Program-made: the position numbers and the translations under genes
The notes under the pieces: generated by a model
What the model saw: only the letters and a program-made list of their open reading frames with translations
Database searches by the model: none
Told to the model about the DNA's origin: nothing
Shown: positions 1 through 64,000 of the stretch, one piece after another
Position numbering within the stretch: position 1 is the first letter of the stretch
Layout: the number at the start of each line of letters is the position of its first letter
Source: Roseimicrobium sp. ORNL1
GTDB taxonomy: Bacteria > Verrucomicrobiota > Verrucomicrobiia > Verrucomicrobiales > Verrucomicrobiaceae
Length of the DNA stretch: 64,000 nt
Direction: 5' to 3'
NCBI RefSeq assembly: GCF_011044495.1
Contig: NZ_CP049143.1
Span: 4,774,001 to 4,838,000, forward strand

Positions 1-2
1 AG

Positions 3-2564
3 ACCTCCCAGCAGCAGCAGCTCGACCTCGGTGGCGATACCCAGCAGGACAGCTTCATCCTCGTGCGCTCCACGGATGGCACCAGCGTCCTCTGGGATGG
101 CCTGGACCTCCGCAAGCGCATGGAGTATGCGCTGCTCGGCCTCGATGTCTGCCTCACCCGCGAAGAGATCGAAGTGGAACTCCGCCGCTCCTTCGCCGCG
201 GAAATGTCCAAGGAGGACCTGAAGAAGACCATCATCCTGAATGCGCGCACGCTCATCAGCCATGATGCGGACTTCGCCAAGTTCGCCGCGCGCATCCTGC
301 TCACCTATATATATGAAGAGGTGCTCGGCTGGGACATCGTGAAGGACGGCATCGAAGCGCTGCCCCTCTTCCATCGCCGCGCCCTGCGCCGCAACCTGCA
401 GCGTGGTGTGGAGATCGAGCGTCTCGACCCCCGCCTGCTGAACTATGATCTCGACCGCCTCGCCGAAGCCCTCGACCCTGCTGCGGACCTCGACTTCGAC
501 TTCCTCGGCATCAGCTCCCTCTATGATCGCTACCTGATCGTCGACAAAAAGACCAAGCCCTCCCGCCGCCTCGAAACGCCCCAGCTCTTCTGGATGCGCG
601 TGGCCATGGGCCTCTTCCTCCAGGAGAAGACCGATGGCGTGACGAAGGTCATCAACCTCTACTCCCTCTACAAGAGCCGCCGCTTCTGCTCCAGCACGCC
701 GACCCTTTTCAATGCCGGCACGCTGCACTCGCAGCTCTCCTCCTGCTACCTGTACAAGGTGGATGACAACATCGAGTCCATCATGATCCGCGGCATCGCG
801 GAGAATGCCTTCCTCAGCAAGTGGGCAGGCGGTCTCGGTGGCTCCTGGACTTCCGTGCGCGGCACCGGTGGCTACATCAAGGGCACCAATGGTGAATCCC
901 AGGGTGTCATCCCCTTCCTCAAGCTGCACAATGACCAGCTCGTGGCCGTGAACCAGGGTGGCAAGCGCAAGGGCTCCGGCTGCGCCTACCTCGAAACGTG
1001 GCACAACGACGTGGAGGACTTCCTTCACCTGCATGACCAGACCGGTGACCTCCGCCGCCGCACGTTCGACATGAACACGGCGAACTGGATTCCCGACCTC
1101 TTCATGAAGCGCATGGAGGCCCGCCAGGAGTGGACGCTCTTCCGCAGCAATGACGTGCCCGAACTGCACGAGCTCTACGGCCGCGCCTTCGAAAGCAAGT
1201 ACGTGGAGTATGAAGAGAAGGTCTCCAAGGGTGAGATCTACGGGAAGAAGATTCCCGCGCTCGACCTGTGGAAGAGCATGCTGAAGCTCCTCTTCCAGAC
1301 CGGCCATCCCTGGATCACCTTCAAGGACCCGTGCAACGTCCGCAGCCCGCAGGATCACGTGGGTGTCATCCACAGCTCAAACCTGTGCACCGAGATCACG
1401 CTGAACACCAGTGCGGATGAAACCGCCGTGTGCAACCTGGGCTCCGTGGTGCTGGAAAATCACCTCACCGACACCGGCGACATCGACCACACCAAGCTGC
1501 GCGAGACCATCCGCATGGCCGTGCGTGCGCTGGACAACGTGATCGACATCAACTTCTACCCGACGGAAGCCGCCCGCCGTGCGAATACCCGCCACCGCCC
1601 GATTGGTCTCGGCGTGATGGGCCTGCAGTACGCGCTCTATCGCAAGGGCATCCCCTTCGGTTCGGAAGAAGGCGTGTCCTTCAACGACGAGATCATGGAA
1701 GCCGTGTGCTGCTACGCCTACGAAGCCTCCAGCGACCTCGCCGCCGAGCGTGGCACCTACTCCAGCTACGAAGGCAGCAAGTGGTCCCGCGGCCTGCTCC
1801 CGCAGGACACCGTGGATCTCCTGGAAGAAGAGCGCGGCGTGCCCATCGAAGTGGCCCGTGGCGGCAAGCTCGACTGGAAGCCGGTGCGCGAGAAGATTGC
1901 CAAGCAGGGCATGCGCAACAGCAACGTCATCGCCATCGCTCCGACCGCGACGATCTCGAACATCATGGGCAGCAGCCCGTGCATCGAGCCGCTGTACAAG
2001 AACCTCTTCGGCAAGGAGAACCTCGGCGGCGCCTATCTCATGCTCAATCCTTACCTCGTGAAGGACCTGAAGAAGATTGGCCTGTGGGATAACGACATGC
2101 GCGAATCGCTCATCCTTTCCAATGGTGAGCTGGAGCCCATGGACAACGTGCCCGTCGCGCTGAAGAAGCGCTACGCCACCGCCTTCGCCATCGATGCCGA
2201 GTACGTGCTCGACGCCGCGGCCCGTCGCCAGAAGTGGATCGACCAGAGCCAGAGCACGAACCTGTGGTACTCCGCCGTGGACCTTGCCACCCTGTCCCGC
2301 ATCTATCGCGGTGCCTGGCGCAAGGGTCTGAAGACCACCTACTACCTCCGCACCCTGAGCGCCTCGGACATCGAAGCCTCCTCCGTGGTGAAGGAAAAGG
2401 AACTGCGTGGTGTCGTCTCCGGTGGAGGTCAGAGTGCTGCCGCCGCAGGCAAGACCGCCTCCCCCTCCGGCAACCCTGCCGCCGACCCCGCCGAATACGC
2501 CGCCTGGCTCGCCGCGCAGCGTGACAAGGCGATCAACGGGAAAGAGTGCGAAGCGTGCACGTAG
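3..2564 (+). CDS. nrdA: Ribonucleoside-diphosphate reductase, alpha subunit (5'-truncated by window edge)
   Basis: This is the large subunit of class I ribonucleotide reductase, which reduces ribonucleoside diphosphates to deoxy forms in the cytoplasm. The frame is open to the left edge, so about 853 C-terminal residues are seen and the true start lies outside; a GTG at 63 is internal. An ATP-cone-like segment lies at about residues 25-110. Active-site blocks are visible: LSSCYLY (~248), SSNLCTEITLN (~461, with the Cys, Glu and Asn expected in the radical site) and AVCNLGS (~477). The C-terminal tail ends in CEAC, the shuttle cysteine pair that receives electrons from thioredoxin or glutaredoxin. 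A strong terminator follows at 2621. The small subunit is not in view. Identification is confident. Confidence 0.95.
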   Translation, partial: TSQQQQLDLGGDTQQDSFILVRSTDGTSVLWDGLDLRKRMEYALLGLDVCLTREEIEVELRRSFAAEMSKEDLKKTIILNARTLISHDADFAKFAARILLTYIYEEVLGWDIVKDGIEALPLFHRRALRRNLQRGVEIERLDPRLLNYDLDRLAEALDPAADLDFDFLGISSLYDRYLIVDKKTKPSRRLETPQLFWMRVAMGLFLQEKTDGVTKVINLYSLYKSRRFCSSTPTLFNAGTLHSQLSSCYLYKVDDNIESIMIRGIAENAFLSKWAGGLGGSWTSVRGTGGYIKGTNGESQGVIPFLKLHNDQLVAVNQGGKRKGSGCAYLETWHNDVEDFLHLHDQTGDLRRRTFDMNTANWIPDLFMKRMEARQEWTLFRSNDVPELHELYGRAFESKYVEYEEKVSKGEIYGKKIPALDLWKSMLKLLFQTGHPWITFKDPCNVRSPQDHVGVIHSSNLCTEITLNTSADETAVCNLGSVVLENHLTDTGDIDHTKLRETIRMAVRALDNVIDINFYPTEAARRANTRHRPIGLGVMGLQYALYRKGIPFGSEEGVSFNDEIMEAVCCYAYEASSDLAAERGTYSSYEGSKWSRGLLPQDTVDLLEEERGVPIEVARGGKLDWKPVREKIAKQGMRNSNVIAIAPTATISNIMGSSPCIEPLYKNLFGKENLGGAYLMLNPYLVKDLKKIGLWDNDMRESLILSNGELEPMDNVPVALKKRYATAFAIDAEYVLDAAARRQKWIDQSQSTNLWYSAVDLATLSRIYRGAWRKGLKTTYYLRTLSASDIEASSVVKEKELRGVVSGGGQSAAAAGKTASPSGNPAADPAEYAAWLAAQRDKAINGKECEACT

Positions 2565-2620
2565 GATGTCGGCTTGGGGCTTAACGCAAAGCAGCCAAGC
2601 AGCAAAGAATTGAAAATAAG

Positions 2621-2655
2621 AAAACCCGCATTGCCTGTGCAGCGCGGGTTTTTCT
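2621..2655. terminator. Rho-independent terminator after nrdA
   Basis: A 9-bp perfect stem (aaaacccgc at 2621-2629 and gcgggtttt at 2644-2652) is followed by a T-rich run. It lies between the convergent nrdA and CHAT-protein genes. Confidence 0.85.
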
Positions 2656-2786
2656 TTTCCCATCATGTGAGAAGCGCTCCTTGAACACAGCGTTTCTCAC
2701 ATCACCAATCCTTCTCCCCCTTTGCTGCTTTCGCTGCTCTGCTGCTCTGCGACAACAAACACCTGCCCCAAAAAAACACCTTCCCG

Positions 2787-2824
2787 CCTCAGGCTATCAA
2801 CTATCAACCATAGACCATCAACTC
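2787..2824 (-). repeat. Dispersed short repeat, 'ggttgatagttgatagcct' family
   Basis: A 38-bp block made of degenerate tatcaac units. Near-identical blocks occur at 32659-32694, 32812-32849, 47078-47113 and 47218-47252. This copy has no clear inverted partner, unlike the others. It sits between convergent genes. Confidence 0.75.
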
Positions 2825-2833
2825 CCACCCCCC

Positions 2834-5800
2834 CTACTTCCTCGCCCTCACCCCCTGCATCAGCACAAACGGTCCCGCGGTACTCACGGCTTTGATCAAA
2901 CCACCGTTCGCATTCGTACGCAACCGCACGAGCCACTCGCGTTGCACGTCTTGAAACAACGCTGCGACATCCGCATTCACCTCCGTCCCCTGCCCTGCGA
3001 GACCTGCATCCTGGAGTTTCTTCTGCAGGTCGCTCATGAACTCCGCCGCCACGGCTTTGTCCTCCACCGGCCAGAGGGACAGCAGCACCTGATGCGCGCC
3101 GGACACACTGAAGGCGCGCTCCAGTGCCAGCAGATTCTCCTCACCTGAACTTGGTCGCAGCACGTCCACGCGGGACACACAGGCAGGCACGGCGGCCAGC
3201 GCGGTCTTGCGCAGATCCAGCGTCGCCACTTCAGAAGCGGTGAAGATGCCGTCCTCCACATCAGCGCCAGCCCCAGCACTGGAGATGGCCTCAGGTCCCG
3301 AGCCGCCCCCTTCGCTGATACCCACACGCAACGCTTCCTTCCACGCCGTCAGCGTATCCGCGCCCTTGTGGTCCAACAACAAACCCGCCCGCCACGCCGG
3401 CGTGCCTCCACGCTCACTTCCCAGCGACCCCGGCCCCTGTGAAGCATCGACCGTGGGCAGGAAGAACAACGGCGCATCGAAACTCAGCACCGCTGCCGTC
3501 TTCGCTTCATCGCGCAGTTTCTTCTCCAGGCTTCCCATCGCCGCCTCGACTTGATTCCGCGACTCGATGGGCGTGGCCGGAGTTCCCGCAGGTGGCAGCA
3601 GGGCCAGGTCACGCGCCGCAGACACCTGGCGCAGGGACATCAGTTCCCCGAGGAAACGTCCATCCGGTTCCAGCAGCAGCGTGGGAAAGGAAACCGTCCG
3701 CAGCGCGTCATCCGGGCAAAAGATAATCGTCTGCGGTGGCTCCGCGAAATTCGTCAGCGCCTGTCCCACCAGCATCTGGCCCAGCACCGAGAGCACCTGG
3801 GCGGCGGTGGCCTCGTTGGTATGATGTTGTATCACCTGATGATACAATCTGATAAGCTCCTCGATGAGTCCCGCTTCACCCAGGCGCACCTGCCGGGCCA
3901 CGCCTTTCTTCGGCAGTACGGAGACACTGAAATACTCCAGACCTCCCGGCTCACGGTGGCGGTAGTAGTCCAGCAGCACCGCGCCCTCCGGCATGCCCTC
4001 GCGTACATCATCGAGTGAAGTCATCAGCGCACGCCGCTTCCAGTTCGTGCCGCCCAGCAGCGTCATGAAAGCGGACTCAGCATCCGCCATGTCCTCACGC
4101 CGCTTGTCCAGTTCCTTCAGAATCGTCCGCGCCTCAGCATACGGCGTCTCCAGCGTGATGGCACCCGCATTGCGCGCTGCGGTATTCAGCGCAGACCGCG
4201 CCACCTCCACACGGCCCAGCAGCGGTTGGGCAGACATGTCCTTGCTCGCAGGAGTCATCTGGCTGTCCTGCAGCAGGGAATCCAGCAGCACGCCCTTCTG
4301 CCGCACCAGCGCCCCGGCAATCGCCTCCGCACTGCCGTAGGCCGCCACCAGATCAAAGGCCTGCCGGCGCTGCGCATCGAGGCGCATCACCTCCTGCTCC
4401 GTGCCCGAGTGCATTACATCCGCAATGCCCTGCTCCTGCACGCGCAAGGCTTCCAGCATGCGAGTGCCCGCCACTTCGCGATCCCCGCGACGGCCCGCAC
4501 ACTCCGCGAGTTGGAAGTGGAGTTGTGCCGTGCCCACCACCTGCGCACCCGCCACGGCAGTCATGAGATCCAGCATTTCCCGCGCATGCTTCTCCGCCGC
4601 CGGCCAGTCACCACTGCGGGCTCTCAGGGATATCAGGGTCTGCAGCACCACACCCTTGCGCCCCTGCACCGCCATGGCCGCGCTGTCCTTGAGCGAGGCC
4701 CACGCAATCTCATAATGCGCAATCGCCGCACCGTGCTCGCCCAGTCGCAGGCACAGACTGCCAAGCTGTTCCCGCAAGAGAATGGCCGCCGCCGAGGTGC
4801 TGCCATACTTCTCCTCGCAAAGCGACACCGCGCACTCCAGCAGCCTGCGTCCCGCAACACCGCGATCATGCAGCACGGTGAGCAGCGCCACGTTTTGAAA
4901 GGGCTCCATGGCTTCCGAAGTCGTGGGCAATTCTTCGAGAAACTTTTTCACCATGGCTTCATGGGGCGTGCCCGTGGTGTACTGCGCCAGCCTTTCGCAT
5001 GCCGCCTTCGCCCCCGTCATTTCCTTCCGCTGCGCGAGGGTGAACATTTCCAGCAGCGCACCGCTCGCGAGGATGGCGCGCGTCTGCGGCGTGGTCGCCG
5101 CCTGCCCCACCGGGCCGAGCGCCTGGCTGCCCTGGATGGCCTCCAGCGCACGCTGGCTGTCCCCGCTGAAAAGCCACAGTCCCGCATGCTCCAGCAGCGT
5201 GGCCTGCAGCGGACCTGCACCCGCCTCCTGCTTGCGCAGCAGTGCCACGCGCTCCGCCATGAACTGCTCCGTGGTGATCTTGTCCTTCTGCAGCAGCGCC
5301 AGCGGTATCATCTCCTCCAGCAATTGCAGCAGGCCCGCTTCATCCTGCCGCTCGCGGCGTTTCATCAGCACGTCCTGCATCTGCGCCCACGCAGCAGCGA
5401 GGTGACGCTGGCGCCACTTGATGCGTGCCTCGCGAATCGCCACGAACTCTTCCTCCTCCACCTGCCACGGCGTGTACCACGAGTTGCGATCCATCTGGGA
5501 CAGCACCACCAGCGCGCCTTCATCATCCCCGGCTCGATCCAGCTCGCGATACAGCTCCTGCAATATCACACGACGCTGCTGCCTCGCTTCCACCGCCTCG
5601 CCCTCGGGCAAGGGCTTGCCTTCCAGAATCTTCCTCAGCACCGCGACAGCTTCGGTATGACGACGCTCTCCCGCGAGGAAGGTGGCCAGCGCCTGCGCCG
5701 CCTCCACCCAGCCAGGATTGGTCGCCTTGCTCCCGGCGAATGCCAGCGCACGGCGGTAGTGCTCCTCCGCCGTGGCGACATCTCCACGCTGCTCATGCGC

Positions 5801-7762
5801 GCGCGCCAGATCCAGCAGGCTCCACACCACTGCACGACGATCCTCAGACGCGGCTGCATCCTTGTCCTTTTCCTTATCCTTATCCTTGTTGGTTGATAGC
5901 GTGCGCAGAAGATCACGGCGCAGGGCAGTAGCCATCTGGAAATGCCGCAGGCCTTGATCCAGCGAAGCCGCATCCGCGCCATCATGACTGTAGCCGCGGC
6001 CCAGCACCGTGTGGAACTGCGCCATGTCCCTCGCCGCCGCCGCAGTGAAACTCTCCGGATGCAGAGCCGCTTTTTTCTCCAAATCCTGAAGGACACTCGT
6101 GATGCGCTGGTTTGCCTCCTCACTCCGACCCAGCTTCTGCAGCAGTCCGGCCATGGCCACCAGGGTACGCACACGCGCCGGCTGCCCCGCCTCCTGCTGG
6201 CGTCCTTGCAGTTCGAGCAGTTCCTCGTAGCAAGTCAGTGCGAGCTGCGGCTTCTCCGCCACATCCATGTAGAACCGGCAGACATCCTGCAGCAGTGATT
6301 CCCTTTCCTGCAGGAGCATCGTGACTGGTTCCGACTCCAACGCCACCGCCTGCGGGGCCTGCTTGCGATGCCACTCCAGCAGCTCCGCGTACAGGGGCTC
6401 GGCGCGGTCCGCATGCTTCTTCGTAGCGAGCAATCCAGCAAGACGCTCCTGCGCGTGGCGGCAGCCCGGGTCACTCAGCGTGCCCACTTTCTTCCATATC
6501 CTCCACGACTCCTCCGTGTGCGTGAGGTGCTCACCCGCCTTGTCGAGCTGGTAGCCCGTGAGCCTTGCGAGTCCGTCGCGGATTTCCGCCTGACGTTTGT
6601 TCACGCCGGGCTGCCTCAGCTCCACTTCGAGCGCCACGCGGTAGTGTTCCTCCGCTTCCTTCGGTTGATTGAGGTGCAGGCTCAGCAAATCCGCCAGCGC
6701 GAGATGCTGGGCGGAGAGACGCCCATCCATCACACCATGTTTGATGATGATATCCAGTATCGCACGCCTCGTGATGGCAGCCTCCTCGTAGTCCTTGATG
6801 CGGATGCTTTCATCGTGCTCCGCCCACAGGTCCATGGGCACGAGCACGCGCAGGTCCTCTGGTCCGGCGGCATCGTGCACCATCATGAGGAGCGTCTTGA
6901 GGAACTGTTCCTTCAGCGTGAAGTCTGCCGGGCTGCCGGAGAAATCACACAGGGACGCCAGCGCACGACACTGCTCCCACTGGTGATCGAGATCATTCTT
7001 TCTCTCCAGGCTGGCGTGCACTGCCTGGAGCAGGTGTGCCGTCGCCTTCGGGAACTGCTGCCGGTTCATCTCCAGCCAGGCGAGTTTCCCGTGAATCTCC
7101 GCCACCCAGTGCGCATCCACCTCCGGTCGGTTCTTCAGAATCTTCAACGCGCGCTCCAGAAGCTCACCGCCAGACTCCAGCTCACGCGAGGTGATGTTGG
7201 CACTCGCCATGCGCGCGCTCGCCAGCGCGGAGAGGGCCGCCACCTCCACCTGCCACTCACCGGAAGCTTCCGCATCACGCAGCGCCTCCTCCGCCCGCGC
7301 CATGGCCGCGCCCACCTTGCCCCCGCCCAGGAGGTCATGCACCTCCTCCACCAGCGCCCAACCGGGCAGCACGGGCAGTGGCGGCTGCTCCTCAGGCTCC
7401 GAAATGGGAAGCAATTGCTGCTCTCTCGGCAGCGGCGGCGACTCCTGCGGAAGCGGGAGATACAGCGGAGGTGGAGTTGGCGATGGTGAAGCTGGCGGCG
7501 CAACAGGTTTGGGCTGGTGCTGCGGCTGCTGCTTCTCTTTTGGCGGCGCCGGTGACCCTGCCACTCCCGGTCCTGGCACTGGCTTCGTCGCCGACTCCTT
7601 CGCCTCAGGTGTAGTGGCAGGCGGCGGTGGTGTTGGCGTTGCTGCTGGCTGCGGGACCTCCGTCGGCACCTTCAGCAGCAGCGGCGTGTCCTCGTCCACT
7701 GCCGCGCCACGTGCCGTGTTTATCAGTAAGCCCAGCAACAACGCTGACGCCGCGAGTCTCAT
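2834..7762 (-). CDS. Very large secreted TPR protein with C-terminal degenerate CHAT domain
   Basis: About 1642 residues. The chosen ATG at 7762 begins a clean signal peptide (MRLAASALLLGLLINTARGA); an upstream in-frame ATG at 7894 would bury it. A Pro-rich linker covers roughly residues 30-140. Then come more than a thousand residues of helical TPR-like repeats, for example A..HYR.AL..A blocks. The last ~300 residues look like a CHAT caspase-like domain: DGIFTASEV, LDLRKTALAAVPACVS (~1527), GEENLLALERAF and LLSLWPVEDKA match the family pattern. The usual catalytic His motif (ATHG) is replaced near residue 1424 by FDAPLFF, so peptidase activity is doubtful. CHAT proteins often partner with TPRs in proteolytic signalling or defence. 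No effector is visible next door. Function is unknown. Confidence 0.8.
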   Translation of the reverse strand: MRLAASALLLGLLINTARGAAVDEDTPLLLKVPTEVPQPAATPTPPPPATTPEAKESATKPVPGPGVAGSPAPPKEKQQPQHQPKPVAPPASPSPTPPPLYLPLPQESPPLPREQQLLPISEPEEQPPLPVLPGWALVEEVHDLLGGGKVGAAMARAEEALRDAEASGEWQVEVAALSALASARMASANITSRELESGGELLERALKILKNRPEVDAHWVAEIHGKLAWLEMNRQQFPKATAHLLQAVHASLERKNDLDHQWEQCRALASLCDFSGSPADFTLKEQFLKTLLMMVHDAAGPEDLRVLVPMDLWAEHDESIRIKDYEEAAITRRAILDIIIKHGVMDGRLSAQHLALADLLSLHLNQPKEAEEHYRVALEVELRQPGVNKRQAEIRDGLARLTGYQLDKAGEHLTHTEESWRIWKKVGTLSDPGCRHAQERLAGLLATKKHADRAEPLYAELLEWHRKQAPQAVALESEPVTMLLQERESLLQDVCRFYMDVAEKPQLALTCYEELLELQGRQQEAGQPARVRTLVAMAGLLQKLGRSEEANQRITSVLQDLEKKAALHPESFTAAAARDMAQFHTVLGRGYSHDGADAASLDQGLRHFQMATALRRDLLRTLSTNKDKDKEKDKDAAASEDRRAVVWSLLDLARAHEQRGDVATAEEHYRRALAFAGSKATNPGWVEAAQALATFLAGERRHTEAVAVLRKILEGKPLPEGEAVEARQQRRVILQELYRELDRAGDDEGALVVLSQMDRNSWYTPWQVEEEEFVAIREARIKWRQRHLAAAWAQMQDVLMKRRERQDEAGLLQLLEEMIPLALLQKDKITTEQFMAERVALLRKQEAGAGPLQATLLEHAGLWLFSGDSQRALEAIQGSQALGPVGQAATTPQTRAILASGALLEMFTLAQRKEMTGAKAACERLAQYTTGTPHEAMVKKFLEELPTTSEAMEPFQNVALLTVLHDRGVAGRRLLECAVSLCEEKYGSTSAAAILLREQLGSLCLRLGEHGAAIAHYEIAWASLKDSAAMAVQGRKGVVLQTLISLRARSGDWPAAEKHAREMLDLMTAVAGAQVVGTAQLHFQLAECAGRRGDREVAGTRMLEALRVQEQGIADVMHSGTEQEVMRLDAQRRQAFDLVAAYGSAEAIAGALVRQKGVLLDSLLQDSQMTPASKDMSAQPLLGRVEVARSALNTAARNAGAITLETPYAEARTILKELDKRREDMADAESAFMTLLGGTNWKRRALMTSLDDVREGMPEGAVLLDYYRHREPGGLEYFSVSVLPKKGVARQVRLGEAGLIEELIRLYHQVIQHHTNEATAAQVLSVLGQMLVGQALTNFAEPPQTIIFCPDDALRTVSFPTLLLEPDGRFLGELMSLRQVSAARDLALLPPAGTPATPIESRNQVEAAMGSLEKKLRDEAKTAAVLSFDAPLFFLPTVDASQGPGSLGSERGGTPAWRAGLLLDHKGADTLTAWKEALRVGISEGGGSGPEAISSAGAGADVEDGIFTASEVATLDLRKTALAAVPACVSRVDVLRPSSGEENLLALERAFSVSGAHQVLLSLWPVEDKAVAAEFMSDLQKKLQDAGLAGQGTEVNADVAALFQDVQREWLVRLRTNANGGLIKAVSTAGPFVLMQGVRARK

Positions 7763-8310
7763 GGGCCGGCACCTGTGCGAGAGCAAGCTCACGCCGCACC
7801 TTGACTCGGAGGTCGAGGCGGGGTTGGTCCAGACTGAATGACAGCGGGGAGACATCCAGATTTGTCGATGTGGAGCAGGGAGAATCGGCGGCACAACAGA
7901 GCGGAGGGCCGGGCATAGTCAATTGAGGATGCGGGGACAAAAAGATGAACTTCATGAGAGCCCCGAAAGGACCCATCCAGTCTCCATGAAACGTCTCGTG
8001 AGTTCGCTCAAGAGGAAGACATCATGCGCCTCTCGAGGTGCCACCTTGCGCGTAGCGCCTTGGAGTGCGGTGCGAAGCACCGCTTTGAGCGAAGGGCATG
8101 GTGTTCACGTTCTGGCTGCTTCAAAAGAAAACATGCCGCGTGAGATGCTGGATACTACCTACCCGCCAACAGCGCAGCATGACGAGTTCGCTCCATTCAA
8201 AAGCGGTGCTTCGCACGCGCACTCAAGGCGCTTCGCGCAAGCTGGATCGGCCCAGGGACGCATCCGGCTCCCGAGGAGTGTTCCTGTCACGAGACGCTCA
8301 GTCTCGTGTC
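7763..8310. repeat. Repeat-bearing intergenic region with a ~45-bp inverted repeat
   Basis: No convincing gene is seen in these 548 bp. Arms at about 8044-8090 and 8187-8232 are inverted copies of a block containing gtgcgaagcaccgctt, and each carries its own small palindrome. A second weak pair (cgtctcgtga near 7990 and cacgagacg near 8288) lies outside it. The promoter of the CHAT gene should be near 7770-7900, but no clear -35/-10 pair was identified. Confidence 0.6.
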
Positions 8311-8922
8311 CTATTTCTCCACCCTCGTCGGCGCCGTCCCCTCCTCCGGCCCCGTATGCAGCAGCAGCGTCTTCAAGCACCCATCAAAAATGGGGTCCAG
8401 GTCATCCCCGGCCACCGAGGCCGCATAGGTGACCTTGATTTTCTTTCCCGGAGGTCCCTCGAAGAAATACATGCCCTGCGCGAGATAGACCGTGCCGATG
8501 CGGTTGCGCATGGTGATCTTGTAAGCCGGGATGTTCCCTTCCGTCTTGAACGGCCCCTCGCTGACCACCTGCATCTCCGGATTCGCGGTCATCATGTTTT
8601 TCAGGTGCCCCTGCGTGAACTCCGTCAGCGTGCCTGGAAAGTCTTCGCTGTCCACGATCATGGAACCACGGTCCTTGGCCCCACGGGGAAACTCAAACAG
8701 CACCGCACTCCGCGATTCCTTCTTCTCCACCCAGCCATTCGGAAGGTGGAGCGAGCAACCGTGCGCCGCCAGGAGCCGGCGGTCTCCAGGCTCCAGCTTC
8801 TGCTCCCCGGCTTCCTCCGCCTTGTCCTTGAAAAAACCGAAGCGAGGCCCGATCGTGATCGCGGTATAATACCCTGCAATCACCACGGACAGCAGAATGA
8901 CGAGGGACATCGGGCTCTTCAT
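8311..8922 (-). CDS. Hypothetical protein with N-terminal membrane anchor
   Basis: About 203 residues from the ATG at 8922 (MKSPMSLVILL). A longer frame to 9180 would overlap the next gene and starts with non-protein-like sequence. There is one N-terminal hydrophobic segment (SLVILLSVVIAGYYTAI, residues 5-21). The rest is soluble and resembles surfactant- or PsbP/DUF1795-like domains: LHLPNGW near residue 55 and YKITMRNRIGTVYLAQGMYF near 140. I do not recognise a specific family. It is likely anchored to the inner membrane with the domain outside. It is divergent from the small membrane protein at 9053. Confidence 0.75.
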   Translation of the reverse strand: MKSPMSLVILLSVVIAGYYTAITIGPRFGFFKDKAEEAGEQKLEPGDRRLLAAHGCSLHLPNGWVEKKESRSAVLFEFPRGAKDRGSMIVDSEDFPGTLTEFTQGHLKNMMTANPEMQVVSEGPFKTEGNIPAYKITMRNRIGTVYLAQGMYFFEGPPGKKIKVTYAASVAGDDLDPIFDGCLKTLLLHTGPEEGTAPTRVEK

Positions 8923-9052
8923 CGGGTCCAGATATACCTGCACCAAACACCGCGGCAAGGTGAATGGCGGCGGCCTTTGCAACCGATTCGGAGGTTTACC
9001 TACACCTTTGATGTTTCCCGGGCAAAAAAACCGGCTAGCGTGAGCCCTTCTT

Positions 9053-9409
9053 GTGTTCGGCGAAGACGACCATCTCAATCGCACTCCCACCACCGGCCGT
9101 TTCAAGCAACTGGCGGCGGGCGTGGTAGGCCCAGTTTGCATCGCCCTCCTCGCGGTATACAGCCTGGTCACAGGCAGCACCCCGATTTACTCAAAGGGAG
9201 GCTCCGCAGGCACCATCACAGGCACGGGCGGCATCATCGTGGCCCTCTCCTACCTTGCGGGTGCGGCCTATCTGCACTTCCGCTACTATTGGGACTGGAG
9301 TGAGCGCCTGGAGCCTCACAGCCACTGGCCCAAGTTCCTCTCGCTCGTGCTTTGCATCTTCGGCTTTGTGCTTGGGTTGTTTTACTCATTCCTGCATGGC
9401 GGGGCATGA
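9053..9409 (+). CDS. Small membrane protein
   Basis: 118 residues. The start is GTG at 9053; no ATG fits. Three hydrophobic stretches are visible: VVGPVCIALLAVYSLVTG (~25-42), a middle segment around IIVALSYLAGAAYLHF, and FLSLVLCIFGFVLGLFYSFL near the C-terminus. The motif RYYWDWSERLEPHSHWPKF between the second and third segments matches HFFWRLRERLEPYAERLK in the protein at 9545, so the two are paralogues. Function is unknown. Confidence 0.7.
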   Translation: MFGEDDHLNRTPTTGRFKQLAAGVVGPVCIALLAVYSLVTGSTPIYSKGGSAGTITGTGGIIVALSYLAGAAYLHFRYYWDWSERLEPHSHWPKFLSLVLCIFGFVLGLFYSFLHGGA

Positions 9410-9544
9410 CTTTCCGTAGACACCGGCAAACGTGTGACCCTGCGGCAAGGGCCAAAGTCGCAGTCTCGTTACATAGGTAGATCCCAGTTTACGGAATCCG
9501 AGTCGCGGCTACAGATCAGAGTTTCCCTCCCCCCATCCCATCCC

Positions 9545-9925
9545 ATGTCTCTCTGGACCAACAAGGACCACCGCACCGAGTTCGACGATGCGGACTCCCT
9601 TGCGTACGATTCCGATGGGGGCAGGCTGAAGCCGTGGCTTGTAGGAGCCGTCATTCCATTCTTCATAGTGCTGTATGGCGTTACCTGTCTCAGTTCGGAC
9701 GAGACTGACATCTCCGGCCCTGATGGAAGGGTCGTCGCCTATGGCACCGCCGCCACGGGACTGGTCGTAGCCTTCATAGCCCTCGGCCTGTTCCTCCACT
9801 TTCACTTTTTCTGGAGGCTGCGCGAGCGGCTGGAGCCATACGCGGAGCGGCTGAAGCTCGTATCCCTCATTGTATTCTTGGGCGGCTTTCTGTTCGCCAT
9901 TTTTCACCGCCTCGGCCTCTTCTAG
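9545..9925 (+). CDS. Small membrane protein, paralogue of the preceding gene
   Basis: 126 residues from ATG 9545 (MSLWTNKDHRTEFDDADS). An upstream start at 9434 is less likely because the extra 37 residues look non-coding. It has an acidic N-terminus and then three hydrophobic segments (WLVGAVIPFFIVLYGVTCL, GLVVAFIALGLFLHFHFF and VSLIVFLGGFLFAIF). The loop FWRLRERLEPYAERLK corresponds to the same position in the 9053 protein. It ends 26 nt before hemB. No known domain is recognised. Confidence 0.75.
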   Translation: MSLWTNKDHRTEFDDADSLAYDSDGGRLKPWLVGAVIPFFIVLYGVTCLSSDETDISGPDGRVVAYGTAATGLVVAFIALGLFLHFHFFWRLRERLEPYAERLKLVSLIVFLGGFLFAIFHRLGLF

Positions 9926-9951
9926 TTTCCACCTGTCACCCCCTTCTTCCC

Positions 9952-10971
9952 TTGCTGAACCTACCCATCCGTCCCCGCCGCAATCGCCGCACGGCCGCCA
10001 TCCGCGACCTCGTTCGCGAGACGGAGCTCACGCCGTCCCACCTCATCTACCCGCTCTTCGTGCATGCAGGCCTGGAGGACCAGCCCATCGAGTCCATGCC
10101 CGGCTGCACCCGCTGGACGGTCGACGGATTGCTGAAGGAAGCCGGTGAGGCCCATGCGCTCGGCGTGCCAGCCGTGGTGCTTTTCCCCGCCATCTCCGAC
10201 CGGCTGAAAACGCGGGATGCCAGCGAAGCCTGGAATGCCAAGGGCCTGGTGCCCCGCGCCATCCGCGCCCTGAAGGCGGAGTTCCCCACCCTCACCGTCA
10301 TCACGGACGTGGCGCTGGATCCCTACAACTCAGACGGGCACGACGGCCTCGTGTCTGACGACGGGCGCATCCTCAACGACGAAACCGTGGCCGCCCTCTG
10401 CAGCCAGGCCCTCTGCCACGCCGATGCCGGGGCGGACATCGTCTCTCCCAGCGACATGATGGATGGCCGCGTGGCCGCCCTGCGCAGTGCGCTGGATGCC
10501 GCAGACTATGCGGACGTGGGCATCCTCTCCTACACGGCGAAGTATGCCAGCGCCTGCTACGGCCCCTTCCGCGGTGCCCTCGACTCTGCGCCCAAGTTCG
10601 GAGACAAGAAGACCTACCAGATGGACTACGCCAACGCGCGTGAAGCTGAGCGCGAGGCCGCCCTGGATGAAGCCGAAGGCGCGGACATGCTGATGGTGAA
10701 ACCCGCCACGCTGTATCTCGATATCATCCACCGCCTCCGCGCCAAGACCACCCTGCCCATCGCGGCCTATCACGTGAGCGGCGAGTACCTCATGATCAAA
10801 GCGGCTGCGGCCAGTGGCTGGCTGGACGAAAAGAAGATGGTGCTGGAGACCCTCACCGGCATCCGCCGCGCCGGCGCAAACATGATTCTGACCTACTTCG
10901 CCAAGGACGTGGCCAAGTGGCACGGCTCCGACAATAACGGCGGAGATAAGGTCGCTGCCCCTCAGCCATAA
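9952..10971 (+). CDS. hemB: Delta-aminolevulinic acid dehydratase (porphobilinogen synthase)
   Basis: It condenses two 5-aminolevulinate molecules to porphobilinogen in haem biosynthesis, in the cytoplasm. 339 residues, a normal length. The start appears to be TTG at 9952, giving MLNLPIRPRRNRR, the expected N-terminus. The two active-site lysines are visible in YTAKYASACYGPFRGA (~197) and MLMVKPATLYLDI (~250). The metal-binding loop reads DVALDPYNSDGHDG (~120-133): the three zinc-binding cysteines are replaced by Asp and Ala. This is the Mg-dependent, Pseudomonas-like form rather than the Zn type. It may be translationally linked to the small membrane gene just upstream. Confidence 0.96.
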   Translation: MLNLPIRPRRNRRTAAIRDLVRETELTPSHLIYPLFVHAGLEDQPIESMPGCTRWTVDGLLKEAGEAHALGVPAVVLFPAISDRLKTRDASEAWNAKGLVPRAIRALKAEFPTLTVITDVALDPYNSDGHDGLVSDDGRILNDETVAALCSQALCHADAGADIVSPSDMMDGRVAALRSALDAADYADVGILSYTAKYASACYGPFRGALDSAPKFGDKKTYQMDYANAREAEREAALDEAEGADMLMVKPATLYLDIIHRLRAKTTLPIAAYHVSGEYLMIKAAAASGWLDEKKMVLETLTGIRRAGANMILTYFAKDVAKWHGSDNNGGDKVAAPQP

Positions 10972-11262
10972 CGTGGCAAGATTCTCCATTTGAGGAGTAC
11001 ACCAGCGCCTCCTCAAGGAACAAAAATGTCACGGTCCCAGCCCTCGTCGCCCGTGGGCAGACAAGGCTGTGCAATGCTCTGGAACTCCAGTGCTTACGCC
11101 CATGGGACCTGCATTCCCAGGTTGAACAATCTAAACTTTTTCCCTAAAACCCCATTCATTTACCATAATCACTAAAGCCAGTTATAAGAACCCGCTAGCT
11201 CCAACGATTATTTACATGATAGTCGGCCCCGCAAAAAAGTATCCAGCGCGCTTCCGCCCTTC

Positions 11263-12318
11263 ATGTCCCAAGTTCTCTGCGTTCACTGTCAGCACCCCAT
11301 TGAAGACGGGGCACCCCGCCGCGGAAACCTTGTGACCTGCCCCTCCTGCAAGGGACAGGTCTATGTTCCGCAGGTACAATATGTCGCCACCTTCGAGGAG
11401 AAACAGGCCGCCGCACGCGCAGCCGCCCAGCAAAAAGCCGGTTCCCGAACCTACAAGCCCTCAGGCAAGCGAGCCAGCGCGGTAAATGCCAACGGCATCG
11501 GCGTCACTTTTATCATGCTGGCCATCCTCATCATTGGTGGGGCGGGATTAGCCGTCGGGGGTTATTTTGTGTTCAAGGCCATCAAGGGCCATCAGGACGC
11601 CAGGGTGGAGATGGCCACCTCCATGTACGACTTCGAGAAGCAAAAACAGCCGCTCATCGCAAATCCCCACCCACCTGGATCGGGCACCGCGGCCGGAGTG
11701 GCGACCCCGAACAGCCGTCCTCTCGGCAACAACCCAACCAGGGAAGATCTGGAGAAGCTGGCGAAGGTCTTCCAGGCCCTGGAGGAGACAGCCGCGCGGC
11801 TTGATAAAGACTACCTGAAGGAGCTTGAGAAGACCGGTATCAACAAGCTTCTGGCAGCAGACCGCATCGCTACTGACACCGATTTCTCGCAATCCCGCAA
11901 GATCATCGCGGCTGCCCGCGAGGTCATGGCCCGTCACCGCGAGATCGCCGAGATGGAAGATGCCGCCTTTCTTCAGGACTTGGCCAAGTTGAAACTCGAA
12001 GGCGTGCCAACGGATGTCATGGTAGGACGTATCCGGGCCATTACGGAGGCATCACAGCCCGAAGTCGACAAGGTGCGTTCCATGGACTCGGTCATCGCGG
12101 CACAATACGAGGAAGCCATTGACCTGCTTGAAGCAACCCGCGGCGGCTGGAAGCTGGAAGGCGAATCCGTAGTGTTCAATGACATCAAGCATGCGGAACG
12201 CTACAAGACCTTCTTTGTTGAGGTGGACAAGTGCGAGCAGCTCAAGGTGGACCTAAAGAATAAAATCGAACAAGCATCGAGCCCCAAGTGGAAAGCGGCG
12301 ATAGGACTCGTTAACTAG
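11263..12318 (+). CDS. Zinc-ribbon, single-pass membrane protein (paralogue 1)
   Basis: 351 residues. The N-terminal zinc ribbon has CVHC at residues 6-9 and CPSC at about 27-30, followed by a linker rich in Ala and Lys. One transmembrane helix (GVTFIMLAILIIGGAGLAVG, ~87-106) follows, and then a helical domain of ~240 residues that is probably outside the membrane. The second protein at 12700 has the same plan. The conserved C-terminal blocks include LLAADRIATDTDFSQSRKI and AERYKTFF. No catalytic motif is seen. The 291-bp gap before it holds nothing recognisable. It may sense metal or redox state, but this is speculation. Confidence 0.85.
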   Translation: MSQVLCVHCQHPIEDGAPRRGNLVTCPSCKGQVYVPQVQYVATFEEKQAAARAAAQQKAGSRTYKPSGKRASAVNANGIGVTFIMLAILIIGGAGLAVGGYFVFKAIKGHQDARVEMATSMYDFEKQKQPLIANPHPPGSGTAAGVATPNSRPLGNNPTREDLEKLAKVFQALEETAARLDKDYLKELEKTGINKLLAADRIATDTDFSQSRKIIAAAREVMARHREIAEMEDAAFLQDLAKLKLEGVPTDVMVGRIRAITEASQPEVDKVRSMDSVIAAQYEEAIDLLEATRGGWKLEGESVVFNDIKHAERYKTFFVEVDKCEQLKVDLKNKIEQASSPKWKAAIGLVN

Positions 12319-12699
12319 GCGTTTTAGGCAAAGGCATAGCCGGCAATGCAACAGGCCGGGAGCTCGTATACCACAGGCATGGCAGCCCGTGGTATCATAT
12401 CAAAGCGCTCCCAATGGCATCCGGCACGCATAGACGCATCACCCACGCGAAACACGACGCGGGCAGTCGCGGGGTGTGACACGCAGCCGGGGTGCAGGCC
12501 ACCGGAGAACTCAGGCACAAGCGCAAAAGCCAGTCAACGCTCCCAGCATAGCCGGGCCGAAAAGTACGAGCACGCACTCTAAAAGCCGTGCTCACCCACC
12601 TAAATTTCCTTACTCAGGCATAAAAACCAACTCGCAAGACCGCTGATTTGCCCGATAATTCCATCACAGATCACGCCCCCAACGCGCTCTTCGACATTC
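12319..12699. other. Intergenic region, no gene seen
   Basis: A 381-bp gap between the two zinc-ribbon genes. It contains a short imperfect hairpin near 12365-12395 (ataccacaggcatgg / ccgtggtatcat). No open frame has coding character, and no dispersed repeat of the families seen elsewhere was found. Confidence 0.5.
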
Positions 12700-13707
12700 A
12701 TGCCGGAAATTCTCTGTTCCCACTGCCAGCAACCCATCGATGCCGCTGCACCTCGTCGCGGTAATATGATAACCTGCACCTCCTGCAAAGGAGAGGTGTA
12801 CGTACCCCAAGTCCAACACGCCCTCACCCGCGAGGAGAAGGCGGCCGCCAGAGGTCAGTCGAACAACGGGAAGAGGGGTTACCAGCCTTCCAAAAAGGCC
12901 AGTCGCATCAGCACGGAAGGAATTGGCATTACCCTCATCGTGCTTTGCATGTTCCTCGTCGGCGGGTCGATAGTGGTAGGAGGTGGATACCTGGTGTACT
13001 ACTTGAATAAGCAGCGCGAGGAGGCCCAGGTAAATCGGCTCAAGCAGGAAGAAGAGGAAGCCCTCGCCAAGAAGAAGGCGGAAGAAGAAGAGGCCAAAGC
13101 CCGGCTGCTGGAGATGGCGCTCGACCCTACAGAGCAGGATATCCGGTCCATGAGGAAGGCCAACGAGACGCTTTCCCTGGCAAGCAGGGAAGCCGAGGAA
13201 CAGTACAATGTGGAAGTGAAGGCTGCGGGCTTTCACCGCCTGCTGACCCCGGACAGACTGGCGGCGGACAAGGACTTCAGCCAGTCACACAAGATAGTCC
13301 GTGACGTTCGTGAGGCTTTCAACAAGCATCGGACCACGGAGCGGGCTCTCCTCGAGCAGTTCGTTAAAGATTTGGAGGCCATCGAATACGAGAGCATCCC
13401 AAAGGACATTTTCATGGCACGCATTCGCGCGTCTCGTGCCAGCGTCTACACCCAGCAGGATGAAATCTGGAACCTCAAGTCCGATGTGATTGAGCGCTAT
13501 GCGCAAGCCATAGGCCACCTGGAAAAGACCCAGGGAAAGTGGGTGTTGGAAGGAACCGACCTCGCGTTCAATGATGCGAAGGATGCCGAGCAGTATCGCA
13601 AGTTCTTCGACGAAATGGAACTGCTGACCAAAAAGGCTGCGGCCAAGTCCCAAGCCATATTGGACGACATGTCAGCAGATGAATTCGCGAGCAGATTCAA
13701 TCAGTAG
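12700..13707 (+). CDS. Zinc-ribbon, single-pass membrane protein (paralogue 2)
   Basis: 335 residues. It has the same architecture as the preceding gene: zinc ribbon with CSHC (6-9) and CTSC (~27-30), the shared motif GxVYVPQVQ, a transmembrane helix (ITLIVLCMFLVGGSIVVGGG, ~75-95), then a Lys/Glu-rich coiled coil (QEEEEALAKKKAEEEEAKAR, ~110-130) and the shared helical domain (RLLTPDRLAADKDFSQSHKI). The coiled coil is absent from paralogue 1, so the copies have diverged in the stalk. Function is unknown. The identical order of parts points to tandem duplication. Confidence 0.85.
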   Translation: MPEILCSHCQQPIDAAAPRRGNMITCTSCKGEVYVPQVQHALTREEKAAARGQSNNGKRGYQPSKKASRISTEGIGITLIVLCMFLVGGSIVVGGGYLVYYLNKQREEAQVNRLKQEEEEALAKKKAEEEEAKARLLEMALDPTEQDIRSMRKANETLSLASREAEEQYNVEVKAAGFHRLLTPDRLAADKDFSQSHKIVRDVREAFNKHRTTERALLEQFVKDLEAIEYESIPKDIFMARIRASRASVYTQQDEIWNLKSDVIERYAQAIGHLEKTQGKWVLEGTDLAFNDAKDAEQYRKFFDEMELLTKKAAAKSQAILDDMSADEFASRFNQ

Positions 13708-14275
13708 AACTGCGCTCCTTCCGGCCCCCGTCAGCATCGCATCAGCGCTCGGCCGCATGCCCCGCGTGTCCCCGGTTGTGGTGAAGTCACAGTGTGAGTT
13801 CGGGCCCGCCTGTCGCCCTATACCAAGGCGAGTTGAACAGGTCTCTCACGCGACGAACCTGCCCAGCGTGTTGCAGAAGGCCCAAGGAACGGGAACGCCT
13901 CGTTCCCGTCAGCGGTCACCACGCCTGGTGATGTCGCATGTCGAGCACCCGTGGTGTTCCAAACGAATGCTTCGGCGCATACACGCCTTATACCGAGAAG
14001 AGTTGAATACAGGTCTTGGTACGAGAGGCCATTCCATCCCAGTGCGAAGTGCTGGGCATTTCAAAGGAGCGTGGACACTCTTGTCCGCCGTTCTGTAGTG
14101 CAGCGACCTCCTTCATGTGGAAGCTACCGGCGACGCTTCTGAAGTAGCTGGTGGAAGTGGCCTTGCCTGCCGGATGAAAGAGAAATGTGCGTCAGGGGTG
14201 CCGGACAAGAGTGTCCACGCTCCTTTGTCTGGCGCTTCGCTCCTGACAAAGACCCGGTTTCAACTTCCTTTGGTA
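13708..14275. repeat. Repeat-rich intergenic region
   Basis: 568 bp between convergent genes. It contains a copy of the 'gacgaacctgcccagcgtg' repeat at 13851-13887 (others at 48250 and 48802), two related tatacc..gagttgaa blocks at about 13819 and 13990, a small palindrome (aacgggaacg/cgttcccgt, 13888-13910), and the MITE-like element described at 14062-14227. No coding frame is supported. Confidence 0.7.
14062..14227 (-). mobile_element. MITE-like element with ~26-bp terminal inverted repeats
   Basis: The ends read caaaggagcgtggacactc... and ...gagtgtccacgctcctttg, inverted copies of each other over roughly 26 bp. The interior is 110 bp and non-coding. A homologous copy, including interior sequence (for example ctttcatcc.gcaggcaagg), lies at 54068-54236 inside a primase gene in the opposite orientation. 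Conservation of the interior shows that the whole unit is a repeat, not just its ends. No transposase is encoded. Confidence 0.75.
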
Positions 14276-15586
14276 TTACAGCGCGTTCACACGCACCCAC
14301 TCCCTCGCCTCCTCCGGCGAGTTCAGTGTGCCTTCGAGCTGCAGATCCTGCACCGTGCGCAGAATCTCTCCCACCCGGGGACCGGGGGGCACGCCCATGG
14401 ACATGACTTCATGACCATCGATGAGCGGCTTCGGCAGCAACGGCTTCTCTCCTGCCGCGAATTCAATCTCCTTTGCCCGGAGGAATTCATAATTATCACT
14501 CAGGCCGTTGCTGCTCATGCAGTCCACGCGATGAAGCTCCATCTCGTCCTCATACGTGGGACGCGCCATGATGCGCTTCAGCTTGCTGATACGCATCTTC
14601 TGCACGTCTTTGAACATCATGTGATTCGCCACCGCCGCCACCGTGGGGTTGATCACATCATTGGGAAACTTCAGTCGGCGCAGGATCTCCTCCGTCATCT
14701 CCGCGCCCAGCTTGTCATGTCCGTTGAAGCGGATGCGGCCCGTTTCATCCACGCTGAAGGTCGCTGGTTTTGCGATGTCATGGAACAGCACCGAGAGCAC
14801 CAGCGGCAGTGAAACCTTCTCTGGCAGCAGGTCCAGCATGATGCGCGTGTGCTTGAAGACATCCCCCTCCGGATGCCACTGCGGCGGCTGCTCACAGCCC
14901 TGCAGCACCAGGATTTCCGGCAGCACCGCCTTCATCAGGCCGCTGTCCACGAGAAGGTCGAAGCCGCGCACGCGATTCGGGTGCAGGAAGATTTTCACCA
15001 ACTCTTCACGAATGCGCTCGGCGCTTACGCTGGCCACCTCAGGAGCCAGTTCCTTCATCGCGGCCCAGGTGTCCGCCTCGATCTCAAAGCCCAGCACCGT
15101 GGCGAACCGCACCGCGCGCAGCAGGCGCAGGTGATCCTCACGAAAACGCGCACGCGCATCCCCGATGGCGCGCAGAACCTTGCGCTCCAGATCCGCGCGT
15201 CCGTCCACATAGTCCAGCACCTCTTCCGTCAGCGGATTGTAGAAGATGCCATTCACCGTGAAGTCACGCCGCTTCGCATCCTCCACCGCACTGGTGAACT
15301 TCACCGAGTCTGGCCGGCGCCCATCCGAGTACGCGCCATCGCGACGAAAGGTGGCCACTTCAATCTGATGCGGTCCCATGCGCACGATGATCACGCCAAA
15401 GTGCGCGCCCACGGGAACAGATTGTGCAAAGAGCGCCTGCACCTGCTCCGGTCGCGCACTGGTGGCCACGTCATAGTCCTTCGGCTCCACCCCGCGCAGC
15501 GTGTCACGCACACACCCTCCAGCGAAGACGGCCTCATGGCCGGCCTTCACCAGGGCGCGGACGACGTTGGTGGCTGCGTTACGCAT
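14276..15586 (-). CDS. CCA tRNA nucleotidyltransferase (poly(A) polymerase/CCA-adding family)
   Basis: 436 residues from ATG 15586 (MRNAATNVVRALVKAGHEAV); the frame is open further upstream, but the extra 52 residues are not protein-like. The class II nucleotidyltransferase head is clear: FAGGCVRDTLRG (~20-32) and PKDYDVATSARPEQV (~35-48, the metal-binding DxD-like site). Next come the R-rich nucleotide-binding block EDHLRLLRAVRFA (~145) and an HD-type motif LFHDIAKPATFS (~270). This arrangement is typical of bacterial CCA-adding enzymes with an HD domain. The protein adds or repairs the CCA end of tRNAs. It is convergent with the zinc-ribbon gene. Confidence 0.92.
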   Translation of the reverse strand: MRNAATNVVRALVKAGHEAVFAGGCVRDTLRGVEPKDYDVATSARPEQVQALFAQSVPVGAHFGVIIVRMGPHQIEVATFRRDGAYSDGRRPDSVKFTSAVEDAKRRDFTVNGIFYNPLTEEVLDYVDGRADLERKVLRAIGDARARFREDHLRLLRAVRFATVLGFEIEADTWAAMKELAPEVASVSAERIREELVKIFLHPNRVRGFDLLVDSGLMKAVLPEILVLQGCEQPPQWHPEGDVFKHTRIMLDLLPEKVSLPLVLSVLFHDIAKPATFSVDETGRIRFNGHDKLGAEMTEEILRRLKFPNDVINPTVAAVANHMMFKDVQKMRISKLKRIMARPTYEDEMELHRVDCMSSNGLSDNYEFLRAKEIEFAAGEKPLLPKPLIDGHEVMSMGVPPGPRVGEILRTVQDLQLEGTLNSPEEAREWVRVNAL

Positions 15587-15768
15587 GGAGATGGAGGAAG
15601 AAGACAAGGTAGAATGAGTACTGAGAACTTCACTGCACTCTAGCTTTTGGTCAATGGGAGTGGAGCGAGGGCTGTAATCAGTAGTCGCAAGGTCGGAATA
15701 CGGAGTCCAAGTAACCAACGGATACAACCGCTTACTGCTCACCGTTCACCGCTCACCGCTCACCGCCC

Positions 15769-16749
15769 TCACGGCGCAATCCCCGGCACCGTGGGCAGCA
15801 TCACCGGTGGCGCGGGCCGCGGAGGCGGCGGCGTGGTGATGACAGCGGGCGTCTCCGTGGGTGTGACGCCACTGCCGGAGTCCGCGCCGGGGAGGTAGCT
15901 GGTGCCACTGTAGGATGTCGGCAACGGCACGGAGGCGCCGGTGGTTGTCGTGGCCGGTGTTGTGGTGGGATCCACATACTCCCTCTTCACCTTCGGTGGC
16001 CTCACCGTGGGAAGTTTCAGCCCGATGGCCTTCGCATACACCACGGGTGGTACGGGCAGTGATCCGCGCGAATCATACGTGGCGTCATCGAAGTGCCACC
16101 ACTCCGTATTTAGAATGCTGAAACCAGCGGAGGCCATGGCCCGCTGCAAAATCGAACGGCGCTCGCGCTTGTCTGCCGAGACAGTGTCGGCCGTGTAGTA
16201 GCTGTCCGGTCCCCCTTCATCGAATCCGGTGGGCATCGACAGTTCATGACCATAGGAGTCCACGAGCGTCACATCCACTGCCGTACCGGAGCAATGCCGC
16301 GACCACCCCCACTCCGGCGGGGTGAACATGCCGGTGTATCCCCCATGATCATGCAGAGCCGTGTGGGACTCCGGCGGACGCCATGCGTCCCAAATCTTCA
16401 GCCCGTATCCCTGCTGCTGCAGAATCTCCTGCGCCACACGCAGCTTCGCCGCCGTGGTGTGATGCAGCAGGCAGGGCATGTCCTCCGGATACACCCGCTG
16501 CCCGGTGATGTTCTGCGCCCGGCGGTACCGCAGGTCATGCTTGATGCCCGGCACCACGCTCGTGACATCCACCAATCCCTGCCCCCTCGCGAGCGCCAGG
16601 GTCTGCGATTTGCTCTCCGTGTAAGGACTGCCTGCGCACGAGGCGAGCGTGAGCAGCACCGCTGGCGCGAGAGCCTGGCAGAAAAAAAGAAGCCGTCGTC
16701 GAGAGGTCGCCGTCTTGGGGGGAGCTTGGGGGCTGCTGCGTGGCATCAT
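15769..16749 (-). CDS. D-Ala-D-Ala dipeptidase (VanX/M15D-like) lipoprotein
   Basis: About 326 residues from ATG 16749 (MMPRSSPQ; the next ATG is 16746). The N-terminus carries a lipoprotein signal, LLTLASCAG, with the lipid-attachment Cys near residue 38. The peptidase M15D motifs are present: SRHCSGTAVDVTL (HxxxxxxD zinc ligands) and EWWHFDD (catalytic Glu plus zinc His). The Arg in WDAWRPPESH is also as in VanX. A Pro/Thr-rich tail of ~90 residues follows the domain. It probably trims cell-wall D-Ala-D-Ala dipeptides in the periplasm. There is no vanHA neighbour, so vancomycin resistance is not implied. Confidence 0.88.
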   Translation of the reverse strand: MMPRSSPQAPPKTATSRRRLLFFCQALAPAVLLTLASCAGSPYTESKSQTLALARGQGLVDVTSVVPGIKHDLRYRRAQNITGQRVYPEDMPCLLHHTTAAKLRVAQEILQQQGYGLKIWDAWRPPESHTALHDHGGYTGMFTPPEWGWSRHCSGTAVDVTLVDSYGHELSMPTGFDEGGPDSYYTADTVSADKRERRSILQRAMASAGFSILNTEWWHFDDATYDSRGSLPVPPVVYAKAIGLKLPTVRPPKVKREYVDPTTTPATTTTGASVPLPTSYSGTSYLPGADSGSGVTPTETPAVITTPPPPRPAPPVMLPTVPGIAP

Positions 16750-16985
16750 CCCCCGTAGCAGGCCGGAGCACACGGCTCAAATGCTTTGAGCGCTCACGCC
16801 GTCACATGGCTTTTGCAGCCTGTTTGCGCGCGTGAACTCATAACTCACAAGCGCAGCATTCCCGAGAGGCCCGCTCCTGACAGTGCGTACAGAGAAAGGT
16901 GACGCAGCATCCCCCCGGCGCGTCCTGGCCGGATTGGCTTGTCTTGCCTCACGGATTCGTCCTCTCTATAGACATTTCGTACGGC

Positions 16986-19667
16986 ATGCATCATCTCCCC
17001 AAGTCCCTGCTCCTCTTCACACTCACCCTGCTCACTGCCTCCCAGGTGACAGCTCAGGACAAGGCGCACCTTGCGCTGAAGTCTCCCTTCGCCTCCTACG
17101 TGGAGACGGACTTTCCCTTCTTCACCCAGACGGTGGATGCGCGGAAGTTCGGCAGCACGCCCCTGCGGGAGAATCTCACGCCACGAGGCATCATCATACC
17201 GGCGGGCAATGGTGTCTTCGCCTGCTTCGACCCGGACCTTCTCCGGTGGGCGATCATCTGGAAGGCGAATGACGAGGGTGAATATCTCTCCATGGATGGC
17301 ATGGGCACAGGCAGCTACCGACAGCCAAGCCGCAAGTCCAACTCCGGACAGAAGGAACTCCCCCGTCCTTTCGGCACACCCCTCGTGGCCCTGCCAACCC
17401 GCCCCGGTATATCTGTGGGTGATACACCATCCGTAAAGGACCCGCGCGATCGCGGCCATGCAGAGCAAGGTGAGTTGGGCCTCGGCCCCGTGCCCGTTTC
17501 CCTGGGGCGATTCTCTGGCCTGCACATGACACACGGTGGCCTGGTGCTGGAGTACACAGTCGCTGGCACAGTGGTGAAGGAGCAATTCCTGGCCGATGGC
17601 ACAGGAGCCGTCCGTGTGCTGGAGGTGGATCCGCACAAGCAGACGCTCCACTTCCGCACGGGACCGGGTGAGGGAGACTGGCTGAGCTCTCTCCCTTCAG
17701 ACACGGGCACCAGGTATCGCATCGCAATTTCTCCCGAAGGCACTGTCTCCTCCACGGTGGCCACCACCGGCATACGACCGGAAGCCTGCACGAAGACCAC
17801 CCCGCTCCCCCGCCGCTGGAGTGAGCCCGTGAAGACTGGTCCTGCCATTGCTCCCTCGAAAGACGGTCCCTGGGTCTATGACGACATTCCCCTTCCGATG
17901 CCGAATCCGTGGAAGAGGAATGTGCGCCCCTGCGACATTGAGTTCTTCCCGGATGGACGCGCCGCCCTCCTGACCTTCGACGGAGATGTGTGGATCGTAG
18001 AGGGGCTGCAGTCAGGCTCGCAGGAAACGAAGTGGCAGCGCTTCGCCTCAGGCCTGCATGAGCCGCAGAGCCTCTGCATTGTGAAGGACATCATCCACGT
18101 GTTCGACCGCAATGGCATCATCAAACTCATCGACGTCGATGGCAATGGCGAAGCGGACTGGTATGCGAATGTCTCCAATGCCGTGGCCCAGTCTGCTGAG
18201 ACGCGGAATTATCCCATGGACATGATCGCCCTTCCCGACGGCTCCTTCTACCTCGCCTTGGGCGGGCAGATAGGCTCCACCGTGGGCAAGTACAACGGTG
18301 TGGTGGTGAAGGTGACTCCGGATGGGAATACCTTCGACGTCATCGCCACCGGCTTCCGCCAGCCCTACCTCGGCTATGATCCCCAGACTGGCATCCTCAC
18401 GGCCAGCGACCAGCAGGGAAACTGGAAGCCCGCCACACCCATCTACCGCGTGGAGCCCGGTCGCTACTTCGGATTCCAGCCGGAGAAGTACAAGGACAAG
18501 GTGACCCACCCCAAGACCATCTCCCCAGCGGAGGTATGGATTCCCCATTTCATCAACCAGTCCGGTGCTAGCCAGCTCTGGGTAAAACAGAACGATGGCA
18601 GCGAACCACACATGGGCGCGCTGAATGGAGCGATCATCCACATTGGCTACAACCGGCCGGAGATCTTCAAAATTTTCCTCGATGCCGAGGGAACCCAGGG
18701 CGCAGTCATGCCCATCCTCTCCGGCTTTCCCACGGGTCTGCTGAATGGACGTGTGAACCCAAAGGATGGATATCTCTACCTCGCGGGCTTCCAGATTTTC
18801 GGCAGCACCGGCTCGCGCACCAGCGGCCTCTTCCGTGTGCGTCCCGGCACCGTACCCGCATGGATGCCCAAAGAAATTCGCGCAGAGAAACGCGGCATCC
18901 TGCTCACCTTTGATGCTCCGCTGACGCCTGAGCTCATCAGCGACCTGGGACGCTACTCCGCAGACCGGTGGAACTACCACCAGACCCACAACTACGGCTC
19001 GGGCAACTTCCGCACGGATAACAACCAGCCGGGGCAGGACGCCATCCCGGTTTCCAGCGCGAAGCTTTCGAAGGACGGCAAGTCCCTCTTCCTGGGCATC
19101 CGCGACATGCACCCCTCGCATTCCCTCCGTCTCACGTATCGCCTGCCCGCCGCCGGCGTGGACCGCGTGGAGAATGCCTATCTCACCGTGCATGCGCTGC
19201 CCTCCATGAACCTCGAAAGTCTCGGCTTCGATTCCAATGAAGTGGACCTCAGTCCGCGCAAGGACCTCGCCGGTGACGGGCCTGCCATCATCCCCACGGC
19301 CGACCTGGGTCGTGATGTCGCCCTGCGCTACGGCTGCATCGCGTGCCACTCCACGGGAGATCCTGCCCTGCCCAGCGTCGCCGCGCCTGCGACCGCCGCC
19401 GCCAATGGCGCGAAGACAGAGGTGGGTCCCTCGTGGATGGGACTCTGGGCCGCGAGTCGCAAATTCAGCGACGGCTCCGAGATCAAGAGCGTGGATGCCG
19501 CCTATCTGCGCGAGTCCATCCTCGATCCCTCACGCCGCGTGCAGGCTGGCTATGAAATGGAGCGCACGGGCGTGGGTATGCCATCCTATCTCGGTGTGCT
19601 GAAGGATCACGAGATCGACTCCGTGGTCATGTACATCCAGACGCTGCAAAAGAAGAAGGTGAAGTGA
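16986..19667 (+). CDS. Secreted beta-propeller protein with C-terminal cytochrome c domain (DUF6797-like)
   Basis: 893 residues. ATG 16986 begins a signal peptide (MHHLPKSLLLFTLTLLTASQ, cleaved near VTAQ). The N-terminal ~300 residues have the SPFASYVETDFPFF...GIIIPAG pattern I associate with DUF6797. A propeller of the soluble sugar-dehydrogenase/NHL type follows (~310-600: PCDIEFFPDGRAALLTFDGD, YPMDMIALPDGSFYLALGG). A mono-haem cytochrome c domain closes the protein: CIACH near 783 and a likely distal ligand Met in GVGMPSYLG. It probably oxidises a carbohydrate and passes electrons to the haem in the periplasm. The substrate is unknown. Confidence 0.8.
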   Translation: MHHLPKSLLLFTLTLLTASQVTAQDKAHLALKSPFASYVETDFPFFTQTVDARKFGSTPLRENLTPRGIIIPAGNGVFACFDPDLLRWAIIWKANDEGEYLSMDGMGTGSYRQPSRKSNSGQKELPRPFGTPLVALPTRPGISVGDTPSVKDPRDRGHAEQGELGLGPVPVSLGRFSGLHMTHGGLVLEYTVAGTVVKEQFLADGTGAVRVLEVDPHKQTLHFRTGPGEGDWLSSLPSDTGTRYRIAISPEGTVSSTVATTGIRPEACTKTTPLPRRWSEPVKTGPAIAPSKDGPWVYDDIPLPMPNPWKRNVRPCDIEFFPDGRAALLTFDGDVWIVEGLQSGSQETKWQRFASGLHEPQSLCIVKDIIHVFDRNGIIKLIDVDGNGEADWYANVSNAVAQSAETRNYPMDMIALPDGSFYLALGGQIGSTVGKYNGVVVKVTPDGNTFDVIATGFRQPYLGYDPQTGILTASDQQGNWKPATPIYRVEPGRYFGFQPEKYKDKVTHPKTISPAEVWIPHFINQSGASQLWVKQNDGSEPHMGALNGAIIHIGYNRPEIFKIFLDAEGTQGAVMPILSGFPTGLLNGRVNPKDGYLYLAGFQIFGSTGSRTSGLFRVRPGTVPAWMPKEIRAEKRGILLTFDAPLTPELISDLGRYSADRWNYHQTHNYGSGNFRTDNNQPGQDAIPVSSAKLSKDGKSLFLGIRDMHPSHSLRLTYRLPAAGVDRVENAYLTVHALPSMNLESLGFDSNEVDLSPRKDLAGDGPAIIPTADLGRDVALRYGCIACHSTGDPALPSVAAPATAAANGAKTEVGPSWMGLWAASRKFSDGSEIKSVDAAYLRESILDPSRRVQAGYEMERTGVGMPSYLGVLKDHEIDSVVMYIQTLQKKKVK

Positions 19668-19688
19668 ACCAGGTCACCTCGTTCGTCG

Positions 19689-20522
19689 TCACGCAGGTGG
19701 CGCAGGGTCAGGCGGCTGTGGGGTTTCCTTTTCGGAACCCTCACGCACGGCACTCACGGTCACCTTCATTTCCGTGCATTGGAAGGCACCGTACATCGTC
19801 GCCTGCGCCACGTCCGCGGCATCCCTTCCGTAGGCAATGACGATGCGGTTTCCCTTCGGCTCGTCCTCGGTCGCATCAAAGGTGAACCACCGTCCACCGA
19901 TGTACGCCTCATACCATGCATGCAGATCCATCGGCTCCAGTTCATGGAGGAAACCCACCACCATGCGCGCAGGCACACTCACCGCCCGACAGAGGGCGAT
20001 GCCGAGATGCGCGAAGTCCCGGCACACACCGCGCTTCGTATTCACCGTCTCCAGCGCGGAGGTGGAGGCATTGCTGGTGCCGTATTCGTACTCAATGTTC
20101 TCATGCACCCAGTGCCGTAGACGCGCGATCTGCTGGTACGTGCGCGGGACATTCCCCGTGATGGAGTACGCGAGACGTGACAGTTTGTCCGACTGGCAAT
20201 ACCGGCTCGGCAGCAGGTAGTGCAGCAACTCCACTGGAAGCTGCGCCACCGGCACGCGACGTGCCGTGGGCAGCATGTCAATGTGGTCCGGCACGGAGGC
20301 CCGGCAAAACATGGAGAAACGAAACTCCCCCTTCGGCAGGACGACACGCTGGCAGAGATTCCCATAGAGGTCCGTGTACTCCACCACCGGCACGTGCGGG
20401 CTGAGCATGAACTCCTCCCTCATGATCCACTGCGCCCACCCGCTGCGCGGTCGCAGCATGAAGATGGCAGGCACTTCCGCCTTGGTGGCATACGCGAGGG
20501 AGCAGGAGGCATCGAGGATCAT
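19689..20522 (-). CDS. Transglutaminase-like (cysteine protease fold) protein
   Basis: 277 residues from ATG 20522 (MILDASCSLAYATKAEVPAI). It has the bacterial transglutaminase N-terminal domain with its beta sandwich (residues 1-90), followed by the transglutaminase core. The catalytic triad is complete: Cys in TKRGVCRDFAHLG (~166), His in DLHAWYEAYI (~201) and Asp in WFTFDATED (~215). No signal peptide is visible, so it is probably cytoplasmic. Such proteins usually act as peptidases or amidases rather than cross-linkers. It is divergent from the four-paralogue cluster that begins at 20719. Confidence 0.85.
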   Translation of the reverse strand: MILDASCSLAYATKAEVPAIFMLRPRSGWAQWIMREEFMLSPHVPVVEYTDLYGNLCQRVVLPKGEFRFSMFCRASVPDHIDMLPTARRVPVAQLPVELLHYLLPSRYCQSDKLSRLAYSITGNVPRTYQQIARLRHWVHENIEYEYGTSNASTSALETVNTKRGVCRDFAHLGIALCRAVSVPARMVVGFLHELEPMDLHAWYEAYIGGRWFTFDATEDEPKGNRIVIAYGRDAADVAQATMYGAFQCTEMKVTVSAVREGSEKETPQPPDPAPPA

Positions 20523-20718
20523 GAAAGTGTGCACCGTGACAGGTGACTGCCTGATGTTCGCGAGTCGAACGGCAGTTGGATGGACAACTGTTGTTCCACA
20601 TGTTGGACACATAATTGCTTAATGCCGAAAGCGTCGTTTGCCGGAAGCGCACAGCACGTGCACTGTCCTGCTCGATACCATCCCCCAATCAATTCCGGAC
20701 AAATCCGGACAATTCCTC

Positions 20719-21492
20719 ATGTGCTTCCCTGCCCGCCCGCGCCTTTTCTTGTACGTCTCAATGATTCTTTCGGTGCTCAGTGCGCATGCACCGCTTGCTG
20801 CCAATAGCGCCCCCACCCACAAAGTCTACATCTCGTCTGAGGAGCTTGCCGTAACCGTGGGCGCCGATGCAGCCACGGTTGAGGGACAATTCCAATTCAA
20901 ATCAGCCAGGGGCAGCGGTGCAAAATCGAGCACATTTGTAGCCATTCCAGTCTGGATACCGTTCAAGGCCGCACAAGGAAACACCAGCCTGGTTTCCATG
21001 GTAAAGGTGCAGGACAACAACAGCTTCCACAAACTTGAAGGTCCCTTGCTCAAGGCGTGGGATGAAACCATCGGACTGAAGTTCACCGTGGGGAATCAGG
21101 AGGTACCCGTCGGCATGCTGAGGATTGTCCGCCCCTGGTCGTTCACCAAAAGCGAAGGCACTCCCAAGGCGTGGCTGCATGATGGTTGGATACTTGCCCT
21201 CGCGATGATCTATTGCCCTCCGCCCCTGATGCAAGGCTCCTCTGAAGCGCGCCTCCGCTATCGCCAACCCTTACGCAAAACGAGAGGTGGCGCGGAATTT
21301 TTATACCTCCCCCAGTTTTATTATCAGCCAGAGGGCACAACAACGACGGATTTGGAAAAATTCGCCATGAAGGTGCAGGCTCAGCAGGGACTCTCTCTCT
21401 CCATAGGTGGAGCCCTCCTTCCCGCGGGGCAATCCGCAACCCTACCCCTGATTCATCATCAGGCCATCAAGGTGCTGGTCACTGCACCTTGA
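20719..21492 (+). CDS. Secreted protein of a four-member tandem family, copy 1
   Basis: 257 residues. The chosen ATG 20719 gives MCFPARPRLFLYVSMILSVL, a signal peptide ending near HAPLAANSAP. The mature part begins HKVYISSEELAVTVGADAA, a pattern shared by all four copies. Other shared blocks are IPVWIP.KA.QG (~75), HKLEGPLLKAW.ETIGLKF (~110), HDGWILALAMIYCPPPLMQG (~165), LRYRQPLRKT.GGAEFLYLP (~190) and a C-terminal IKVLVTAP. No catalytic motif or known domain is recognised; the composition suggests a beta-rich fold. It is the most diverged of copies 1-3. Export to the periplasm or beyond is likely. Confidence 0.85.
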   Translation: MCFPARPRLFLYVSMILSVLSAHAPLAANSAPTHKVYISSEELAVTVGADAATVEGQFQFKSARGSGAKSSTFVAIPVWIPFKAAQGNTSLVSMVKVQDNNSFHKLEGPLLKAWDETIGLKFTVGNQEVPVGMLRIVRPWSFTKSEGTPKAWLHDGWILALAMIYCPPPLMQGSSEARLRYRQPLRKTRGGAEFLYLPQFYYQPEGTTTTDLEKFAMKVQAQQGLSLSIGGALLPAGQSATLPLIHHQAIKVLVTAP

Positions 21493-21520
21493 CCTCCCCC
21501 GGCACCAAATAGTGAGTCAC

Positions 21521-21540
21521 GCATCATAAAAGATGCGCAT
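21521..21540 (+). promoter_or_regulatory. Shared upstream element (copy 1 of 3)
   Basis: The block gcatcataaaagatgcgcat lies about 100 bp before the second paralogue. Related blocks are at 23272-23291 and 24145-24164. It contains a small palindrome, gcatc...gatgc, around an aaaa core. It could be an operator or simply duplicated spacer. Confidence 0.45.
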
Positions 21541-21642
21541 GGCGCGTCTTGGCTTCCACCCAAAGCAAGATGCAGGAGGCATCGATTGCGTGGATCGCGT
21601 CCCTCATGCATCATGGCGCGCAACCTCCCCCGGTTGTTCGAT

Positions 21643-22425
21643 ATGCATTTGGTCACTCGCCCCTCTCTTCTCTTGTCCGCTTTGATGGTCCTGTCGGCAG
21701 TACTTGGTGGCCACACACCGCTTGCCGCCAATATCGCCCCTACCCACAGGGTCTACATCTCGTCTGAAGAACTTGAGGTAACCGTAGGCGCCGATGCAGC
21801 CACGATTGACGGAAAATTCCGATTCAAACCGGTCGAGGGCGATCTGCATGAAAGTTCGAGTGCAGGAGCAGGCATTCCAGTCTGGATACCAGCCAAGGCC
21901 ACTCAAGGAGACGCCGGCTTGGTATCCTTGGTAAAGGACCTGGCTCCCGGCGACATGCACAAACTTGAAGGTCCCCTACTTAAGGCGTGGAATGAAACCA
22001 TCGGATTAAAGTTCATCGTAGGGAAACAGGAAGTTCCCGTGAGCGTGCTGAGAATTTTCCATCCCACGTCGCGTTTCGAAAGGAAGGACACATCCAAGGA
22101 GTGGTACCAGCATGAGGGGTGGATTCTCGCCTTCGCGATAGTCTATTGCCCTCCGCCCCTGATGCATGGCTCCTCTGAAGTGCGCCTCCGCTATCGCCAA
22201 CCTCTGCGTAAAACGAGGGCTGGCGCGGAATTTCTCTATCTCCCCCAGTTCTTTCACCAACCAAAGGGTGCCACGACGAAGGACTTGGATAGGTTCGCCA
22301 TGAAGTTGCAGGCACAGCAGGGCGTCTCTCTCTCGATGGGTGGAGTCGTCATTCCCGCTGGGCATTCCGCACGACTTCCTCTCATCGATCATCAGCCCAT
22401 CAAGGTTTTGGTCACCACACCTTGA
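21643..22425 (+). CDS. Secreted protein of the tandem family, copy 2
   Basis: 260 residues from ATG 21643 (MHLVTRPSLLLSALMVLSAV), which makes its length match the other copies. An in-frame ATG at 21613 would add ten residues, and the equivalent longer form is also possible for copy 3. The signal peptide ends near TPLAAN. The protein carries all family blocks (VYISSEELEVTVGADAA; HKLEGPLLKAWNETIGLKF; LRYRQPLRKTRAGAEFLYLP; AGHSARLPLIDHQPIKVLVT). Its last ~285 bp are almost identical in DNA to copy 3. It sits 217 bp (stop to start) after copy 1, and copy 3 begins within 40 bp of its stop, so these are likely co-transcribed. Confidence 0.87.
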   Translation: MHLVTRPSLLLSALMVLSAVLGGHTPLAANIAPTHRVYISSEELEVTVGADAATIDGKFRFKPVEGDLHESSSAGAGIPVWIPAKATQGDAGLVSLVKDLAPGDMHKLEGPLLKAWNETIGLKFIVGKQEVPVSVLRIFHPTSRFERKDTSKEWYQHEGWILAFAIVYCPPPLMHGSSEVRLRYRQPLRKTRAGAEFLYLPQFFHQPKGATTKDLDRFAMKLQAQQGVSLSMGGVVIPAGHSARLPLIDHQPIKVLVTTP

Positions 22426-22464
22426 CCTCGCCCCATGGCACGCTTCCAACCCCGGTTGTTCGAT

Positions 22465-23244
22465 ATGCATTCGGTCACTCGCCCCTCTCTTCTCTTGTCC
22501 GCAATGATGGTCCTGTCGGCAGTATTTGGCGGCCACACGCCGCTTGCTGCCAATATCGCCCCTACCCACAAAGTCTACATCTCATCTGAAGAACTCGCGG
22601 TAACCGTAGGAGCCGATGCGGCCACGATTGACGGACAATTCCGATTCAAACCAGCCGAGAACGACCTGCACGAAAGGTCGAGGGCAGGGGCAATTATTCC
22701 AGTCTGGATACCAGTCAAGGCCACACGAGGAGACACCAGCCTGGCATCCTTATTAAAAGTGCAGGACGACTACAGCATCCACAAACTAGAAGGTCCCTTA
22801 CTTGATGCGTGGCAGGAAACCATCGGACTGAAGTTCATCGTGGGGAATCGGGAAGTCCCTGTGAACTGGCTGAGGATTATCCGTCCCACGACGCGCGCCG
22901 AAAGGAAAGACACTCCCAAGGAGTGGCAGCATGAAGGCTGGTTTCTTGTCCTCGCGACGATCTATTGCCCTCCGCCCCTGATGCATGGCTCCTGTGAAGT
23001 GCGCCTCCGCTATCGCCAGCCTTTGCGCAAAACGAGGGCTGGTGCGGAGTTTCTCTATCTCCCCCAGTTCTTTCACCAACCAAAGGGTGCCACGACGAAG
23101 GACTTGGATAGGTTCGCCATGAAGTTGCAGGCACAGCAGGGCGTCTCTCTTTCGATGGGTGGAGTCGTCGTTCCTGCTGGGCATTCCGCACGACTTCCTC
23201 TCATCGATCATCAGCCCATCAAGGTCCTGGTCACCACACCTTGA
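22465..23244 (+). CDS. Secreted protein of the tandem family, copy 3
   Basis: 259 residues from ATG 22465 (MHSVTRPSLLLSAMMVLSAV); the alternative ATG 22435 lies ten codons upstream. The signal peptide ends near TPLAAN. Family blocks are intact: VYISSEELAVTVGADAATID, HKLEGPLLDAWQETIGLKF, HEGWFLVLATIYCPPPLMHG and LRYRQPLRKTRAGAEFLYLP. Both the 5' ~180 bp and the 3' ~285 bp resemble copy 2 far more than does the middle third, so divergence is uneven. No function is assigned. Confidence 0.87.
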   Translation: MHSVTRPSLLLSAMMVLSAVFGGHTPLAANIAPTHKVYISSEELAVTVGADAATIDGQFRFKPAENDLHERSRAGAIIPVWIPVKATRGDTSLASLLKVQDDYSIHKLEGPLLDAWQETIGLKFIVGNREVPVNWLRIIRPTTRAERKDTPKEWQHEGWFLVLATIYCPPPLMHGSCEVRLRYRQPLRKTRAGAEFLYLPQFFHQPKGATTKDLDRFAMKLQAQQGVSLSMGGVVVPAGHSARLPLIDHQPIKVLVTTP

Positions 23245-23271
23245 CCTCGGCTACCGTAGTTCCCACTTTGC

Positions 23272-23291
23272 TCATCACAAAAGGTACGCAC
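23272..23291 (+). promoter_or_regulatory. Shared upstream element (copy 2 of 3)
   Basis: The block tcatcacaaaaggtacgcac lies 43 bp before copy 4. It resembles 21521-21540 and 24145-24164. The region from here to the ATG also resembles the region before the 24220 gene, ending in cactgaatgtcc in both. Confidence 0.45.
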
Positions 23292-23333
23292 GACTACAGC
23301 ATCTCGTCTACTCACCCAAAATTCGCGCACTGA

Positions 23334-24113
23334 ATGTCCTCCCGCTCACATCTTCTCGTGTGTGCCTCGATGCTGCTGTCAGCACTGAGTGCGCATACAC
23401 CTCTCTCCGCCAATCCCATCGCCATCACTCACGCTGTCTATATTGCTTCTGAAGCGTTGACCGTCGAAGTGGGGGCTGAGGCGGCGTATATTGATGGAAG
23501 TTTTCGATTCAAGTCGGCCCTAAAAAAGGGGGACTTTGGAGAGGATTCGGATATCAGGATCACGATTCCTGTTTGGATTCCTGCGAAAGCTCCTCAGGGG
23601 GATACCACAGTGAGGAGTTTGCTCGAAGTCATCGAACTTGGAGAATCCAACAAGATAGAAGGTCCCCTCGCCTCTGCGTGGGAGAGTGCTGTCGGCTTGA
23701 AGTTCACCGTTGCAGGTCGTTCGATACCCATCGAAGTCCTGAGGATCACTGATCCCATGGCGCGGAAGAATCGCAAATATTCCCCCGCAGCACGGCAGCA
23801 TGAGGGCTGGATCCTCGCCTTTGCTGACGTGTATTTCCCTCCTGCGTTATTGCGTGGCACACCCGAAATCCGAATCCGCTATCGTCAGCCTCTGCGCAAG
23901 ACTAAGGCCGGGGCGGAATTCCTTTATCTCCCGGAGTTCGGCAATCTGCCCAAAGGCGCGACCACGACCGACTTGGAGAAGTATGCCATGAAGTTGCAGA
24001 CTAAGGATGGCGGCACGCTGGCCGCAGGAGGCGTTGTGATTCCCTCAGGGCATTCCGCACGACTTCCTCTGGCCCACCATCAGCCCATCAAGCTCCTGGT
24101 CACCACCCCCTGA
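23334..24113 (+). CDS. Secreted protein of the tandem family, copy 4
   Basis: 259 residues from ATG 23334 (MSSRSHLLVCASMLLSALSA), with a signal peptide ending near TPLSAN. It is the most diverged member by amino acids but keeps the blocks: VYIASEALTVEVGAEAAYID, IPVWIPAKAPQGD, HEGWILAFADVYFPPALLRG, IRYRQPLRKTKAGAEFLYLP and GHSARLPLAHHQPIKLLVTT. The cysteine of the YCPPPL block is replaced by Phe, which argues against that Cys being catalytic. It is followed within ~106 bp by the haem protein gene at 24220, with which it shares upstream sequence. Confidence 0.87.
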   Translation: MSSRSHLLVCASMLLSALSAHTPLSANPIAITHAVYIASEALTVEVGAEAAYIDGSFRFKSALKKGDFGEDSDIRITIPVWIPAKAPQGDTTVRSLLEVIELGESNKIEGPLASAWESAVGLKFTVAGRSIPIEVLRITDPMARKNRKYSPAARQHEGWILAFADVYFPPALLRGTPEIRIRYRQPLRKTKAGAEFLYLPEFGNLPKGATTTDLEKYAMKLQTKDGGTLAAGGVVIPSGHSARLPLAHHQPIKLLVTTP

Positions 24114-24144
24114 CCGTGGGGATGAGTAGCAACCCATGCGGCCA

Positions 24145-24164
24145 GCATCACAAAAGATGCGCAC
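24145..24164 (+). promoter_or_regulatory. Shared upstream element (copy 3 of 3)
   Basis: The block gcatcacaaaagatgcgcac lies about 56 bp before the 24220 ATG. It is nearly the same as the elements at 21521 and 23272. This third copy stands before a gene that is not a member of the paralogous family. Confidence 0.45.
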
Positions 24165-24219
24165 AACATACAGCGTATAGTATCTTGTCTGCCCCCCACA
24201 GAAAAGATACGTGCACTGA

Positions 24220-25530
24220 ATGTCCCCCCGCCTGCTACCTGCCTTCACCTGTGCCCTGCTGTTGCTCACCAGCGCAGCCGCCACGGTGCATGCCGGGGTG
24301 ACTCCCGAGCCGCAGGCGGTTATCGAAGGCTCCAACGACCCCGTCGCTGCCATGTGGCAGCGCGTGCAACGGGGCGAGGCCACCCTGGATGCGACGAGCG
24401 AAAAGGCATTCCTCACGAGCGTGCTACGCGAACTGAAAGTTCCCGTGGAGTCCCAGGTGCTCGTATTCTCCAAGACCAGCCTGCAGAACAGCCACATCAG
24501 CCCGCGCACACCTCGTGCCGTGTACTTCAATGAGGAATGCTACCTGGGCTGGGTGCAGGGCGCACACGGTGTGATGGAACTCATCGGCATGGATGGCGTG
24601 CGCGGTCCGCAATTCTACACCCTCACCATTCCCACGCAGAAGGATGAGAAACCGGAACTCGGCCGCAGCGAGCAATGCTTCTCCTGCCACGAAGGCTCAC
24701 GCACGAACAATGTGAAGGGCATGCTGGTGCGCTCCGTGTACACCGATGCCACCGGCCAGCCGCAACTGCAGGATGGTTCCTTCCTCAGCACGCACGAGAG
24801 CCCGCTGCATGAGCGCTGGGGTGGCTGGTATGTGACCGGACGCCACGGCAATGACTTCCACATGGGCAACATCACCGTGACCGTGGATGAGAAGTCCCCG
24901 GGCCGCGACATCCAGCTCGACCGCAAAGCCGGTGCGAATGTGCTGGACCTCTCCCCCTACATTGATGTGCGCGCCTATCTCACCGGCAGCAGCGATCTCG
25001 TGGCGCTCATGGTGCTGGAGCACCAGTGCAGCATGCACAATCTCCTGACCGCCGCGAATGAGCAGTGCCGCCAGGCCATGCTCCGCCAGGCTGAGTTTCA
25101 AAAGGCCTTCGGCGAAAAGGTCACGGACACCCCGCAAGGCTCCGCTCTGGGAGTCTTCAACAGCCACGTGGATAAACTTCTCCACCACCTGCTCTTCAGC
25201 GGCGAGTATGAACTGAAGGATGACGGCGTGGAAGGTGACGTGGCCTTCCAGGATGCCTTCCGCACCAATCGACGCGAGAACGTCGAGGGCAAGTCCTTGA
25301 AGGATTTCCAACTCCGCACGCGCCTCTTCAAGAATCGCTGCAGCTACATGATCTACTCCGCGTCCTTCGACGCCCTGCCTCCGCAGCTCAAGACGATGCT
25401 CTACACGCGCCTGACTGCTGTGCTCAATGGCACAGACACGTCCGAGGACTTCGCCCACCTCTCCGCCTCCGAGCGTGAGAACATCCTCGCCATCTTGCGA
25501 GAGACGAAGAAGGATTTCCCGCGGAAGTAG
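24220..25530 (+). CDS. Secreted mono-haem c-type cytochrome-like protein
   Basis: 436 residues with a signal peptide (MSPRLLPAFTCALLLLTSAA, cleaved near VHAG). A single haem-attachment site, CFSCH, lies near residue 154, in the context ELGRSEQCFSCHEGSRTN. Conserved-looking stretches follow: HERWGGWYVTGRHG (~200) and LVALMVLEHQCSMHNLLTAA (~260), the latter with possible haem ligands. The protein is larger than a simple cytochrome c and has no recognised catalytic partner domain. It is probably a periplasmic electron-transfer or haem-peroxidase-like protein. Transcription with the paralogous cluster is plausible. Confidence 0.82.
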   Translation: MSPRLLPAFTCALLLLTSAAATVHAGVTPEPQAVIEGSNDPVAAMWQRVQRGEATLDATSEKAFLTSVLRELKVPVESQVLVFSKTSLQNSHISPRTPRAVYFNEECYLGWVQGAHGVMELIGMDGVRGPQFYTLTIPTQKDEKPELGRSEQCFSCHEGSRTNNVKGMLVRSVYTDATGQPQLQDGSFLSTHESPLHERWGGWYVTGRHGNDFHMGNITVTVDEKSPGRDIQLDRKAGANVLDLSPYIDVRAYLTGSSDLVALMVLEHQCSMHNLLTAANEQCRQAMLRQAEFQKAFGEKVTDTPQGSALGVFNSHVDKLLHHLLFSGEYELKDDGVEGDVAFQDAFRTNRRENVEGKSLKDFQLRTRLFKNRCSYMIYSASFDALPPQLKTMLYTRLTAVLNGTDTSEDFAHLSASERENILAILRETKKDFPRK

Positions 25531-25532
25531 CC

Positions 25533-25559
25533 AACGTAGCTCGCGAGTCCCTTCGCGAG
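25533..25559 (-). repeat. Dispersed repeat 'ctcgcgaagggactcgcgag', copy 1 (inverted)
   Basis: It lies right after the 24220 gene and is inverted relative to the copy at 25628-25656. The pair can fold into a hairpin with a ~68-nt loop, possibly acting as a terminator. Confidence 0.7.
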
Positions 25560-25627
25560 TCTTCAGCTGTTTGCAGCATCGTTGAATTGGAAACCCGCGC
25601 TACCGGTTGCCGAGCTTCCCCAAAATT

Positions 25628-25656
25628 CTCTCGCGAAGGGACTCGCGAGCTACGTT
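25628..25656 (+). repeat. Dispersed repeat 'ctcgcgaagggactcgcgag', copy 2
   Basis: Ends in gctacgtt, matching in inverse the start of copy 1. A third copy is at 31846-31873. It lies 26 bp before the ATG of the lactonase gene. Confidence 0.7.
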
Positions 25657-25681
25657 GTACTCTCCACCTTCACTCTCTCCC

Positions 25682-26677
25682 ATGCGTCTGCTCTCCCGTC
25701 TTCTGCTTCCAGTCATCGCCACCACCCTAGCCTCCTGCGCCGGTACCTCCTCTCCCCTCGCCTCCAATGCCAAGCCGCATGACCACGGCAAGATTGGCGC
25801 GGGTGAAGGCCCGGCGTGGAAGGAAGGCTCGCTCTACTTCACGGACGGCTCCCACATTAACCGGCTCGACACGGAGACTGGAAAGACCACGGCCTTTCGC
25901 AGCAACTGCGGCGCGCCCAATGGACTGCTCTTTGACCACTCGGGTCGCCTCGTCGCCTGTGAGACCACGGGTAGAAGACTGGTGCGGCATGAAGGCACGG
26001 AACGCACGTGCGGGGCAGGTTGTGACCTGGAGAGCAATCCCAAAGTCGTAGTCCTCGCCGACCGCTACGAAGGCCATCGCTTCAACTCGCCCAATGATGT
26101 CACCAAGGACTCGAAGGGCCGCATCTACTTCACCGACCCGCGCTACGGTCCTCGTGACACCATGGAAATGCGCGACTCCCAGGGCCGTCTCGTGGAGGGT
26201 GTGTATCGAGTGGATGCCCCCGGCAAGGTCACCCGCATCCTCGGTCCAGATGAAGTGGAGCGCCCCAACGGCATCCTCGTTTCCCATGATGACCGCTATC
26301 TCTACGTGGCGGATAACAACAACAACACCCACGGTGGTGCTCGCAAGCTGTGGCGCTTCAACCTCAACGCCGATGGCACCGTGAAGCCGGGCAGCCGCAC
26401 CCTCATCTTCGACTGGAAGGATGGCCGCGGTCCCGATGGCGTGAAGATGGATGCCAGCGGCAGGCTCTATGTGGCCGCCGGCGTGAACAAGGCGAACCCG
26501 AACGAGACCAATGAGTTCAAAGCAGGCTGCTACATCCTCTCCCCCGCCGGCAAGCTCCTCGACTTCGTCCCCACCGCCCCGGATGAAGCCACCAACTGCG
26601 CCTTCGGCGGCGCTGATGGCAAGACTCTCTATGTCACCTCCGGCAATCACCTCTGGAGCGTCCCTCTGAAAAAGTAG
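25682..26677 (+). CDS. SMP-30/gluconolactonase-family lipoprotein
   Basis: 331 residues from ATG 25682 (MRLLSRLLLPVIATTLASCA); the lipobox is TLASCA, with the Cys at residue 19. The six-bladed propeller of the SMP-30/lactonase family is evident: GEGPAWKEGSLYFTD (~40, with the metal-binding Glu), FNSPNDVTKDSKGRIYFTDP (~137-156, with the Asn metal ligand), RPNGILVSHDDRYLYVAD (~195) and GPDGVKMDASGRLYVA (~255, with the Asp ligand). It probably hydrolyses a sugar lactone at the outer face of a membrane. The protein fits with the other surface sugar-oxidation genes of the window. Confidence 0.9.
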   Translation: MRLLSRLLLPVIATTLASCAGTSSPLASNAKPHDHGKIGAGEGPAWKEGSLYFTDGSHINRLDTETGKTTAFRSNCGAPNGLLFDHSGRLVACETTGRRLVRHEGTERTCGAGCDLESNPKVVVLADRYEGHRFNSPNDVTKDSKGRIYFTDPRYGPRDTMEMRDSQGRLVEGVYRVDAPGKVTRILGPDEVERPNGILVSHDDRYLYVADNNNNTHGGARKLWRFNLNADGTVKPGSRTLIFDWKDGRGPDGVKMDASGRLYVAAGVNKANPNETNEFKAGCYILSPAGKLLDFVPTAPDEATNCAFGGADGKTLYVTSGNHLWSVPLKK

Positions 26678-27168
26678 TCTTATGGTATTCCGCGCACTCC
26701 GTGTGCGGAATAATTGGACACGCCCCATGACATCGCATCGTGTCAAGGAGTGGGAGCATTCCTGCTCCCATGGAAGGCTTGCTGGCCGACGGAGGGCAAC
26801 AGCTGCGGCACAACCGCGTTTGTCGAGCCGGTGTTCCGTTGGATTTGAGCAGCGTGGCGAGTAATTGGGATCAGGAGACTCGCAACGCAAAATGGGGGCA
26901 GGAATGCCCCCACTCCTTGATGCCACGGTTCACGTCATTTCAGGGTGGCACCACACCATACGCACAGCGGCACCTCGCCCATTCGTCCCAGCGCCCCACA
27001 TGGACGCCCGACGGCCAATGAAAAAGCCGCTTTCTGCAAGGTCCGACACGGGGCTGCCCAGCGAAACATCGGGTAGAGAGAACCCGCCATGAACGCATGG
27101 CATTTTGCCATGCCGGTCATGGGTCGCCGGTTCTTCATCCCAACTTCAAAATAGAAGAAGAGGCCCCC
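26678..27168. repeat. Intergenic region with an inverted pair of dispersed repeats
   Basis: 491 bp. Blocks at 26743-26776 (aaggagtgggagcattcctg...) and 26890-26920 (...gaatgcccccactccttga) are inverted members of a family found also at 38496, 48487 and 48765. A perfect palindrome (gcatggca ttt tgccatgc) lies at 27095-27113, about 55 bp before the lipoprotein ATG. No gene is supported. Confidence 0.65.
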
Positions 27169-27438
27169 ATGAAAACGACCCGATTCCTCATCCTCGCCAG
27201 CCTCGCCGTGGCCACCCTCGGCCTGAGCAGTTGTGTGGTCGACGATGACTACCACGGCACCTACGCCTATGTAGACCGCCCCTACTACCGCGACTACAAC
27301 ACCTCCTACTACTACGGTTCGTACCCCCGCTACCACCGCACCTACAGCGACAACAACTACTACCGAGGACCCGTGCGAACCATGCGAGGTGAACTTCACT
27401 CCGCACGTGCCGACCTGCACCACGCCGTCTTCCATTAA
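27169..27438 (+). CDS. Small Tyr-rich lipoprotein
   Basis: 89 residues from ATG 27169, preceded by agaagaagagg, a plausible ribosome binding site. The lipobox LGLSSC places the modified Cys near residue 22. The mature part is short and full of Tyr (for example YRDYNTSYYYGSYPRYHRTY), with acidic DDD after the Cys. No known domain is recognised. Such lipoproteins are common in this phylum and may be envelope components. A bidirectional terminator follows at 27455. Confidence 0.75.
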   Translation: MKTTRFLILASLAVATLGLSSCVVDDDYHGTYAYVDRPYYRDYNTSYYYGSYPRYHRTYSDNNYYRGPVRTMRGELHSARADLHHAVFH

Positions 27439-27454
27439 CTCAGACGCAGTAAAC

Positions 27455-27496
27455 AAAAGCCCGCTTGAGGCTGCGAGGCACTCAAACGGGCTTTTT
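27455..27496. terminator. Bidirectional rho-independent terminator
   Basis: Stem aaaagcccgcttgag (27455-27469) pairs with ctcaaacgggctttt (27481-27495), with A-run and T-run flanks. It serves both the lipoprotein gene and the convergent 27518 gene. Confidence 0.9.
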
Positions 27497-27517
27497 CGTG
27501 GGAACTTATGCGAGTGC

Positions 27518-28531
27518 TTACGGCAGCTTCTCGTACGCAGCGAAAGCTTCGTCGATCTTGGCAGAGGCGGTATCGCCCTCGTGGAAGATGAGGCGATGAC
27601 GCAGCGTCATGCTGTCACCGGGCTTCAGGGTGAAGGTACCGTCCGCAGCTTCCTTGTTCAGGTTCTTCGTACCAAAGGGATTCGCGGTGAAGAGACCGTA
27701 GTCACGCACGTGCCAGGGGGTGGGATAGCGGAAGCTCTTGGGGTGATTCAGCATGGCCACGCCGTACACCTTGCCATTGACCGGGCCGTAGTAGTCGCAC
27801 CACTTGGCGCTCTTGCCCCAGGCTTCGGTGTCCTTGATGCCATCGCTGTTCACGATGCTGCCTGCCTTCTTCCCTTTCTCAGGTGTCACGGCCATGCTGG
27901 TGGGCACGCGGATGCTGAAGCCGGCGTCCTTGCGGTCTTCAAAGGTCACAGGCGTGTCCGTTGCCTGGAAGGTGACATCATAGTCAATCACCAGGCGGCC
28001 ATCGATGACCTGAAACACAATGGTGCGCGTGTCTTCGAATTCCTTCTTCCCCTGCGGATTGTTGTGGTCCGTCACGGAGACGATGGTCGCCTTGTCCACT
28101 TCCGCCTTGAGTTCCTTGAACTCGCGATGCTTCTGCGCGCCGACCTTCACGAGGCGCTCCTGGCTCTTCTTGTCATTCGGGCGCTCTTCGAAGGTGGTCT
28201 TCTCCGCCCAGGTATCGAAGCCGTTCTCGGCCTCATGACCGAGGCAGATGCCGCGATGGTGCGGGTGGTCCCACTGCTCTCCCTCTACCTTCTGCATGGG
28301 ATACGCGCGGGTCATGGGCGTGCCATGCGGGGGAATCACGGGGTAGAGGTAGGGCTTGTTTGCCTGATCCACCACGTACTCGGTTACCAGCTTGCCATCG
28401 TACTTCACGATGGCGCCACCGCTGGCGGTCTTCTCAATGGAGAATCCCTTGTCCGCAGCCGCTGCCAGTGACGGAGCAGCGAGAGTGACCAGGGCGAGCA
28501 GGAGAATGGAGGGAAGTGCTGGGATCTTCAT
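27518..28531 (-). CDS. DUF6807/PmoA-family secreted protein
   Basis: 337 residues from ATG 28531, with a signal peptide (MKIPALPSILLLALVTLAAP, ending near LAAA). The diagnostic blocks of this family are present: PVIPPHGTPMTRAYPM (~75), WDHPHHRGICLGHE (~95-108) and SAKWCDYYGPVNGKVYGVAM (~245), plus a C-terminal PTPWHVRDYGLFTANPFG. Databases often label it 'methane oxygenase PmoA', but it has no relation to methane oxidation; a sugar-related role is more likely. It lies 73 nt downstream of the giant dehydrogenase gene and is probably in one operon with it. Confidence 0.88.
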   Translation of the reverse strand: MKIPALPSILLLALVTLAAPSLAAAADKGFSIEKTASGGAIVKYDGKLVTEYVVDQANKPYLYPVIPPHGTPMTRAYPMQKVEGEQWDHPHHRGICLGHEAENGFDTWAEKTTFEERPNDKKSQERLVKVGAQKHREFKELKAEVDKATIVSVTDHNNPQGKKEFEDTRTIVFQVIDGRLVIDYDVTFQATDTPVTFEDRKDAGFSIRVPTSMAVTPEKGKKAGSIVNSDGIKDTEAWGKSAKWCDYYGPVNGKVYGVAMLNHPKSFRYPTPWHVRDYGLFTANPFGTKNLNKEAADGTFTLKPGDSMTLRHRLIFHEGDTASAKIDEAFAAYEKLP

Positions 28532-28604
28532 GATGGATGAAACACAGGGCAGGGCCGGAGGAGGCCCGGACTCTGATATACGCGGGAGCCGGGCAATTCT
28601 CACG

Positions 28605-31600
28605 CTATTCAACAATCATCACACCCTTCATCACTAAATAGTGCCCCGGGAAGGAGCAGATGTAGGGGTAGCGCCCCGGAGCATGGGGCGCATGGAAGCG
28701 GAGCGTCTGGGCCTCCCCCTGCTTCAGCATCTGGCTGGCCTGGATGATCTTGTCCGACTTCGGCGTGAAGTTCATGCTGGCCAGCGCCTCGGGCTGCTTC
28801 GCCATCTCGATGGCCGCAAGGCCCACTTCATCCTCCGCGCCTGGCTGCAGGATGAGCAGGTTGTGCGGCGTGGCATCCGTGTTGTCGAATACCAGCTTCA
28901 CCGGCGCGCCCGCCTTCACGGTGAATTCCGTGGTGGTGAAAAGCATGCGCTCCGCCACGGTGCCGATGTTCACCACGGTGGGATTCAGCTTGTCGAAGGG
29001 GTCCGGTTTTTCCTTGGTGCGCTTCTTCTTCGGCTCGCTGTCGGTGTAGAACTTTTTGAGGTCCGCGCGAGCGGCGAACTTGGCATCGGCACTCCACACC
29101 GGTTTCAGGGCATCGAGCGCCGTGCGTAGCGCATAGGTGGTGTAGCTGTCCATGGGGTGCTTGAGGAGATCGAGTGCTATTTTCGCATAACTCACATGAG
29201 GCATGTAGCTGGCAGTGATGGCCGCCTCCAGACGGACGAGACCACTGGCATCATTGCAAGCAGCCTTCAGCAGGTCATCTGAATCAAGCGTCAAACCCAA
29301 CGTCCACCGCAGCTGCCTGACTGCTGCAGCCCGCGCTTGTGGATTCTTGGAGTGACTCAGTTTCTTCAGGAGTGTCAGTCTGAGATCGTCTTTGAATTTC
29401 GGGGCGGGAAGCATGACCACACCTGAGTCAGGATCCATTTTTGCATCGCCCGGCTTCTGTTTCTCGGTCCAATCCAAAGCTTGGTAGACCCACATGGCCT
29501 CCAGTTGGTGATGTTCCACATTTGCATCTTTCGGATCAAGATGCTTCACCCAGCTCTCCAGGGCCGGTTTCACCTCGGCGGCATCCCTCGTGCGCAGTTC
29601 CATCTTCGCCATGTACCGCGTGCGATACTCATACGCCTTCAACAGGTCCAGCAGCCTCTCGATGGGTTCCCCCGCAATCTTCGGTGCCTCATCCAGCGGA
29701 CGTCCCTTCGCCGTGACGCGCCAGATGCGGCCAGCCGTCTTGTCCCGTCGTGTATCACGCAGTGAGTACTGCATGTGTCCTTTCACGGGATTGAACCAGT
29801 CGCAGATGTACAAGTCACCACGCGGGCCGAAGCGCACATCCACAGGAATGAAGGAGAGATTTGTGCTCTGCCACAGGTGGCCGATGAGCTTCTCCTCGAA
29901 GTGCGTGTCATGCTCCACCCACTGGTGCAGTTCCACCACATTCGTGGGCTTGTAGCGCACGCGGACAAAGCAGCCCTGCAGCTCCTCCGGGAAGTGCTTT
30001 GTATAGATGAACTCCTGCCCGCACGTGCCGCTGTATGCAGGGAAATAATCACCCGCCGGCACATGCTGCTCTGGGTAGGGACGGTTCAACGCATGCACGG
30101 CACTGGCGAACACGGGGTGGCTGCCGAGGTGCCAGCCCCATTTGTCAAAAGTCAGGCCCCACGGATTCGTGCTCATGTAGCTGCCGAAGGCGGTGAGCTT
30201 CTGCGTGCGTGGATTGAAGCGGAAGAAGGAACTGTCCCGCGCGCGCACCGGGCCGTAGGGCGTCTCCACACTGCTGTGGTGGAAGATGCTCTCGCGGAAG
30301 ATGAGGTCACCATCCGGCGTCCACGTGAAGTCGTGCAGCGCATGGTGCGAGTCCTCCGTGCCGAATCCCGTGAGCACGATGCTGCGCGAGTCCATCTTGT
30401 CGTCGCCATCCTCGTCATGCAGGAAGGTGAGGTGCGGCTGCTCGCTGCAGTACAGCCCGCCCTTCGCGAACTCGAAGGAGAGTGGCACGTTCAGCCCCTC
30501 GGCGAAGACCTTGCACGTGTCCGCCTTGCCGTCGTGATTCGTGTCCTCCAGGATCACAATCTTGTCATTCGGTTCCTGCCCCGGCGTCACCTGCGGATAC
30601 GTCGTGGAGCAGGAAACCCAGAGGCGGCCCTTCGTATCCCAGCGCATCTGGATGGGCTTGGCGAGATCCGGAAACTGTTCTTCCGACGCGAAGAGATTTA
30701 CCTCGAAGCGCGGGTCCACACGGAAGGCATCCTGCTCGCCCGCGGGCGTGGCCCATTCATTGATGGGGCGGTCGCCGGTAATCTTCGGCAGAGGGGTCGT
30801 CTTGCTGTCATCCACGACATCCGGCACTGCTTTGCCCTGCGCAATGTCCCACGCGCGGCGCTCGCGGTTTACGGTCATCTCCTCCAGCTTCTGCAGTTCC
30901 CCGGGGAAATTCGCCACGCCATACGGCTCCTTCCTTCCACCGGTGATGTAAAAGAGATTCAGCGGGCGGTATTTCCGCATGAACTGGCGGTTCTTGTCCT
31001 CGAGGGCTTCCTTGAGCTTCACCGGAACCTCCTTGGGTGTCTCACTGAAGAGTCCCTGGAAGAGAATCTCGCCGAACGGTCGATAGCCTGCATCGTTAAG
31101 GTGGATGCCGTTGTCGGTGGCGGGCGAGCCGGAAGCGGCGCGCTTCACGAACTCCTCATGCATGGGATGGAGGGCATCCACAAATCCCACGCCTTCCGCC
31201 TCGGCGACGGCTTTCATGGCACTCGTGTATTGCGACAGGTAATGACTGTTCGCCGACCGTACACCTTCCGGCAGCTGGGATGCTTTAATCTTCTCCTGTG
31301 GAATGGGCGACACCAGCACGATGACAGGCGCCGATTTCCCGTTGTACTGATGTGCCCGCAGCCCCGCAATGAAGATGCGCAGGTTGTGCTCGAAGTCGGC
31401 AAGTCCCACCGGGCCGCGGAAGGACTCGTTGAAGCCATACCCCGCGATGATGATGTCCGCCTTCGCCTCCGTGAGGTGCTGGTGCATGTCGCCGTAGTTC
31501 TCGGGTCGAGGCTGCACAGTGATCTCATCCCCCGGCCAGGCCAGTGTGCGGATAACCGGCTCTTCACTGGCAAACCGCTGCAGCACCATGCCCTCGAACC

Positions 31601-31742
31601 AAGCATGCTCCTGCATCCGCTCGATGAGGGCGTTTCCGATGAGGACAATGCGTGTACCCTTCTTCACCTCCAGCGGGAGTGGAGAAGCGGCGTGCAAGGC
31701 GGAGCAGGCAACGAGCAGGAAAGTGGTAAGAGAGCGGAGCAT
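28605..31742 (-). CDS. Secreted SGNH-like / PVC-type dehydrogenase / HEAT / cupredoxin protein
   Basis: 1045 residues with a signal peptide (MLRSLTTFLLVACSALHAAS). Residues ~25-230 are an SGNH-hydrolase-like domain; its block I reads LIGNALIERM, lacking the catalytic Ser, and the last block is NGIHLND. Residues ~340-690 are a propeller of the PVC membrane-bound dehydrogenase type (FEVNLFASEEQFPDLAKPIQ; DKIVILEDTNHDGKAD). HEAT-like repeats follow (~700-880). The C-terminus is a cupredoxin: PHNLL (~960) and ICSFPGHYLVM (~1029) give the His, Cys, His and Met ligands of a type 1 copper site. Electrons from substrate oxidation could leave through the copper. It is divergent from the AraC gene. Confidence 0.85.
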   Translation of the reverse strand: MLRSLTTFLLVACSALHAASPLPLEVKKGTRIVLIGNALIERMQEHAWFEGMVLQRFASEEPVIRTLAWPGDEITVQPRPENYGDMHQHLTEAKADIIIAGYGFNESFRGPVGLADFEHNLRIFIAGLRAHQYNGKSAPVIVLVSPIPQEKIKASQLPEGVRSANSHYLSQYTSAMKAVAEAEGVGFVDALHPMHEEFVKRAASGSPATDNGIHLNDAGYRPFGEILFQGLFSETPKEVPVKLKEALEDKNRQFMRKYRPLNLFYITGGRKEPYGVANFPGELQKLEEMTVNRERRAWDIAQGKAVPDVVDDSKTTPLPKITGDRPINEWATPAGEQDAFRVDPRFEVNLFASEEQFPDLAKPIQMRWDTKGRLWVSCSTTYPQVTPGQEPNDKIVILEDTNHDGKADTCKVFAEGLNVPLSFEFAKGGLYCSEQPHLTFLHDEDGDDKMDSRSIVLTGFGTEDSHHALHDFTWTPDGDLIFRESIFHHSSVETPYGPVRARDSSFFRFNPRTQKLTAFGSYMSTNPWGLTFDKWGWHLGSHPVFASAVHALNRPYPEQHVPAGDYFPAYSGTCGQEFIYTKHFPEELQGCFVRVRYKPTNVVELHQWVEHDTHFEEKLIGHLWQSTNLSFIPVDVRFGPRGDLYICDWFNPVKGHMQYSLRDTRRDKTAGRIWRVTAKGRPLDEAPKIAGEPIERLLDLLKAYEYRTRYMAKMELRTRDAAEVKPALESWVKHLDPKDANVEHHQLEAMWVYQALDWTEKQKPGDAKMDPDSGVVMLPAPKFKDDLRLTLLKKLSHSKNPQARAAAVRQLRWTLGLTLDSDDLLKAACNDASGLVRLEAAITASYMPHVSYAKIALDLLKHPMDSYTTYALRTALDALKPVWSADAKFAARADLKKFYTDSEPKKKRTKEKPDPFDKLNPTVVNIGTVAERMLFTTTEFTVKAGAPVKLVFDNTDATPHNLLILQPGAEDEVGLAAIEMAKQPEALASMNFTPKSDKIIQASQMLKQGEAQTLRFHAPHAPGRYPYICSFPGHYLVMKGVMIVE

Positions 31743-31874
31743 GGCGGAAACCCAGTGAACACTTCGAGCGATTGGGATGTTGCAGCAAAAGCCGAAGGCC
31801 CCGCATTCCCCTCTGCTGCTTTGTTGCTTTGCGTTAAAAAAATCCGCTCGCGAAGGGACTCGCGAGGTACGTTA
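31743..31874. promoter_or_regulatory. Divergent promoter region between dehydrogenase and AraC genes
   Basis: 132 bp shared by two divergent starts. It holds a fragment of the 'gcaaagcaacaaagcagc' intergenic repeat near 31812-31834 and the third ctcgcgaagggactcgcgag repeat at 31846-31873, which ends directly before the AraC ATG. No clear -10/-35 was found. Confidence 0.5.
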
Positions 31875-32663
31875 ATGCGCCCATCCTCCTCCCGCATGTC
31901 CACGAGTCCCGAAGAAGCCCTGGCAGAGCGTGAGCGCTTCCTGAAGCAGCTCTCGCCGGACACTGCGTTCTACCGGCTCTTCGACCATATGCCGGACGTC
32001 TCCTTCTTCGCGAAGGACCGCAGCTTCCGCTTCATCTGTGCCAGCCGCCGGTTCTACGAGCGGTTCGGTTTCTCCGCGGAATGGGAACTGCTTGGCAAAA
32101 ACGATTTCGACATCTTCCCACCGCGCCTCGCGGAGAACTTCCGTCGCGATGACGAGCTCGTGATGGGTAGCGGCGAGCCGAAGCTGAACATCGTGGAGCT
32201 CTTCTTCACCCAGCAGGGCATCCCTGATTGGTTCGTGACCAACAAGCTTCCGCTGAAGGACCGCAAGGGAAAGGTCATCGGCGTGATGGGCACGGTGCAG
32301 AGCTATGAAGGGCGCAAGCAACTCCTGCAGCCCTACCTCCAGCTCGACCGCGCCGTGACCTACATCCGCGAGCACTTCCGCACCGGTGTGACCGTGGCGG
32401 AGCTGGCCGAGATTGTGCACCTCTCACCGCGACAGCTTCATCGCAAATTCGTGGAGACCTTCGGCAGCAGCCCGCAGTCCTTCATCATGAAGCTGCGCAT
32501 CCAGGCCGCGTGCGAGGCCCTGCAGAAGGAAAGCAGTCAAATCGGCGAAGTCGCCCGCGAGATGGGCTTCTGCGACCAGAGTTCGTTCACGCAGCAGTTC
32601 CAGAAGCACGTGGGGCTCACGCCCATGCGGTACCAGCGGCAGTTCCGGCTGCGAGTTGGTTGA
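31875..32663 (+). CDS. PAS-domain AraC-family transcription regulator
   Basis: 262 residues from ATG 31875 (MRPSSSRMSTSPEE); ATG 31896 is an alternative. The frame is open far upstream but overlaps the divergent gene. An N-terminal PAS domain covers ~30-140 (FYRLFDHMPDVSFFAKDRSF, LGKNDFDIFPP, LKDRKGKVIGVMGTVQSYEG). Two AraC-type helix-turn-helix motifs follow: VTVAELAEIVHLSPRQLHRKF (~175) and QIGEVAREMGFCDQSSFTQQ (~225). PAS plus AraC regulators of this kind are frequent in Verrucomicrobiota next to sugar-use genes. It probably controls the flanking dehydrogenase genes, which are divergent (left) and convergent (right). Confidence 0.92.
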   Translation: MRPSSSRMSTSPEEALAERERFLKQLSPDTAFYRLFDHMPDVSFFAKDRSFRFICASRRFYERFGFSAEWELLGKNDFDIFPPRLAENFRRDDELVMGSGEPKLNIVELFFTQQGIPDWFVTNKLPLKDRKGKVIGVMGTVQSYEGRKQLLQPYLQLDRAVTYIREHFRTGVTVAELAEIVHLSPRQLHRKFVETFGSSPQSFIMKLRIQAACEALQKESSQIGEVAREMGFCDQSSFTQQFQKHVGLTPMRYQRQFRLRVG

Positions 32664-32849
32664 TGGTCTATGGTTGATAGTTGATAGCCTGAGGGATGCT
32701 GGGTGTTGCGGGCTGCATTGGATTCAACACAGAGACGCGGAGACGCAGAGGAACTTCGGAGACTGAGAAATACATCAGGCTCGCAACCCTCAACTTTCAT
32801 CTCTCAACTCACTCAGGCTATCAACTATCAACCATAGACTATCAACTCC
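32659..32849. repeat. Inverted pair of the 'ggttgatagttgatagcct' repeat
   Basis: Arms 32659-32694 and 32812-32849 are inverted and nearly identical over ~36 bp, with ~117 bp between. The left arm overlaps the end of the AraC gene. The spacer holds another short repeat (acagagacgcggagacgcag, ~32730). It lies between convergent genes and could fold into a long hairpin that stops transcription from both sides. Confidence 0.75.
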
Positions 32850-32866
32850 GGCTCCACGTCCCAGGA

Positions 32867-35800
32867 CTATTCCAGCCTATCAACCACCTTCATCTTCCCC
32901 CACATGATGACCCAGTGGCCGGGGAAGGTGCAGACGTATTCGTACTCGCCGGGCGCAGCAGGAGCGGTGAGCTGCAGGCGGGCTTTTTCGCCAGGCTCCA
33001 GCATCTTGCTATGGGCGTTGTCGAGAAGGGCAGGATGCTTCGGCACGTAGAGGAAGCCCTTGGCATCCGGCGTGGCGGGCATGGTCTGGGCAGCGGTGCC
33101 GACTTCGGCATGCGTGCCGCCACGGCAGAAGACGATGTTGTGCGGCATGATATCGTTGTTCTCGAAGATGACCTCGAAGGGCTTGCCAGCCTCCACGGTG
33201 ATCTCGGGTGTATCATACCTCATCTGCTCGCGCACGGTGCGGATGACGAAGACACTCACACCGAGCTCGCGCAGGCTCTTGCGCAGGGCAGGGCCGGTCT
33301 CCGCAGGCAACAGGCTGCACAACTCCGTGCCGAAGCGTGAGACCTCCACATACCCCATCTCCGTGCGCTGGTTGGCAGGCACACTCTTGGCATAGTCGAG
33401 GATGTTCTCCACCAGTGGCTGAGCCAGACTCTTGTCCCACGCAGTGCGGGGAATCTGCATGGCAGCCTGGGCCACCTGCTCGCGGTATTCGCCCTTCAGC
33501 ATGACCTTGGCGAGGATGCCAAAGTTTTGCAGGCCAAAGTCCGCTCCCGTGAGCGGCAGCGCGGCGATGGCGGCCTTGCGCACGAGGGGTGGCAGATTAG
33601 CACCTCCAGCCGCATCCGCCGCGAAGTCCTGATACTTCGCACGCAGCGCCGGGTCCGGAATGATGACGATGCTCTCCAGCAACACGGAGATGGTCTCGTG
33701 ATTGTCCTGGCGCTCCTTCGCGAACTTCGCCGGGTCAGCAGTCATCGTAATGAAAGCCGCCATGCCGGCCACACGTGCGCTGCGCACGCCGTGGTCCTTC
33801 GTTGCGAGACGGGCAATCTGCGCCTCGGCCGTCTTCAATGCCTGCGGGGAGCTGGAGGCAAGGAGCTTGCCGAGCTCTGCGGAGACAACCGTGTTCACCT
33901 GTTGGTCATCGAACCGCATGATGGCGGACACAAGCTCCACCTCGCGGGTGGTGCCGAGCAGCTTCGCAAGGTCCACCGCAGCAGCTTCACGCGTGGCGGC
34001 ATCCAGCCCCTTGCGCTCAAGCTGCGCCTTCAGCACACCCTCCACACGGGGCGCGGCCTTGAGTTCATCATTCGTCATCTGGCCCAGCACATAGGTGAGC
34101 GCAGCGGGATTCGCCTTCACATCGATGGTGGATGGCGAAGGCTTCAGCGCACGCATGGTCTCACCCAGCGTGTAGGTGATGTAGTAATCCTGCGGCTGCT
34201 TCAGCACTTCGAGCGCCACATTCGCGGCCTTCGGGTCCTTGGAGAAGCTGCACGCACGCACGGCTTCGAGGCGCACGAGGGGATGCGGGTCATTCGCGGC
34301 TTTGGTGAGAAGGTCGAGCGCGTCCGGCACGCGATCCTGCCAATAGCAGAGCACGCGCACGGCAGCGGCGCGGGCTTTATGATGATTGCAGCTCAAGAGT
34401 TTGCGAAGCAGGTCGGCGTTCACCCGATTGTGCCACTGGCAAACCCAGAGAGCCTCGGTCACTGGATGTCTCAGGCCCATCTCCGTAGCGTCTTCAAGCT
34501 CCATAGGATAAGAGAGGCCACCAGGCGCCCAAGGCGTCCTCTCGCCGGTGATCCACCCCTGAACCCACTTGTCCAGAGCCTTCATCACCTCATCCGTGGG
34601 CCGCGTGCTCAGCTCCTTCTTTACCAACTCGCGAGTGCGTTGCTCATATTCGCCCAGAAGTTCGACAAGCTTCTCCACTGGCTCACCCGCAATTTTAACC
34701 GGCTTCACCAGCGGCTTCTCGGCATTCCAGATGCGCCAGATGCGGCCATGCTTGTGGTCGCGAAGCGGGTCACGAATGCTGTACTGCATGTGGCCGATGA
34801 GCGCCTCCGCCCAGTCCACGATGTAGAGCGAGCCATCCGGCGCGAACTCCATGTCCACGGGGCGGAAGTTCGGGTCGCTGTTCAGCATGAGCGGTTCGAT
34901 TTCCGTGGCCTCATAGCCCGAGTCGACCGCCTTCACGGTGTGGTTCAGTGTGCCCTGCACTCCGATGCAGTTGTTCAGCAGGAAGTTCCCCTGCATGTCA
35001 TTCGGGAAGTTGCTGCTGCTCACAAACTCGCAACCGCTGGTGGGACGCACGCGCTTCTTCAAGAAGGTCTTCATGGAGGCGTGCTTCTCCGGATAGGGCA
35101 AGTAGCCGCTAAAGGCCGTGGCGAAGTAGTTCATGCCACCGCTCGCGTCCGCGATGAATGTCTGGCCCCATTGATCAAACGCGATGCCGTGCGGGTTCGC
35201 ATAATTGTAGCTCACGAAGACGCTGAGCTTCTGCGTGCGCGGTTCATAGCGGTACGTGCCGGCATTCACACAACGCACGGGACCATAGGGCGTCTCCACC
35301 TGCGTGTGGTGGAAGGTGCCCTCCTGGAAGTAGAGGTCACCGCCGGGACCTTGGGTGAAGGCATTGATGACATGGTGACTGTCCGCGCTGTCGAAGCCAC
35401 TGAGCATCACCTCACGGAAGTCCGCCTTGTCATCGCCATTCGTGTCCTTCAGGAAGGTGAGGTTGCGCTGGTCGCTGACGAGGATGCCGCCGTCGTAGAA
35501 CTCGAAGGAGATGGGCAGGTGCAGCTTGTCGGCGAAGGTGGTGCAGTAGTTCGCCTTCCCATCACCATCACTGTCTTCCAGGATGATGATCTTGTCCTGA
35601 AACTCATCACCCGGTCTCCACTGCGGATAGCTGGGCATGGTGCAGACCCAGAGACGCCCTTTCGTATCAAAGGCCATCGCGGTGGCATTGGCGAGTTCAG
35701 GAAAGTCTTCCTCACTGGCAAAGCACTCCACCTTGAAGCCCTTGGCCAAGGTGAACTTTTTCATCGTCTCCGCCACGGTGGGAATCTCCGCGCTGCTGCC

Positions 35801-37111
35801 TTCGGCGGTCTTGCTGGTCTGTCCCGTGTTCGCGCCCGCGTCCTTCTTGATGCCTGCGCCGAACCATGTTTTCACATCGAGGAAGGGAGGCACATTGCTG
35901 TCATCGGCCTTCTCGGAGACCTTCTCGCCCTGCGCGAGTTTCCAGATGCGCGCGTCTCGATTGGCCACCATGACATCGAGCACTTCGCGCTCGCGCTGCA
36001 TCACATCCGCGTTGGTCTGGTCGCCATCGGCAAACTTCAAACCGCTGCGGCCGCCATAGACATAGTAGCTATCCACGATGCGGTAGCGGTTGTACCAGTG
36101 GAAGTTCTTGGATTCGACTTCGGCATGGAGAGCATCGCTTTGCTCCTTTGCCAGGAATGCGACATCAGCTCCCGCGCCGCGGATGGTCGCCTCTTGCCCT
36201 CCCCGCTCAAGCACAATCCAGCTCTCACTCGGAGCATTACCTGCATGGAAGCGAACGACCTTGCCATATCCGTCCCCCGCGGCGGTAGGGAACTTGATTT
36301 GTTGTGCAGTTTGCGAGTGCGCGATGACTGCATTCACCTTCCCTTCCACCACGGAAAGCGCGGTCAGTTGATAGCCTTGAGCCCACTCCGGCAGGAGACC
36401 CGGACTGTCGCCAAAGAGTGCGGCGTACAAGTGCCGCGCCACCCACGCATCTCCTTGTCGATTGAGATGAACACCATTGATGGTGAAAACGCTTTTGAGA
36501 TTCGGGAACGGCTTGAGGATGTCTGCAAACACCACTTCATTCTTTTCGGCAACCTCCTGCATCGCCTTGGTATACAGGGCCAGGCGGGCATTCAGTTCCT
36601 TGCCCTCAGCTACCGTCAGCACGTTCGGATGCTCACCTACCTCCGCCGCAATTGGTGACACCAGCGCGATGCGCGGCGCGCCCTTGCCATTGTAGCTCTG
36701 CGCCTTGGTGTGCTTGATCCACTCTTCGAGGTCCGCCTTGAATTTCTCCAAGCCCGCTTCACCGGCGAAGGATTCGTTGAAGCCGAAGAACGCAATGACC
36801 ACATCCGCCTTGCTGAAGGTGAGATGCTCATCCGGCGTGCCGAAGCCCTCAGCACGTGGGCGCAGGGCCACTTCATCGGCGGACCAGGAGAGGTTGCGCA
36901 CCACGAGGTTGTGCTTGGGGAAGCGCTGGTAGAGCAGGGTCTCGAAATGGTTGTGCCCCGCGAACTGCATGCGCTCGGCGAGGGTATTCCCGATGAGGCA
37001 GATGTGGTCGCCCTCGCGGATTTCGAGCGGCGCTGCATCGAGGTGGATGCCTGCACAACACAGGAGCGCGGGAAGCAGAAGGGTCAGAAGACGGGCGCGG
37101 AATCGTTTCAT
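32867..37111 (-). CDS. Secreted SGNH-like / PVC-type dehydrogenase / HEAT / cupredoxin protein, larger paralogue
   Basis: 1414 residues from ATG 37111 (MKRFRARLLTLLLPALLCCA, signal peptide). The order of domains matches the 28605 gene: an SGNH-like domain with block I LIGNTLAERM (no catalytic Ser) and INGVHLNRQGD; an inserted ~150-residue segment (~240-420); a propeller (FKVECFASEEDFPELANATA; DKIIILEDSDGDGKANY); an extended HEAT-repeat region (~850-1270); and a C-terminal cupredoxin with PHNIVF and YVCTFPGHWVIM as copper ligands. It is longer mainly in the HEAT region. The two genes are paralogues, and their regulator lies between them. A carbohydrate-oxidising role is inferred, not shown. 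Confidence 0.85.
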   Translation of the reverse strand: MKRFRARLLTLLLPALLCCAGIHLDAAPLEIREGDHICLIGNTLAERMQFAGHNHFETLLYQRFPKHNLVVRNLSWSADEVALRPRAEGFGTPDEHLTFSKADVVIAFFGFNESFAGEAGLEKFKADLEEWIKHTKAQSYNGKGAPRIALVSPIAAEVGEHPNVLTVAEGKELNARLALYTKAMQEVAEKNEVVFADILKPFPNLKSVFTINGVHLNRQGDAWVARHLYAALFGDSPGLLPEWAQGYQLTALSVVEGKVNAVIAHSQTAQQIKFPTAAGDGYGKVVRFHAGNAPSESWIVLERGGQEATIRGAGADVAFLAKEQSDALHAEVESKNFHWYNRYRIVDSYYVYGGRSGLKFADGDQTNADVMQREREVLDVMVANRDARIWKLAQGEKVSEKADDSNVPPFLDVKTWFGAGIKKDAGANTGQTSKTAEGSSAEIPTVAETMKKFTLAKGFKVECFASEEDFPELANATAMAFDTKGRLWVCTMPSYPQWRPGDEFQDKIIILEDSDGDGKANYCTTFADKLHLPISFEFYDGGILVSDQRNLTFLKDTNGDDKADFREVMLSGFDSADSHHVINAFTQGPGGDLYFQEGTFHHTQVETPYGPVRCVNAGTYRYEPRTQKLSVFVSYNYANPHGIAFDQWGQTFIADASGGMNYFATAFSGYLPYPEKHASMKTFLKKRVRPTSGCEFVSSSNFPNDMQGNFLLNNCIGVQGTLNHTVKAVDSGYEATEIEPLMLNSDPNFRPVDMEFAPDGSLYIVDWAEALIGHMQYSIRDPLRDHKHGRIWRIWNAEKPLVKPVKIAGEPVEKLVELLGEYEQRTRELVKKELSTRPTDEVMKALDKWVQGWITGERTPWAPGGLSYPMELEDATEMGLRHPVTEALWVCQWHNRVNADLLRKLLSCNHHKARAAAVRVLCYWQDRVPDALDLLTKAANDPHPLVRLEAVRACSFSKDPKAANVALEVLKQPQDYYITYTLGETMRALKPSPSTIDVKANPAALTYVLGQMTNDELKAAPRVEGVLKAQLERKGLDAATREAAAVDLAKLLGTTREVELVSAIMRFDDQQVNTVVSAELGKLLASSSPQALKTAEAQIARLATKDHGVRSARVAGMAAFITMTADPAKFAKERQDNHETISVLLESIVIIPDPALRAKYQDFAADAAGGANLPPLVRKAAIAALPLTGADFGLQNFGILAKVMLKGEYREQVAQAAMQIPRTAWDKSLAQPLVENILDYAKSVPANQRTEMGYVEVSRFGTELCSLLPAETGPALRKSLRELGVSVFVIRTVREQMRYDTPEITVEAGKPFEVIFENNDIMPHNIVFCRGGTHAEVGTAAQTMPATPDAKGFLYVPKHPALLDNAHSKMLEPGEKARLQLTAPAAPGEYEYVCTFPGHWVIMWGKMKVVDRLE

Positions 37112-37136
37112 GGGTGAAGGAAGCTGCTTAATCACA

Positions 37137-37331
37137 CCTAGCGGGAAAATTGGGACAGGACAAGGGGCACTGGCTCAAAGGGAAGGTGAAACGCAAAGCA
37201 GCAAAAGCAGCAAAGGGGTTAATGGTTAGGAGTTAGAGGTTAGGGGAGCTTCCTCTGATGCCGCGCTCTTCACCAACCCTTAACTCACAACATCTAACTC
37301 ATTACCTTTGCTGCTTTCGCTGCTTTGCGTT
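37137..37331. repeat. Intergenic inverted repeat of 'aaacgcaaagcagcaaaagc' type
   Basis: A block at ~37190-37216 (acgcaaagcagcaaaagcag) is inverted at ~37303-37332 (ctttgctgctttcgctgctt). Between them ggttaggagttagaggttagg and its loose inverse (ttaactcacaacatctaact) form a second nested pair. Fragments of the same blocks occur near 2590, 2722 and 31812. Confidence 0.6.
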
Positions 37332-38432
37332 TCAACCCAGCTGCCCTGCCACCACACAAATCTCATCACGATTCCCCGGCAGGTGCGTGGCGCGCACGGG
37401 GCCGGGAGCGAAGTCGCGAATGGCGGTGAGGTTTTCCTTGAGACCGGCGAAGACGGCGCGGTCGTTGATTTTCAGGGTGAGGATGAGGAGGCTGGCGTGG
37501 ACCTGGTCCTGCATCTTTCTCACGAGGCGAATCATCACGGCGGGAGCGAGATTCAGGTCGGAGATGAGGACGTCGGCCTGCGGCGGGAGGAACTCGGGTG
37601 CCACCTCACCGGCGGGCATCTGAAGATGCTTGAAGGGAATGCCTCCTTGCGGAGTGCGGAAGTTCAGCACCCGCGGGTCCATGGCTCCGGGGTCGATGCC
37701 CATGACGCGCATGCCACGCTGCAGGAGCGCATAGCTCGCGCCACCGGGGGCGCTGCCGAGTTCCACGGCGATTTTGCCTCGCAGGGGATGCGTGCCTTTC
37801 GTTTCCAGCCCGGCGAAGGCCAATGCCTGCACCAGCTTCAGCCAGGCGCGTGAGGGAGACTCGATGGGAATGACGGCGCGCGGGATGCCGCCGGGCGAGG
37901 GATTCGAGTGAGCACCGTGCCGATGCCATCCGGCGAAGAACGGCGCGGTGAGATCATCTTCCACGATGACATCCAGCACGGTATCGCCCAACACCGTTTC
38001 GGCATCATCATCCATGGCAACGCCGGCATCGCGCAGGGATTTGAGCAAGCGGGTGCGGAAGGCATCAATGCGGGACCACTCGTCCGTGGGCAGGCCATCT
38101 TCCGGAAATTCGCGAGGGTAGACGTGCAGCTTCAGTGTGTGGGTTTTCAGTTCACCCAGTTTGCTCGCGAGGTCCGCAGCATCCTTGCAGGTGCCGATGG
38201 AGTGGCCACTCATGCGGGCGAAGATGCCGGGCAGCACGAAGTCTGCAGTGGGCGGGACTTCGCACTTCCACGTGATGAGGCCCGGGCGCATGAAGGCGGG
38301 ACGCAGGCCCTCCGGTACGGACTTCGCCTCGTCCTTCAGCGCTTTCTCCCAGCCTTGTTTGCAGGTGGCGAAGACGAAGGGAGCCCTGGCGGCAGGAGCG
38401 GTGTTATCGATGTTTGATGCAGTAGAAGACAT
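37332..38432 (-). CDS. RlmM-like 23S rRNA 2'-O-methyltransferase (THUMP plus FtsJ-type domain)
   Basis: 366 residues. The N-terminal half (~15-170) resembles the RlmM/THUMP region: FVFATCKQGWEKALKDE, GLITWKC, FVLPGIFARMSG. The C-terminal half is a Rossmann-like FtsJ methyltransferase with SAM motif AVELGSAPGGASYALL (~220-235), the motif VLISDLNLAP (~290, catalytic Asp) and LLILTLKIND (~320, catalytic Lys). It probably methylates the ribose of a cytidine in 23S rRNA (the E. coli enzyme modifies C2498). Its length matches RlmM. No operon partner is seen. Confidence 0.88.
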   Translation of the reverse strand: MSSTASNIDNTAPAARAPFVFATCKQGWEKALKDEAKSVPEGLRPAFMRPGLITWKCEVPPTADFVLPGIFARMSGHSIGTCKDAADLASKLGELKTHTLKLHVYPREFPEDGLPTDEWSRIDAFRTRLLKSLRDAGVAMDDDAETVLGDTVLDVIVEDDLTAPFFAGWHRHGAHSNPSPGGIPRAVIPIESPSRAWLKLVQALAFAGLETKGTHPLRGKIAVELGSAPGGASYALLQRGMRVMGIDPGAMDPRVLNFRTPQGGIPFKHLQMPAGEVAPEFLPPQADVLISDLNLAPAVMIRLVRKMQDQVHASLLILTLKINDRAVFAGLKENLTAIRDFAPGPVRATHLPGNRDEICVVAGQLG

Positions 38433-38495
38433 TCCGCTTATGCAGATTTCGAGTGATGAGTGGGTCGTTTGATTTTATCGGCTGCCATCCGGAAA

Positions 38496-38524
38496 CGGGG
38501 GCAGGAATGCCCCCGATCCTTGAG
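38496..38524 (-). repeat. Dispersed palindromic repeat 'gggggcaggaatgccccc'
   Basis: Single copy of the family seen in pairs at 26743/26890 and 48487/48765. The core gggggcaggaatgccccc is an imperfect palindrome, and ccttgag follows. Confidence 0.7.
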
Positions 38525-38568
38525 TGACGGCGCCTCGCGCACCCAAGCTGGTCCATCTAACTTCAGGG

Positions 38569-39357
38569 TCAAACGCCCTTGGTCTTTGCGGCGGTAGCGT
38601 TGGCGGTGGCACCCACCTTGGCCCACTCTTCACGAAGCACGGGTTCGAGGATGGCCTTCCACTCGGCGTAGCCTTTTTCATTCAGGTGCAGTTTGTCCTC
38701 CCGGTAGACTTCTTTGGTGCGGGGCTTGCCGTCCTTGTCCAGCAGGTGGGAGGCAGACTCGACCCAGTGGGACCACTCGTGTTCCTGGCACCAGGCTTCG
38801 AGCTTCTTGTTCAGCGCGGTGACCTTGTCCATCTGGTCGATGCGCTTTTCGGAATACTTCACTGCGTTCACAATCACGCGGGTGTTCGGCAGCTTTTCGT
38901 GGATGAGGTCGAGCACCTTGGTGTAGTCGGCGAAGGCTTCGTCCAGGGTGAGCTTGGCATTGATGTCATTGCTGCCGGTGTAGAGCACGATGACCTTCGG
39001 CTGGTAGCGAGCGATGACGCGGTCGAAATAGACAAGAAGGTCATTCGCCACAGAGCCGCCGAAGCCGCGGTTGATCACGGGGAGGTCGGGGAAGTCGCTC
39101 TTTAGATTCTTCCACAGGCGCACGCTGGAGCTGCCGGTGAAGACAATGCCGCCACGCGGCGGTGGGGTGCTGGAGGATTCCTCCGCATCGAACACGGCGA
39201 TTTCCTTCGCGAACTTCGCCGAGTCCGGGCGCTTCGTGCCGGAGGAGGTGGTGGCAGTGGCAGGCTTGGGAGTTTCAGCGAGAACGGAGGAACCTGCGCC
39301 GAAGGAGACCAGCAGCGCGGAAAGAAGGATGGTTTGCCAGGAGCGAGAGAGATGCAT
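38569..39357 (-). CDS. Secreted SGNH/GDSL-family hydrolase
   Basis: 262 residues with a signal peptide (MHLSRSWQTILLSALLVSFG...SSVLAE). Catalytic blocks are complete: FTGSSSVRLW (~87, catalytic Ser), NRGFGGSVANDLL (~112, Gly of the oxyanion hole), YTGSNDIN (~142, Asn) and EDKLHLNEKGY (~228, Asp and His). In contrast to the SGNH-like domains of the two giant proteins, this enzyme should be active, most likely as a carbohydrate esterase. A short Ala/Thr/Lys tail closes the protein. Confidence 0.9.
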   Translation of the reverse strand: MHLSRSWQTILLSALLVSFGAGSSVLAETPKPATATTSSGTKRPDSAKFAKEIAVFDAEESSSTPPPRGGIVFTGSSSVRLWKNLKSDFPDLPVINRGFGGSVANDLLVYFDRVIARYQPKVIVLYTGSNDINAKLTLDEAFADYTKVLDLIHEKLPNTRVIVNAVKYSEKRIDQMDKVTALNKKLEAWCQEHEWSHWVESASHLLDKDGKPRTKEVYREDKLHLNEKGYAEWKAILEPVLREEWAKVGATANATAAKTKGV

Positions 39358-39631
39358 GACGACGGATGCTAATAGGATGGGTGGATTGTGGCAATGAAAT
39401 CGAGGAGGCTTTGCGGACCGCTAATGGGCGCTGATGCTCGCTAATAAGTGAGTGGCGCCAGGTGATGCGATGTGGGGTGTGGTGGAACGGTTTCTGGAAC
39501 CACTAATGGACACTAATTTTCACTAATGTTTGGGCGAGGGGGCGGTTTGATGGGCCGGGGTGATGGTCTCGTGAATGAACTACTGACCGGAGGAGTGGAG
39601 AAATCACTGGCGGCTGGCCGTGAGAACGCCG
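39358..39631. repeat. Intergenic region with 'ctaatggacactaat' type short repeats
   Basis: Blocks at about 39416-39450 (accgctaatgggcgctgatg...) and 39498-39530 (accactaatggacactaatt...) are degenerate tandem units of a ctaat motif. No gene is supported. Confidence 0.55.
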
Positions 39632-40027
39632 ATGCCCTTGCTGCGTATGCATTCCCTCTATCACCGCCTTGCCCTTGGTCTCATCATCACGGCGGGCATC
39701 ATCAACCTCGCGGGCGCTTTCTTTTCCACGGAAGCGTTTCTGCCGACGGGCATCCGAATTGGCCAGTTGTTGTTGGGATGCGCGTTGTGGGGACTGATCG
39801 TCTGGAAGGTGGCGACCAGCCCAAGAAAGGCAGGCCTGGTGGGAGGCATCTTCTTCACCTGCATGTTCATCTTCCAGACGTACCTCTTCTACTCAGCAGC
39901 GACGAGTCCGGCGGTCCAGCGTCTGCCCGGGGCGGACTACAGCGTGTGGCGCTATTTGTATGGTCGGGTGCCGCTGGCTCTGGCGGCGGTGAGTTGCTTC
40001 TGGTTGAGGAGACTGGCCCGGAAGTAG
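39632..40027 (+). CDS. Four-helix membrane protein, unknown function
   Basis: About 131 residues from ATG 39632 (MPLLRMHSLYHRLALGLIIT); GTG 39620 and ATG 39647 are alternatives. Four hydrophobic segments are visible: LALGLIITAGIINLAGAFF (~16-34), IGQLLLGCALWGLIVW (~45-62), LVGGIFFTCMFIFQTYLFY (~71-89) and PLALAAVSCFWL near the C-terminus. The spacing is reminiscent of small DoxX-like proteins, but no signature is certain. The next small gene starts 26 nt downstream. Confidence 0.72.
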   Translation: MPLLRMHSLYHRLALGLIITAGIINLAGAFFSTEAFLPTGIRIGQLLLGCALWGLIVWKVATSPRKAGLVGGIFFTCMFIFQTYLFYSAATSPAVQRLPGADYSVWRYLYGRVPLALAAVSCFWLRRLARK

Positions 40028-40053
40028 TGTCACATCGCCCTCACGCCACTGAG

Positions 40054-40290
40054 ATGAAGAGAAAACAACTGCTCATTGATCACGGCCGGATGTACCTCTT
40101 GTCGCAAGACGAAGCTGGGCAACTGTTCCTCGAAGTAATGGTCGGAGGGTTGGGCATGATGAACTACGTCATTCCCCTGACAGAGGAAGAAGTGGCGAAG
40201 TATCGGGCCAATGGCAAAGAGGAACTAGACTTGATTGCCCTCAAGGTCTGCAAAGACTGGGGAGACTATCGATCACGCAGGGTGAAGTGA
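40054..40290 (+). CDS. Small hypothetical protein
   Basis: 78 residues from ATG 40054 (MKRKQLLIDHGRMYLLSQDE). The frame is open upstream on top of the membrane-protein gene, but that part is a shadow. The sequence looks like a compact soluble protein: alternating strand-like segments, then LTEEEVAKYRANGKEELDLI, a helix. It is similar in style to small phage or toxin-immunity proteins, but no family is recognised. It follows the 39632 gene by 26 nt. Confidence 0.65.
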   Translation: MKRKQLLIDHGRMYLLSQDEAGQLFLEVMVGGLGMMNYVIPLTEEEVAKYRANGKEELDLIALKVCKDWGDYRSRRVK

Positions 40291-40344
40291 GTTGGGCCTC
40301 TTCGGGCAGGCAGGAAAACCCGCCCGCCGCCGCTGCAGGGCGCC

Positions 40345-40797
40345 TCAGCCAAGGTGAGGGTACGGGTTGTCCAGCGTCGCATGAGCGAACGGGCTATCTG
40401 CCGCCCTGCGCATGGCCAGGGCTACATCGAAATCGGCGCCCATCAACGGGAGCAGGATTTCCGGCGAATCATGCTCCTCAGCCGACTCGCAGTTCACTGT
40501 GCCGCCACAAAACGTGGCAAGGTAATATGCCATCCGGGCTGCCAGATACTGGTGTCTCGACTCGACGCATAGAACGAGAGGCGACTCCTGATACGGACTC
40601 ACATCCACAATCTCGTCTAAGCATTCACGGTTTTGGACGTAAAGGTCCGTCCAAGTACGAGATGCTGGATGATGAGCATTGCCGTCTGTATCCACATTCT
40701 GCCCATCTTTCCATAGGAAGGCGATGACCGTTGAGACGTTCGGTCGCTCACCCGGGGCTGTGATGTAGATGGTAGGCACAGCGCGAAGTTGAACCAA
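40345..40797 (-). CDS. Hypothetical protein
   Basis: 150 residues from ATG 40797 (MVQLRAVPTIYITAPGERPN). No signal peptide or membrane segment is seen. A hydrophobic core block PLVLCVESRHQYLAARMAYY (~73-92) precedes an acidic block (ESAEEHDSPEILLPLMGADF). Codon and amino-acid use look coding, unlike the overlapping frames. Family unknown. It is convergent with the 40054 gene. Confidence 0.62.
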   Translation of the reverse strand: MVQLRAVPTIYITAPGERPNVSTVIAFLWKDGQNVDTDGNAHHPASRTWTDLYVQNRECLDEIVDVSPYQESPLVLCVESRHQYLAARMAYYLATFCGGTVNCESAEEHDSPEILLPLMGADFDVALAMRRAADSPFAHATLDNPYPHLG

Positions 40798-41254
40798 GGG
40801 CCAGTCAGTTCAACAGCAGAGCGCTGACGGACGGGTAAGAAAACCCGCCGGACGCTGTCCGGTCAGGAGACCCGACTTCCCCATGTGCGTCAGGATAAGG
40901 GAGGGGGGACCGTAGCCGCATCCAACAGGGATCACGGTCTGTTTTCATCTGGCAGGTAGAAGGCACGCTTTGTGTCGTGGAGTGCGTGTGGCAGGCGTTC
41001 GCGCGACACCGCTTTTCATCGTTTACTCGGAGAGGATGAGGGTCATGGAGCGCGGTTGTGACCGTTATTGGTCAGACCGGAGGTCTAACATCCACTGTCA
41101 GGCGAGGACGCCTAACCTCCTTCCCTCTCCCCCACCCTCTCAAATTCCTTTCGCAGCGCTGAAATTCTTCTTGCAAATACCCCATTCGATGGCTTTTTCC
41201 CGGCTCCACAAAACGGAAACCTGACCGCCAGGTTGGCGGAATTCAAACCATCTA
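40798..41254. repeat. Intergenic region with one composite REP repeat; rpsO leader
   Basis: 457 bp with no gene. A plus-orientation copy of the composite REP element lies at 41068-41122 (ggtcagaccggaggtctaac ... tcaggcgaggacgcctaac). Sequence 41150-41254 should hold the rpsO promoter and leader; no certain -35/-10 pair was found. Confidence 0.6.
41068..41122 (+). repeat. Composite REP element, copy a
   Basis: Two adjacent hairpins: ggtcagaccggaggtctaac, then a ~6-nt spacer, then gtcaggcgaggacgcctaac. Five other full copies and one half copy lie between 44.0 and 48.4 kb. Confidence 0.8.
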
Positions 41255-41515
41255 ATGAGCCAAGCCGCAACCACCGATACGAAGCCCTTCCAGATCCATG
41301 AGAAGGACACCGGAAGTGCAGACGTGCAGATCGTGCGCCTGACTGACCGCATCAACCATCTCACCGAGCACCTCGGCACGCACTCCAAGGATCATGCGTC
41401 CCGTCGCGGTCTCCTCATGATGGTCGCGCGCCGCCGTAAACTGCTCGACTACCTCAAGCGTACCGAGGAGCCGCGCTACACCTCTATCCTCAAGGCGCTC
41501 AAGCTGCGCCGCTAA
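41255..41515 (+). CDS. rpsO: 30S ribosomal protein S15
   Basis: 86 residues from ATG 41255. The protein binds the central domain of 16S rRNA early in assembly of the small subunit. Typical S15 blocks are present: [20 protein letters not shown] (~22-41), [19 protein letters not shown] (~45-63) and [20 protein letters not shown] (~65-84). The length is normal. It is followed by a strong terminator and by pnp, the usual bacterial gene order. Confidence 0.97.
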
Positions 41516-41523
41516 ACTTTGCC

Positions 41524-41558
41524 GAAAGGCGGAACTTTCACCGGTTCCGCCTTTTTTG
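41524..41558 (+). terminator. Rho-independent terminator after rpsO
   Basis: Stem aaaggcggaac (41525-41535) pairs with gttccgccttt (41544-41554), followed by a T-run. It should reduce read-through into pnp. Confidence 0.9.
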
Positions 41559-41863
41559 CTTTGTGAGGATCGATGTCCGGCGGGCAGTTCCCTGCCCAGG
41601 CAGCATCGCATTTCCGCCTGCTGTCCCCCTCGCCCGGACGCCCGTATTGACTTGATCTCAAGACAACGCGGAACCCCTCGGTGCAGGCCTATCATGCCTG
41701 CCCGTACCCCCACGCCTCTGGCACCCGGCACTCGTCCAGCCAAACCCCACTCAGTGAGTTCATACGACCCGCTCGCGCACGTACACGCGTGAGCCCCCAT
41801 GGACCGCCGGAGGCACCACCCGAGCAAGACAGACAACACAGAACATCAGAAAGTAATTTCCCT
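41559..41863 (+). promoter_or_regulatory. pnp leader region with a hairpin
   Basis: A ~305-bp leader. A branched stem can form at 41571-41608: cgatg (41571) with catcg (41604), and inside it gggcag (41582) with ctgccc (41592). In E. coli a pnp leader hairpin is cut by RNase III for PNPase autoregulation; a similar role here is only inferred. A possible -35-like ttgact occurs at 41646. Confidence 0.5.
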
Positions 41864-44002
41864 ATGGCAATCCATAACATCACCGCAAGCCTTCCCGGCG
41901 GCGACATCTTTATCGAAACCGGCAAGCTGGCCAAGCTCGCTGACGGCGCCGTGACCGTGCGCCTCGGAGACACCATCGTCATCGTCACCGCCGTGTCCGC
42001 CACGAAGGTGAAGGAAGGCCAGGACTTCTTCCCCCTCTCCGTCGAGTACAAGGAAAAGGCCGCAGCCGCCGGCAAGTTCCCTGGTGGCTACTTCAAGCGT
42101 GAAGGCCGCCCCACGGAAAAGGAAATCCTCACCTGCCGCATGACGGACCGCCCGCTGCGCCCGCTCTTCCCGAAGGGCTACTACTTCGACACCCAGGTCG
42201 TCGCTCTTCTTCTGAGCGCGGATGGTGAAAACGACTCCGACATCCTCGCGATCAACGGCGCCTCCGCCGCGCTGTGCGTGTCTGACATTCCCTTCGCCGG
42301 CCCCGTGGGCGCCGTGCGTGTGGGCCGCGTGAATGGCCAGTTCGTGGTGAACCCCACGCACGCCCTCCGCGCCAAGAGCGACCTCGACCTCGTGTACGTG
42401 GGCAACAAGACCGACGTCATCATGATCGAAGGCGCCGCCCAGGAGCTGCCTGAGGCCGACTTCATCGCCGCCCTCGCCTTCGCGCAGGAGCAGGTGCAGG
42501 TGCTCGTGGCTGCGCAGGAGCAGCTCGCTGCCCTCGCCGGAAAAGAGAAGCGCCAGGTGAACCTCATGCTGGTGAAGGATGAGCTTCTGGAAATCGCCTA
42601 CGAAGTGGCCGGCAGCCGCATCGAAGGCGCGCTCTACCGCCCCAGCAAAATCGAACGCAGCAAGGCCGTCGGCGCCCTGCGTGACGAAGTGGAAGCCGCC
42701 ATCAAGGCGAAGTATCCCGAAGCCGGTGCTTTCGAAATCAGCCAGGCCTTCGACTACCTGCAGAAGAAAGCCTTCCGCATCTCCATCCTGGACAAGCAGT
42801 CCCGCTGCGACGGCCGCGCGATCGACCAGCTGCGCAACATCAGCGGCGAAGTGGGTCTCATCCCCCGCTCGCACGGTTCCGCCCTCTTCGCCCGTGGCGA
42901 AACGCAGGCGCTGGCTCTGGCCACGCTCGCTCCCCTCGACGAAGCCCAGGAGCTCGACACCTATGCTGGTGGCGAAGACACGAAGCGCTTCATCCTGCAC
43001 TACAACTTCCCTCCCTTCAGCGTGGGTGAAACCGGTCGCTTCGGTGGCCAGAACCGTCGTGAAATCGGTCACGGCGCCCTCGCCGAGCGCTCCGTGGAGC
43101 CGGTTGTTCCTTCTCCCGAAGACTTCCCCTACGCCGTGCGCGTGTCCAGCGAAGTGATGGAATCGAATGGTTCCACCTCCATGGCCTCCGTTTGCTCCGG
43201 CGTCATGGCCCTGCTCGACGCCGGTGTGCCGCTCAAGCGCCCCGTCGCTGGCATCAGCGTGGGTCTCGTGAGCGAGTTCGACGCGAATGACAAGATGTCC
43301 CGCTACCTCACGATGCTCGACATCTTGGGCAGCGAAGACCACTTCGGCGACATGGACTTCAAGCTTTGCGGCACCGACCTCGGCGTCACCGGCTTCCAGC
43401 TCGACCTCAAGCTTCCCGGCATCCCGCTCAGCATCCTGAACGAAGCCATCGCGAAGGCGAAGGTCGGCCGCACGGACATCCTCGCCATCATGAACCAGGC
43501 GATCAGCGAAGTGAAGCCGCTCAGCAGCTTCGCTCCCCGTATCGAGAAGACGAAGATCAACCCCGACAAGATCGGTGAGCTCATCGGACCTGGCGGCAAG
43601 AACATCAAGGCCATCCAGGCCGAGTCCGGTGCTGACATCAGCATCAACGACGACGGCACCGTGCTCATCTACGCCTCCTCCAAGGAAGCGCTCGAGCGCG
43701 CGCTGGAACTCGTCAACAACACCGTGGGCGAAGTCGAAGTGGGCCGTGTGTACACGGGCCGCATCGTCAGCACCACGAACTTCGGCGCCTTCATGTCACT
43801 TGGTGGCAAGAAGGACGGCCTCATCCACATCTCCGAACTCGCCGACCACCGCGTCGAGCGCGTGGAAGACGTGGTGCGCACCGGTGACACCGTCACCGCG
43901 AAGTGCATCGGCGTGGATGACAAGGGCCGCGTGAAGATGAGCCGCAAGGCCGTGCTGAAGGACAAGGACGCCGCGGCGAAAGCCGAGGCAGGCGCCGCCT
44001 AG
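41864..44002 (+). CDS. pnp: Polyribonucleotide nucleotidyltransferase (PNPase)
   Basis: 712 residues from ATG 41864 (MAIHNITASLPGGDIFIETG); the upstream open frame is leader. It degrades RNA 3'-5' by phosphorolysis as a trimer. Two RNase PH domains are present: the first at ~1-220 with FKREGRPTEKEILTCRMTDR, the second at ~305-540 with GTETQ-like RGETQALALATL and FGDMDFKLCGTDLGVTGFQL. An all-alpha linker separates them. A KH domain (~560-620, IGELIGPGGKNIKAIQAESG) and an S1 domain (~625-695, VYTGRIVSTTNFGAFMSLGG) follow. All parts have the usual order and length. Standard housekeeping gene downstream of rpsO. Confidence 0.97.
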   Translation: MAIHNITASLPGGDIFIETGKLAKLADGAVTVRLGDTIVIVTAVSATKVKEGQDFFPLSVEYKEKAAAAGKFPGGYFKREGRPTEKEILTCRMTDRPLRPLFPKGYYFDTQVVALLLSADGENDSDILAINGASAALCVSDIPFAGPVGAVRVGRVNGQFVVNPTHALRAKSDLDLVYVGNKTDVIMIEGAAQELPEADFIAALAFAQEQVQVLVAAQEQLAALAGKEKRQVNLMLVKDELLEIAYEVAGSRIEGALYRPSKIERSKAVGALRDEVEAAIKAKYPEAGAFEISQAFDYLQKKAFRISILDKQSRCDGRAIDQLRNISGEVGLIPRSHGSALFARGETQALALATLAPLDEAQELDTYAGGEDTKRFILHYNFPPFSVGETGRFGGQNRREIGHGALAERSVEPVVPSPEDFPYAVRVSSEVMESNGSTSMASVCSGVMALLDAGVPLKRPVAGISVGLVSEFDANDKMSRYLTMLDILGSEDHFGDMDFKLCGTDLGVTGFQLDLKLPGIPLSILNEAIAKAKVGRTDILAIMNQAISEVKPLSSFAPRIEKTKINPDKIGELIGPGGKNIKAIQAESGADISINDDGTVLIYASSKEALERALELVNNTVGEVEVGRVYTGRIVSTTNFGAFMSLGGKKDGLIHISELADHRVERVEDVVRTGDTVTAKCIGVDDKGRVKMSRKAVLKDKDAAAKAEAGAA

Positions 44003-44033
44003 TCGAGCATTTTAGTTCCACCGTTACCATTTG

Positions 44034-44066
44034 GAAGAAGCAGGCAGCGATGCCTGCTTCTTTTGT
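44034..44066 (+). terminator. Rho-independent terminator after pnp
   Basis: Perfect 11-bp stem agaagcaggca (44036-44046) / tgcctgcttct (44051-44061), loop gcga, then tttgttt. Confidence 0.92.
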
Positions 44067-44078
44067 TTGGCATTCAGA

Positions 44079-44285
44079 CAGGAGGTTAGGCGTCCCGCCT
44101 GACAGCGGATGTTAGACCTCCGGTCTGACCAAAGTCAAAAGGAGCATGCACCGCAGACATCGCTCTTTGCGGTATGCCTCCGAAATGCTATGCACCACTG
44201 GTCATGTAATGAAACGGACCAATAGAGCGAATGGTCAGACCGGAGGTCTAACCCCCACTGTCAGGCGGGGACGCCTAACCTCCTT
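44079..44285. repeat. Left REP cluster (BIME-like) next to the transposase gene
   Basis: A minus-orientation composite REP (44079-44133) and a plus-orientation one (44232-44285) face away from a ~98-bp spacer. The spacer shares blocks such as cgcagacatcg and atgcaccactggtcatgt with the spacer of the right cluster (45042-45257). The right end touches the transposase stop codon at 44291. Confidence 0.8.
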
Positions 44286-44290
44286 CGCAA

Positions 44291-44962
44291 TCACCTCCCC
44301 GGTTCCCGGAAGCCCCACCCGAGCCTCGCCCACTCCGGATTTTCCCATCGGTGCCACTGGTCCTTTGCCAGGCCTGCTTTGGCGGGATTGTTGCCAATGT
44401 ACTGCACCACACGCGCCAGATGCCGGGCATCACGTACGATGGTGTCATAACTCTCTTGAATCCACACGTTGCCCTGCATGGACAGCAGCTTGTTGATTTC
44501 ATGCGAGGAGAATCCTTTCCAGGACTGCATCACGACCTCCATCTCGTGACCAAGAAGAGGACGGAACGCCGCATGCACGTGATTCGGCATCACACAACAG
44601 GCACCCAAATCGTACCGTTTGCCATGAAAGTGCAGCAGAGCGTTGAGCATCATCGTGGCGATGTCCCGGCGAGCCAGCCAGCAGTTCCCGTGGCCAGCGT
44701 CGAGCCACGATTCCACTTTGCGCATGACCTCTCGCCGGCGTTCCTCATAGTCCTCCGGTGAGTTGGTCTCCGCCTGCGCAAGCTGACTTGTAAGAACACG
44801 CAACTCCCTGAGCTTTTCTTGAGGAAGGGAGTCTCCGAGATGGAAGGTAACGAAGTAGGTCGCACCATCCTGAGTCCAGTGAGGCAGATGCCGCCGGCTG
44901 CGTTTGACCGGGCGAGTCGGATCAAAAGGCTGAAAACCAGGGGGACCGGAGATAAATTCCAC
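44291..44962 (-). CDS. REP-associated tyrosine transposase (RAYT, IS200/Y1-like)
   Basis: 223 residues. This is a single-strand transposase of the HUH Y1 type that acts on REP palindromes. The HUH motif is in CVMPNHVHAAF (~122-132), and the catalytic Tyr is most likely in WIQESYDTIVRDARHL (~169), followed by the typical VQYIGNNPAKAGL. The N-terminal block RRHLPHWTQDGATYFVTFHL is characteristic of RAYTs. The gene is enclosed by composite REP clusters on both sides, as expected for this family. It looks complete and is likely the factor that spread this REP family. RAYTs usually do not move as simple insertion sequences. Confidence 0.9.
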   Translation of the reverse strand: MEFISGPPGFQPFDPTRPVKRSRRHLPHWTQDGATYFVTFHLGDSLPQEKLRELRVLTSQLAQAETNSPEDYEERRREVMRKVESWLDAGHGNCWLARRDIATMMLNALLHFHGKRYDLGACCVMPNHVHAAFRPLLGHEMEVVMQSWKGFSSHEINKLLSMQGNVWIQESYDTIVRDARHLARVVQYIGNNPAKAGLAKDQWHRWENPEWARLGWGFREPGR

Positions 44963-45018
44963 AGGATTGGGATCATCACGCGAAGGATATTTGTCAACGG
45001 AATGGACGAATGCGTTTC

Positions 45019-45257
45019 TGGTCAGACCGGAGGTCTAAGCCAGGAGGTTAGGCGTCCCGCCTGACAGCGGATGTTAGACCTCCGGTCTGACCAAAAGGTG
45101 AAAAGCACCCTGCGTCGCAGACATCGAGCTCTGCCGGACGCCACCAGGGCGCCATGCACCACTAGTCATGTCATGTCGTGCAGCGGAATAGACGAATGCG
45201 TTACTGGTCAGACCGGAGGTCTAACATCCACTGTCAGGCGGGGACGCCTAACCTACT
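45019..45257. repeat. Right REP cluster next to the transposase gene
   Basis: A half element in plus orientation (45020-45039) is followed by a full minus copy (45042-45095), a ~109-bp spacer and a full plus copy (45205-45257). The flank 'gacgaatgcgtt.ctggtcag' occurs before both the half element and the last copy, so this cluster grew by duplication. The spacer is homologous to that in the left cluster. The region up to the 45372 gene holds no other feature. Confidence 0.8.
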
Positions 45258-45371
45258 TAGCTGCATTTCGGGCAAACCTCTGCTTCCCCCTTCCCACACT
45301 CTCGCTAAGGTCACACTTCCGTTTTCCGCTCACGCCTCGCTTTCGCTTCCGCTTCCTTTCTCACCTGCTTG

Positions 45372-47072
45372 ATGAAGAACCTCCTCGCCATTGCCGCCAT
45401 CACCCTGCTCTGGGCGCTCCTGTATCTCACAGGGCTCGGGCGGCGGGAGATACGCGGGGAGGAGTGGCGCCGCACGCTGCCGGGGCGCACCATGCTGAAC
45501 ACGGGGAACTGGCTCGTGCCCTACTCCGGCGGCGAACCCTTTGTACGAAAGCCCCCGCTCATCAACTGGGTGAGCGCGGCGAGCTTCAAGCTCACGGGCG
45601 AGCAGAATGAGTGGTCCGCACGTCTGCCCAGCGTGCTCGCCATGCTGGGTGGCTCCCTGCTCATGTACGGCTTTGGAAGGCGGGCCATCGGCGGACGCGC
45701 GGCGTTCCTTGGCGTAGTATGCTTTCTCACCAGCATCGGGTGCATTGAGAAAGGGCGGCTCGCGGAGATTGAGGTGTACTACATCGCCTTCACCGGAGCG
45801 GCCTTCATGGCATGGCTCGCGGGATTCCTGGGCAAGGCAAACCGCTGGCTCACGTGGCTGGTCGCGGGCGTGCTGCTGGGACTCGCGCTGCTGGCGAAGG
45901 GACCGGCGCATTTCCTGTTCTTCTACCTGCTGCTGGCCGGCGTATGCTGGCAGACGAAGCGCTGGCGGGAGCTCTTCTCCCTGCCGCATCTGCTCGGACT
46001 CGCGGTGTGCTTTGGCATCGCGCTCATCTGGGCCATCCCCTTCATCCAGGAGTACAACAAGCTGCTGCAGGTTCTGCACGAGCGCGCCGTGGCAGATGCG
46101 CAACTCAAGGGACTGCCCGTGCCGGACATGCCGCTCAATGCGATGGATGCCTGGAGCCATGAAGTGACCAGCCGTGTCACCGGTGAAGAGAAGAGCTCCG
46201 TGAGTGACTGGCTCGTGCGCGGGCCGCGGGCGCTGGTGATGTTCCTCCCGTGGATACTCTTCCTGCCACTCGCCTTCCGGAGACAAACGGTGACCGGCGC
46301 GCGTGAGACGGAGGACTGCACGCAGGTCTTCCGTGGCATCTTGTACGGGGCCATCGCGGGCTTCGCGGTGATGGTACTGCTGCCCAGCTCCAGCCCCCGC
46401 TATGTCGCGCCGCTGCTGGGACCGGTGGCCATGCTTTTGGGCTGGATGCTCTCCGCGGGATTTGCCGAGGGACAACGCCTCGCCTTCGGCATCTGGAAGC
46501 ACGTCATGCTCGCCGTGGCCGTGGTGTCACTGCTCGGGCTCGCGGGTCTGGTGCTCTTCTCCCAGCAGGACCTCTCGCTCCCCGTGGGACAATCCGCGCT
46601 GTGGGTGGTGGCCTTCGCGGCATGCGGAGCCGCGTGTGCATGGATGCTGAAGCATGCCACCATGCTGGCGGAGAAGTTTGCCGCGTGGGCCTGCCTCGGT
46701 CTCGCTGCGGCCATTGGGTTCTACGGTGCGCTCACGGGTGTGTATGTGCACACGGACCATCTCATCAAGCCCGTGGCGGATGCCATCAACAAGGCCATGG
46801 AGCCAAAGGATGGCCCACTGCTGCTGCTGCACCTCGCGCAAATCCCCTACCCCTTCTACCTTCCCGAGGACACGTTTGAGATCTACGACATCAACACCAT
46901 TCCCGACAGTGGCATCAAGTGGATGCTGACCACGCCGCAGATCTACAAGGACTGGTCCGTCTATTTCGAGCGCCGCTATGGCAAAAGCGAAGTCCGCGGC
47001 AACTTCACCGGCGAGTGGGGCGAGGCACGGAGCGAGAAGGAGTTTGTGCTCATCCGCTTCGGGGGGAAGTGA
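45372..47072 (+). CDS. Membrane glycosyltransferase, GT39/ArnT-like
   Basis: 566 residues from ATG 45372 (MKNLLAIAAITLLWALLYLT); a TTG one codon earlier is possible. There are about a dozen transmembrane segments. The first periplasmic loop carries GRREIRGEEWRR (~25-36, acidic catalytic-site pair) and GEPFVRKPPLINW (~55-67), which match the dolichyl/undecaprenyl-phosphate mannosyltransferase fold of ArnT. A C-terminal ~100-residue soluble part follows (YPFYLPEDTFEIYDINTIP). It probably transfers a sugar from a lipid carrier to an envelope acceptor (lipid A, glycan or protein). The acceptor cannot be read from the sequence. Confidence 0.85.
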   Translation: MKNLLAIAAITLLWALLYLTGLGRREIRGEEWRRTLPGRTMLNTGNWLVPYSGGEPFVRKPPLINWVSAASFKLTGEQNEWSARLPSVLAMLGGSLLMYGFGRRAIGGRAAFLGVVCFLTSIGCIEKGRLAEIEVYYIAFTGAAFMAWLAGFLGKANRWLTWLVAGVLLGLALLAKGPAHFLFFYLLLAGVCWQTKRWRELFSLPHLLGLAVCFGIALIWAIPFIQEYNKLLQVLHERAVADAQLKGLPVPDMPLNAMDAWSHEVTSRVTGEEKSSVSDWLVRGPRALVMFLPWILFLPLAFRRQTVTGARETEDCTQVFRGILYGAIAGFAVMVLLPSSSPRYVAPLLGPVAMLLGWMLSAGFAEGQRLAFGIWKHVMLAVAVVSLLGLAGLVLFSQQDLSLPVGQSALWVVAFAACGAACAWMLKHATMLAEKFAAWACLGLAAAIGFYGALTGVYVHTDHLIKPVADAINKAMEPKDGPLLLLHLAQIPYPFYLPEDTFEIYDINTIPDSGIKWMLTTPQIYKDWSVYFERRYGKSEVRGNFTGEWGEARSEKEFVLIRFGGK

Positions 47073-47077
47073 GGGGA

Positions 47078-47252
47078 GTTGATGGCCTATGGTTGATAGT
47101 TGATAGCCTGAGGGGTGCAGGGCACACGATGGCCTCCGCGCATTTGCTCATGGTGTGAAAGAGCAAGTCAGGCTCCCTTTGTTGTCGTGAGCGCCAGTGC
47201 CACATCCCCCTTGCTCGTTCAGGCTATCAACTATCAACCATAGACCATCAAC
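47078..47252. repeat. Inverted pair of the 'ggttgatagttgatagcct' repeat
   Basis: Arms 47078-47113 and 47218-47252 are inverted copies, ~105 bp apart, placed right after the glycosyltransferase stop. The same arrangement occurs at 32659-32849. Confidence 0.75.
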
Positions 47253-47334
47253 CCGCCTCCCCCTGCTTCACCGATGCCCCAATCAGACACCTCCCTGATG
47301 GCGGTCTTTCTCCATCCAGTGGATACTTGCGGCC

Positions 47335-47459
47335 GCAACCTGGCAATGGGAGTTGGCAGGTTGCGTTCCCCAATACACCGCCCGCCGGTCGTTTCGAGTG
47401 TGTGGCGACCGGCGGGCTGGTTGGGGGGAGGCAAAGCACTGGGTATTGCCCAGGCTTGC
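47335..47459. other. ~125-nt imperfect long hairpin (candidate structured RNA or MITE)
   Basis: Outer arms gcaacctggcaat (47335) and attgcccaggcttgc (47445) pair with two bulged bases. A middle pair (ccccaa...acc near 47368 with ggttgggg near 47419) and a perfect 12-bp inner stem, gcccgccggtcg (47380-47391) / cgaccggcgggc (47406-47417), close a 14-nt loop. It is free of coding frames of note and ends ~150 bp before the GAF gene. It could be a leader RNA, a non-coding RNA or a short mobile element. Confidence 0.5.
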
Positions 47460-47608
47460 AGCAGTGCCATCCATCTGCTATGGTCCGGCCGCGCGATTTC
47501 CCATTGACGTGCATCATGCACGCAAGCACTTGAGGCTGCCCCTGTAAGCCGGTTAGCTTCGCTTCATTCCCTTCCTTCGCTTCTGTTTCTTCCTCAAAGA
47601 CGATCACG

Positions 47609-48217
47609 ATGCCCATGGATCTGACAAGTGGCCAATGGCTGGACGCAGTGGAACAGAAGCTGGCGTACCTCCGCACGGAGAGCAACCGCACAGCGCAGCA
47701 GTCCGTCGCGCTCCGGGAGGAGCTTGCGGAAAACAAGCTGCAGAGGTGGCTGCAGAAACTCACTGAGCTGCAGGGGAATACCAGCCGCGACCTCGCGCTG
47801 GCCTGGGCACTGGAGGCGGCGACATCCGTCCTTTCGGCGGACTTCGGCAACATCCAGCGTATGCACCCCAGCGGTGAGGGCCTCGTGCTGGAGGCGCAGC
47901 GGGGATTCGGCAGCTCGTTCCTGAAGTTCTTCGAATACGCAAATGACCGTCACTCCGCCTGCGGTCTGGCCATGCAGGAGCATCGCCCCGTGGTGGTGGA
48001 AGATGTGGAATGCAGCCCCATCTTTGAAAACACACAGGCCTTGGAGGAACTGCAGAAAGCCAGCGTCCGCGCCGTGCGGTCCATGCCGCTGGTGGATGGC
48101 AAGGGCCAGCTCGTCGGCATGATGTCCGTGCACTACCGCACCCCCCGACTGCACTCGGAGGCGGAACTCAGGCGCATGAAACTCCTCGCGAATGCGGTGG
48201 CGAGGCTGATGAAGTAA
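47609..48217 (+). CDS. GAF-domain protein
   Basis: 202 residues from ATG 47609. An N-terminal helix, possibly coiled coil (~8-55, rich in Glu, Gln and Leu), precedes a GAF domain (~60-200): ALEAATSVLSADFGNIQRMH, GLVLEAQRGFGSSFLKFF, VVVEDVECSPIF and VRAVRSMPLVDGKGQLVGMM. GAF domains bind small ligands or serve as partner-binding modules in signalling. No output domain is attached, so it must act through another protein. No obvious partner is adjacent. Confidence 0.88.
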   Translation: MPMDLTSGQWLDAVEQKLAYLRTESNRTAQQSVALREELAENKLQRWLQKLTELQGNTSRDLALAWALEAATSVLSADFGNIQRMHPSGEGLVLEAQRGFGSSFLKFFEYANDRHSACGLAMQEHRPVVVEDVECSPIFENTQALEELQKASVRAVRSMPLVDGKGQLVGMMSVHYRTPRLHSEAELRRMKLLANAVARLMK

Positions 48218-48909
48218 AACGAGGGCGAGTTAAAAAAAGGTCCTCTAACGGGACGAACCTGCCCAGCGTGTTGCGGAAGGCCCAAGGAGGTTAGGCGTCC
48301 CCGCCTGACAGTGGGCGTTAGGCCTCCGGCCTGACCGGCAACACATTGCATGGTCTTCGTCTTCGTCTTCGCCTTCGCCATCACTTCCACCACAAGGCCG
48401 TTTCCGGTTAACCGCAGAGGGGCAGAGAGGCAAAGGACGCAGAGACGCACAGGCATGTCGCGCGTGCCTTTGAGAGAGGCAGAGGATCAAGGAGTGGGGA
48501 CATTCCTGTCCCCATGGAAGTACGAACGGAGTCATTGGAGGCAGAACGTCCCCAGTGATGAAAGGGCGTCTCGCAGGGAGCGGCACTAGCCTGGTGCCGG
48601 CGGTGGGCAAATAGGGTGCGGAACCCTTCTCTTCGAAGCTGTAAGGACGTTTCCAAGCTGCTCGCGTGACGACGCTGCCTATGACGGCACCAGGCTGGTG
48701 CCGCTCCCTGCGAAGCAGTCGCCTCATTTACACGAAGGGAGCTATTGAGAGCTTGAAGGTGTAGTTCGTACTTCCATGGGGACAGGAATGTCCCCTCTCC
48801 TTGGGCCTGCCGCAACACGCTGGGTAAGTTCGTCAGCTTGAAGGCCCGCTCTCAACCTCCTTTGGTATAATACACATCACACGATGATGATGTCCCTTCT
48901 GGAAACCGG
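48218..48909. repeat. Nested inverted-repeat region between convergent genes
   Basis: 692 bp without a gene. Three repeat families are arranged symmetrically: outer arms 48250-48286 and 48802-48838 (gacgaacctgcccagcgtg type), middle arms 48487-48527 and 48765-48805 (ggagtggggacattcctgtc type), and inner arms 48570-48608 and 48684-48714 (gggagcggcacYagcctggt type). A minus-orientation composite REP (48286-48337) sits inside the left outer arm. Each family also has copies elsewhere in the window. Confidence 0.8.
48286..48337 (-). repeat. Composite REP element, copy f
   Basis: Minus-orientation copy (ggaggttaggcgtccccgcc ... gttaggcctccggcctgacc). In the left hairpin the usual agacc/ggtct stem pair is changed to aggcc/ggcct on both sides, a compensatory change that supports selection on the fold. 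Confidence 0.8.
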
Positions 48910-50574
48910 CTACTGCGAAACCACCTTCAGCTCCTTGCCGAGGTGCTGATAGAGAATCCGCCGCACTTCGGCGATGCCCTGGGGGTGCTGGTTTGTCCAG
49001 TGACCACTGGGGATGATGACTTCGCTCTCCGCACCGTCGAGGTGGCTGCTCCAGTAGGGCACGATGCCGTCTGAACTCACCGGCTTGGTGCGGTCCTTGT
49101 TCCCTCCCTTGCCACGGTCACCCAGGATGCTGTGAAACGGTATGCCCGGAGCCAGGGGCAACTCCGCAAGGGCAACCACGAAGCGGTTCTCCGGGTCCAG
49201 AAAGTCAATGCTGTTGGGCATCTTCTTCAAGTGTGCTCCCCGGGAGTTCGGCTTCGCCACAGCCAGCGCGGAGGTATCACCCTTCAGGAGATTCTTGGGG
49301 CCGCCGATGAGCTTGGAGCCCAGGCGTCCGAAGAAATTGGTGGCCATGTCTGCGCCGCGATGCGAGGGCGAGAGGAAGGTGACGCGAGAAATCTCCGGGC
49401 GATGTTTAAAGATGAGCGCGTCCGTCATGAGCTTGCGCGTCTCCTCATTTTCGAAGGGCGTTTCTTCGGGTGACTTGTCATAGATGGCGTACCAGAGCTT
49501 CATGCCACTGTCTGTCATGAGCGTGCGGCTGATCATGCCACCCATGCTGTGACCGAGGACGACAATCTTCTTGTGGTCCGGGTAGCGGGCATTGATGAGG
49601 TCCATCTTCTGCCGCAGGAAGGCGGCACTCGCCGGATAGGGATAACCCGAGGCGTAGCTGAAGAACCAGATTTGATAGTTCTCCCGGATGACCGGGTCCG
49701 AGCGGAGGGATTCAATCATCGGTGCCCAGGTGGCCTGGGAATCTCCGAGACCATGAATGCAGAGGATGGGAATCTTCTTGGGATCGTAGGGCTGCAAGCG
49801 CGCCAGTCGCGGTCCCGTGGCAAACTCATCCGGCTTGAACAACCCACCCAGCTCACGCTTGCGAGGCTTCAGCTCCGCGAGGGCCAGAGCAATGGGCGCG
49901 GTGAAATTCGCCGCGAGTGGATACGTGTGGCCGTCCATGCTCACGTTCTCCACTGAGAGTGGATCGTATAGGGTGAGGGTGGCATTGTTTCCCTTCACAT
50001 CCGCCAAGCCGGTGACTCCGTAGTAGATGTGCTTGCCCTGGGCGAAGGGATCGATCTGTGTCGCATCCGGCACCTTGCTCCTGGCTATCAGTGAGGCACC
50101 GAGACCGGCCTTGTCATCCTGCTGGACGACGAGTTTCCCCTTGAAACGATAACGGTCGGGCGAGACGAGACTGTAGTTGGCAGGGTTGTGATCCGGCCGC
50201 GGGTCTGTCTTGAAGGAGAGGTTCCACTCCTGGCTGGCTCCGGGGCAGCGCACCGGCGCCTTCCACGGCTCCAGTCCGGCATCGGAGATGATTTCAAAGA
50301 TGCGTGCGACGGCGAAGTTGTAGTCAGCACGCGCCTGCGTGTCACCGGGCTGCTTCGCGAGCACGGCGCTGGCTGCGGCAGTGGCATCGAGATAGGCGCC
50401 GAGTTGGGCGAGCGGCTCTGCGGGAGAGAGCTTCTCTCCGTGGGCAATCAACTGCCCCGCAGGCGTGGGTGACGAGTAGGTGAGGCGCTGCTTGGTGGCC
50501 GTGGAATAGGTCGAGCAGGAAGTGAGGACACCCAGGACAACGACGAGAAGAAATCGAGAGAAGCAGCTACTCAT
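48910..50574 (-). CDS. Alpha/beta-hydrolase (lipase-like) lipoprotein
   Basis: 554 residues from ATG 50574 (MSSCFSRFLLVVVLGVLTSC); lipobox VLTSC with Cys at residue 20. A ~250-residue N-terminal region without a recognised domain includes helical and beta segments. The hydrolase core starts near IPILCIHGLGDSQATW (~272) and has the nucleophile elbow VVLGHSMGGMIS (~346), with a later SDGIVPYWSSHLDGAE (catalytic Asp region) and SGHWTNQHPQG (catalytic His). This pattern fits a lipase or esterase of the PGAP1/triacylglycerol lipase type attached to the outer membrane. Substrate unknown. Confidence 0.88.
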   Translation of the reverse strand: MSSCFSRFLLVVVLGVLTSCSTYSTATKQRLTYSSPTPAGQLIAHGEKLSPAEPLAQLGAYLDATAAASAVLAKQPGDTQARADYNFAVARIFEIISDAGLEPWKAPVRCPGASQEWNLSFKTDPRPDHNPANYSLVSPDRYRFKGKLVVQQDDKAGLGASLIARSKVPDATQIDPFAQGKHIYYGVTGLADVKGNNATLTLYDPLSVENVSMDGHTYPLAANFTAPIALALAELKPRKRELGGLFKPDEFATGPRLARLQPYDPKKIPILCIHGLGDSQATWAPMIESLRSDPVIRENYQIWFFSYASGYPYPASAAFLRQKMDLINARYPDHKKIVVLGHSMGGMISRTLMTDSGMKLWYAIYDKSPEETPFENEETRKLMTDALIFKHRPEISRVTFLSPSHRGADMATNFFGRLGSKLIGGPKNLLKGDTSALAVAKPNSRGAHLKKMPNSIDFLDPENRFVVALAELPLAPGIPFHSILGDRGKGGNKDRTKPVSSDGIVPYWSSHLDGAESEVIIPSGHWTNQHPQGIAEVRRILYQHLGKELKVVSQ

Positions 50575-51131
50575 TTGAAGCGGGCCTTTCGGTTTTTTGG
50601 AGTGATGCATATCAACGAGCGCCGCCTTGCAACGACCCGTGTTCGCTGTGTTTTCGCAGTGGATACCCCGACTCTACATTTTCATCTATCGAGTGTAGAG
50701 TTCAAGCTTGTTTAGTTCACAGGTTTACTGAGATGGTGCCACCTGAGATTCCTTGGAAGAGCGCGACTCAAGCAAAGCTTATTCCCAGATGCTCCTACAC
50801 CGAAGGTGTTGTACATGCATAGCCCAGGGTCAGCCCGCGAAGCGGGCGCCACCCTGGGACAGCACAACGATCCATGAACGCCGAAGGTGTTCTACAAAGA
50901 CGGTCTATCGAAAAGTCACGTCATCTAGCCCCAGCGTCGTTCTGTGGAACACCTTCGGCGTTCGACCCACTTCTGACCACTACCCAAGGTGGCGCTTGCT
51001 TCGCAAGCTGACCTTGGGCTGGTCAATGTGCAACGCCTTCGGCGTAAAAGCGCACTACGTTCTCGAGCATGCATGAATGGTTCCACGCCATGTCGGATAC
51101 ATCAGAATTATTTCAGAAACGTGGCATCACA
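50575..51131. repeat. Intergenic region with 'gccgaaggtgtt' type repeats
   Basis: 557 bp. Between ~50780 and ~51070 there are inverted and direct copies of a (aac)gccgaaggtgtt unit (about 50797, 50879, 50949 and 51033) and two blocks that resemble each other around cccagggt..gcccgcgaagcgggc and ccaaggt..gcttgcttcgcaagc, each with its own palindrome. No gene is supported. Confidence 0.65.
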
Positions 51132-51356
51132 TTAATACATCAGCCCGCGTCGCCCGCGGAACTTGTCATTCACGTTCTCGCGTTTGTCCCAGTAGTCCTC
51201 CGCGCGATCACCCGGGCCGCTGTAGTGGCGGCGGTCATAGCGATCTTCACGACGGTCCACACGGTCTTCCACGCGATCCACGTGGCCGACGCATGATGGC
51301 AGCAGGCCGGCGGCGAGACCGGCGAGCGACAGAATGAGAATCCGATTCGTTTTCAT
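51132..51356 (-). CDS. Small lipoprotein, Arg/Asp-rich
   Basis: 74 residues from ATG 51356 (MKTNRILILSLAGLAAGLLP). The lipobox LLPSC places the Cys near residue 22. The mature part is highly charged with alternating Arg and Asp (RVEDRVDRREDRYDRRHY), then GPGDRAEDYWDKRENVNDKF. Similar charged lipoproteins are common in this phylum; function unknown. Longer upstream frames overlap repeats and are not used. Confidence 0.72.
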   Translation of the reverse strand: MKTNRILILSLAGLAAGLLPSCVGHVDRVEDRVDRREDRYDRRHYSGPGDRAEDYWDKRENVNDKFRGRRGLMY

Positions 51357-51516
51357 GGTGGTGACCCTGATAGGTCGGATTGTGGTTCTGGGAGTTTTGA
51401 GCCGATAACGCCTGCGACCGGAAACAGTCGCAGGCGTCATCGCTTGAAGAGGATTCGCGAGGGGGAACAAGGCGGAGCGTCGGCACGCGACGCTCCGCCG
51501 TGACACTTCTTGATTC

Positions 51517-53057
51517 TTACTTGGTGCCCTCGCTGGTGGCGGCGCCGATTTGCTTCTGAATCTTCTCCAGGTTGAAAGAGCCTGGGCTCTGACTCGGCGG
51601 AAACTCCTTCATGGTCATGAGAAAGTTCCCGGCCAATTGCTGGATGGGCACAAGAACGAACACGCGGCTGAGGAACCAGTCGTTGTAGGTATTCGAGTTG
51701 TGCTGGGACTTCTCGAACGGATCACGACGCAGATTGAACAGCAGCGGCACGCGCAGCTCAGTGAAGGGCTCACGCCAGACACCAAAGGCTTCGCCACGGT
51801 TCTCAAGGAAGACGACCTTCCAGTCGCTGTAGCGTGCGGCAACGACTTGTCCGTCGTCGTTCACATACCAGAACTCATTGCGGGGTGACTTGTCGGTCTT
51901 TCCGCTGAGATAGTCGTTCAGGTCGTAGCCATCGATGTAGTTGTGATATTTGCGCCCGTTCAGTTCCACACCTGCCTTGAGCTTTTCCTTGATGTCAGGT
52001 GCACCTGCGATGGCGGCGAGGGTCGGGAACCAATCTTCGTGGGCTACGATGCCATTGAGCGTCACGCCCGCCTGCCAGTGTCCCGGCCAGCGGACGAAGC
52101 ACGGCACGCGGTACGCGCCTTCCCAGTTTGAGTTCTTCTCGCTGCGGAACTGTGTGGTGGCGGCATCCGGCCAGGCATTGTAGTGCGGGCCGTTGTCCGT
52201 CGAGTATTGCACGATGGTATCATTCGCGAGGCCGAGCTCGTCGATAAGCTTGAGCAGCTCGCCGACCTGCATGTCGTGCTCGACCATGCCATCACCGTAT
52301 TCATCCTGCCCGGAGATGCCGATGTGTTCCTCCTTCACGTGGGTGCGGAAGTGCATGCGTGTGGCATTCCACCAGCAAAAGAAGGGCTTGCCTGCCTTGT
52401 GCTGGCGCTCGATGAAGTCCTTGGCCTTGGCCAGCGTTTCCTCATCGATGGTCTCCATGCGCTTCTTCGTGAGCGGGCCGGTGTCGGTGATCTTGCCGTC
52501 AGCAGTGGCCTGAATCACGCCGCGCGGACCGAACTTTTTGAGAAACTCAGGGTCCTTCGGGTAGTCGCGGTTCTCCGGCTCTTCAGACGCGTTGAGGTGG
52601 TACAGGCTGCCGAAGTATTCATCGAAGCCGTGCTGCGTGGGGAGATGCTCATCGCGGTCCCCCTGGTGGTTCTTGCCGAACTGACCGGTGGCATAGCCCT
52701 GGCTCTTCATGACGGTCGCCATGGTGCAGTCCGTCTTCTGCCAGCCTTCCTTCGCACCGGGCAGGCCCACCTTCGTCATGGCACGGAGCCGCTGATGAAG
52801 GCCGCGCGTCCAGCGGTACAGCTCTGCTGGCCGTAGTAGTCGGTGAAGGATACGCCCTCCTTCGCAATACGGTCAATGTTCGGCGTCTTGTAGCCCATCA
52901 TGCCACGGTTGTTGTGGCTGATGTTCCATGTGCCGATGTCGTCACCCCAGATGATGAGGACGTTCGGTTTCTTATCAGCAGCAGGAGCTGCCGACACGAA
53001 CGCCGCAGTGAGCAGGGCGGCGCCCCAGTATTTCAGTCGTGTTGTTTTCATGTGCAT
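51517..53057 (-). pseudogene. Arylsulfatase broken into two overlapping frames
   Basis: The two frames together make one sulfatase. The first (53057 to 52776, ~93 residues) has a signal peptide, KPNVLIIWGDDIG (metal-binding Asp pair) and QQSCTAGRAAF, where the Cys is the formylglycine precursor. It stops after ISGSVP. The second (52779 to 51517, 420 residues) starts at ATG 52779 in TKVGLPGA and continues with GQFGKNHQGDRDEHLPTQHG and VYSTDNG-like QYSTDNGPHYN. Active sulfatases normally read about ISGQSxxRTGxTKVG here: seven residues (21 nt) between Gly and Met/Leu, but only 8 nt are present, a net loss of ~13 nt. The two frames overlap by ATGA, so coupled translation is possible. More likely a decayed gene. 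Confidence 0.8.
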
Positions 53058-53373
53058 TGGCTTTTATTCCTCGTTGCACTACTGCACGCCCCAAAATTCG
53101 CAGGCGCCGTGCTTCCTCTTTGTGAAGTCACTGAACCCCCACTCTATGCACCGTCAGCGCGCCCCGATATTGTACCTTGGTACAATCAGGCCTAAATCCC
53201 TGGATCAGGAGGCAGAGACACGCCGGGGCCGTGAGGCGGCATCTTCCCATTCAGCAATTCAGGGCAATTCCAAAAAACCCCGGGGAGTACACTGACAAAA
53301 TACTAGACGGCGGTGGATTCGGCGGTAAGGTGTATAGTCACCAAGAACCAGTGGTGGCTACTTCCTACAAGCG
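53058..53373. promoter_or_regulatory. Intergenic region before the HTH gene, with a palindrome
   Basis: 316 bp. The only clear structure is attgtaccttggtacaat at 53169-53186: two 8-bp inverted arms around a tt spacer. It lies ~190 bp before the HTH gene and ~110 bp upstream of the sulfatase start. It could be an operator; nothing else is seen. Confidence 0.45.
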
Positions 53374-53604
53374 ATGACAACGACGACGGAGGAAAAGACA
53401 GGACCGAGGGAACTGCTGACGACAGCACAGGCACGGGCGCGGCTTGGGTTCAGTGAGCAACAGCTCGCCAGACTGCGGACAGCGCGCCGCATCAGCTACT
53501 TCAAACGAGGAGGGCGCATCCTGTATGCGCCTGAGGAGGTGGAGCGGGTGCTGCGTGAGTCTGAAGTGCCCGCACTCAGACCGGTGGTGGATGTGAAGGC
53601 TTGA
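53374..53604 (+). CDS. Small helix-turn-helix (excisionase/MerR-type) protein
   Basis: 76 residues from ATG 53374. After a short Thr/Glu-rich N-terminus comes a HTH_17-like motif: LLTTAQARARLGFSEQQLAR (~15-34), then RISYFKRGGRILYAPEEVER, the typical wing and following helix of MerR/excisionase-like DNA-binding proteins. It is the first gene of the replication module and may regulate it or act as an excision or origin factor. An AT-rich stretch (53655-53690) follows before the primase gene. No integrase is seen. Confidence 0.85.
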   Translation: MTTTTEEKTGPRELLTTAQARARLGFSEQQLARLRTARRISYFKRGGRILYAPEEVERVLRESEVPALRPVVDVKA

Positions 53605-53694
53605 GTCTGAGGACGAAGGAGCTTCCTGGGCGGAGCTATGTCCGCGTGGGTATATCCATTTTTCGTATAACATCCTATATTGTCCTATACCGTT

Positions 53695-55032
53695 ATGGAA
53701 TTTCGATGGAAGGTGAAGGAGCGGGCGCGCACGTACATTTCGCGCATGGAGGACTCGGTGCAGGGCGAAGGAGGGAGCGCGGCCATGTTCAAGGTGGCCG
53801 TGGTGCTCATGCGGGGATTCTCCCTGAGCGAAGCGGAGGGCATGGAATTGCTCTCCGAGTGGAATGAGACGCACGCCCGGCCCCGATGGTCCCCGACGGA
53901 GATGCGGCACAAGATTGCGGACGGAGCGAAGGCGGACAGGCCAGAGGGGTATGTGCTGCAGCGGGAGCGGCAACGGCATCACACCCCATCACACCAAAAG
54001 GCATACAGTCCAAGGAGCGGCACTGGCCCAGTGCCGGTGGTGGGAGCTGTAGAGGCGGAGCCTCAGTCAAAGGAGCGTGGACACTCCTGTCCGCCATCCC
54101 TGACGCACCACCCTCTTTCATCCAGCAGGCAAGGCCCCATTCCACGAGCAGCTTCTGACTCGCAGCATCACCTCTCTCCACACCAAAGCAGCAAGACACA
54201 CGACAGAACGGCGGACAAGAGTGTCCACGCTCCCTTCAACTGCGGCTCAGGAGCGGGTTCGCCTTTCCACCCAAGTCATGGGCGCCACGTGAGGCAGCCG
54301 CTCCTTGAGAGAGAGCGTCGCACACCCCCATGGCCCGCCTTCTCCCCGCTCACGGATGACGACCGCGACCGCATCGCCATCCTGCGCAAGGTGCCGTGTG
54401 CCGCCGTGGAGGTGGTGAGACGCGCCGGCCTGCTGGGCAAGGCGCACTACGAGGGGCACGACTGCTTCATCATGGGCGAGGGGACGTTTGCCCAGGCACG
54501 CCGCTTCGACGGCGGCTTGCTCCCGGTGCAGGGCGGCAGGCAGCAGAGCAAGGCGAAGAACCTTCCCGGTTCCGAGGGCGCTTTCATTGGCAGGAAATGG
54601 GCCTTGGGCAGCCAGTGCCCGGTACTACTCGTGGAAGGCGTGATTGGCCTGGTGGAGGCCATCGCCGCGCTCATGATGGCGCGGGATGCGCTGGACTGGA
54701 CCTGCCTCGCAGCGGTGAGTGCGTCATCGAGGTTTGCGCGTGACCCGTACTTGTTGCACGCGCTGGCCGGGAGGAAGGTGCATATCGTTCCCGATGCTGG
54801 TACGACCGGGTGGGAGGCCGCCGGTGCCTGGCTGGTTGAGCTGGAGGGAGCCGGAGCGCAGGTGCAGCTGGAGCCCGTGCCGCTGCCCGTTGCTTGCAAG
54901 GACCTCGGAGACGTGGTGTCCCGGGTGTATCAGAACGCATCACCCGATGATGACATTCACTTTCAGGGGTGTGTGCAGCGTGCCCCGGATGATTTGCGGG
55001 AGTATCTCAAGGATATCTTCGCACTCGCATGA
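53695..55032 (+). CDS. Toprim-domain primase-like protein with repeat-derived linker
   Basis: 445 residues from ATG 53695 (MEFRWKVKERARTYISRMED). The N-terminal ~95 residues match the segment often found in phage and plasmid primases (GEGGSAAMFKVAVVLMRGFS; WNETHARPRWSPTEMRHKIA). Residues ~105-182 are a low-complexity Ser/His/Pro linker encoded by dispersed repeats (54009-54240). A Toprim-like domain follows (~225-400): CPVLLVEGVIGLVEAIAALM (catalytic Glu), then VHIVPDAGTTGWEAAGAWL, where the usual DxD reads DAG. It would synthesise primers for the helicase gene downstream. The frame stays open through the repeats, which is itself notable. Activity is not certain. Confidence 0.78.
   Translation: MEFRWKVKERARTYISRMEDSVQGEGGSAAMFKVAVVLMRGFSLSEAEGMELLSEWNETHARPRWSPTEMRHKIADGAKADRPEGYVLQRERQRHHTPSHQKAYSPRSGTGPVPVVGAVEAEPQSKERGHSCPPSLTHHPLSSSRQGPIPRAASDSQHHLSPHQSSKTHDRTADKSVHAPFNCGSGAGSPFHPSHGRHVRQPLLERERRTPPWPAFSPLTDDDRDRIAILRKVPCAAVEVVRRAGLLGKAHYEGHDCFIMGEGTFAQARRFDGGLLPVQGGRQQSKAKNLPGSEGAFIGRKWALGSQCPVLLVEGVIGLVEAIAALMMARDALDWTCLAAVSASSRFARDPYLLHALAGRKVHIVPDAGTTGWEAAGAWLVELEGAGAQVQLEPVPLPVACKDLGDVVSRVYQNASPDDDIHFQGCVQRAPDDLREYLKDIFALA
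54009..54240 (+). repeat. Two dispersed repeats inside the primase coding sequence
   Basis: 54011-54046 is a member of the 'gggagcggcacYagcctggt' family (also at 48570 and 48684), and 54068-54236 is a MITE-like element with terminal inverted repeats (other copy at 14062-14227). Together they add ~77 codons and leave the frame open. Confidence 0.78.
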
Positions 55033-55345
55033 TGTCGTGCTCATCACCAGAAAATGGAAGCCGCGCGAATGATCCAAGCGCTGTGACGCGCAGCGTCCCT
55101 GGACTGCGGCAGCCTGCTGCCGCTTTCCAGAGTCCACAGCCTGCTGTGGCGATGATGACCCTCACTCGTGATGTGACCTCTCTAGAAGAGCTTGGCGACT
55201 TCGTCGCGGTGGAGTGTGCAGCAGGCTGCACTTCAGGAAAGCGGCAGCAGGCTGCACGCAGTCCAGGGACGCTGCGCGTCACAGCTTCCACATCAAGAAC
55301 CTCACGTTCACGCGCTACTCCCCGCCCATACCATTTTTCTTACCC
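55033..55345. repeat. Intergenic region with a ~48-bp inverted repeat
   Basis: Arms at 55079-55127 (gctgtgacgcgcagcgtccc...) and 55238-55286 (...gggacgctgcgcgtcacagc) are inverted, with small internal palindromes (gcagcctgctgc). They lie in the middle of the replication module, between primase and helicase genes. They could be an origin-like structure or another dispersed repeat. Confidence 0.65.
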
Positions 55346-56923
55346 ATGACGACACCTCCGACACCACCGCCTCCGCCTCCGCCCGACCCCAACAATTCCC
55401 GCGACCTGCGCAACACGCGCTCCTATCGCCGTGGGAAAGAAAACGAGCGCCGCACCCACCAGGCGCAGCTCACCCTCGCCGAACCGGTGAGCGTACAAGT
55501 GACTGAGGAGGATGACGGAGCCGTGACCGTGCTCGCCGTGACTCCCGTAGATGGCATCTACAACGACAATCGCAATGCCCTGGAGTTCCTCAGCCGCCAT
55601 CATGCAGACGTGCGCTACTGCTGGTGCCGGAAGCAGTGGGTCGAGTGGAACGGCGCCTCTTGGGAACTGGACCCCGGTGCGGGCATGCAGGAGCGGGCGA
55701 AGTATTTCTCCGAGGAAATCCTCCGACAATCCGCCGAGTGCAGCTACCCCGCCGAGGGCAATGAACTCATGAAGCGCGGTCGCGACCTGGGAAACCTCGC
55801 GGACATGAGGGCCATGCTGGTCGCCGCCAGCTCCGACTCCCGCGTGAGCCTTCGCACCATGGACATGTGGGATGCCGACCCCTTCCTGCTCGGCGTGGAG
55901 AATGGCGTGCTGGACCTGCGGAAATGCGAGTTCCACCCGCCGCAGCGCGACCTCATGATGACCAAGTCTGCCCGCGTCACCTATGACGCCGCCGCCGCCT
56001 GTCCGAAGTGGGAGGCCTTTGTGGAGCAGATATTGCCCGACCCGCAGGTGCGGCACTTCATGCAGGTGAGCGCGGGCTACTGGCTCACGGGGGACACCGG
56101 CGCGCAGTGCTTCTGGTTCCTCTACGGCACCGGGTCGAATGGCAAGACCACCTTCCTGGAAACGCTCTTCCATCTCTGCGGCGGCTACGGCCAGAAGGCC
56201 GGCGGCATGCTCGCGGACAAGCCCACGGATAACAACGTGCTCGGCGAACTCGCAGGCCTGACCGGCGCCCGCCTCCTCGTGGGCTCCGAAGTCTCCGACG
56301 GCATGCGGCTCAATGAATCCCTCGTGAAAGACATCACGGGCGGAGAGAGCATCAAAGCCCGCTTCCTCTACAAGCCCTTCTTCGTGTTCCGCCCGAGCTG
56401 CAAGCTGGTCATGTTCGGCAATCACCGCCCCACCATCTCCGGCACGGATGGCGGCATGTGGCGCCGCGTCCGCCTCGTCCCCTTCACCACCGTGGTGCCA
56501 GCAGAACAGCGCAATGAAAACCTGCCGAAGGAACTGCTGACGGAGCTGCCGGGTATCTTGAACTGGTGCCTTCGCGGCCTGGCGGCATGGCACGCGAATG
56601 GCTGCAAGCTGCCCATGCCGGATGCGGTGAAGAACGCGACGGAAGGGTACCGGGAGGACTCGGATGTGTTGGGGGAGTTTATCCAGGAGACGACGGAGCA
56701 GACGCAGGACCTCGACCGCAAAGTGCTGCTGAGCGACCTGTACGAGAAATACAAAACATGGGCCACCGACAGCGGTAGGCGCACCCAACTCAACAAACAA
56801 TCACTCCGCAAACGACTGGAGGACCGTGGCTATGTGGTGAAGCACACCAACAAGGGCAAGGCCATCTGCGGGCTTTGCATGCGCAGTGAAGCGGACCCTT
56901 TTACTCAAGACCAATTCGAATGA
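55346..56923 (+). CDS. P4/D5-type phage or plasmid primase-helicase
   Basis: 525 residues from ATG 55346 (MTTPPTPPPPPPPDPNNSRD, a Pro-rich N-terminus). The D5_N domain is at ~70-230 (WVEWNGASWELDPGAG; LGVENGVLDLRKCEFHPP). An SF3-type ATPase core follows: Walker A YGTGSNGKTTFLETL (~258-272), Walker B region ARLLVGSEVSDGMRLNE (~311, acidic), sensor FGNHRPTISGTDGGMWRRVR (~355-375, with the Asn and Arg finger). The C-terminal DUF3987/winged-helix-like part includes EGYREDSDVLGEFIQE. Such enzymes unwind replication origins of P4-like satellites and plasmids. It is probably the replicative helicase of an integrated element. Confidence 0.93.
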   Translation: MTTPPTPPPPPPPDPNNSRDLRNTRSYRRGKENERRTHQAQLTLAEPVSVQVTEEDDGAVTVLAVTPVDGIYNDNRNALEFLSRHHADVRYCWCRKQWVEWNGASWELDPGAGMQERAKYFSEEILRQSAECSYPAEGNELMKRGRDLGNLADMRAMLVAASSDSRVSLRTMDMWDADPFLLGVENGVLDLRKCEFHPPQRDLMMTKSARVTYDAAAACPKWEAFVEQILPDPQVRHFMQVSAGYWLTGDTGAQCFWFLYGTGSNGKTTFLETLFHLCGGYGQKAGGMLADKPTDNNVLGELAGLTGARLLVGSEVSDGMRLNESLVKDITGGESIKARFLYKPFFVFRPSCKLVMFGNHRPTISGTDGGMWRRVRLVPFTTVVPAEQRNENLPKELLTELPGILNWCLRGLAAWHANGCKLPMPDAVKNATEGYREDSDVLGEFIQETTEQTQDLDRKVLLSDLYEKYKTWATDSGRRTQLNKQSLRKRLEDRGYVVKHTNKGKAICGLCMRSEADPFTQDQFE

Positions 56924-57061
56924 ATGACGGAAGTGACCAGCGTGAACGTGTTCTAAAAAGTCCCTATAGAAGATTCTTCCTGCATACTTTTTGAAACAGA
57001 GTCACGATTGTCACTTTCGTCATTGGGTGATGAGATAAGAATCGGGCAGGTCATGCACGGA

Positions 57062-57268
57062 CTATCCGGCGCGCTCCGGCGCAGGATACTCCTGAATCAA
57101 CTCCAACTCGTCCCCCGTGCGCCGGATGGCCAGCACGGACAGCTCGGGGTATCGCGCTTTTACCTCGTCGCCCGCCAAAAACTCAAACCACCCCTCCCGG
57201 AGACGCCAATTGTCTGCGTCTACGTAGCCAAACATGCCCACAGTGAGGTCAACCCGGTATTGATGCAT
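57062..57268 (-). CDS. Small strand-rich protein, family member 1
   Basis: 68 residues from ATG 57268 (MHQYRVDLTVGMFGYVDADN); upstream in-frame ATGs are less likely. The pattern YRVDLTVGMFGYVDADN, then WFEFLAGDEVKARYPELSVL and AIRRTGDELELI is similar to the proteins at 58031 and 58291 (VFRLELTHLGTVHVEAD and VFKVVLVSIGPAHVEAD). It is probably a compact beta-fold of ~65 residues. It lies on the opposite strand to the helicase module. Function unknown. Confidence 0.65.
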   Translation of the reverse strand: MHQYRVDLTVGMFGYVDADNWRLREGWFEFLAGDEVKARYPELSVLAIRRTGDELELIQEYPAPERAG

Positions 57269-57613
57269 TCCCTCCTGTAACTGGATCTTTGGTGAAGTTT
57301 TGTCAATGTGCGTCCCATCAGAATCTCGGAGCGAATTGATAAGTCTTTCCTGTAATCGCGCATGCCGCAATGGAGTCTCATGGGAGTCTCACCGGAATGG
57401 TGGGCATTCTCGCAACACGGTTCATCGAACACACACGCGTGCACTCTGCATGAAGTGGAGGAGCGGGAATTTTGCATCAGCAACTCGGAGCAAATATCGC
57501 TTGCCGCTCTATCTCCAAAATGCCAAAACACCTGAGACATGGCTGGCTTTTCTCGCCAACTCCCCGACCCGTCTGCATTCAGCAATGCGAACGAAACTAC
57601 GCCACCCGGGACC

Positions 57614-57916
57614 ATGGGGGAACCTGTTGCCGCTCAGACGCCACGGTCGCCTGCGAAGTTTATCCTGACCTATAGCGAAGGGGCTGCATTTGAACTGGAA
57701 GGGAGCATTCACTGCCAGGGGCGTGACTGGTTCGTGTTTCACGACACCAAAGGACAGCCGCTCCTGCAGTTTCGACTCTCGGAAATAGAGAGCGTGGAGG
57801 AAGTACACGGTGAAGGACAGAACAGGGACGTCACCGCTGCCCTCCTTGCGTTGTCGGAGGGCCATCCCGAACCGCCTCGTTGGGCTCTCGCTTCCGGGAA
57901 GCGCCGCACTCAATGA
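57614..57916 (+). CDS. Small protein, possible family member
   Basis: 100 residues from ATG 57614 (MGEPVAAQTPRSPAKFILTY); an earlier ATG at 57539 would add 25 residues. After a disordered start it shows FILTYSEGAAFELEGSIHCQ and WFVFHDTKGQPLLQFRLSEI, again a short strand-rich domain with a hydrophobic F..G..L..F pattern. Similarity to the other small proteins is weaker. Function unknown. It is followed 114 bp later by the 58031 gene on the same strand. Confidence 0.55.
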   Translation: MGEPVAAQTPRSPAKFILTYSEGAAFELEGSIHCQGRDWFVFHDTKGQPLLQFRLSEIESVEEVHGEGQNRDVTAALLALSEGHPEPPRWALASGKRRTQ

Positions 57917-58030
57917 CAGCGGGGCGATTGCAGTCTGCATCATCCGTTTTCGTGCAACATGCATCGAATAAAATATCACGATACCTTTGAACGTGCGTGA
58001 GTCCGGGTGCGTATATCTGCGCCCACATTG

Positions 58031-58294
58031 ATGAAAGTATTTCGACTTGAACTCACCCACCTCGGTACTGTCCATGTTGAAGCTGACAGTTGCACCCACG
58101 GAGAAGAATCCGTCTGCTTTTATCGCGCAGGCCGTCTGCTCGCCGAGTACGTTGCCTCCACGGTAAAAAGCGTGGAGGCCACCGGCGCCCAGCCACAGGA
58201 GGGTCTGTACAGCATGTTGTCGTGGATGGAGAATCCACTCTCCGTACCCACGCCTGGACTCTTCAGCAACGCGTACGCACACGAGCGCTCATGA
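58031..58294 (+). CDS. Small strand-rich protein, family member 2
   Basis: 87 residues from ATG 58031 (MKVFRLELTHLGTVHVEADS). The first ~45 residues match the family: HVEAD, then FYRAGRLLAEY (compare FFRGDSVIAEY in member 3). The C-terminal ~35 residues (MLSWMENPLSVPTPGLFSNA) are a unique extension. Its stop codon overlaps the start of the 58291 gene by ATGA, so the two are translated as a pair. Confidence 0.7.
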   Translation: MKVFRLELTHLGTVHVEADSCTHGEESVCFYRAGRLLAEYVASTVKSVEATGAQPQEGLYSMLSWMENPLSVPTPGLFSNAYAHERS

Positions 58295-58488
58295 GGGTGT
58301 TTAAGGTTGTGTTAGTCAGCATCGGCCCCGCGCACGTGGAGGCGGACAGGTATGAGGAGGAAGGCGTCTCGGTGAAGTTTTTCCGCGGGGACTCGGTCAT
58401 CGCCGAATATCCCAAAGTCCTCGTCCAGGAGGTTGCCCTCACGACGCTGTCCGCGTCCCCAGGGGGACTATTGTTCTCTGCGGAGTGA
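58291..58488 (+). CDS. Small strand-rich protein, family member 3
   Basis: 65 residues from ATG 58291 (MRVFKVVLVSIGPAHVEADR). Family blocks are VFKVVLVSIGPAHVEADRYE (1-22) and VKFFRGDSVIAEYPKVLVQE (~27-46). Member 2 and member 3 share about half their residues over this segment, which points to duplication. ATGA overlap with member 2. No known domain. Confidence 0.7.
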   Translation: MRVFKVVLVSIGPAHVEADRYEEEGVSVKFFRGDSVIAEYPKVLVQEVALTTLSASPGGLLFSAE

Positions 58489-58502
58489 CTTGCGGCGGCG
58501 GC

Positions 58503-58546
58503 GAAAAAAGAAACCCCGCCTGTGCGCCGACACGCACAGACGGGGA
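58503..58546 (-). terminator. Rho-independent terminator of the beta-barrel gene
   Basis: On the minus strand the stem ccccgtctgtgcg / cgcacaggcgggg is followed by tttcttttttc. On the plus strand it could also end the small-protein operon, though without a T-run. Confidence 0.85.
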
Positions 58547-58647
58547 AACACGCATGATTTGATTTGAACTAACTAACTCCTTTTTCGCATAGGTACCCAA
58601 GCGACTGAAGGGTTCACGCTGGCGAATCGTGCTCGCCAGGTGAGCGA

Positions 58648-59181
58648 CTACAGCTTGAACTTGAGGCCCACGCGAACAATCGTGAAATCACCGGAGTCAT
58701 CTTCACCCCAGTGATAGGCGCCATCGGCGAAGATGCCGAGGCAGTCAGCGTCCGGAATGCGGGCTTCGAGGCCACCGCCGACGAACAGGTTCCAGTTGTC
58801 TTCCGAATTGGTCGCATAACCAGCACCACCCAAGATGTAGGGAGCGATGCAGAGATCCGTGATGGGGAAGCGCACGACGAGGGCTGCGTCGAACTCATGG
58901 TGTTCGCTGTCGGTGGCGAAGATGCCATAGCTGCCCTGCAGGCCGATGTGCTCCGTGAAAAAGTAGTCGAGGAGTACGCCGCCGCCGAGAGCGTCGTCTT
59001 CGTCACTGTCAGGCAGGATGCCCGCACCGAAGATGCCGAGGGAAAGTCCGGGGTTAAAGCAGTCGCAGCCCCTAGGAGGCGGAGGCGGGGTGACGGTATT
59101 CTTGCTGGACACATAGGCTTCACCACCGAAGGCGGGAAGCGCGAGTCCAAGCGCGAGGAGGAGACTGGATAGGGTCTTCAT
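58648..59181 (-). CDS. Outer-membrane beta-barrel protein
   Basis: 177 residues from ATG 59181, signal peptide MKTLSSLLLALGLALPAFGG. After a Pro-rich linker with two Cys (PPPPPRGCDCFNPG, ~32-45), amphipathic strands follow: LSLGIFGAGIL, GGGVLLDYFFTEHIGLQGSYG, DAALVVRFPITDLCIAPYIL and DFTIVRVGLKFKL at the C-terminus, which ends in a hydrophobic residue as outer-membrane proteins do. It fits the OmpA-like/porin-like small barrel class (8 strands likely). Upstream sequence has a cluster of atgcat motifs at 59322-59367. Confidence 0.85.
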   Translation of the reverse strand: MKTLSSLLLALGLALPAFGGEAYVSSKNTVTPPPPPRGCDCFNPGLSLGIFGAGILPDSDEDDALGGGVLLDYFFTEHIGLQGSYGIFATDSEHHEFDAALVVRFPITDLCIAPYILGGAGYATNSEDNWNLFVGGGLEARIPDADCLGIFADGAYHWGEDDSGDFTIVRVGLKFKL

Positions 59182-59321
59182 ATGAGCTGTGGTTGTTCGT
59201 TGTTTGCAATGCCAAGCGATTGTTTCTAATCGCAACGAGGTCATTTGACTGAAATTGCAGCGCTTGAAAAGCCTGAGTATCAACCCCTAGGGCATATTCA
59301 GGGTACCCGCTGATATACAAT

Positions 59322-59367
59322 CATGCATAAAGCCTCATGCATAATGCATGAAACTGCATTCATGCTC
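59322..59367. promoter_or_regulatory. Cluster of atgcat palindromes
   Basis: tcatgcataa occurs twice (59323-59332 and 59335-59344), followed by atgcatgaa and gcattcatgc. It lies ~140 bp upstream of the beta-barrel gene and ~85 bp before the 59451 gene, so it could be a binding site for a regulator of either. Confidence 0.4.
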
Positions 59368-59450
59368 TGGTTGCGACTCTCTATTCGCGCAGCAATTGTG
59401 CGCCAACCACTTCCAACTCGTTCGCTTCCCCTCCTGACTCACCTCTACCA

Positions 59451-59639
59451 ATGGCAGAAAGGCATGAAATTCTCTCCCCTGACGGCACAAAGCTGAGCGT
59501 GGAGGGCGAGTTGGTAGAAATTGATGGCAAACGGGTCGTTCTTGATGGTCAGGGAAGGCCTTGGTTGCTCATCATGCCAGAGGATGTCGTCGCGCCCGTG
59601 GCCGAGGAACTGCCCGAGCATGGAGAAAAGTCATCTTGA
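59451..59639 (+). CDS. Small acidic protein
   Basis: 62 residues from ATG 59451 (MAERHEILSPDGTKLSVEGE). A short strand-turn-strand pattern, VEGELVEIDGKRVVLDGQG, is followed by RPWLLIMPEDVVAPVAEELP. It resembles the other small proteins of this region only in general style (VEG/VEAD, then hydrophobic pairs). Its 3' third overlaps the convergent 59549 frame. It may bind another protein; function unknown. Confidence 0.6.
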   Translation: MAERHEILSPDGTKLSVEGELVEIDGKRVVLDGQGRPWLLIMPEDVVAPVAEELPEHGEKSS

Positions 59640-59875
59640 TGAGGCAATGAGCACTCGTCCTCAGGCAATTTAAAGAGGTCGTGCCAGGACTCGGGGAATG
59701 CCGCGAGAGATTCCTTGGCCAGAGAGTAGCGGTTGAGATAGTGCCCCCGCTGTTGCAGCCAAAGCAGCGAGCCTTTGTTATCCAGACCCTCATGGAGGGC
59801 GAGAAGGTAGGAGGTGTATCGCACCTTCCAGCGGGCATGATGAAAGGCTCTAATATTCTCGGGGGTGGGGTCCAT
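59549..59875 (-). CDS. Hypothetical protein, convergent overlap with the preceding gene
   Basis: 108 residues from ATG 59875 (MDPTPENIRAFHHARWKVRY). The first ~85 residues look like a helical soluble protein (SYLLALHEGLDNKGSLLWLQ, FPESWHDLFKLPEDECSLPH), with good codon character. The last ~22 (Ser/Ala/Thr/Gly-rich) are antisense to the 59451 gene and may reflect a lost stop. No family recognised. Confidence 0.5.
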   Translation of the reverse strand: MDPTPENIRAFHHARWKVRYTSYLLALHEGLDNKGSLLWLQQRGHYLNRYSLAKESLAAFPESWHDLFKLPEDECSLPHQDDFSPCSGSSSATGATTSSGMMSNQGLP

Positions 59876-60238
59876 GACGTCTGAGAAAGCAACCCGGGAA
59901 TCGAATGCAGCCCGTCACGCGGCCCTTAAATATTGCCCAAGATTGCAGATTTGGTGGCTCACGGATTCGCCGACCGGATGTAGCTGCCGAGTCACAGGCA
60001 CTTTGTTGAAAAATGCATACCCATCCGTGGGCGGGCATTGAGCGATGTGCTTTGAGTTGCTCCCGTATGTGGAGTTTATGAATGCATTCGAGGACGAGTA
60101 AGTCGCGTGCCAAGGTGGCAGGTCATACAGGTGGAACGTCAGCCCCGTGCAGGTGGCCATGGCGGACGCGAGGATTCGAACGGCCTTCGGCCTTCCCTGC
60201 CGCTCACCGCTCACCGCTCACCGCTTACCGCTTACCGC
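59876..60238. other. Region with one weak small ORF
   Basis: A minus-strand frame from ATG 60160 to 59915 (81 residues, MATCTGLTFHLYDLPPWHAT) has fair amino-acid composition but no supporting signal, and it may not be real. At 60198-60245 a degenerate tandem repeat, ccgctcaccgctcaccg, occurs; a similar one lies at 15733-15765. Confidence 0.35.
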
Positions 60239-60628
60239 TTACCGCTCCACCCCACTTCGCTGCCCCAGCGCTTGCTCAATCGCACGCATCAAAGGCTCCT
60301 CATCCACAGGCTTGGTGAGATAGGCACTCGCGCCGAGACGTTGCACGCGCTCGACACTTCCGGGCTGGTCGTGGCCGGTGATGACAATGATGGGCACGTC
60401 CTGATGCTGACTCGCAAGGCACTCCAGCACGTCGTAGCCGTCGATTTCCGGCATATGCAAATCGAGAATCACACACCCATACTTCCGCGTCTCCAACGTC
60501 AGGAGGAACAAGGCTGGCTCTTCAAATGGCACTGCCGCATGACCGCGCACGCGGAGGAGCCGGCAGAGTGCTGAGCGCATCCGCGGCTCATCGTCCACAA
60601 TGGCGATGACAGGTGCCTCGACTGACAT
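60239..60628 (-). CDS. Response regulator receiver-domain protein
   Basis: 129 residues, a single REC domain with no output domain. The acidic pair is in IAIVDDEPRMRS (~8-14), the phospho-acceptor Asp in GCVILDLHMPEIDG (~57), and the conserved Thr/Lys in IIVITGHDQ (~84) and YLTKPVDEEP (~106). It lies 59 nt downstream of the FixJ-like regulator and is likely part of the same operon. It may act as a phosphate sink or modulator of the kinase. Confidence 0.93.
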   Translation of the reverse strand: MSVEAPVIAIVDDEPRMRSALCRLLRVRGHAAVPFEEPALFLLTLETRKYGCVILDLHMPEIDGYDVLECLASQHQDVPIIVITGHDQPGSVERVQRLGASAYLTKPVDEEPLMRAIEQALGQRSGVER

Positions 60629-60687
60629 AGCCGGAGCATGGCCCCTCCCCGCGAGTTTGTGTATAGAACTTTGGTGCTACTAAAGCG

Positions 60688-61320
60688 TTATGCAGCAGGC
60701 ACCACGCCCAGTCGGTTGGCGGCGCTCACGAGGCCGGCTACCGAGGGGATTTCGAGTTTTTTCGTCACCTGCATGCGATGCACCTTCACGGTCTGGATGC
60801 TCAATCCCAGGTCCGCGGCGATGAGCTTGTTGGGCTTGCCGGAGATCACGTGTTCCAGCACCTCCCGCTCACGTGCGGTGAGCCTCTCCATGCGACGACG
60901 CAGCGAGTCCAGCTCCTTGCGTTCGCTTTGGTTGCTATCGTTCTGCTCCAGCGCAGTAGTAATGGATTCCAGCAGCACGTGCTCCTCGACAGGCTTCACG
61001 AGGAAGGTCACCGCCCCGGCCTTCATGGCCCGCACACTGATGGGGATGTTCCCTTCTCCGGAGAGGAAGATGATGGGAAGGGGTTTCCCTGACCGGTTCA
61101 AGTACTCCTGCAATTCAAGGCCATTGCAGCCTGGCATGGAGACATCCAGCACCACGCAATTCAGGTCCTCATGCGTGTGCTCCATGAGGAAGCGGTCCGG
61201 GGAATCAAAGGCGCGGGTGGCATAGCCATGCGTACGCAGCAGACGGCCCAGGGCACGCAGCATGCCTTCATCATCATCCACGAGTCCGATGGTGGCGGTG
61301 GCCGGCTTTTCCATGTTCAT
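60688..61320 (-). CDS. FixJ/LuxR-type response regulator
   Basis: 210 residues from ATG 61320 (MNMEKPATATIGLVDDDEGM); Met 3 is an alternative. A REC domain (~10-125) has VDDDEG, CVVLDVSMPGCNG (phospho-Asp ~59) and FLVKPVEE (Lys). A LuxR-type HTH follows (~145-205: LTAREREVLEHVISGKPNKL, DLGLSIQTVKVHRMQVTKKL). Its start overlaps the kinase stop by ATGA, so kinase and regulator are translated together. It should activate target genes on phosphorylation; targets are unknown. Confidence 0.95.
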   Translation of the reverse strand: MNMEKPATATIGLVDDDEGMLRALGRLLRTHGYATRAFDSPDRFLMEHTHEDLNCVVLDVSMPGCNGLELQEYLNRSGKPLPIIFLSGEGNIPISVRAMKAGAVTFLVKPVEEHVLLESITTALEQNDSNQSERKELDSLRRRMERLTAREREVLEHVISGKPNKLIAADLGLSIQTVKVHRMQVTKKLEIPSVAGLVSAANRLGVVPAA

Positions 61321-63548
61321 GTTACGCTTTTGGCCACCGGGAAGGTCGCATGAAAAGTGGCTCCTTTGGGTTCATTCGGAGTGGCCCACAGCTTGCCACC
61401 ATGCGCGGTCACCAGCGCCCTGGAGATGGAGAGCCCCAGTCCCATGCCGTTCTCTTTCGTGGTGTGGAAGGCCTTGAAGAGGGACTCGGGATCCTCCGGC
61501 AAACCCGGCCCCATATCCCGGATATCGATGCGCACCTCGTCCCCCTCCCGGCAAGTCACCAGCGTAATGGTCCTCTCTCCCGGAGGACTCGCCTCCATGG
61601 CATCCACGGCGTTCGTGATGAGATTGAGCAGCACCTGCTGGAACTGCACCCGGTCGGACATGACCCTGGGAAGCCCCTCCGCGAGCTGGAGGTCCACCTT
61701 CACCCCACGACCGATGAGGTCGCTGCGCGTGAGTTGCACCACTTCTTCCAGATTCGCGTTCACCTCCAGCGGCTGCAGGTTTACCTCCCCACGGCGCAGC
61801 AGCGTGCGCATGCGCCCGATGACATCCCCTGCCCTGCGGTCCTCACTGATGATGTCCGCGATGATTTCGCGCAGCTCCCGCATCTCCTCCTCCACCGGCT
61901 GGTCACGGGAAAGCAGGTGCCGCGCCGCCTGCGCATTGCTCAAGATGATGCCGAGCGGCTGGTTCAGCTCATGCGCGAGCGAGCCGGAGAGCGCGCCCAG
62001 GGTGGCCACGCGCGAGAGATGCGCCAGTTCCTCCCGGCGCTGCTGCGCCTCCTGCGTGGCACGGCGGCGCTCCGTGATGTCGCGGGAGGCGCCACGAATC
62101 TCCAGCTTCTGCCGATTGCCAAATTCATGCACACGTCCGTGAGAAGAGACCCAGCGCACGCTCCCGTCCGGATGCACCACACGGTGCTCCAGGGAAAAGG
62201 CACCCCCGTCCCGCGCGGCCAGTTCCATGACGGACCTCAGGTTCGACTTGTCCTCCGGGTGCACCCGGGAGAGCACCTCTTCAAAGGTAACCCTGCCACT
62301 CTCCGGTAGGCCGAAGATGGTGCGCCACGTCGCGGAACCGTCCATCTCATTCCTGCCCGACGTCCGGGTCCACAGTCCGATGTTTGCCGAGTCCGCCGCA
62401 AGAGTGAGGTTGGCGGTCATCTCACTCGCCCGCTTCCGTGCGGCAATCAGCAGCGCGATAAGCACGGTCTGCAGGGCAATCACTCCGACGAAGGCGAGGA
62501 ATGAGGTGCGATGCGCCTCCCACAACCCAACTTGGCGGAATCGGACAGTGGCTCCCGCTGGCAGCGCGGACTCTGGAATGTTCCACCGCTTCAGCTCACG
62601 CGCATCATACACCGGCGGCTCCAGCGGGAAACTCTGCCACGGCAGACTGGAGGCGGGCACCCCGGACAACAGTTTCGCCGCCACCGCTGCTCCCTCCACG
62701 GCCACCCTCTTCTGCGGCACCAGCCTTCCGCCCACGGTACCATGCTCCATCTGCACATCGTTGAAGGAAAACACCGGCGCATTGGATGCCTGGTGTATTG
62801 CCTCCAGCCCTGTCTCCTCCACAATGGGCACGCCGACCGCATCACGCATCATCATGCCCACCAGCACGACCGAGTCCGGCGGCAGCGCCCTCACCGTGCT
62901 CTGCATCTGCTTGAGAGATTGGTCGTTCATCCAGTGAAACGTCACGCGGTGGGAGAAGGCCGCCTCCCACTCCCGCTTCATCACCGCGGTCCAAAATTGA
63001 CCAATCGGTGAACCATCCTGGGCCACGTAAATCTGACGCGTGTTCGGCAGCACTTCGAAGATATTGCCGACCAGTGCATTGATATCCACGTCCGGGCCCA
63101 CCGAGACCGTATTGGGGTCGTTTTTCAGCGGCTCCACCCGGCGCTTTTCCGCATCCAGCAGGAGCATGGGCGCTGTGGGAAAGAGCGTGTCCCGATGCCT
63201 GCGACAGAACATGACCGCGGGACCGCCCACAGGAACCACCAGGTCCGGCATCTGCTTCTCGAATACCGCCCGAAGAAAATCGAGCAGAGGTTTCTCATTC
63301 TCAGCACCGTCGAACCGGGCCATCTCCAGCGACGCCTCCACAAACTCGATGGCCTTGGGACTCTGGCGTGCCAACTCTCCACGAAAAATGCTCGCCACCT
63401 CCCCATTCGGCGCGTAGTCCCGCCCGAAGGAATGCAGGATAAGCACATGCTGCGGCCCCTCCGCCATGAGCGCAGACGTCAGGAGCGGGAGCAGAAGCAG
63501 CAGCAGAACCCGGCAGACCATGGGAACCATATCTGCCCGAATTGGCAT
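61317..63548 (-). CDS. Sensor histidine kinase with ABC-type substrate-binding sensor and PAS domain
   Basis: 743 residues from ATG 63548, signal-anchor start MPIRADMVPMVCRVLLLLLL. The periplasmic part (~30-340) resembles the ABC_sub_bind family (HVLILHSFGRDYAPNGEVAS; PDLVVPVGGPAVMF; GRLVPQKRVAVEGAAVAAKL). A transmembrane helix (~352-372) precedes a PAS domain (~380-500: TWRTIFGLPESGRVTFEEVL). The kinase core has H-box GSLAHELNQPLGIILSNAQ (~519), N-box LLNLITNAVDAMEA (~632), G1 DMGPGLP and G2 GMGLGLSISRAL. This is a FixL-like orthodox kinase sensing a small ligand. It is first in the operon with 61320 and 60628. Confidence 0.94.
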   Translation of the reverse strand: MPIRADMVPMVCRVLLLLLLPLLTSALMAEGPQHVLILHSFGRDYAPNGEVASIFRGELARQSPKAIEFVEASLEMARFDGAENEKPLLDFLRAVFEKQMPDLVVPVGGPAVMFCRRHRDTLFPTAPMLLLDAEKRRVEPLKNDPNTVSVGPDVDINALVGNIFEVLPNTRQIYVAQDGSPIGQFWTAVMKREWEAAFSHRVTFHWMNDQSLKQMQSTVRALPPDSVVLVGMMMRDAVGVPIVEETGLEAIHQASNAPVFSFNDVQMEHGTVGGRLVPQKRVAVEGAAVAAKLLSGVPASSLPWQSFPLEPPVYDARELKRWNIPESALPAGATVRFRQVGLWEAHRTSFLAFVGVIALQTVLIALLIAARKRASEMTANLTLAADSANIGLWTRTSGRNEMDGSATWRTIFGLPESGRVTFEEVLSRVHPEDKSNLRSVMELAARDGGAFSLEHRVVHPDGSVRWVSSHGRVHEFGNRQKLEIRGASRDITERRRATQEAQQRREELAHLSRVATLGALSGSLAHELNQPLGIILSNAQAARHLLSRDQPVEEEMRELREIIADIISEDRRAGDVIGRMRTLLRRGEVNLQPLEVNANLEEVVQLTRSDLIGRGVKVDLQLAEGLPRVMSDRVQFQQVLLNLITNAVDAMEASPPGERTITLVTCREGDEVRIDIRDMGPGLPEDPESLFKAFHTTKENGMGLGLSISRALVTAHGGKLWATPNEPKGATFHATFPVAKSVT

Positions 63549-64000
63549 TCACAGGCAAGGATTTATCGACAGATGAAACGGAACTTTAGTGAAAGGCGAA
63601 GTTCACGTCACCCTCCCAAACGTCTGTGCCCCCTTTGGTGGGGGGTTGTTCCATAGGCGCTAACCTAAGATGGTAAGGGTATCTGCCAGTTTGGATTGGT
63701 ATGTCATGTTGGAATTTGCTCCCGGAGGGAGCACGGCTGGTAGCCGGTCGGTGGAGGGAACACCATGCCGCGTAAGCGGCACGTCTGGACGCGAAGCGCA
63801 AACCGTGAAGCCTGAGGAACGAAGGCAACATCAGCGACCGCAACCACCGGATCTATGACAAAACATCATGGCGTCCCGGAGGGCACGCCGGAAGGTGTGC
63901 CATGGTGATGGCGCCTCCCTTTCCCCAGCGCGCTTCCTCCACCGTCCCATCCGGAACGGAGCATCTTTTTGACGGCGTGATCCGGTGGTTGCGGTCGTCT
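63549..64000. repeat. Terminal repeat-rich region
   Basis: No convincing gene. From ~63718 it carries ctcccggagggagcacggct, ccgcgtaagcggc and ggacgcgaagcgc type palindromes, and an inverted repeat (gcgaccgcaaccaccggatc at 63834-63853; gatccggtggttgcggtcgt at 63980-63999). A 85-codon minus frame here is repeat-derived. The structure may continue beyond the window. Confidence 0.6.

Follow-up and report, generated by a model that had tools for sequence, protein, structure and literature searches.

REPtrons, which unite a REP-associated tyrosine transposase (RAYT) with its REP sequences, are usually described as immobile. A RAYT gene (RAYT-A) enclosed by two REPINs downstream of pnp, within a 64-kb window (positions 4774001-4838000) of a 7.96-Mb single-contig genome (G000), bears on how RAYTs and REPs persist and move. 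The locus is a REPtron, in that its gene lies between inverted REPs with further copies elsewhere in the genome. Very probably the RAYT has on either side a copy of its cognate REPIN, which is unusually composite, the REPINs being maintained or spread in trans and the RAYT gained or lost between them. It thus appears to be a mobile system of a known kind that is undergoing turnover, whose mobility and cleavage we infer. We compared G000 with a sole same-genus genome, that of a sister species (G001, a draft of 30 contigs). Available in the two genomes are a dozen RAYTs that each have a REP class of their own, a defined site at which a RAYT is present or absent, an orthologous RAYT whose location differs, and paired stem differences between orthologous REPs; gain and loss, cognate recognition and REP class switching therefore become directly testable in a phylum in which such systems have received little study.

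Layout of the locus downstream of pnp

The features of the locus, with two further composite REPs in the window, are as follows.

44002: end of pnp; the RAYT-A locus lies downstream
44035-44062: terminator-like hairpin between the end of pnp and the left REPIN
44081-44284: left REPIN, two composite arms and a spacer
44081..44129, plus strand: left composite arm of the left REPIN, with GGAG foot, outer hairpin GTTAGGCGTCCCGCCTGAC, linker AGCGGAT and inner hairpin GTTAGACCTCCGGTCTGAC
44130..44233, no strand: spacer of the left REPIN, ~104 bp, homologous only to the right spacer
44234..44283, minus strand: right composite arm of the left REPIN, its GGAG foot ~10 nt after the RAYT stop codon
44291..44962, minus strand: RAYT-A gene, a 223 aa HUH/Y1 transposase with GTG start and intact frame
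44995..45039, minus strand: half REP with spacer-tail flank; inner hairpin only, at 45021-45039
45043-45257: right REPIN, preceded by the half REP
45043..45091, plus strand: left composite arm of the right REPIN, matching the arm of the left cluster at 98% identity over 58 nt
45092..45206, no strand: spacer of the right REPIN, ~115 bp
45207..45256, minus strand: right composite arm of the right REPIN, with foot GTAG at 45253-45256
41071..41120, minus strand: another composite REP of the A type, with a conserved counterpart in the sister species
48286..48335, plus strand: composite REP of the commoner GGCG+GGCC type; the orthologous sister-species site lacks it

A preliminary description had placed an HUH/Y1 transposase between two clusters of composite REPs, and this arrangement is confirmed, with the frame, the PNHVH motif and Tyr188 all intact. 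Each cluster does consist of two composites around a spacer, but the spacers measure ~104 and ~115 bp rather than ~100 bp, and the order is plus then minus, with the GGAG feet outward, rather than minus then plus. Over 81 nt the spacers match each other at 73%, in agreement with the proposal that the clusters are a duplicated unit. The extra half REP noted at the right cluster likewise shares its flank, 44 nt of which are 93% identical to 45181-45224 in that cluster. Direct and inverted repeats at the locus reach 58 nt at 98% and 57 nt at 93% identity. As shown by the homology of the spacers, the two REPINs and the half REP evidently arose by local duplication, and the half REP is what remains of a truncated REPIN copy. 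In the window, six copies of the inner hairpin GTTAGACCTCCGGTCTGAC are present at ≤1 mismatch, with a related one at 48317; the mean over shuffled sequences was 0.01 matches, and seven were not reached in any of 100 shuffles, so that this recurrence cannot be due to chance.

The GTAG of the outermost right arm is the canonical REP foot, nearly all other arms having GGAG. Elsewhere in the window, a tail (ttaaccgcagaggggcagagaggcaaaggacgcagag, 48388-48444) adjoins the GGCG+GGCC composite REP and has dozens of copies beside such REPs in both species. Between 48488 and 48710 there are hairpins of two other REP classes, ggagtggggacattcctgtcccc and ggagcggcactagcctggtgccg (the inverse of the latter near 48680), which resemble those flanking other RAYTs of the same genome (L056, L053).

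Architecture and dispersal of the composite hairpins

Each REPIN arm contains two tandem hairpins 26-27 nt apart, with a GGAG foot, and a REPIN hence has four hairpins. The order within an arm is GGAG, GTTAGGCG-loop-CGCCTGAC, AGYGGnn, GTTAGACC-TCC-GGTCTGAC, the outer-hairpin loop being 3 nt in plus arms and 4 nt in minus arms. The two inverted REPs of a REPIN form one long hairpin, with a folding energy of -71.1 kcal/mol against -27.6 kcal/mol for shuffled sequences (z -12.4), and plus-minus is the commonest pattern at REP loci. In the tiles around REP sites the element has a sharp edge: GGAG is conserved in 99-100% of 128 two-hairpin arms, in place of the GT[AG]G foot of REPtrons, and the flank beyond it is unconserved. 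RAYT relatives in other families have the foot GTAG. A T.G mismatch occupies the third stem position in 261 of 266 hairpins. The scan did not constrain this position, but the tiles themselves had been picked with a T.G pattern, so that the proportion is biased upwards. The stems fall into ten types, all fully paired and varying by paired changes; pairing was required by the scan, and what the sequences themselves add is the range of paired types. At the orthologous site 7804862, one species has GTTAGGCGTCCCGCCTGAC and the other GTTAGGCCTTCTGGCCTGAC, while the neighbouring hairpin is unchanged. Because stems at orthologous sites change on both sides together, these data suggest that preservation acts on the local hairpin and not on the long inverted repeat.

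Pattern searches for the 3-nt-loop form (TTAGNNNTCCNNNCTGAC) returned 107 copies in G000 and 43 in G001, and those for the 4-nt-loop form 163 and 122 copies, giving ~270 and 165 superfamily hairpins, respectively. Reversed-pattern controls gave 0 (3-nt-loop) and 3 (4-nt-loop) matches in G000, and 0-4 overall. The composite REP thus has hundreds of related hairpins beyond this locus, as the preliminary description anticipated. The same expectation failed for the spacers: in all tiles sampled (~1 Mb, chosen around REPs and used with the pattern searches for copy counts), the two match only each other. Recent copying of whole REPINs including their spacers, at least of the type at the RAYT-A locus, was therefore rejected, and no near-identical copies of the locus REPINs were found in our searches. 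Rfam, searched with the window and with two tiles dense in REPs, gave no match, nor did PADLOC.

Nearly half of the 3-nt-loop copies lie within ~0.5 Mb of G000 (C1:2290000-2830000; L126-L135), where many stand in tandem (++ or +++), the units being 250-300 bp long and each carrying a CGCAAAGGGGCAGAG-type tail. A repeat of 250 bp that contains inverted arms was seen in G001 (L114:7901-8191) and at ~37 places in G000; its copies are 78-86% identical, and it represents a larger REPIN-like family found throughout the genome.

The transposase and its relatives

RAYT-A matches the Pfam Y1_Tnp model at 29.9 bits, above cut-off, and thus carries a Y1 HUH domain. The closest model is the NCBIfam equivalog for REP-associated transposases (NF047646, REP_Tyr_transpos), at 66.4 bits against a cut-off of 80. 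His128, His130 and Tyr188 are invariant in 18 homologs, and PNHVH is conserved. As a sequence search of the PDB returned only a weak match to 4er8 (E 0.18), we used fold comparison instead; with the AlphaFold model (pLDDT 88.9) the best PDB match was again 4er8 (E 3e-6), the E. coli RAYT bound to a REP hairpin. For RAYT group 4 (TnpA-Y1 subclass 2.4) the motifs NH[IFV]H, WQ and YIxNNP are described (PMC6006769); RAYT-A, with NHVH and YIGNNP but WI instead of WQ, is a possible member. Judging by conservation and by the E. coli enzyme, RAYT-A most likely binds single-stranded REP hairpins marked by the GGAG foot and the T.G mismatch in the stem. By analogy with TnpAREP (PMC8266576), it would nick beside these hairpins and rejoin the ends, maintaining and occasionally spreading REPINs in trans. 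GGAG retains the AG to which the choice of CT as cut site is attributed in the enzymes studied.

RAYT-A is the single RAYT of its exact type in G000, in support of the preliminary description, its closest paralog (RAYT-B) being 71% identical. A related-locus search among genome contigs found distant RAYTs only. RAYT-B is flanked in both species by its own composite, with GGCC-TTCC and GGTC-TTCC hairpins. The other RAYTs of G000 are likewise bracketed, almost every one by hairpins of its own: among twelve RAYT-like genes, ten have bridging inverted repeats above shuffled expectation and one further gene lies between direct copies of 77 nt. Among 142 genomes from the order, at least three GGAG-REPs occur in only six, all carriers of the RAYT-A/B clade, and more than one GGAG-REP in none of 134 non-carriers; as the six fall in two genera, they are not independent events. 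Two genomes (G106 and G114) have members of the clade without the GGAG-REP pattern and carry other REPs. At one RAYT locus (L051:1369-1676) flanking REPs are missing; it has an inverted repeat of 34 nt (GGGAGCGCTGGCC...), and the transposase domain match includes one of the two arms.

Turnover between sister species and possible movement of RAYT units

The orthologous site downstream of pnp in G001 holds one composite REPIN with the same hairpins and no RAYT, showing that a RAYT gene has either been gained at a position between REPINs or been lost from it. The 30 contigs of the G001 draft yielded no further member of the RAYT-A lineage. REPs without a RAYT in relatives, which the preliminary description had set against a spreading role, do occur here: A-type REPs are present in the sister, which has no A-type RAYT, and the tree makes a loss in that species the more likely. 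RAYT-A is the outgroup to the orthologous RAYT-B pair of the two species with full support, so their common ancestor probably had RAYT-A somewhere. Because the split between RAYT-A and RAYT-B predates that between the species, loss is the more likely direction, and these data suggest that RAYT-A was lost in the sister species. Such a loss may have occurred, for example, by recombination between duplicated REPINs, which ease deletion of the gene between them; this would explain how the RAYT went and REPINs were left behind. The G001 spacer has no recognisable homology to either G000 spacer, its similarity to them lying within that of shuffled sequences (59 and 168 of 500 were equally similar). 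The proposal that simple recombination between the two clusters now present gave the single REPIN of the sister is therefore unsupported.

The opposite direction, in which RAYT-A inserted in this lineage beside a pre-existing REPIN downstream of pnp, carrying or duplicating a REPIN, is possible if somewhat doubtful. It accords with the single REPIN at the sister's site, and RAYT-B indicates that RAYT units do relocate, its orthologs lying at different loci (2515053 in G000 and C8:354300 in G001). The outgroup position of RAYT-A stands against it, although an insertion could still be a relocation of the ancestral gene. For RAYT-B, the G001 site corresponding to 2515053 has a short hairpin only and is RAYT-free, and the G000 site corresponding to C8:354300 has neither REP-B nor RAYT. 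Homology of the unit ends on the right at the REP plus ~9 nt, while on the left only a common repeat continues past the REP. An orthologous pair at different sites, each RAYT-free in the other species, points to relocation of RAYT-B as a REP-bounded unit.

REPIN sites also differ between the two species. Site 4097055 is cleanly empty in G001, the composite is missing there at 3008063 and 1602297, and the REP at 48290 in the window (48286..48335) is absent; sites 41071, 7804862 and 4375936 are common to both, a sharing that, with tiles chosen around REPs, gives biased frequencies and not rates. Several A-type REPIN sites are thus old. Of the suggestion that this is an active or recently active REP-spreading unit, the polymorphic insertions hold, and recent copying does not, given the locus-unique spacers and the lack of near-identical REPIN copies in the searches above. 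In G001 (C8:330248-330468), a repeat with CGACCAGCGGTCGCAG hairpins is inserted into the inner hairpin of the REP orthologous to that at 41071.

These sites bear on a reading in which there was segmental duplication only, the REPs being kept as DNA or RNA structures (terminators or mRNA stabilisers) and the RAYT being a bystander or domesticated, with no role in spreading. Spacers confined to the RAYT-A locus, REPIN sites conserved between species and clusters that form a local duplication all fit it. We nevertheless consider it unlikely, as REP copy number follows presence of the RAYT clade, clean empty REPIN sites exist, almost every RAYT in G000 has its own bracketing hairpins, and pnp already has a separate terminator-like hairpin at 44035-44062. 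That the locus is a TIR-bounded element (a TIRtron or IS200-like insertion sequence) and not a RAYT-REP pair is scarcely credible: long near-perfect inverted repeats flank the gene, and double palindromic inverted repeats flanking RAYT-like genes, with copies elsewhere, are described for TIRtrons (PMC3733652), but the repeats here have the REP layout of a tetranucleotide foot and hairpin with hundreds of copies away from the gene, the TIRYT consensus GGGGWSAS (PMC3733652) is absent from the arms and the IS200 model scores 14 bits against a cut-off of 55.

The REPtron assignment agrees with published RAYT (TnpAREP) and REPIN systems in the HUH/Y1 transposase related to E. coli TnpAREP, the flanking inverted REPs, the dispersed REP doublets, the tetranucleotide foot, the mispaired stem and the cognate REP class (Bertels and Rainey 2011, PMC3116915; PMC6006769; PMC8266576). 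Unusual for a REPtron are the composite two-hairpin arms, the GGAG foot (one arm has GTAG) where the studied E. coli enzyme requires GT[AG]G (PMC8266576), the T.G mismatch, which is almost invariant, and the exchange of stems at orthologous sites through paired changes. IS608 and ISDra2 (IS200/IS605 family) share the transposase fold and recognition of subterminal hairpins (known for IS608), whereas here there are many dispersed non-coding copies, and two REPINs take the place of a defined left end and right end. Earlier work has described RAYTs with REP monomers or dimers at their sides (PMC3733652), REPIN clusters next to RAYTs and REPINs in tandem arrays (PMC3116915), and both REP class changes at orthologous RAYTs and RAYT loss leaving orphan REPs (PMC3686654); REP-richness in Verrucomicrobia was reported in passing only (PMC3733652, O. 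terrae).

In the published view, REPtrons apparently do not transpose as whole units (PMC6006769). Contrary to this view, there is perhaps an even chance that REP-RAYT-REP units do so in this order, because RAYT-B orthologs occupy different chromosomal sites, each free of RAYT in the other species, and because RAYTs bracketed by GTAG-REP hairpins occur in frame within other genes of relatives. Such in-frame RAYTs are not described in the literature searched, coverage of which is incomplete. In the tree, the RAYTs embedded in LeuRS belong to two or more distinct groups, one of which also includes the IspG-embedded RAYT.

These RAYT domains, with an intact HUH motif and mostly intact Tyr motifs, sit inside housekeeping enzymes of relatives in the order: LeuRS (L086, L089, L091, L095 and L097; the five checked share the same editing-domain loop), CarB (L090, L093 and L096), IspG (L098) and a PglX-like methyltransferase (L100). 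GTAG-REP or double-REP hairpins lie on both sides and are translated as linkers; folding of the flanking hairpins covered eight of the ten cases. Some 40 of the ~160 listed RAYT matches lie in open frames of at least 500 aa.

Follow-up and report, generated by a model that had tools for sequence, protein, structure and literature searches.

According to a 2025 study (PMC12487901), SH3/Tudor-like small barrels form the largest, the fourth largest and the fifth largest of the structural clusters found only in bacterial viruses. Small phage proteins are also grouped in the PHROG families. The members of PHROG 8591 have about 55-61 aa and were seen in Gordonclarkvirinae podophages of E. coli. In two phage records, their gene sits behind a gene of ~80 aa and one that is either 411 aa long or labelled 'ATP-grasp', and primase/helicase or DNA polymerase genes are nearby. 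PHROG 8496 is a profile of 59 positions. Neither of these two PHROGs carries an assigned function. In phage LKA1, the gene of gp29.1, a protein deposited as 'DNA Polymerase-binding protein', directly follows that of the phage DNA polymerase.

A cluster of similarly small genes is found in Roseimicrobium sp. ORNL1. The window, meaning the whole stretch of DNA that was analysed, is 64,000 nucleotides long. An earlier note made from its letters had described five small open reading frames, at 57062, 57614, 58031, 58291 and 59451, and all five are present there. It had also placed them beside a replication module. This is borne out by a D5/P4-type primase-helicase at 55214..56923 (+; PF08706, 8e-24; TIGR01613, E 1.6e-77), whose start position is provisional, and by a small HTH_17 protein adjoining the module at 53374..53604 (+; PF12728, 2.1e-8). 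A small outer-membrane beta-barrel protein is encoded at 58648..59181 (-; PF13505, 5.6e-8; ORF listed to 59283), between the genes described next and the one at 59451. A copy at G000:3826 kb is 97% identical to it.

The genes at 57062..57268 (-; 68 aa), 58031..58294 (+; 87 aa) and 58291..58488 (+; 65 aa) are well supported as members of one protein family, referred to here as family A. The last two overlap by ATGA, as had been noted, with the TGA stop of the first (58292-58294) lying inside the ATGA that begins at 58291. For the 57062 gene, a 68-aa protein starting at ATG 57268 is more likely than the 102-aa ORF with a TTG at 57370, because AGGAGGGA lies directly upstream of the ATG.

Evidence for the family comes from leave-one-out profiles, which recovered 10/10 chromosomal members at E 1e-23 to 1e-7 with the database size set roughly to the whole genome. 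Because every member was recovered, the family lies far beyond chance. In the window, the E-values are 1.4e-17 for 58031, 5.4e-16 for 58291 and 1e-7 for 57062; the last gene matches the genome profile at E 9.5e-22 when its own sequence is part of that profile. The shared kinship claimed earlier for these three proteins thus holds, while the pattern written down for it was too strict. Searched in six frames of the window, the first half of this pattern has one match (58300) and the second half two (58378 and 57181). Of these, 58300 and 58378 belong to the 58291 protein and 57181 to the 57062 protein, whereas the 58031 protein has no exact match to either half.

Alignment of 28 of the 35 family hits shows that the core pattern is kept over all 28 members. 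The hits left out are G026:C159, G001:C15:11957, G001:C18:71981 and four near-copies from a single genus. In the family tree, where 14 of the 25 inner branches are weak, 58031 falls into a group (support 95/86) together with G000:2305466 and two sister-species genes. A neighbouring pair recurs at G000:2305231/2305466, its members being close to 58291 and 58031 respectively, and a partial match is found at G000:3813953. By eye, no common motif is seen upstream of 23 family genes or of the genes at 57614 and 59451.

The proteins match no known housekeeping domain: searches of Pfam (28 members) and NCBIfam (the five window proteins) returned only sub-threshold noise such as Fn3-like models, TOBE, DUF6599 and unrelated equivalogs. 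TOBE, itself a small barrel, is reached below threshold in Pfam by single members (0.013 and 0.082). In the parts of the literature covered by the searches, no publication is recognisably about this family.

Each of two genomes of the genus has 10 copies of family A. Elsewhere the family is sporadic, being found in at least 11 of 57 close genomes and at least 5 of 387 genomes across the phylum, own genome counted in both cases. These are lower bounds, as up to 15 candidates were scored per genome.

The other two proteins of the cluster had been credited with a looser version of the pattern. No family A profile recovered either of them in the leave-one-out test. The 57614 protein (57614..57916, +; 100 aa) is nevertheless, on profile comparison, a distant relative of family A. 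It has one weak paralogue, G000:3443777 (E 1.1e-5), and hhalign scores the two against family A at 22.7, compared with 14.4 for the best of 200 column shuffles. The 59451 protein (59451..59639, +; 62 aa) belongs to a separate small family with three copies in this genome and one in the sister genome (paralogue E-values 6e-17, 4e-13 and 1e-7). Its direct comparison with family A gives 9.9, a value matched by 32 of 200 column shuffles. Against the 57614 pair, however, it gives 27.9 (best shuffle 19.5; 0/200 as good), so that its tie to family A runs only through 57614. Part of the looser kinship therefore stands, namely that of 57614, and the direct link of 59451 falls. A single-sequence model of the 59451 protein, of moderate confidence (mean pLDDT 74.5), shows a partial barrel of four strands; it reaches Tudor and BirA structures only at Z<3, which is of little meaning.

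The cluster also contains a member of another small-protein family, family B, which the earlier note does not mention. This gene lies at 59549..59875 (-), with its conserved part at 59672-59875, and its 3' part is antisense to 59451 and overlaps it. Family B has 16 copies in this genome and 19 in the sister genome. The profile behind these counts was seeded wholly from the surroundings of A-type or related genes; such a seeding favours co-localised copies, and the accompanying permutation figure carries no correction for it. The neighbourhood of A and B is not an operon, since gene orders and strands vary among sites.

Structure prediction had been proposed as a check on the family. The AlphaFold2 model of the 58291 protein, predicted as a monomer (mcaa4c7295611; mean pLDDT 81.5, pTM 0.64) has a core at residues 1-52, whose blocks reach pLDDT 89-94, and a tail at 54-65 under pLDDT 50. 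Strands are predicted at 2-8, 12-18, 20-24, 27-32, 35-41 and 45-51, with a short helical turn (HHH) at 42-44. Five to six strands and a helical turn before the last one define a small barrel, and the model has this arrangement. For family A this gives a well-supported fold prediction, a small SH3/Tudor/Sm-like barrel that ends in a disordered tail.

Viral proteins provide close superpositions. Of the 50 matches listed in a BFVD fold search, 38 have 50-68 aa, nearly all without known function, and 11 superpose at 1.7 Å or less (TM at most 0.86). Among all 617 viral matches, a single one reaches E 0.001. The second-best, matched by its fold, is a protein of Escherichia phage EP335 (TM 0.75/0.81, 1.2 Å). 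LKA1 gp29.1 is also among the viral fold matches (TM 0.64, 2.0 Å). As a sequence relative it was rejected (E 2 among 26 proteins).

A distant relationship between family A and small phage proteins of PHROG 8591, and perhaps of PHROG 8496, is moderately supported. At E<=0.1, phrog_8496 is matched by 9 of 28 members (best 6.1e-5; 19/28 miss 0.1) and phrog_8591 by 4 of 28 (best 9.2e-4). The 58291 protein alone reaches PHROG 8591 at 0.0026 and PHROG 8496 at 0.02. The reverse search, with a phrog_8591 protein against family A, gives 0.0096. On the family A profile, a phrog_8591 protein from a podophage that infects E. coli scores 16.6 bits, while the maximum of 5000 shuffles is 9.5; with the three closest rows removed from the profile, it still scores 15.2 bits. 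BLASTP aligns its residues 10-41 to residues 10-41 of 58291, ungapped and with 38% identity. The sequence link is weak in itself, with E-values of 3e-2 to 6e-5 in a fold class where small barrels converge easily.

Broader searches found no phage-encoded member of family A; all members seen are on chromosomes. In tblastn searches with single members, phages gave matches at E>=2 only, or none, the E 2 matches pointing to the phrog_8591 protein, and plasmids gave none. Two scans of viral contigs produced 14 and 21 pattern matches, among which no relative was confirmed.

Some copies of family A show synteny and strong purifying selection. One member lies in a region that is syntenic in both species of the genus, and comparison of three genomes from a single genus gives a pN/pS of 0.02-0.13. 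Among Prosthecobacter-type genes it is 0.21-0.41, and within the Roseimicrobium genus 0.40-0.56, where synonymous sites are near saturation. Other copies are at variable sites, together with further small-protein families. Movement of the gene is suggested by three Prosthecobacter-type contigs, whose similarity at the locus is confined to the gene itself and the preceding 80-120 bp or so, in a comparison that extends downstream only some 340-370 bp for two of the three.

The best reading of these observations, and a tentative one, is that family A comprises diversified barrels of phage type, each standing alone and binding other proteins. Each gene would encode a single small barrel of the SH3/Tudor/Sm kind, with six strand segments over ~52 structured residues, a short helix turn before the last strand and a variable disordered tail, a prediction that is well supported. 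With moderate support, the family would be a cellular, lineage-expanded branch with the small phage proteins as distant relatives. Each copy would most likely act as a cytoplasmic modulator, gripping a partner protein through an exposed strand or pocket, and its diverged loops and tail would set the choice of partner. A protein is favoured as partner over nucleic acid because 19 of 28 members have a core with net negative charge. Positions and copy numbers show that the genome retains many of these genes, part of them fixed in place and part at variable sites, presumably for such a role. The syntenic, slowly evolving copies could alternatively have one plain housekeeping role.

It is unlikely that the proteins are instead Sm/Hfq-like nucleic-acid binders, with barrels that form rings or serve as small regulators by binding RNA or DNA. 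Hfq chains do head the Foldseek matches against the PDB (E>=0.3, prob 0.87-0.99, TM ~0.5), in keeping with a small barrel of similar arrangement, and a sequence search of solved structures finds the uL24/L26 ribosomal proteins at E 0.44-0.96. However, no PDB match reaches E<=0.001, and the rmsd to Hfq is 3.1 Å or more. The family A model also lacks the N-terminal helix, its first element being strand 2-8, and Pfam gives no Hfq/LSM match (E<=10 for three single members, E<=0.1 for 28). The core, finally, is mildly negative (median -1.5). As this charge is mild, and 8 of 28 cores are positive, nucleic-acid binding is possible.

Alternatively, the cluster may be the variable region of a P4-like satellite, carrying proteins that act on phages or defence systems. 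This too is improbable. The window copies lie 1.2-2.4 kb from the D5/P4-type helicase, other copies are at variable sites with other small genes, and the phage-like fold and weak phage homology would suit such a cargo. TIGR01613 finds four P4-type helicases in this genome and three in the sister genome, and of these seven only that of the window has an A copy within 5 kb; the next nearest are 25-30 kb away. The expectation that the family would generally be found next to these helicases therefore failed. In this genome, no PF00589 integrase is found within 33 kb of the 10 members (nearest 33.9 kb), PF00589 being the scope of the recombinase search. In the sister genome, the nearest on a common contig is ~20 kb away (C7:315203 against a member at C7:335543, a distance obtained by reading). 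None of the 28 members matches PADLOC, a library of defence-system proteins, at E<=1, and the syntenic copy and the strongly conserved copies in another genus also speak against cargo. The tie to P4-type satellites was rejected as a general one, since the copies of the family are not consistently near a P4-type helicase or integrase. A phage-derived regulatory role may apply, given the phage-like fold and the weak homology to phage proteins; so may an anti-defence role, as PADLOC covers defence-system proteins.

A bolder and quite improbable extension of the protein-binding reading can be added. The lineage would have captured an early-gene barrel from a phage and multiplied it to ten diversified copies on the chromosome that are kept under selection. 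These would mimic phage barrels and compete for their targets, replication proteins for example, as decoys or adaptors, the tails choosing the partner.

It is doubtful indeed that the genes are genomic clutter, short-lived and without selected function at tolerant sites. The many members at variable sites, the partial match and the fast divergence within the genus would fit, but not the low pN/pS between three genomes of one genus, the conserved core pattern or the syntenic retention.

Very unlikely is a role as type II antitoxins, with 58031 and 58291 as a two-gene module. The small size, the ATGA overlap and the recurring neighbouring pair invite this suggestion, which the earlier note had made for tiny proteins of this kind. 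Both genes of the pair, however, belong as paralogues to a single barrel family. The five proteins and their scanned neighbours include no member of a toxin family. The antitoxin reading is rejected because no constant partner gene is seen; neighbours differ between the sites read. Family A would thus be neither an antitoxin nor the dedicated cargo of the adjoining P4-type module.

Scarcely credible is a link to small envelope lipoproteins like DUF903/YgdR: in VIA-align, rows 1-7 (Z 5.1-5.7) share the barrel fold and include 5cai (titled DUF903) and 3fif (titled YgdR), the remaining five presumably being of the same kind, with no Tudor among the 50 matches listed, but the 28 members begin at the first strand, show no signal peptide or lipobox cysteine by eye and have no DUF903 match in Pfam.

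With a ten-copy cellular family whose relatives are under purifying selection, and with a probable relative in E. coli phages, the barrel fold could be tested from both sides. If the decoy reading is true, it would offer a starting point for understanding one of the most frequent folds of unassigned function in phages. Even if the function proves trivial, the family is absent from the Pfam and NCBIfam copies used, and comes with a first map of sites for small proteins in the genus.

Of the known systems, PHROG 8591 resembles family A through weak, co-linear sequence similarity, but the E-values reach at most the level of a safe family match. Its genes lie in phage genomes, whereas family A is chromosomal and multi-copy. 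The SH3/Tudor-like clusters, judged by their description in PMC12487901, have the same kind of fold as is predicted here; those clusters are viral, whereas family A is a bacterial paralogous expansion.

The tiny proteins encoded at window positions 57062 (minus strand), 58031 (plus) and 58291 (plus), together with their chromosomal relatives, are a genuine, expanded protein family (family A) with a predicted fold of a known kind and no curated model in the libraries used. A chromosome search with the 58291 protein as sole query finds more copies, and a profile of ten members returns the same ten plus one noise match. Leave-one-out profiles regain all ten members (E 1e-23 to 1e-7). Ten copies occur in each of the genus's two genomes: G000, which holds the window (G000:C1:4774001-4838000; 7.96 Mb, one contig), and its sister G001. 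Matches are found in 11 of 57 close genomes and 5 of 24 genera, and in at least 5 of 387 genomes sampled across the phylum, own genome included in both samples. The relatives include a contig titled Prosthecobacter sp. (Verrucomicrobiaceae, Verrucomicrobiota).

The five tiny-protein ORFs described in the earlier note are all found in the window, and 58031 and 58291 do overlap by ATGA. The 57062 gene most likely starts at ATG 57268, giving 68 aa; this ATG is preceded by AGGAGGGA, and the protein read from it aligns with other members starting at residue 1. The two-part motif said to unite the three proteins holds literally in both halves for 58291 only; 57062 has just the second half and 58031 neither. 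The note had also seen a looser version of the motif in the 57614 and 59451 proteins. By profile-profile comparison, 57614 with its one paralogue scores 22.7 against family A (best of 200 column shuffles 14.4), and to judge from sequence it is a distant relative. The 59451 family scores 27.9 against 57614 (shuffle best 19.5); compared directly with family A it gives no match (score 9.9, with 32 of 200 column shuffles equally good).

Duplication within family A probably started before the two species split, since their copies are intermixed in the tree. The tree contains a single orthologous pair (support 100/99) and a starred two-plus-two group; its other branches are mostly weak. The copy at G000:6309895 and its orthologue lie within about 18 kb alignable between both species. 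A different genus, represented by three genomes, has one copy that retains most of a 3-kb locus on both sides and a second that retains the upstream side and part of the downstream side. Across three genomes from a single genus, one copy has a pN/pS of 0.02-0.06 and a second has 0.09-0.13, and among three Prosthecobacter-type genes the ratio is 0.21-0.41; these are values of selected protein genes. Among the diverged copies of the window's genus it is 0.40-0.56 with synonymous sites near saturation, which says little alone. In the three Prosthecobacter-type contigs, similar DNA at the family A gene comprises the gene and about 80-120 bp upstream, the downstream comparison reaching only some 340-370 bp for two of the three; further common pieces are located elsewhere on the contigs.

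AlphaFold2 predicts for the 58291 protein (65 aa; six-sequence alignment, pTM 0.64) a core at residues 1-52, where pLDDT is about 89-94, and a tail from residue 54 onward, where it is below 50. As modelled, its strand order and the short helical turn before the last strand are those of the SH3/Tudor/Sm small barrels. Among solved structures none matches at E 0.001; Foldseek places Hfq chains on top (E 0.3, TM about 0.5), and VIA-align ranks small barrels first, including DUF903 and YgdR entries (Z 5.1-5.7). These values may reflect just the common arrangement. The 59451 single-sequence model is of moderate confidence (pLDDT 74.5), with four strands in similar order and only weak fold matches; it is consistent with a relation to the barrel family, not proof of it.

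Family A would be best read as a cytoplasmic protein-binding modulator built on a phage-type barrel; we infer both the protein binding and the choice of partner. No signal peptide is seen by eye, and no defence-system or curated-family model matches. Of 28 members, 19 have a mildly negative core and 8 a positive one. The main rival is an Sm-like, nucleic-acid-binding role for the barrels.

The replication module beside the cluster is confirmed, with its D5/P4-type helicase and HTH_17 protein. An A gene lies within 5 kb of only one of the genus's seven P4-type helicases. PF00589 integrases are all more than 33 kb away from the A genes in G000, and in G001 one member is about 20 kb from one. The proposed association with such helicases elsewhere therefore fails in general, and the mobile-element reading of the cluster is not supported. 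Overlapping the listed start of the helicase ORF is an interspersed repeat of 206 bp (55080-55285), which is palindromic and has matching ends. Folded as RNA, it has an energy of -154 kcal/mol (z -15), and nothing in Rfam reaches gathering score. At E<=1e-5 it has 107 matches in G000 and 113 in G001, counting both strands and part-matches, with 40 candidates scored per genome. The proposal of an antitoxin finds no support either, no constant partner gene being seen at the sites read.

Some neighbourhoods vary between the species. At G000:4653-4656 kb, both species share the pair of flanking genes and differ in what lies between. The histidine kinase and two response regulators that flank the window cluster on its right are kept in the sister species (77-80% at DNA level); beyond them the content differs, with a family B gene nearby in both. 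Variable A sites also gather other small families, such as the 59451 family and family B. The latter (window copy 59549-59875, minus; relatives in the regions L061-L063, L066, L070 and L071) has 16 copies in G000 and 19 in G001. These tiny proteins have an invariant Trp and a near-invariant His, and several copies form tandem pairs. The window copy has no Pfam match, and 11 members compared with PHROG give nothing better than 0.05. In G000, an A gene is found within 5 kb at 3 of 10 B sites, a count that 30 of 200,000 random placements reach; a caveat is that sequences close to A genes served to seed the B profile. In G001, 6 of 19 B genes have an A gene within 5 kb, and 6 of 10 A genes have a B gene at such a distance. 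Gene orders and strands vary, which rules out an A-B operon.

A small-protein family beginning MYFET (L063:9964-10359 and L003:795-1145, both minus) is also repeated beside A genes, its L063 copy lacking a Pfam match. Two more occur near Prosthecobacter-type A genes: one at L046:9358-9738 and 6323-6676 (both minus), by eye seemingly two copies in one contig, and one at L046:6815-7294 and L048:2526-2852, common to two contigs (73% at DNA level). A small outer-membrane beta-barrel gene has three genomic places (window 58648-59181, minus; L062:6092-6625; L060:1943-2512). Its copy at 3826 kb (97% identity) likewise has an A gene, a 59451-type gene and a B gene as neighbours, as might be expected from the copying of a block. 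Elsewhere in the window (20638-24113), four paralogous ORFs lie in tandem; they are 259-284 aa long and 53-83% identical.

Predicted viral proteins are closer fold matches to the 58291 model than solved structures are. Among the best 50 of 617 matches, 38 are 50-68 aa long and 11 superpose at 1.7 A or less, with TM of 0.55-0.77 (query) and up to 0.86 (target); only one of the 617 reaches E 0.001. In one study, three of the five largest clusters exclusive to viruses of bacteria (the first, fourth and fifth by size) are reported to be small barrels of the SH3/Tudor-like kind (PMC12487901). By sequence, phrog_8496 matches 9 of 28 aligned members at E<=0.1 (best 6.1e-5) and phrog_8591 matches 4 (best 9.2e-4). 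An E. coli podophage protein of 55 aa, first picked up through a tblastn match without significance (E 2), clearly belongs to phrog_8591 (1.7e-26). The family A profile gives it 16.6 bits (E 0.0096 for 38,880 targets; maximum of 5000 shuffles 9.5 bits), and 15.2 bits (E 0.027) once the three closest rows are removed. It aligns with 58291 without gaps, residues 10-41 to 10-41 in identical numbering.

Relatives of this protein occur in 91 of 50,697 phage records (E<=0.01). In two such phages the barrel gene lies behind an ~80-aa gene and a 411-aa or 'ATP-grasp' gene, near a primase/helicase or DNA polymerase gene. In phage myPSH1131 (L117:2637-6906) the cassette of ATP-grasp, small gene and barrel is annotated three times consecutively, a true triplication or an assembly artefact. 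A common origin of family A and the phage barrel proteins is likely but unproven, and it would tie the family, in an interesting way, to common phage proteins with no assigned function.
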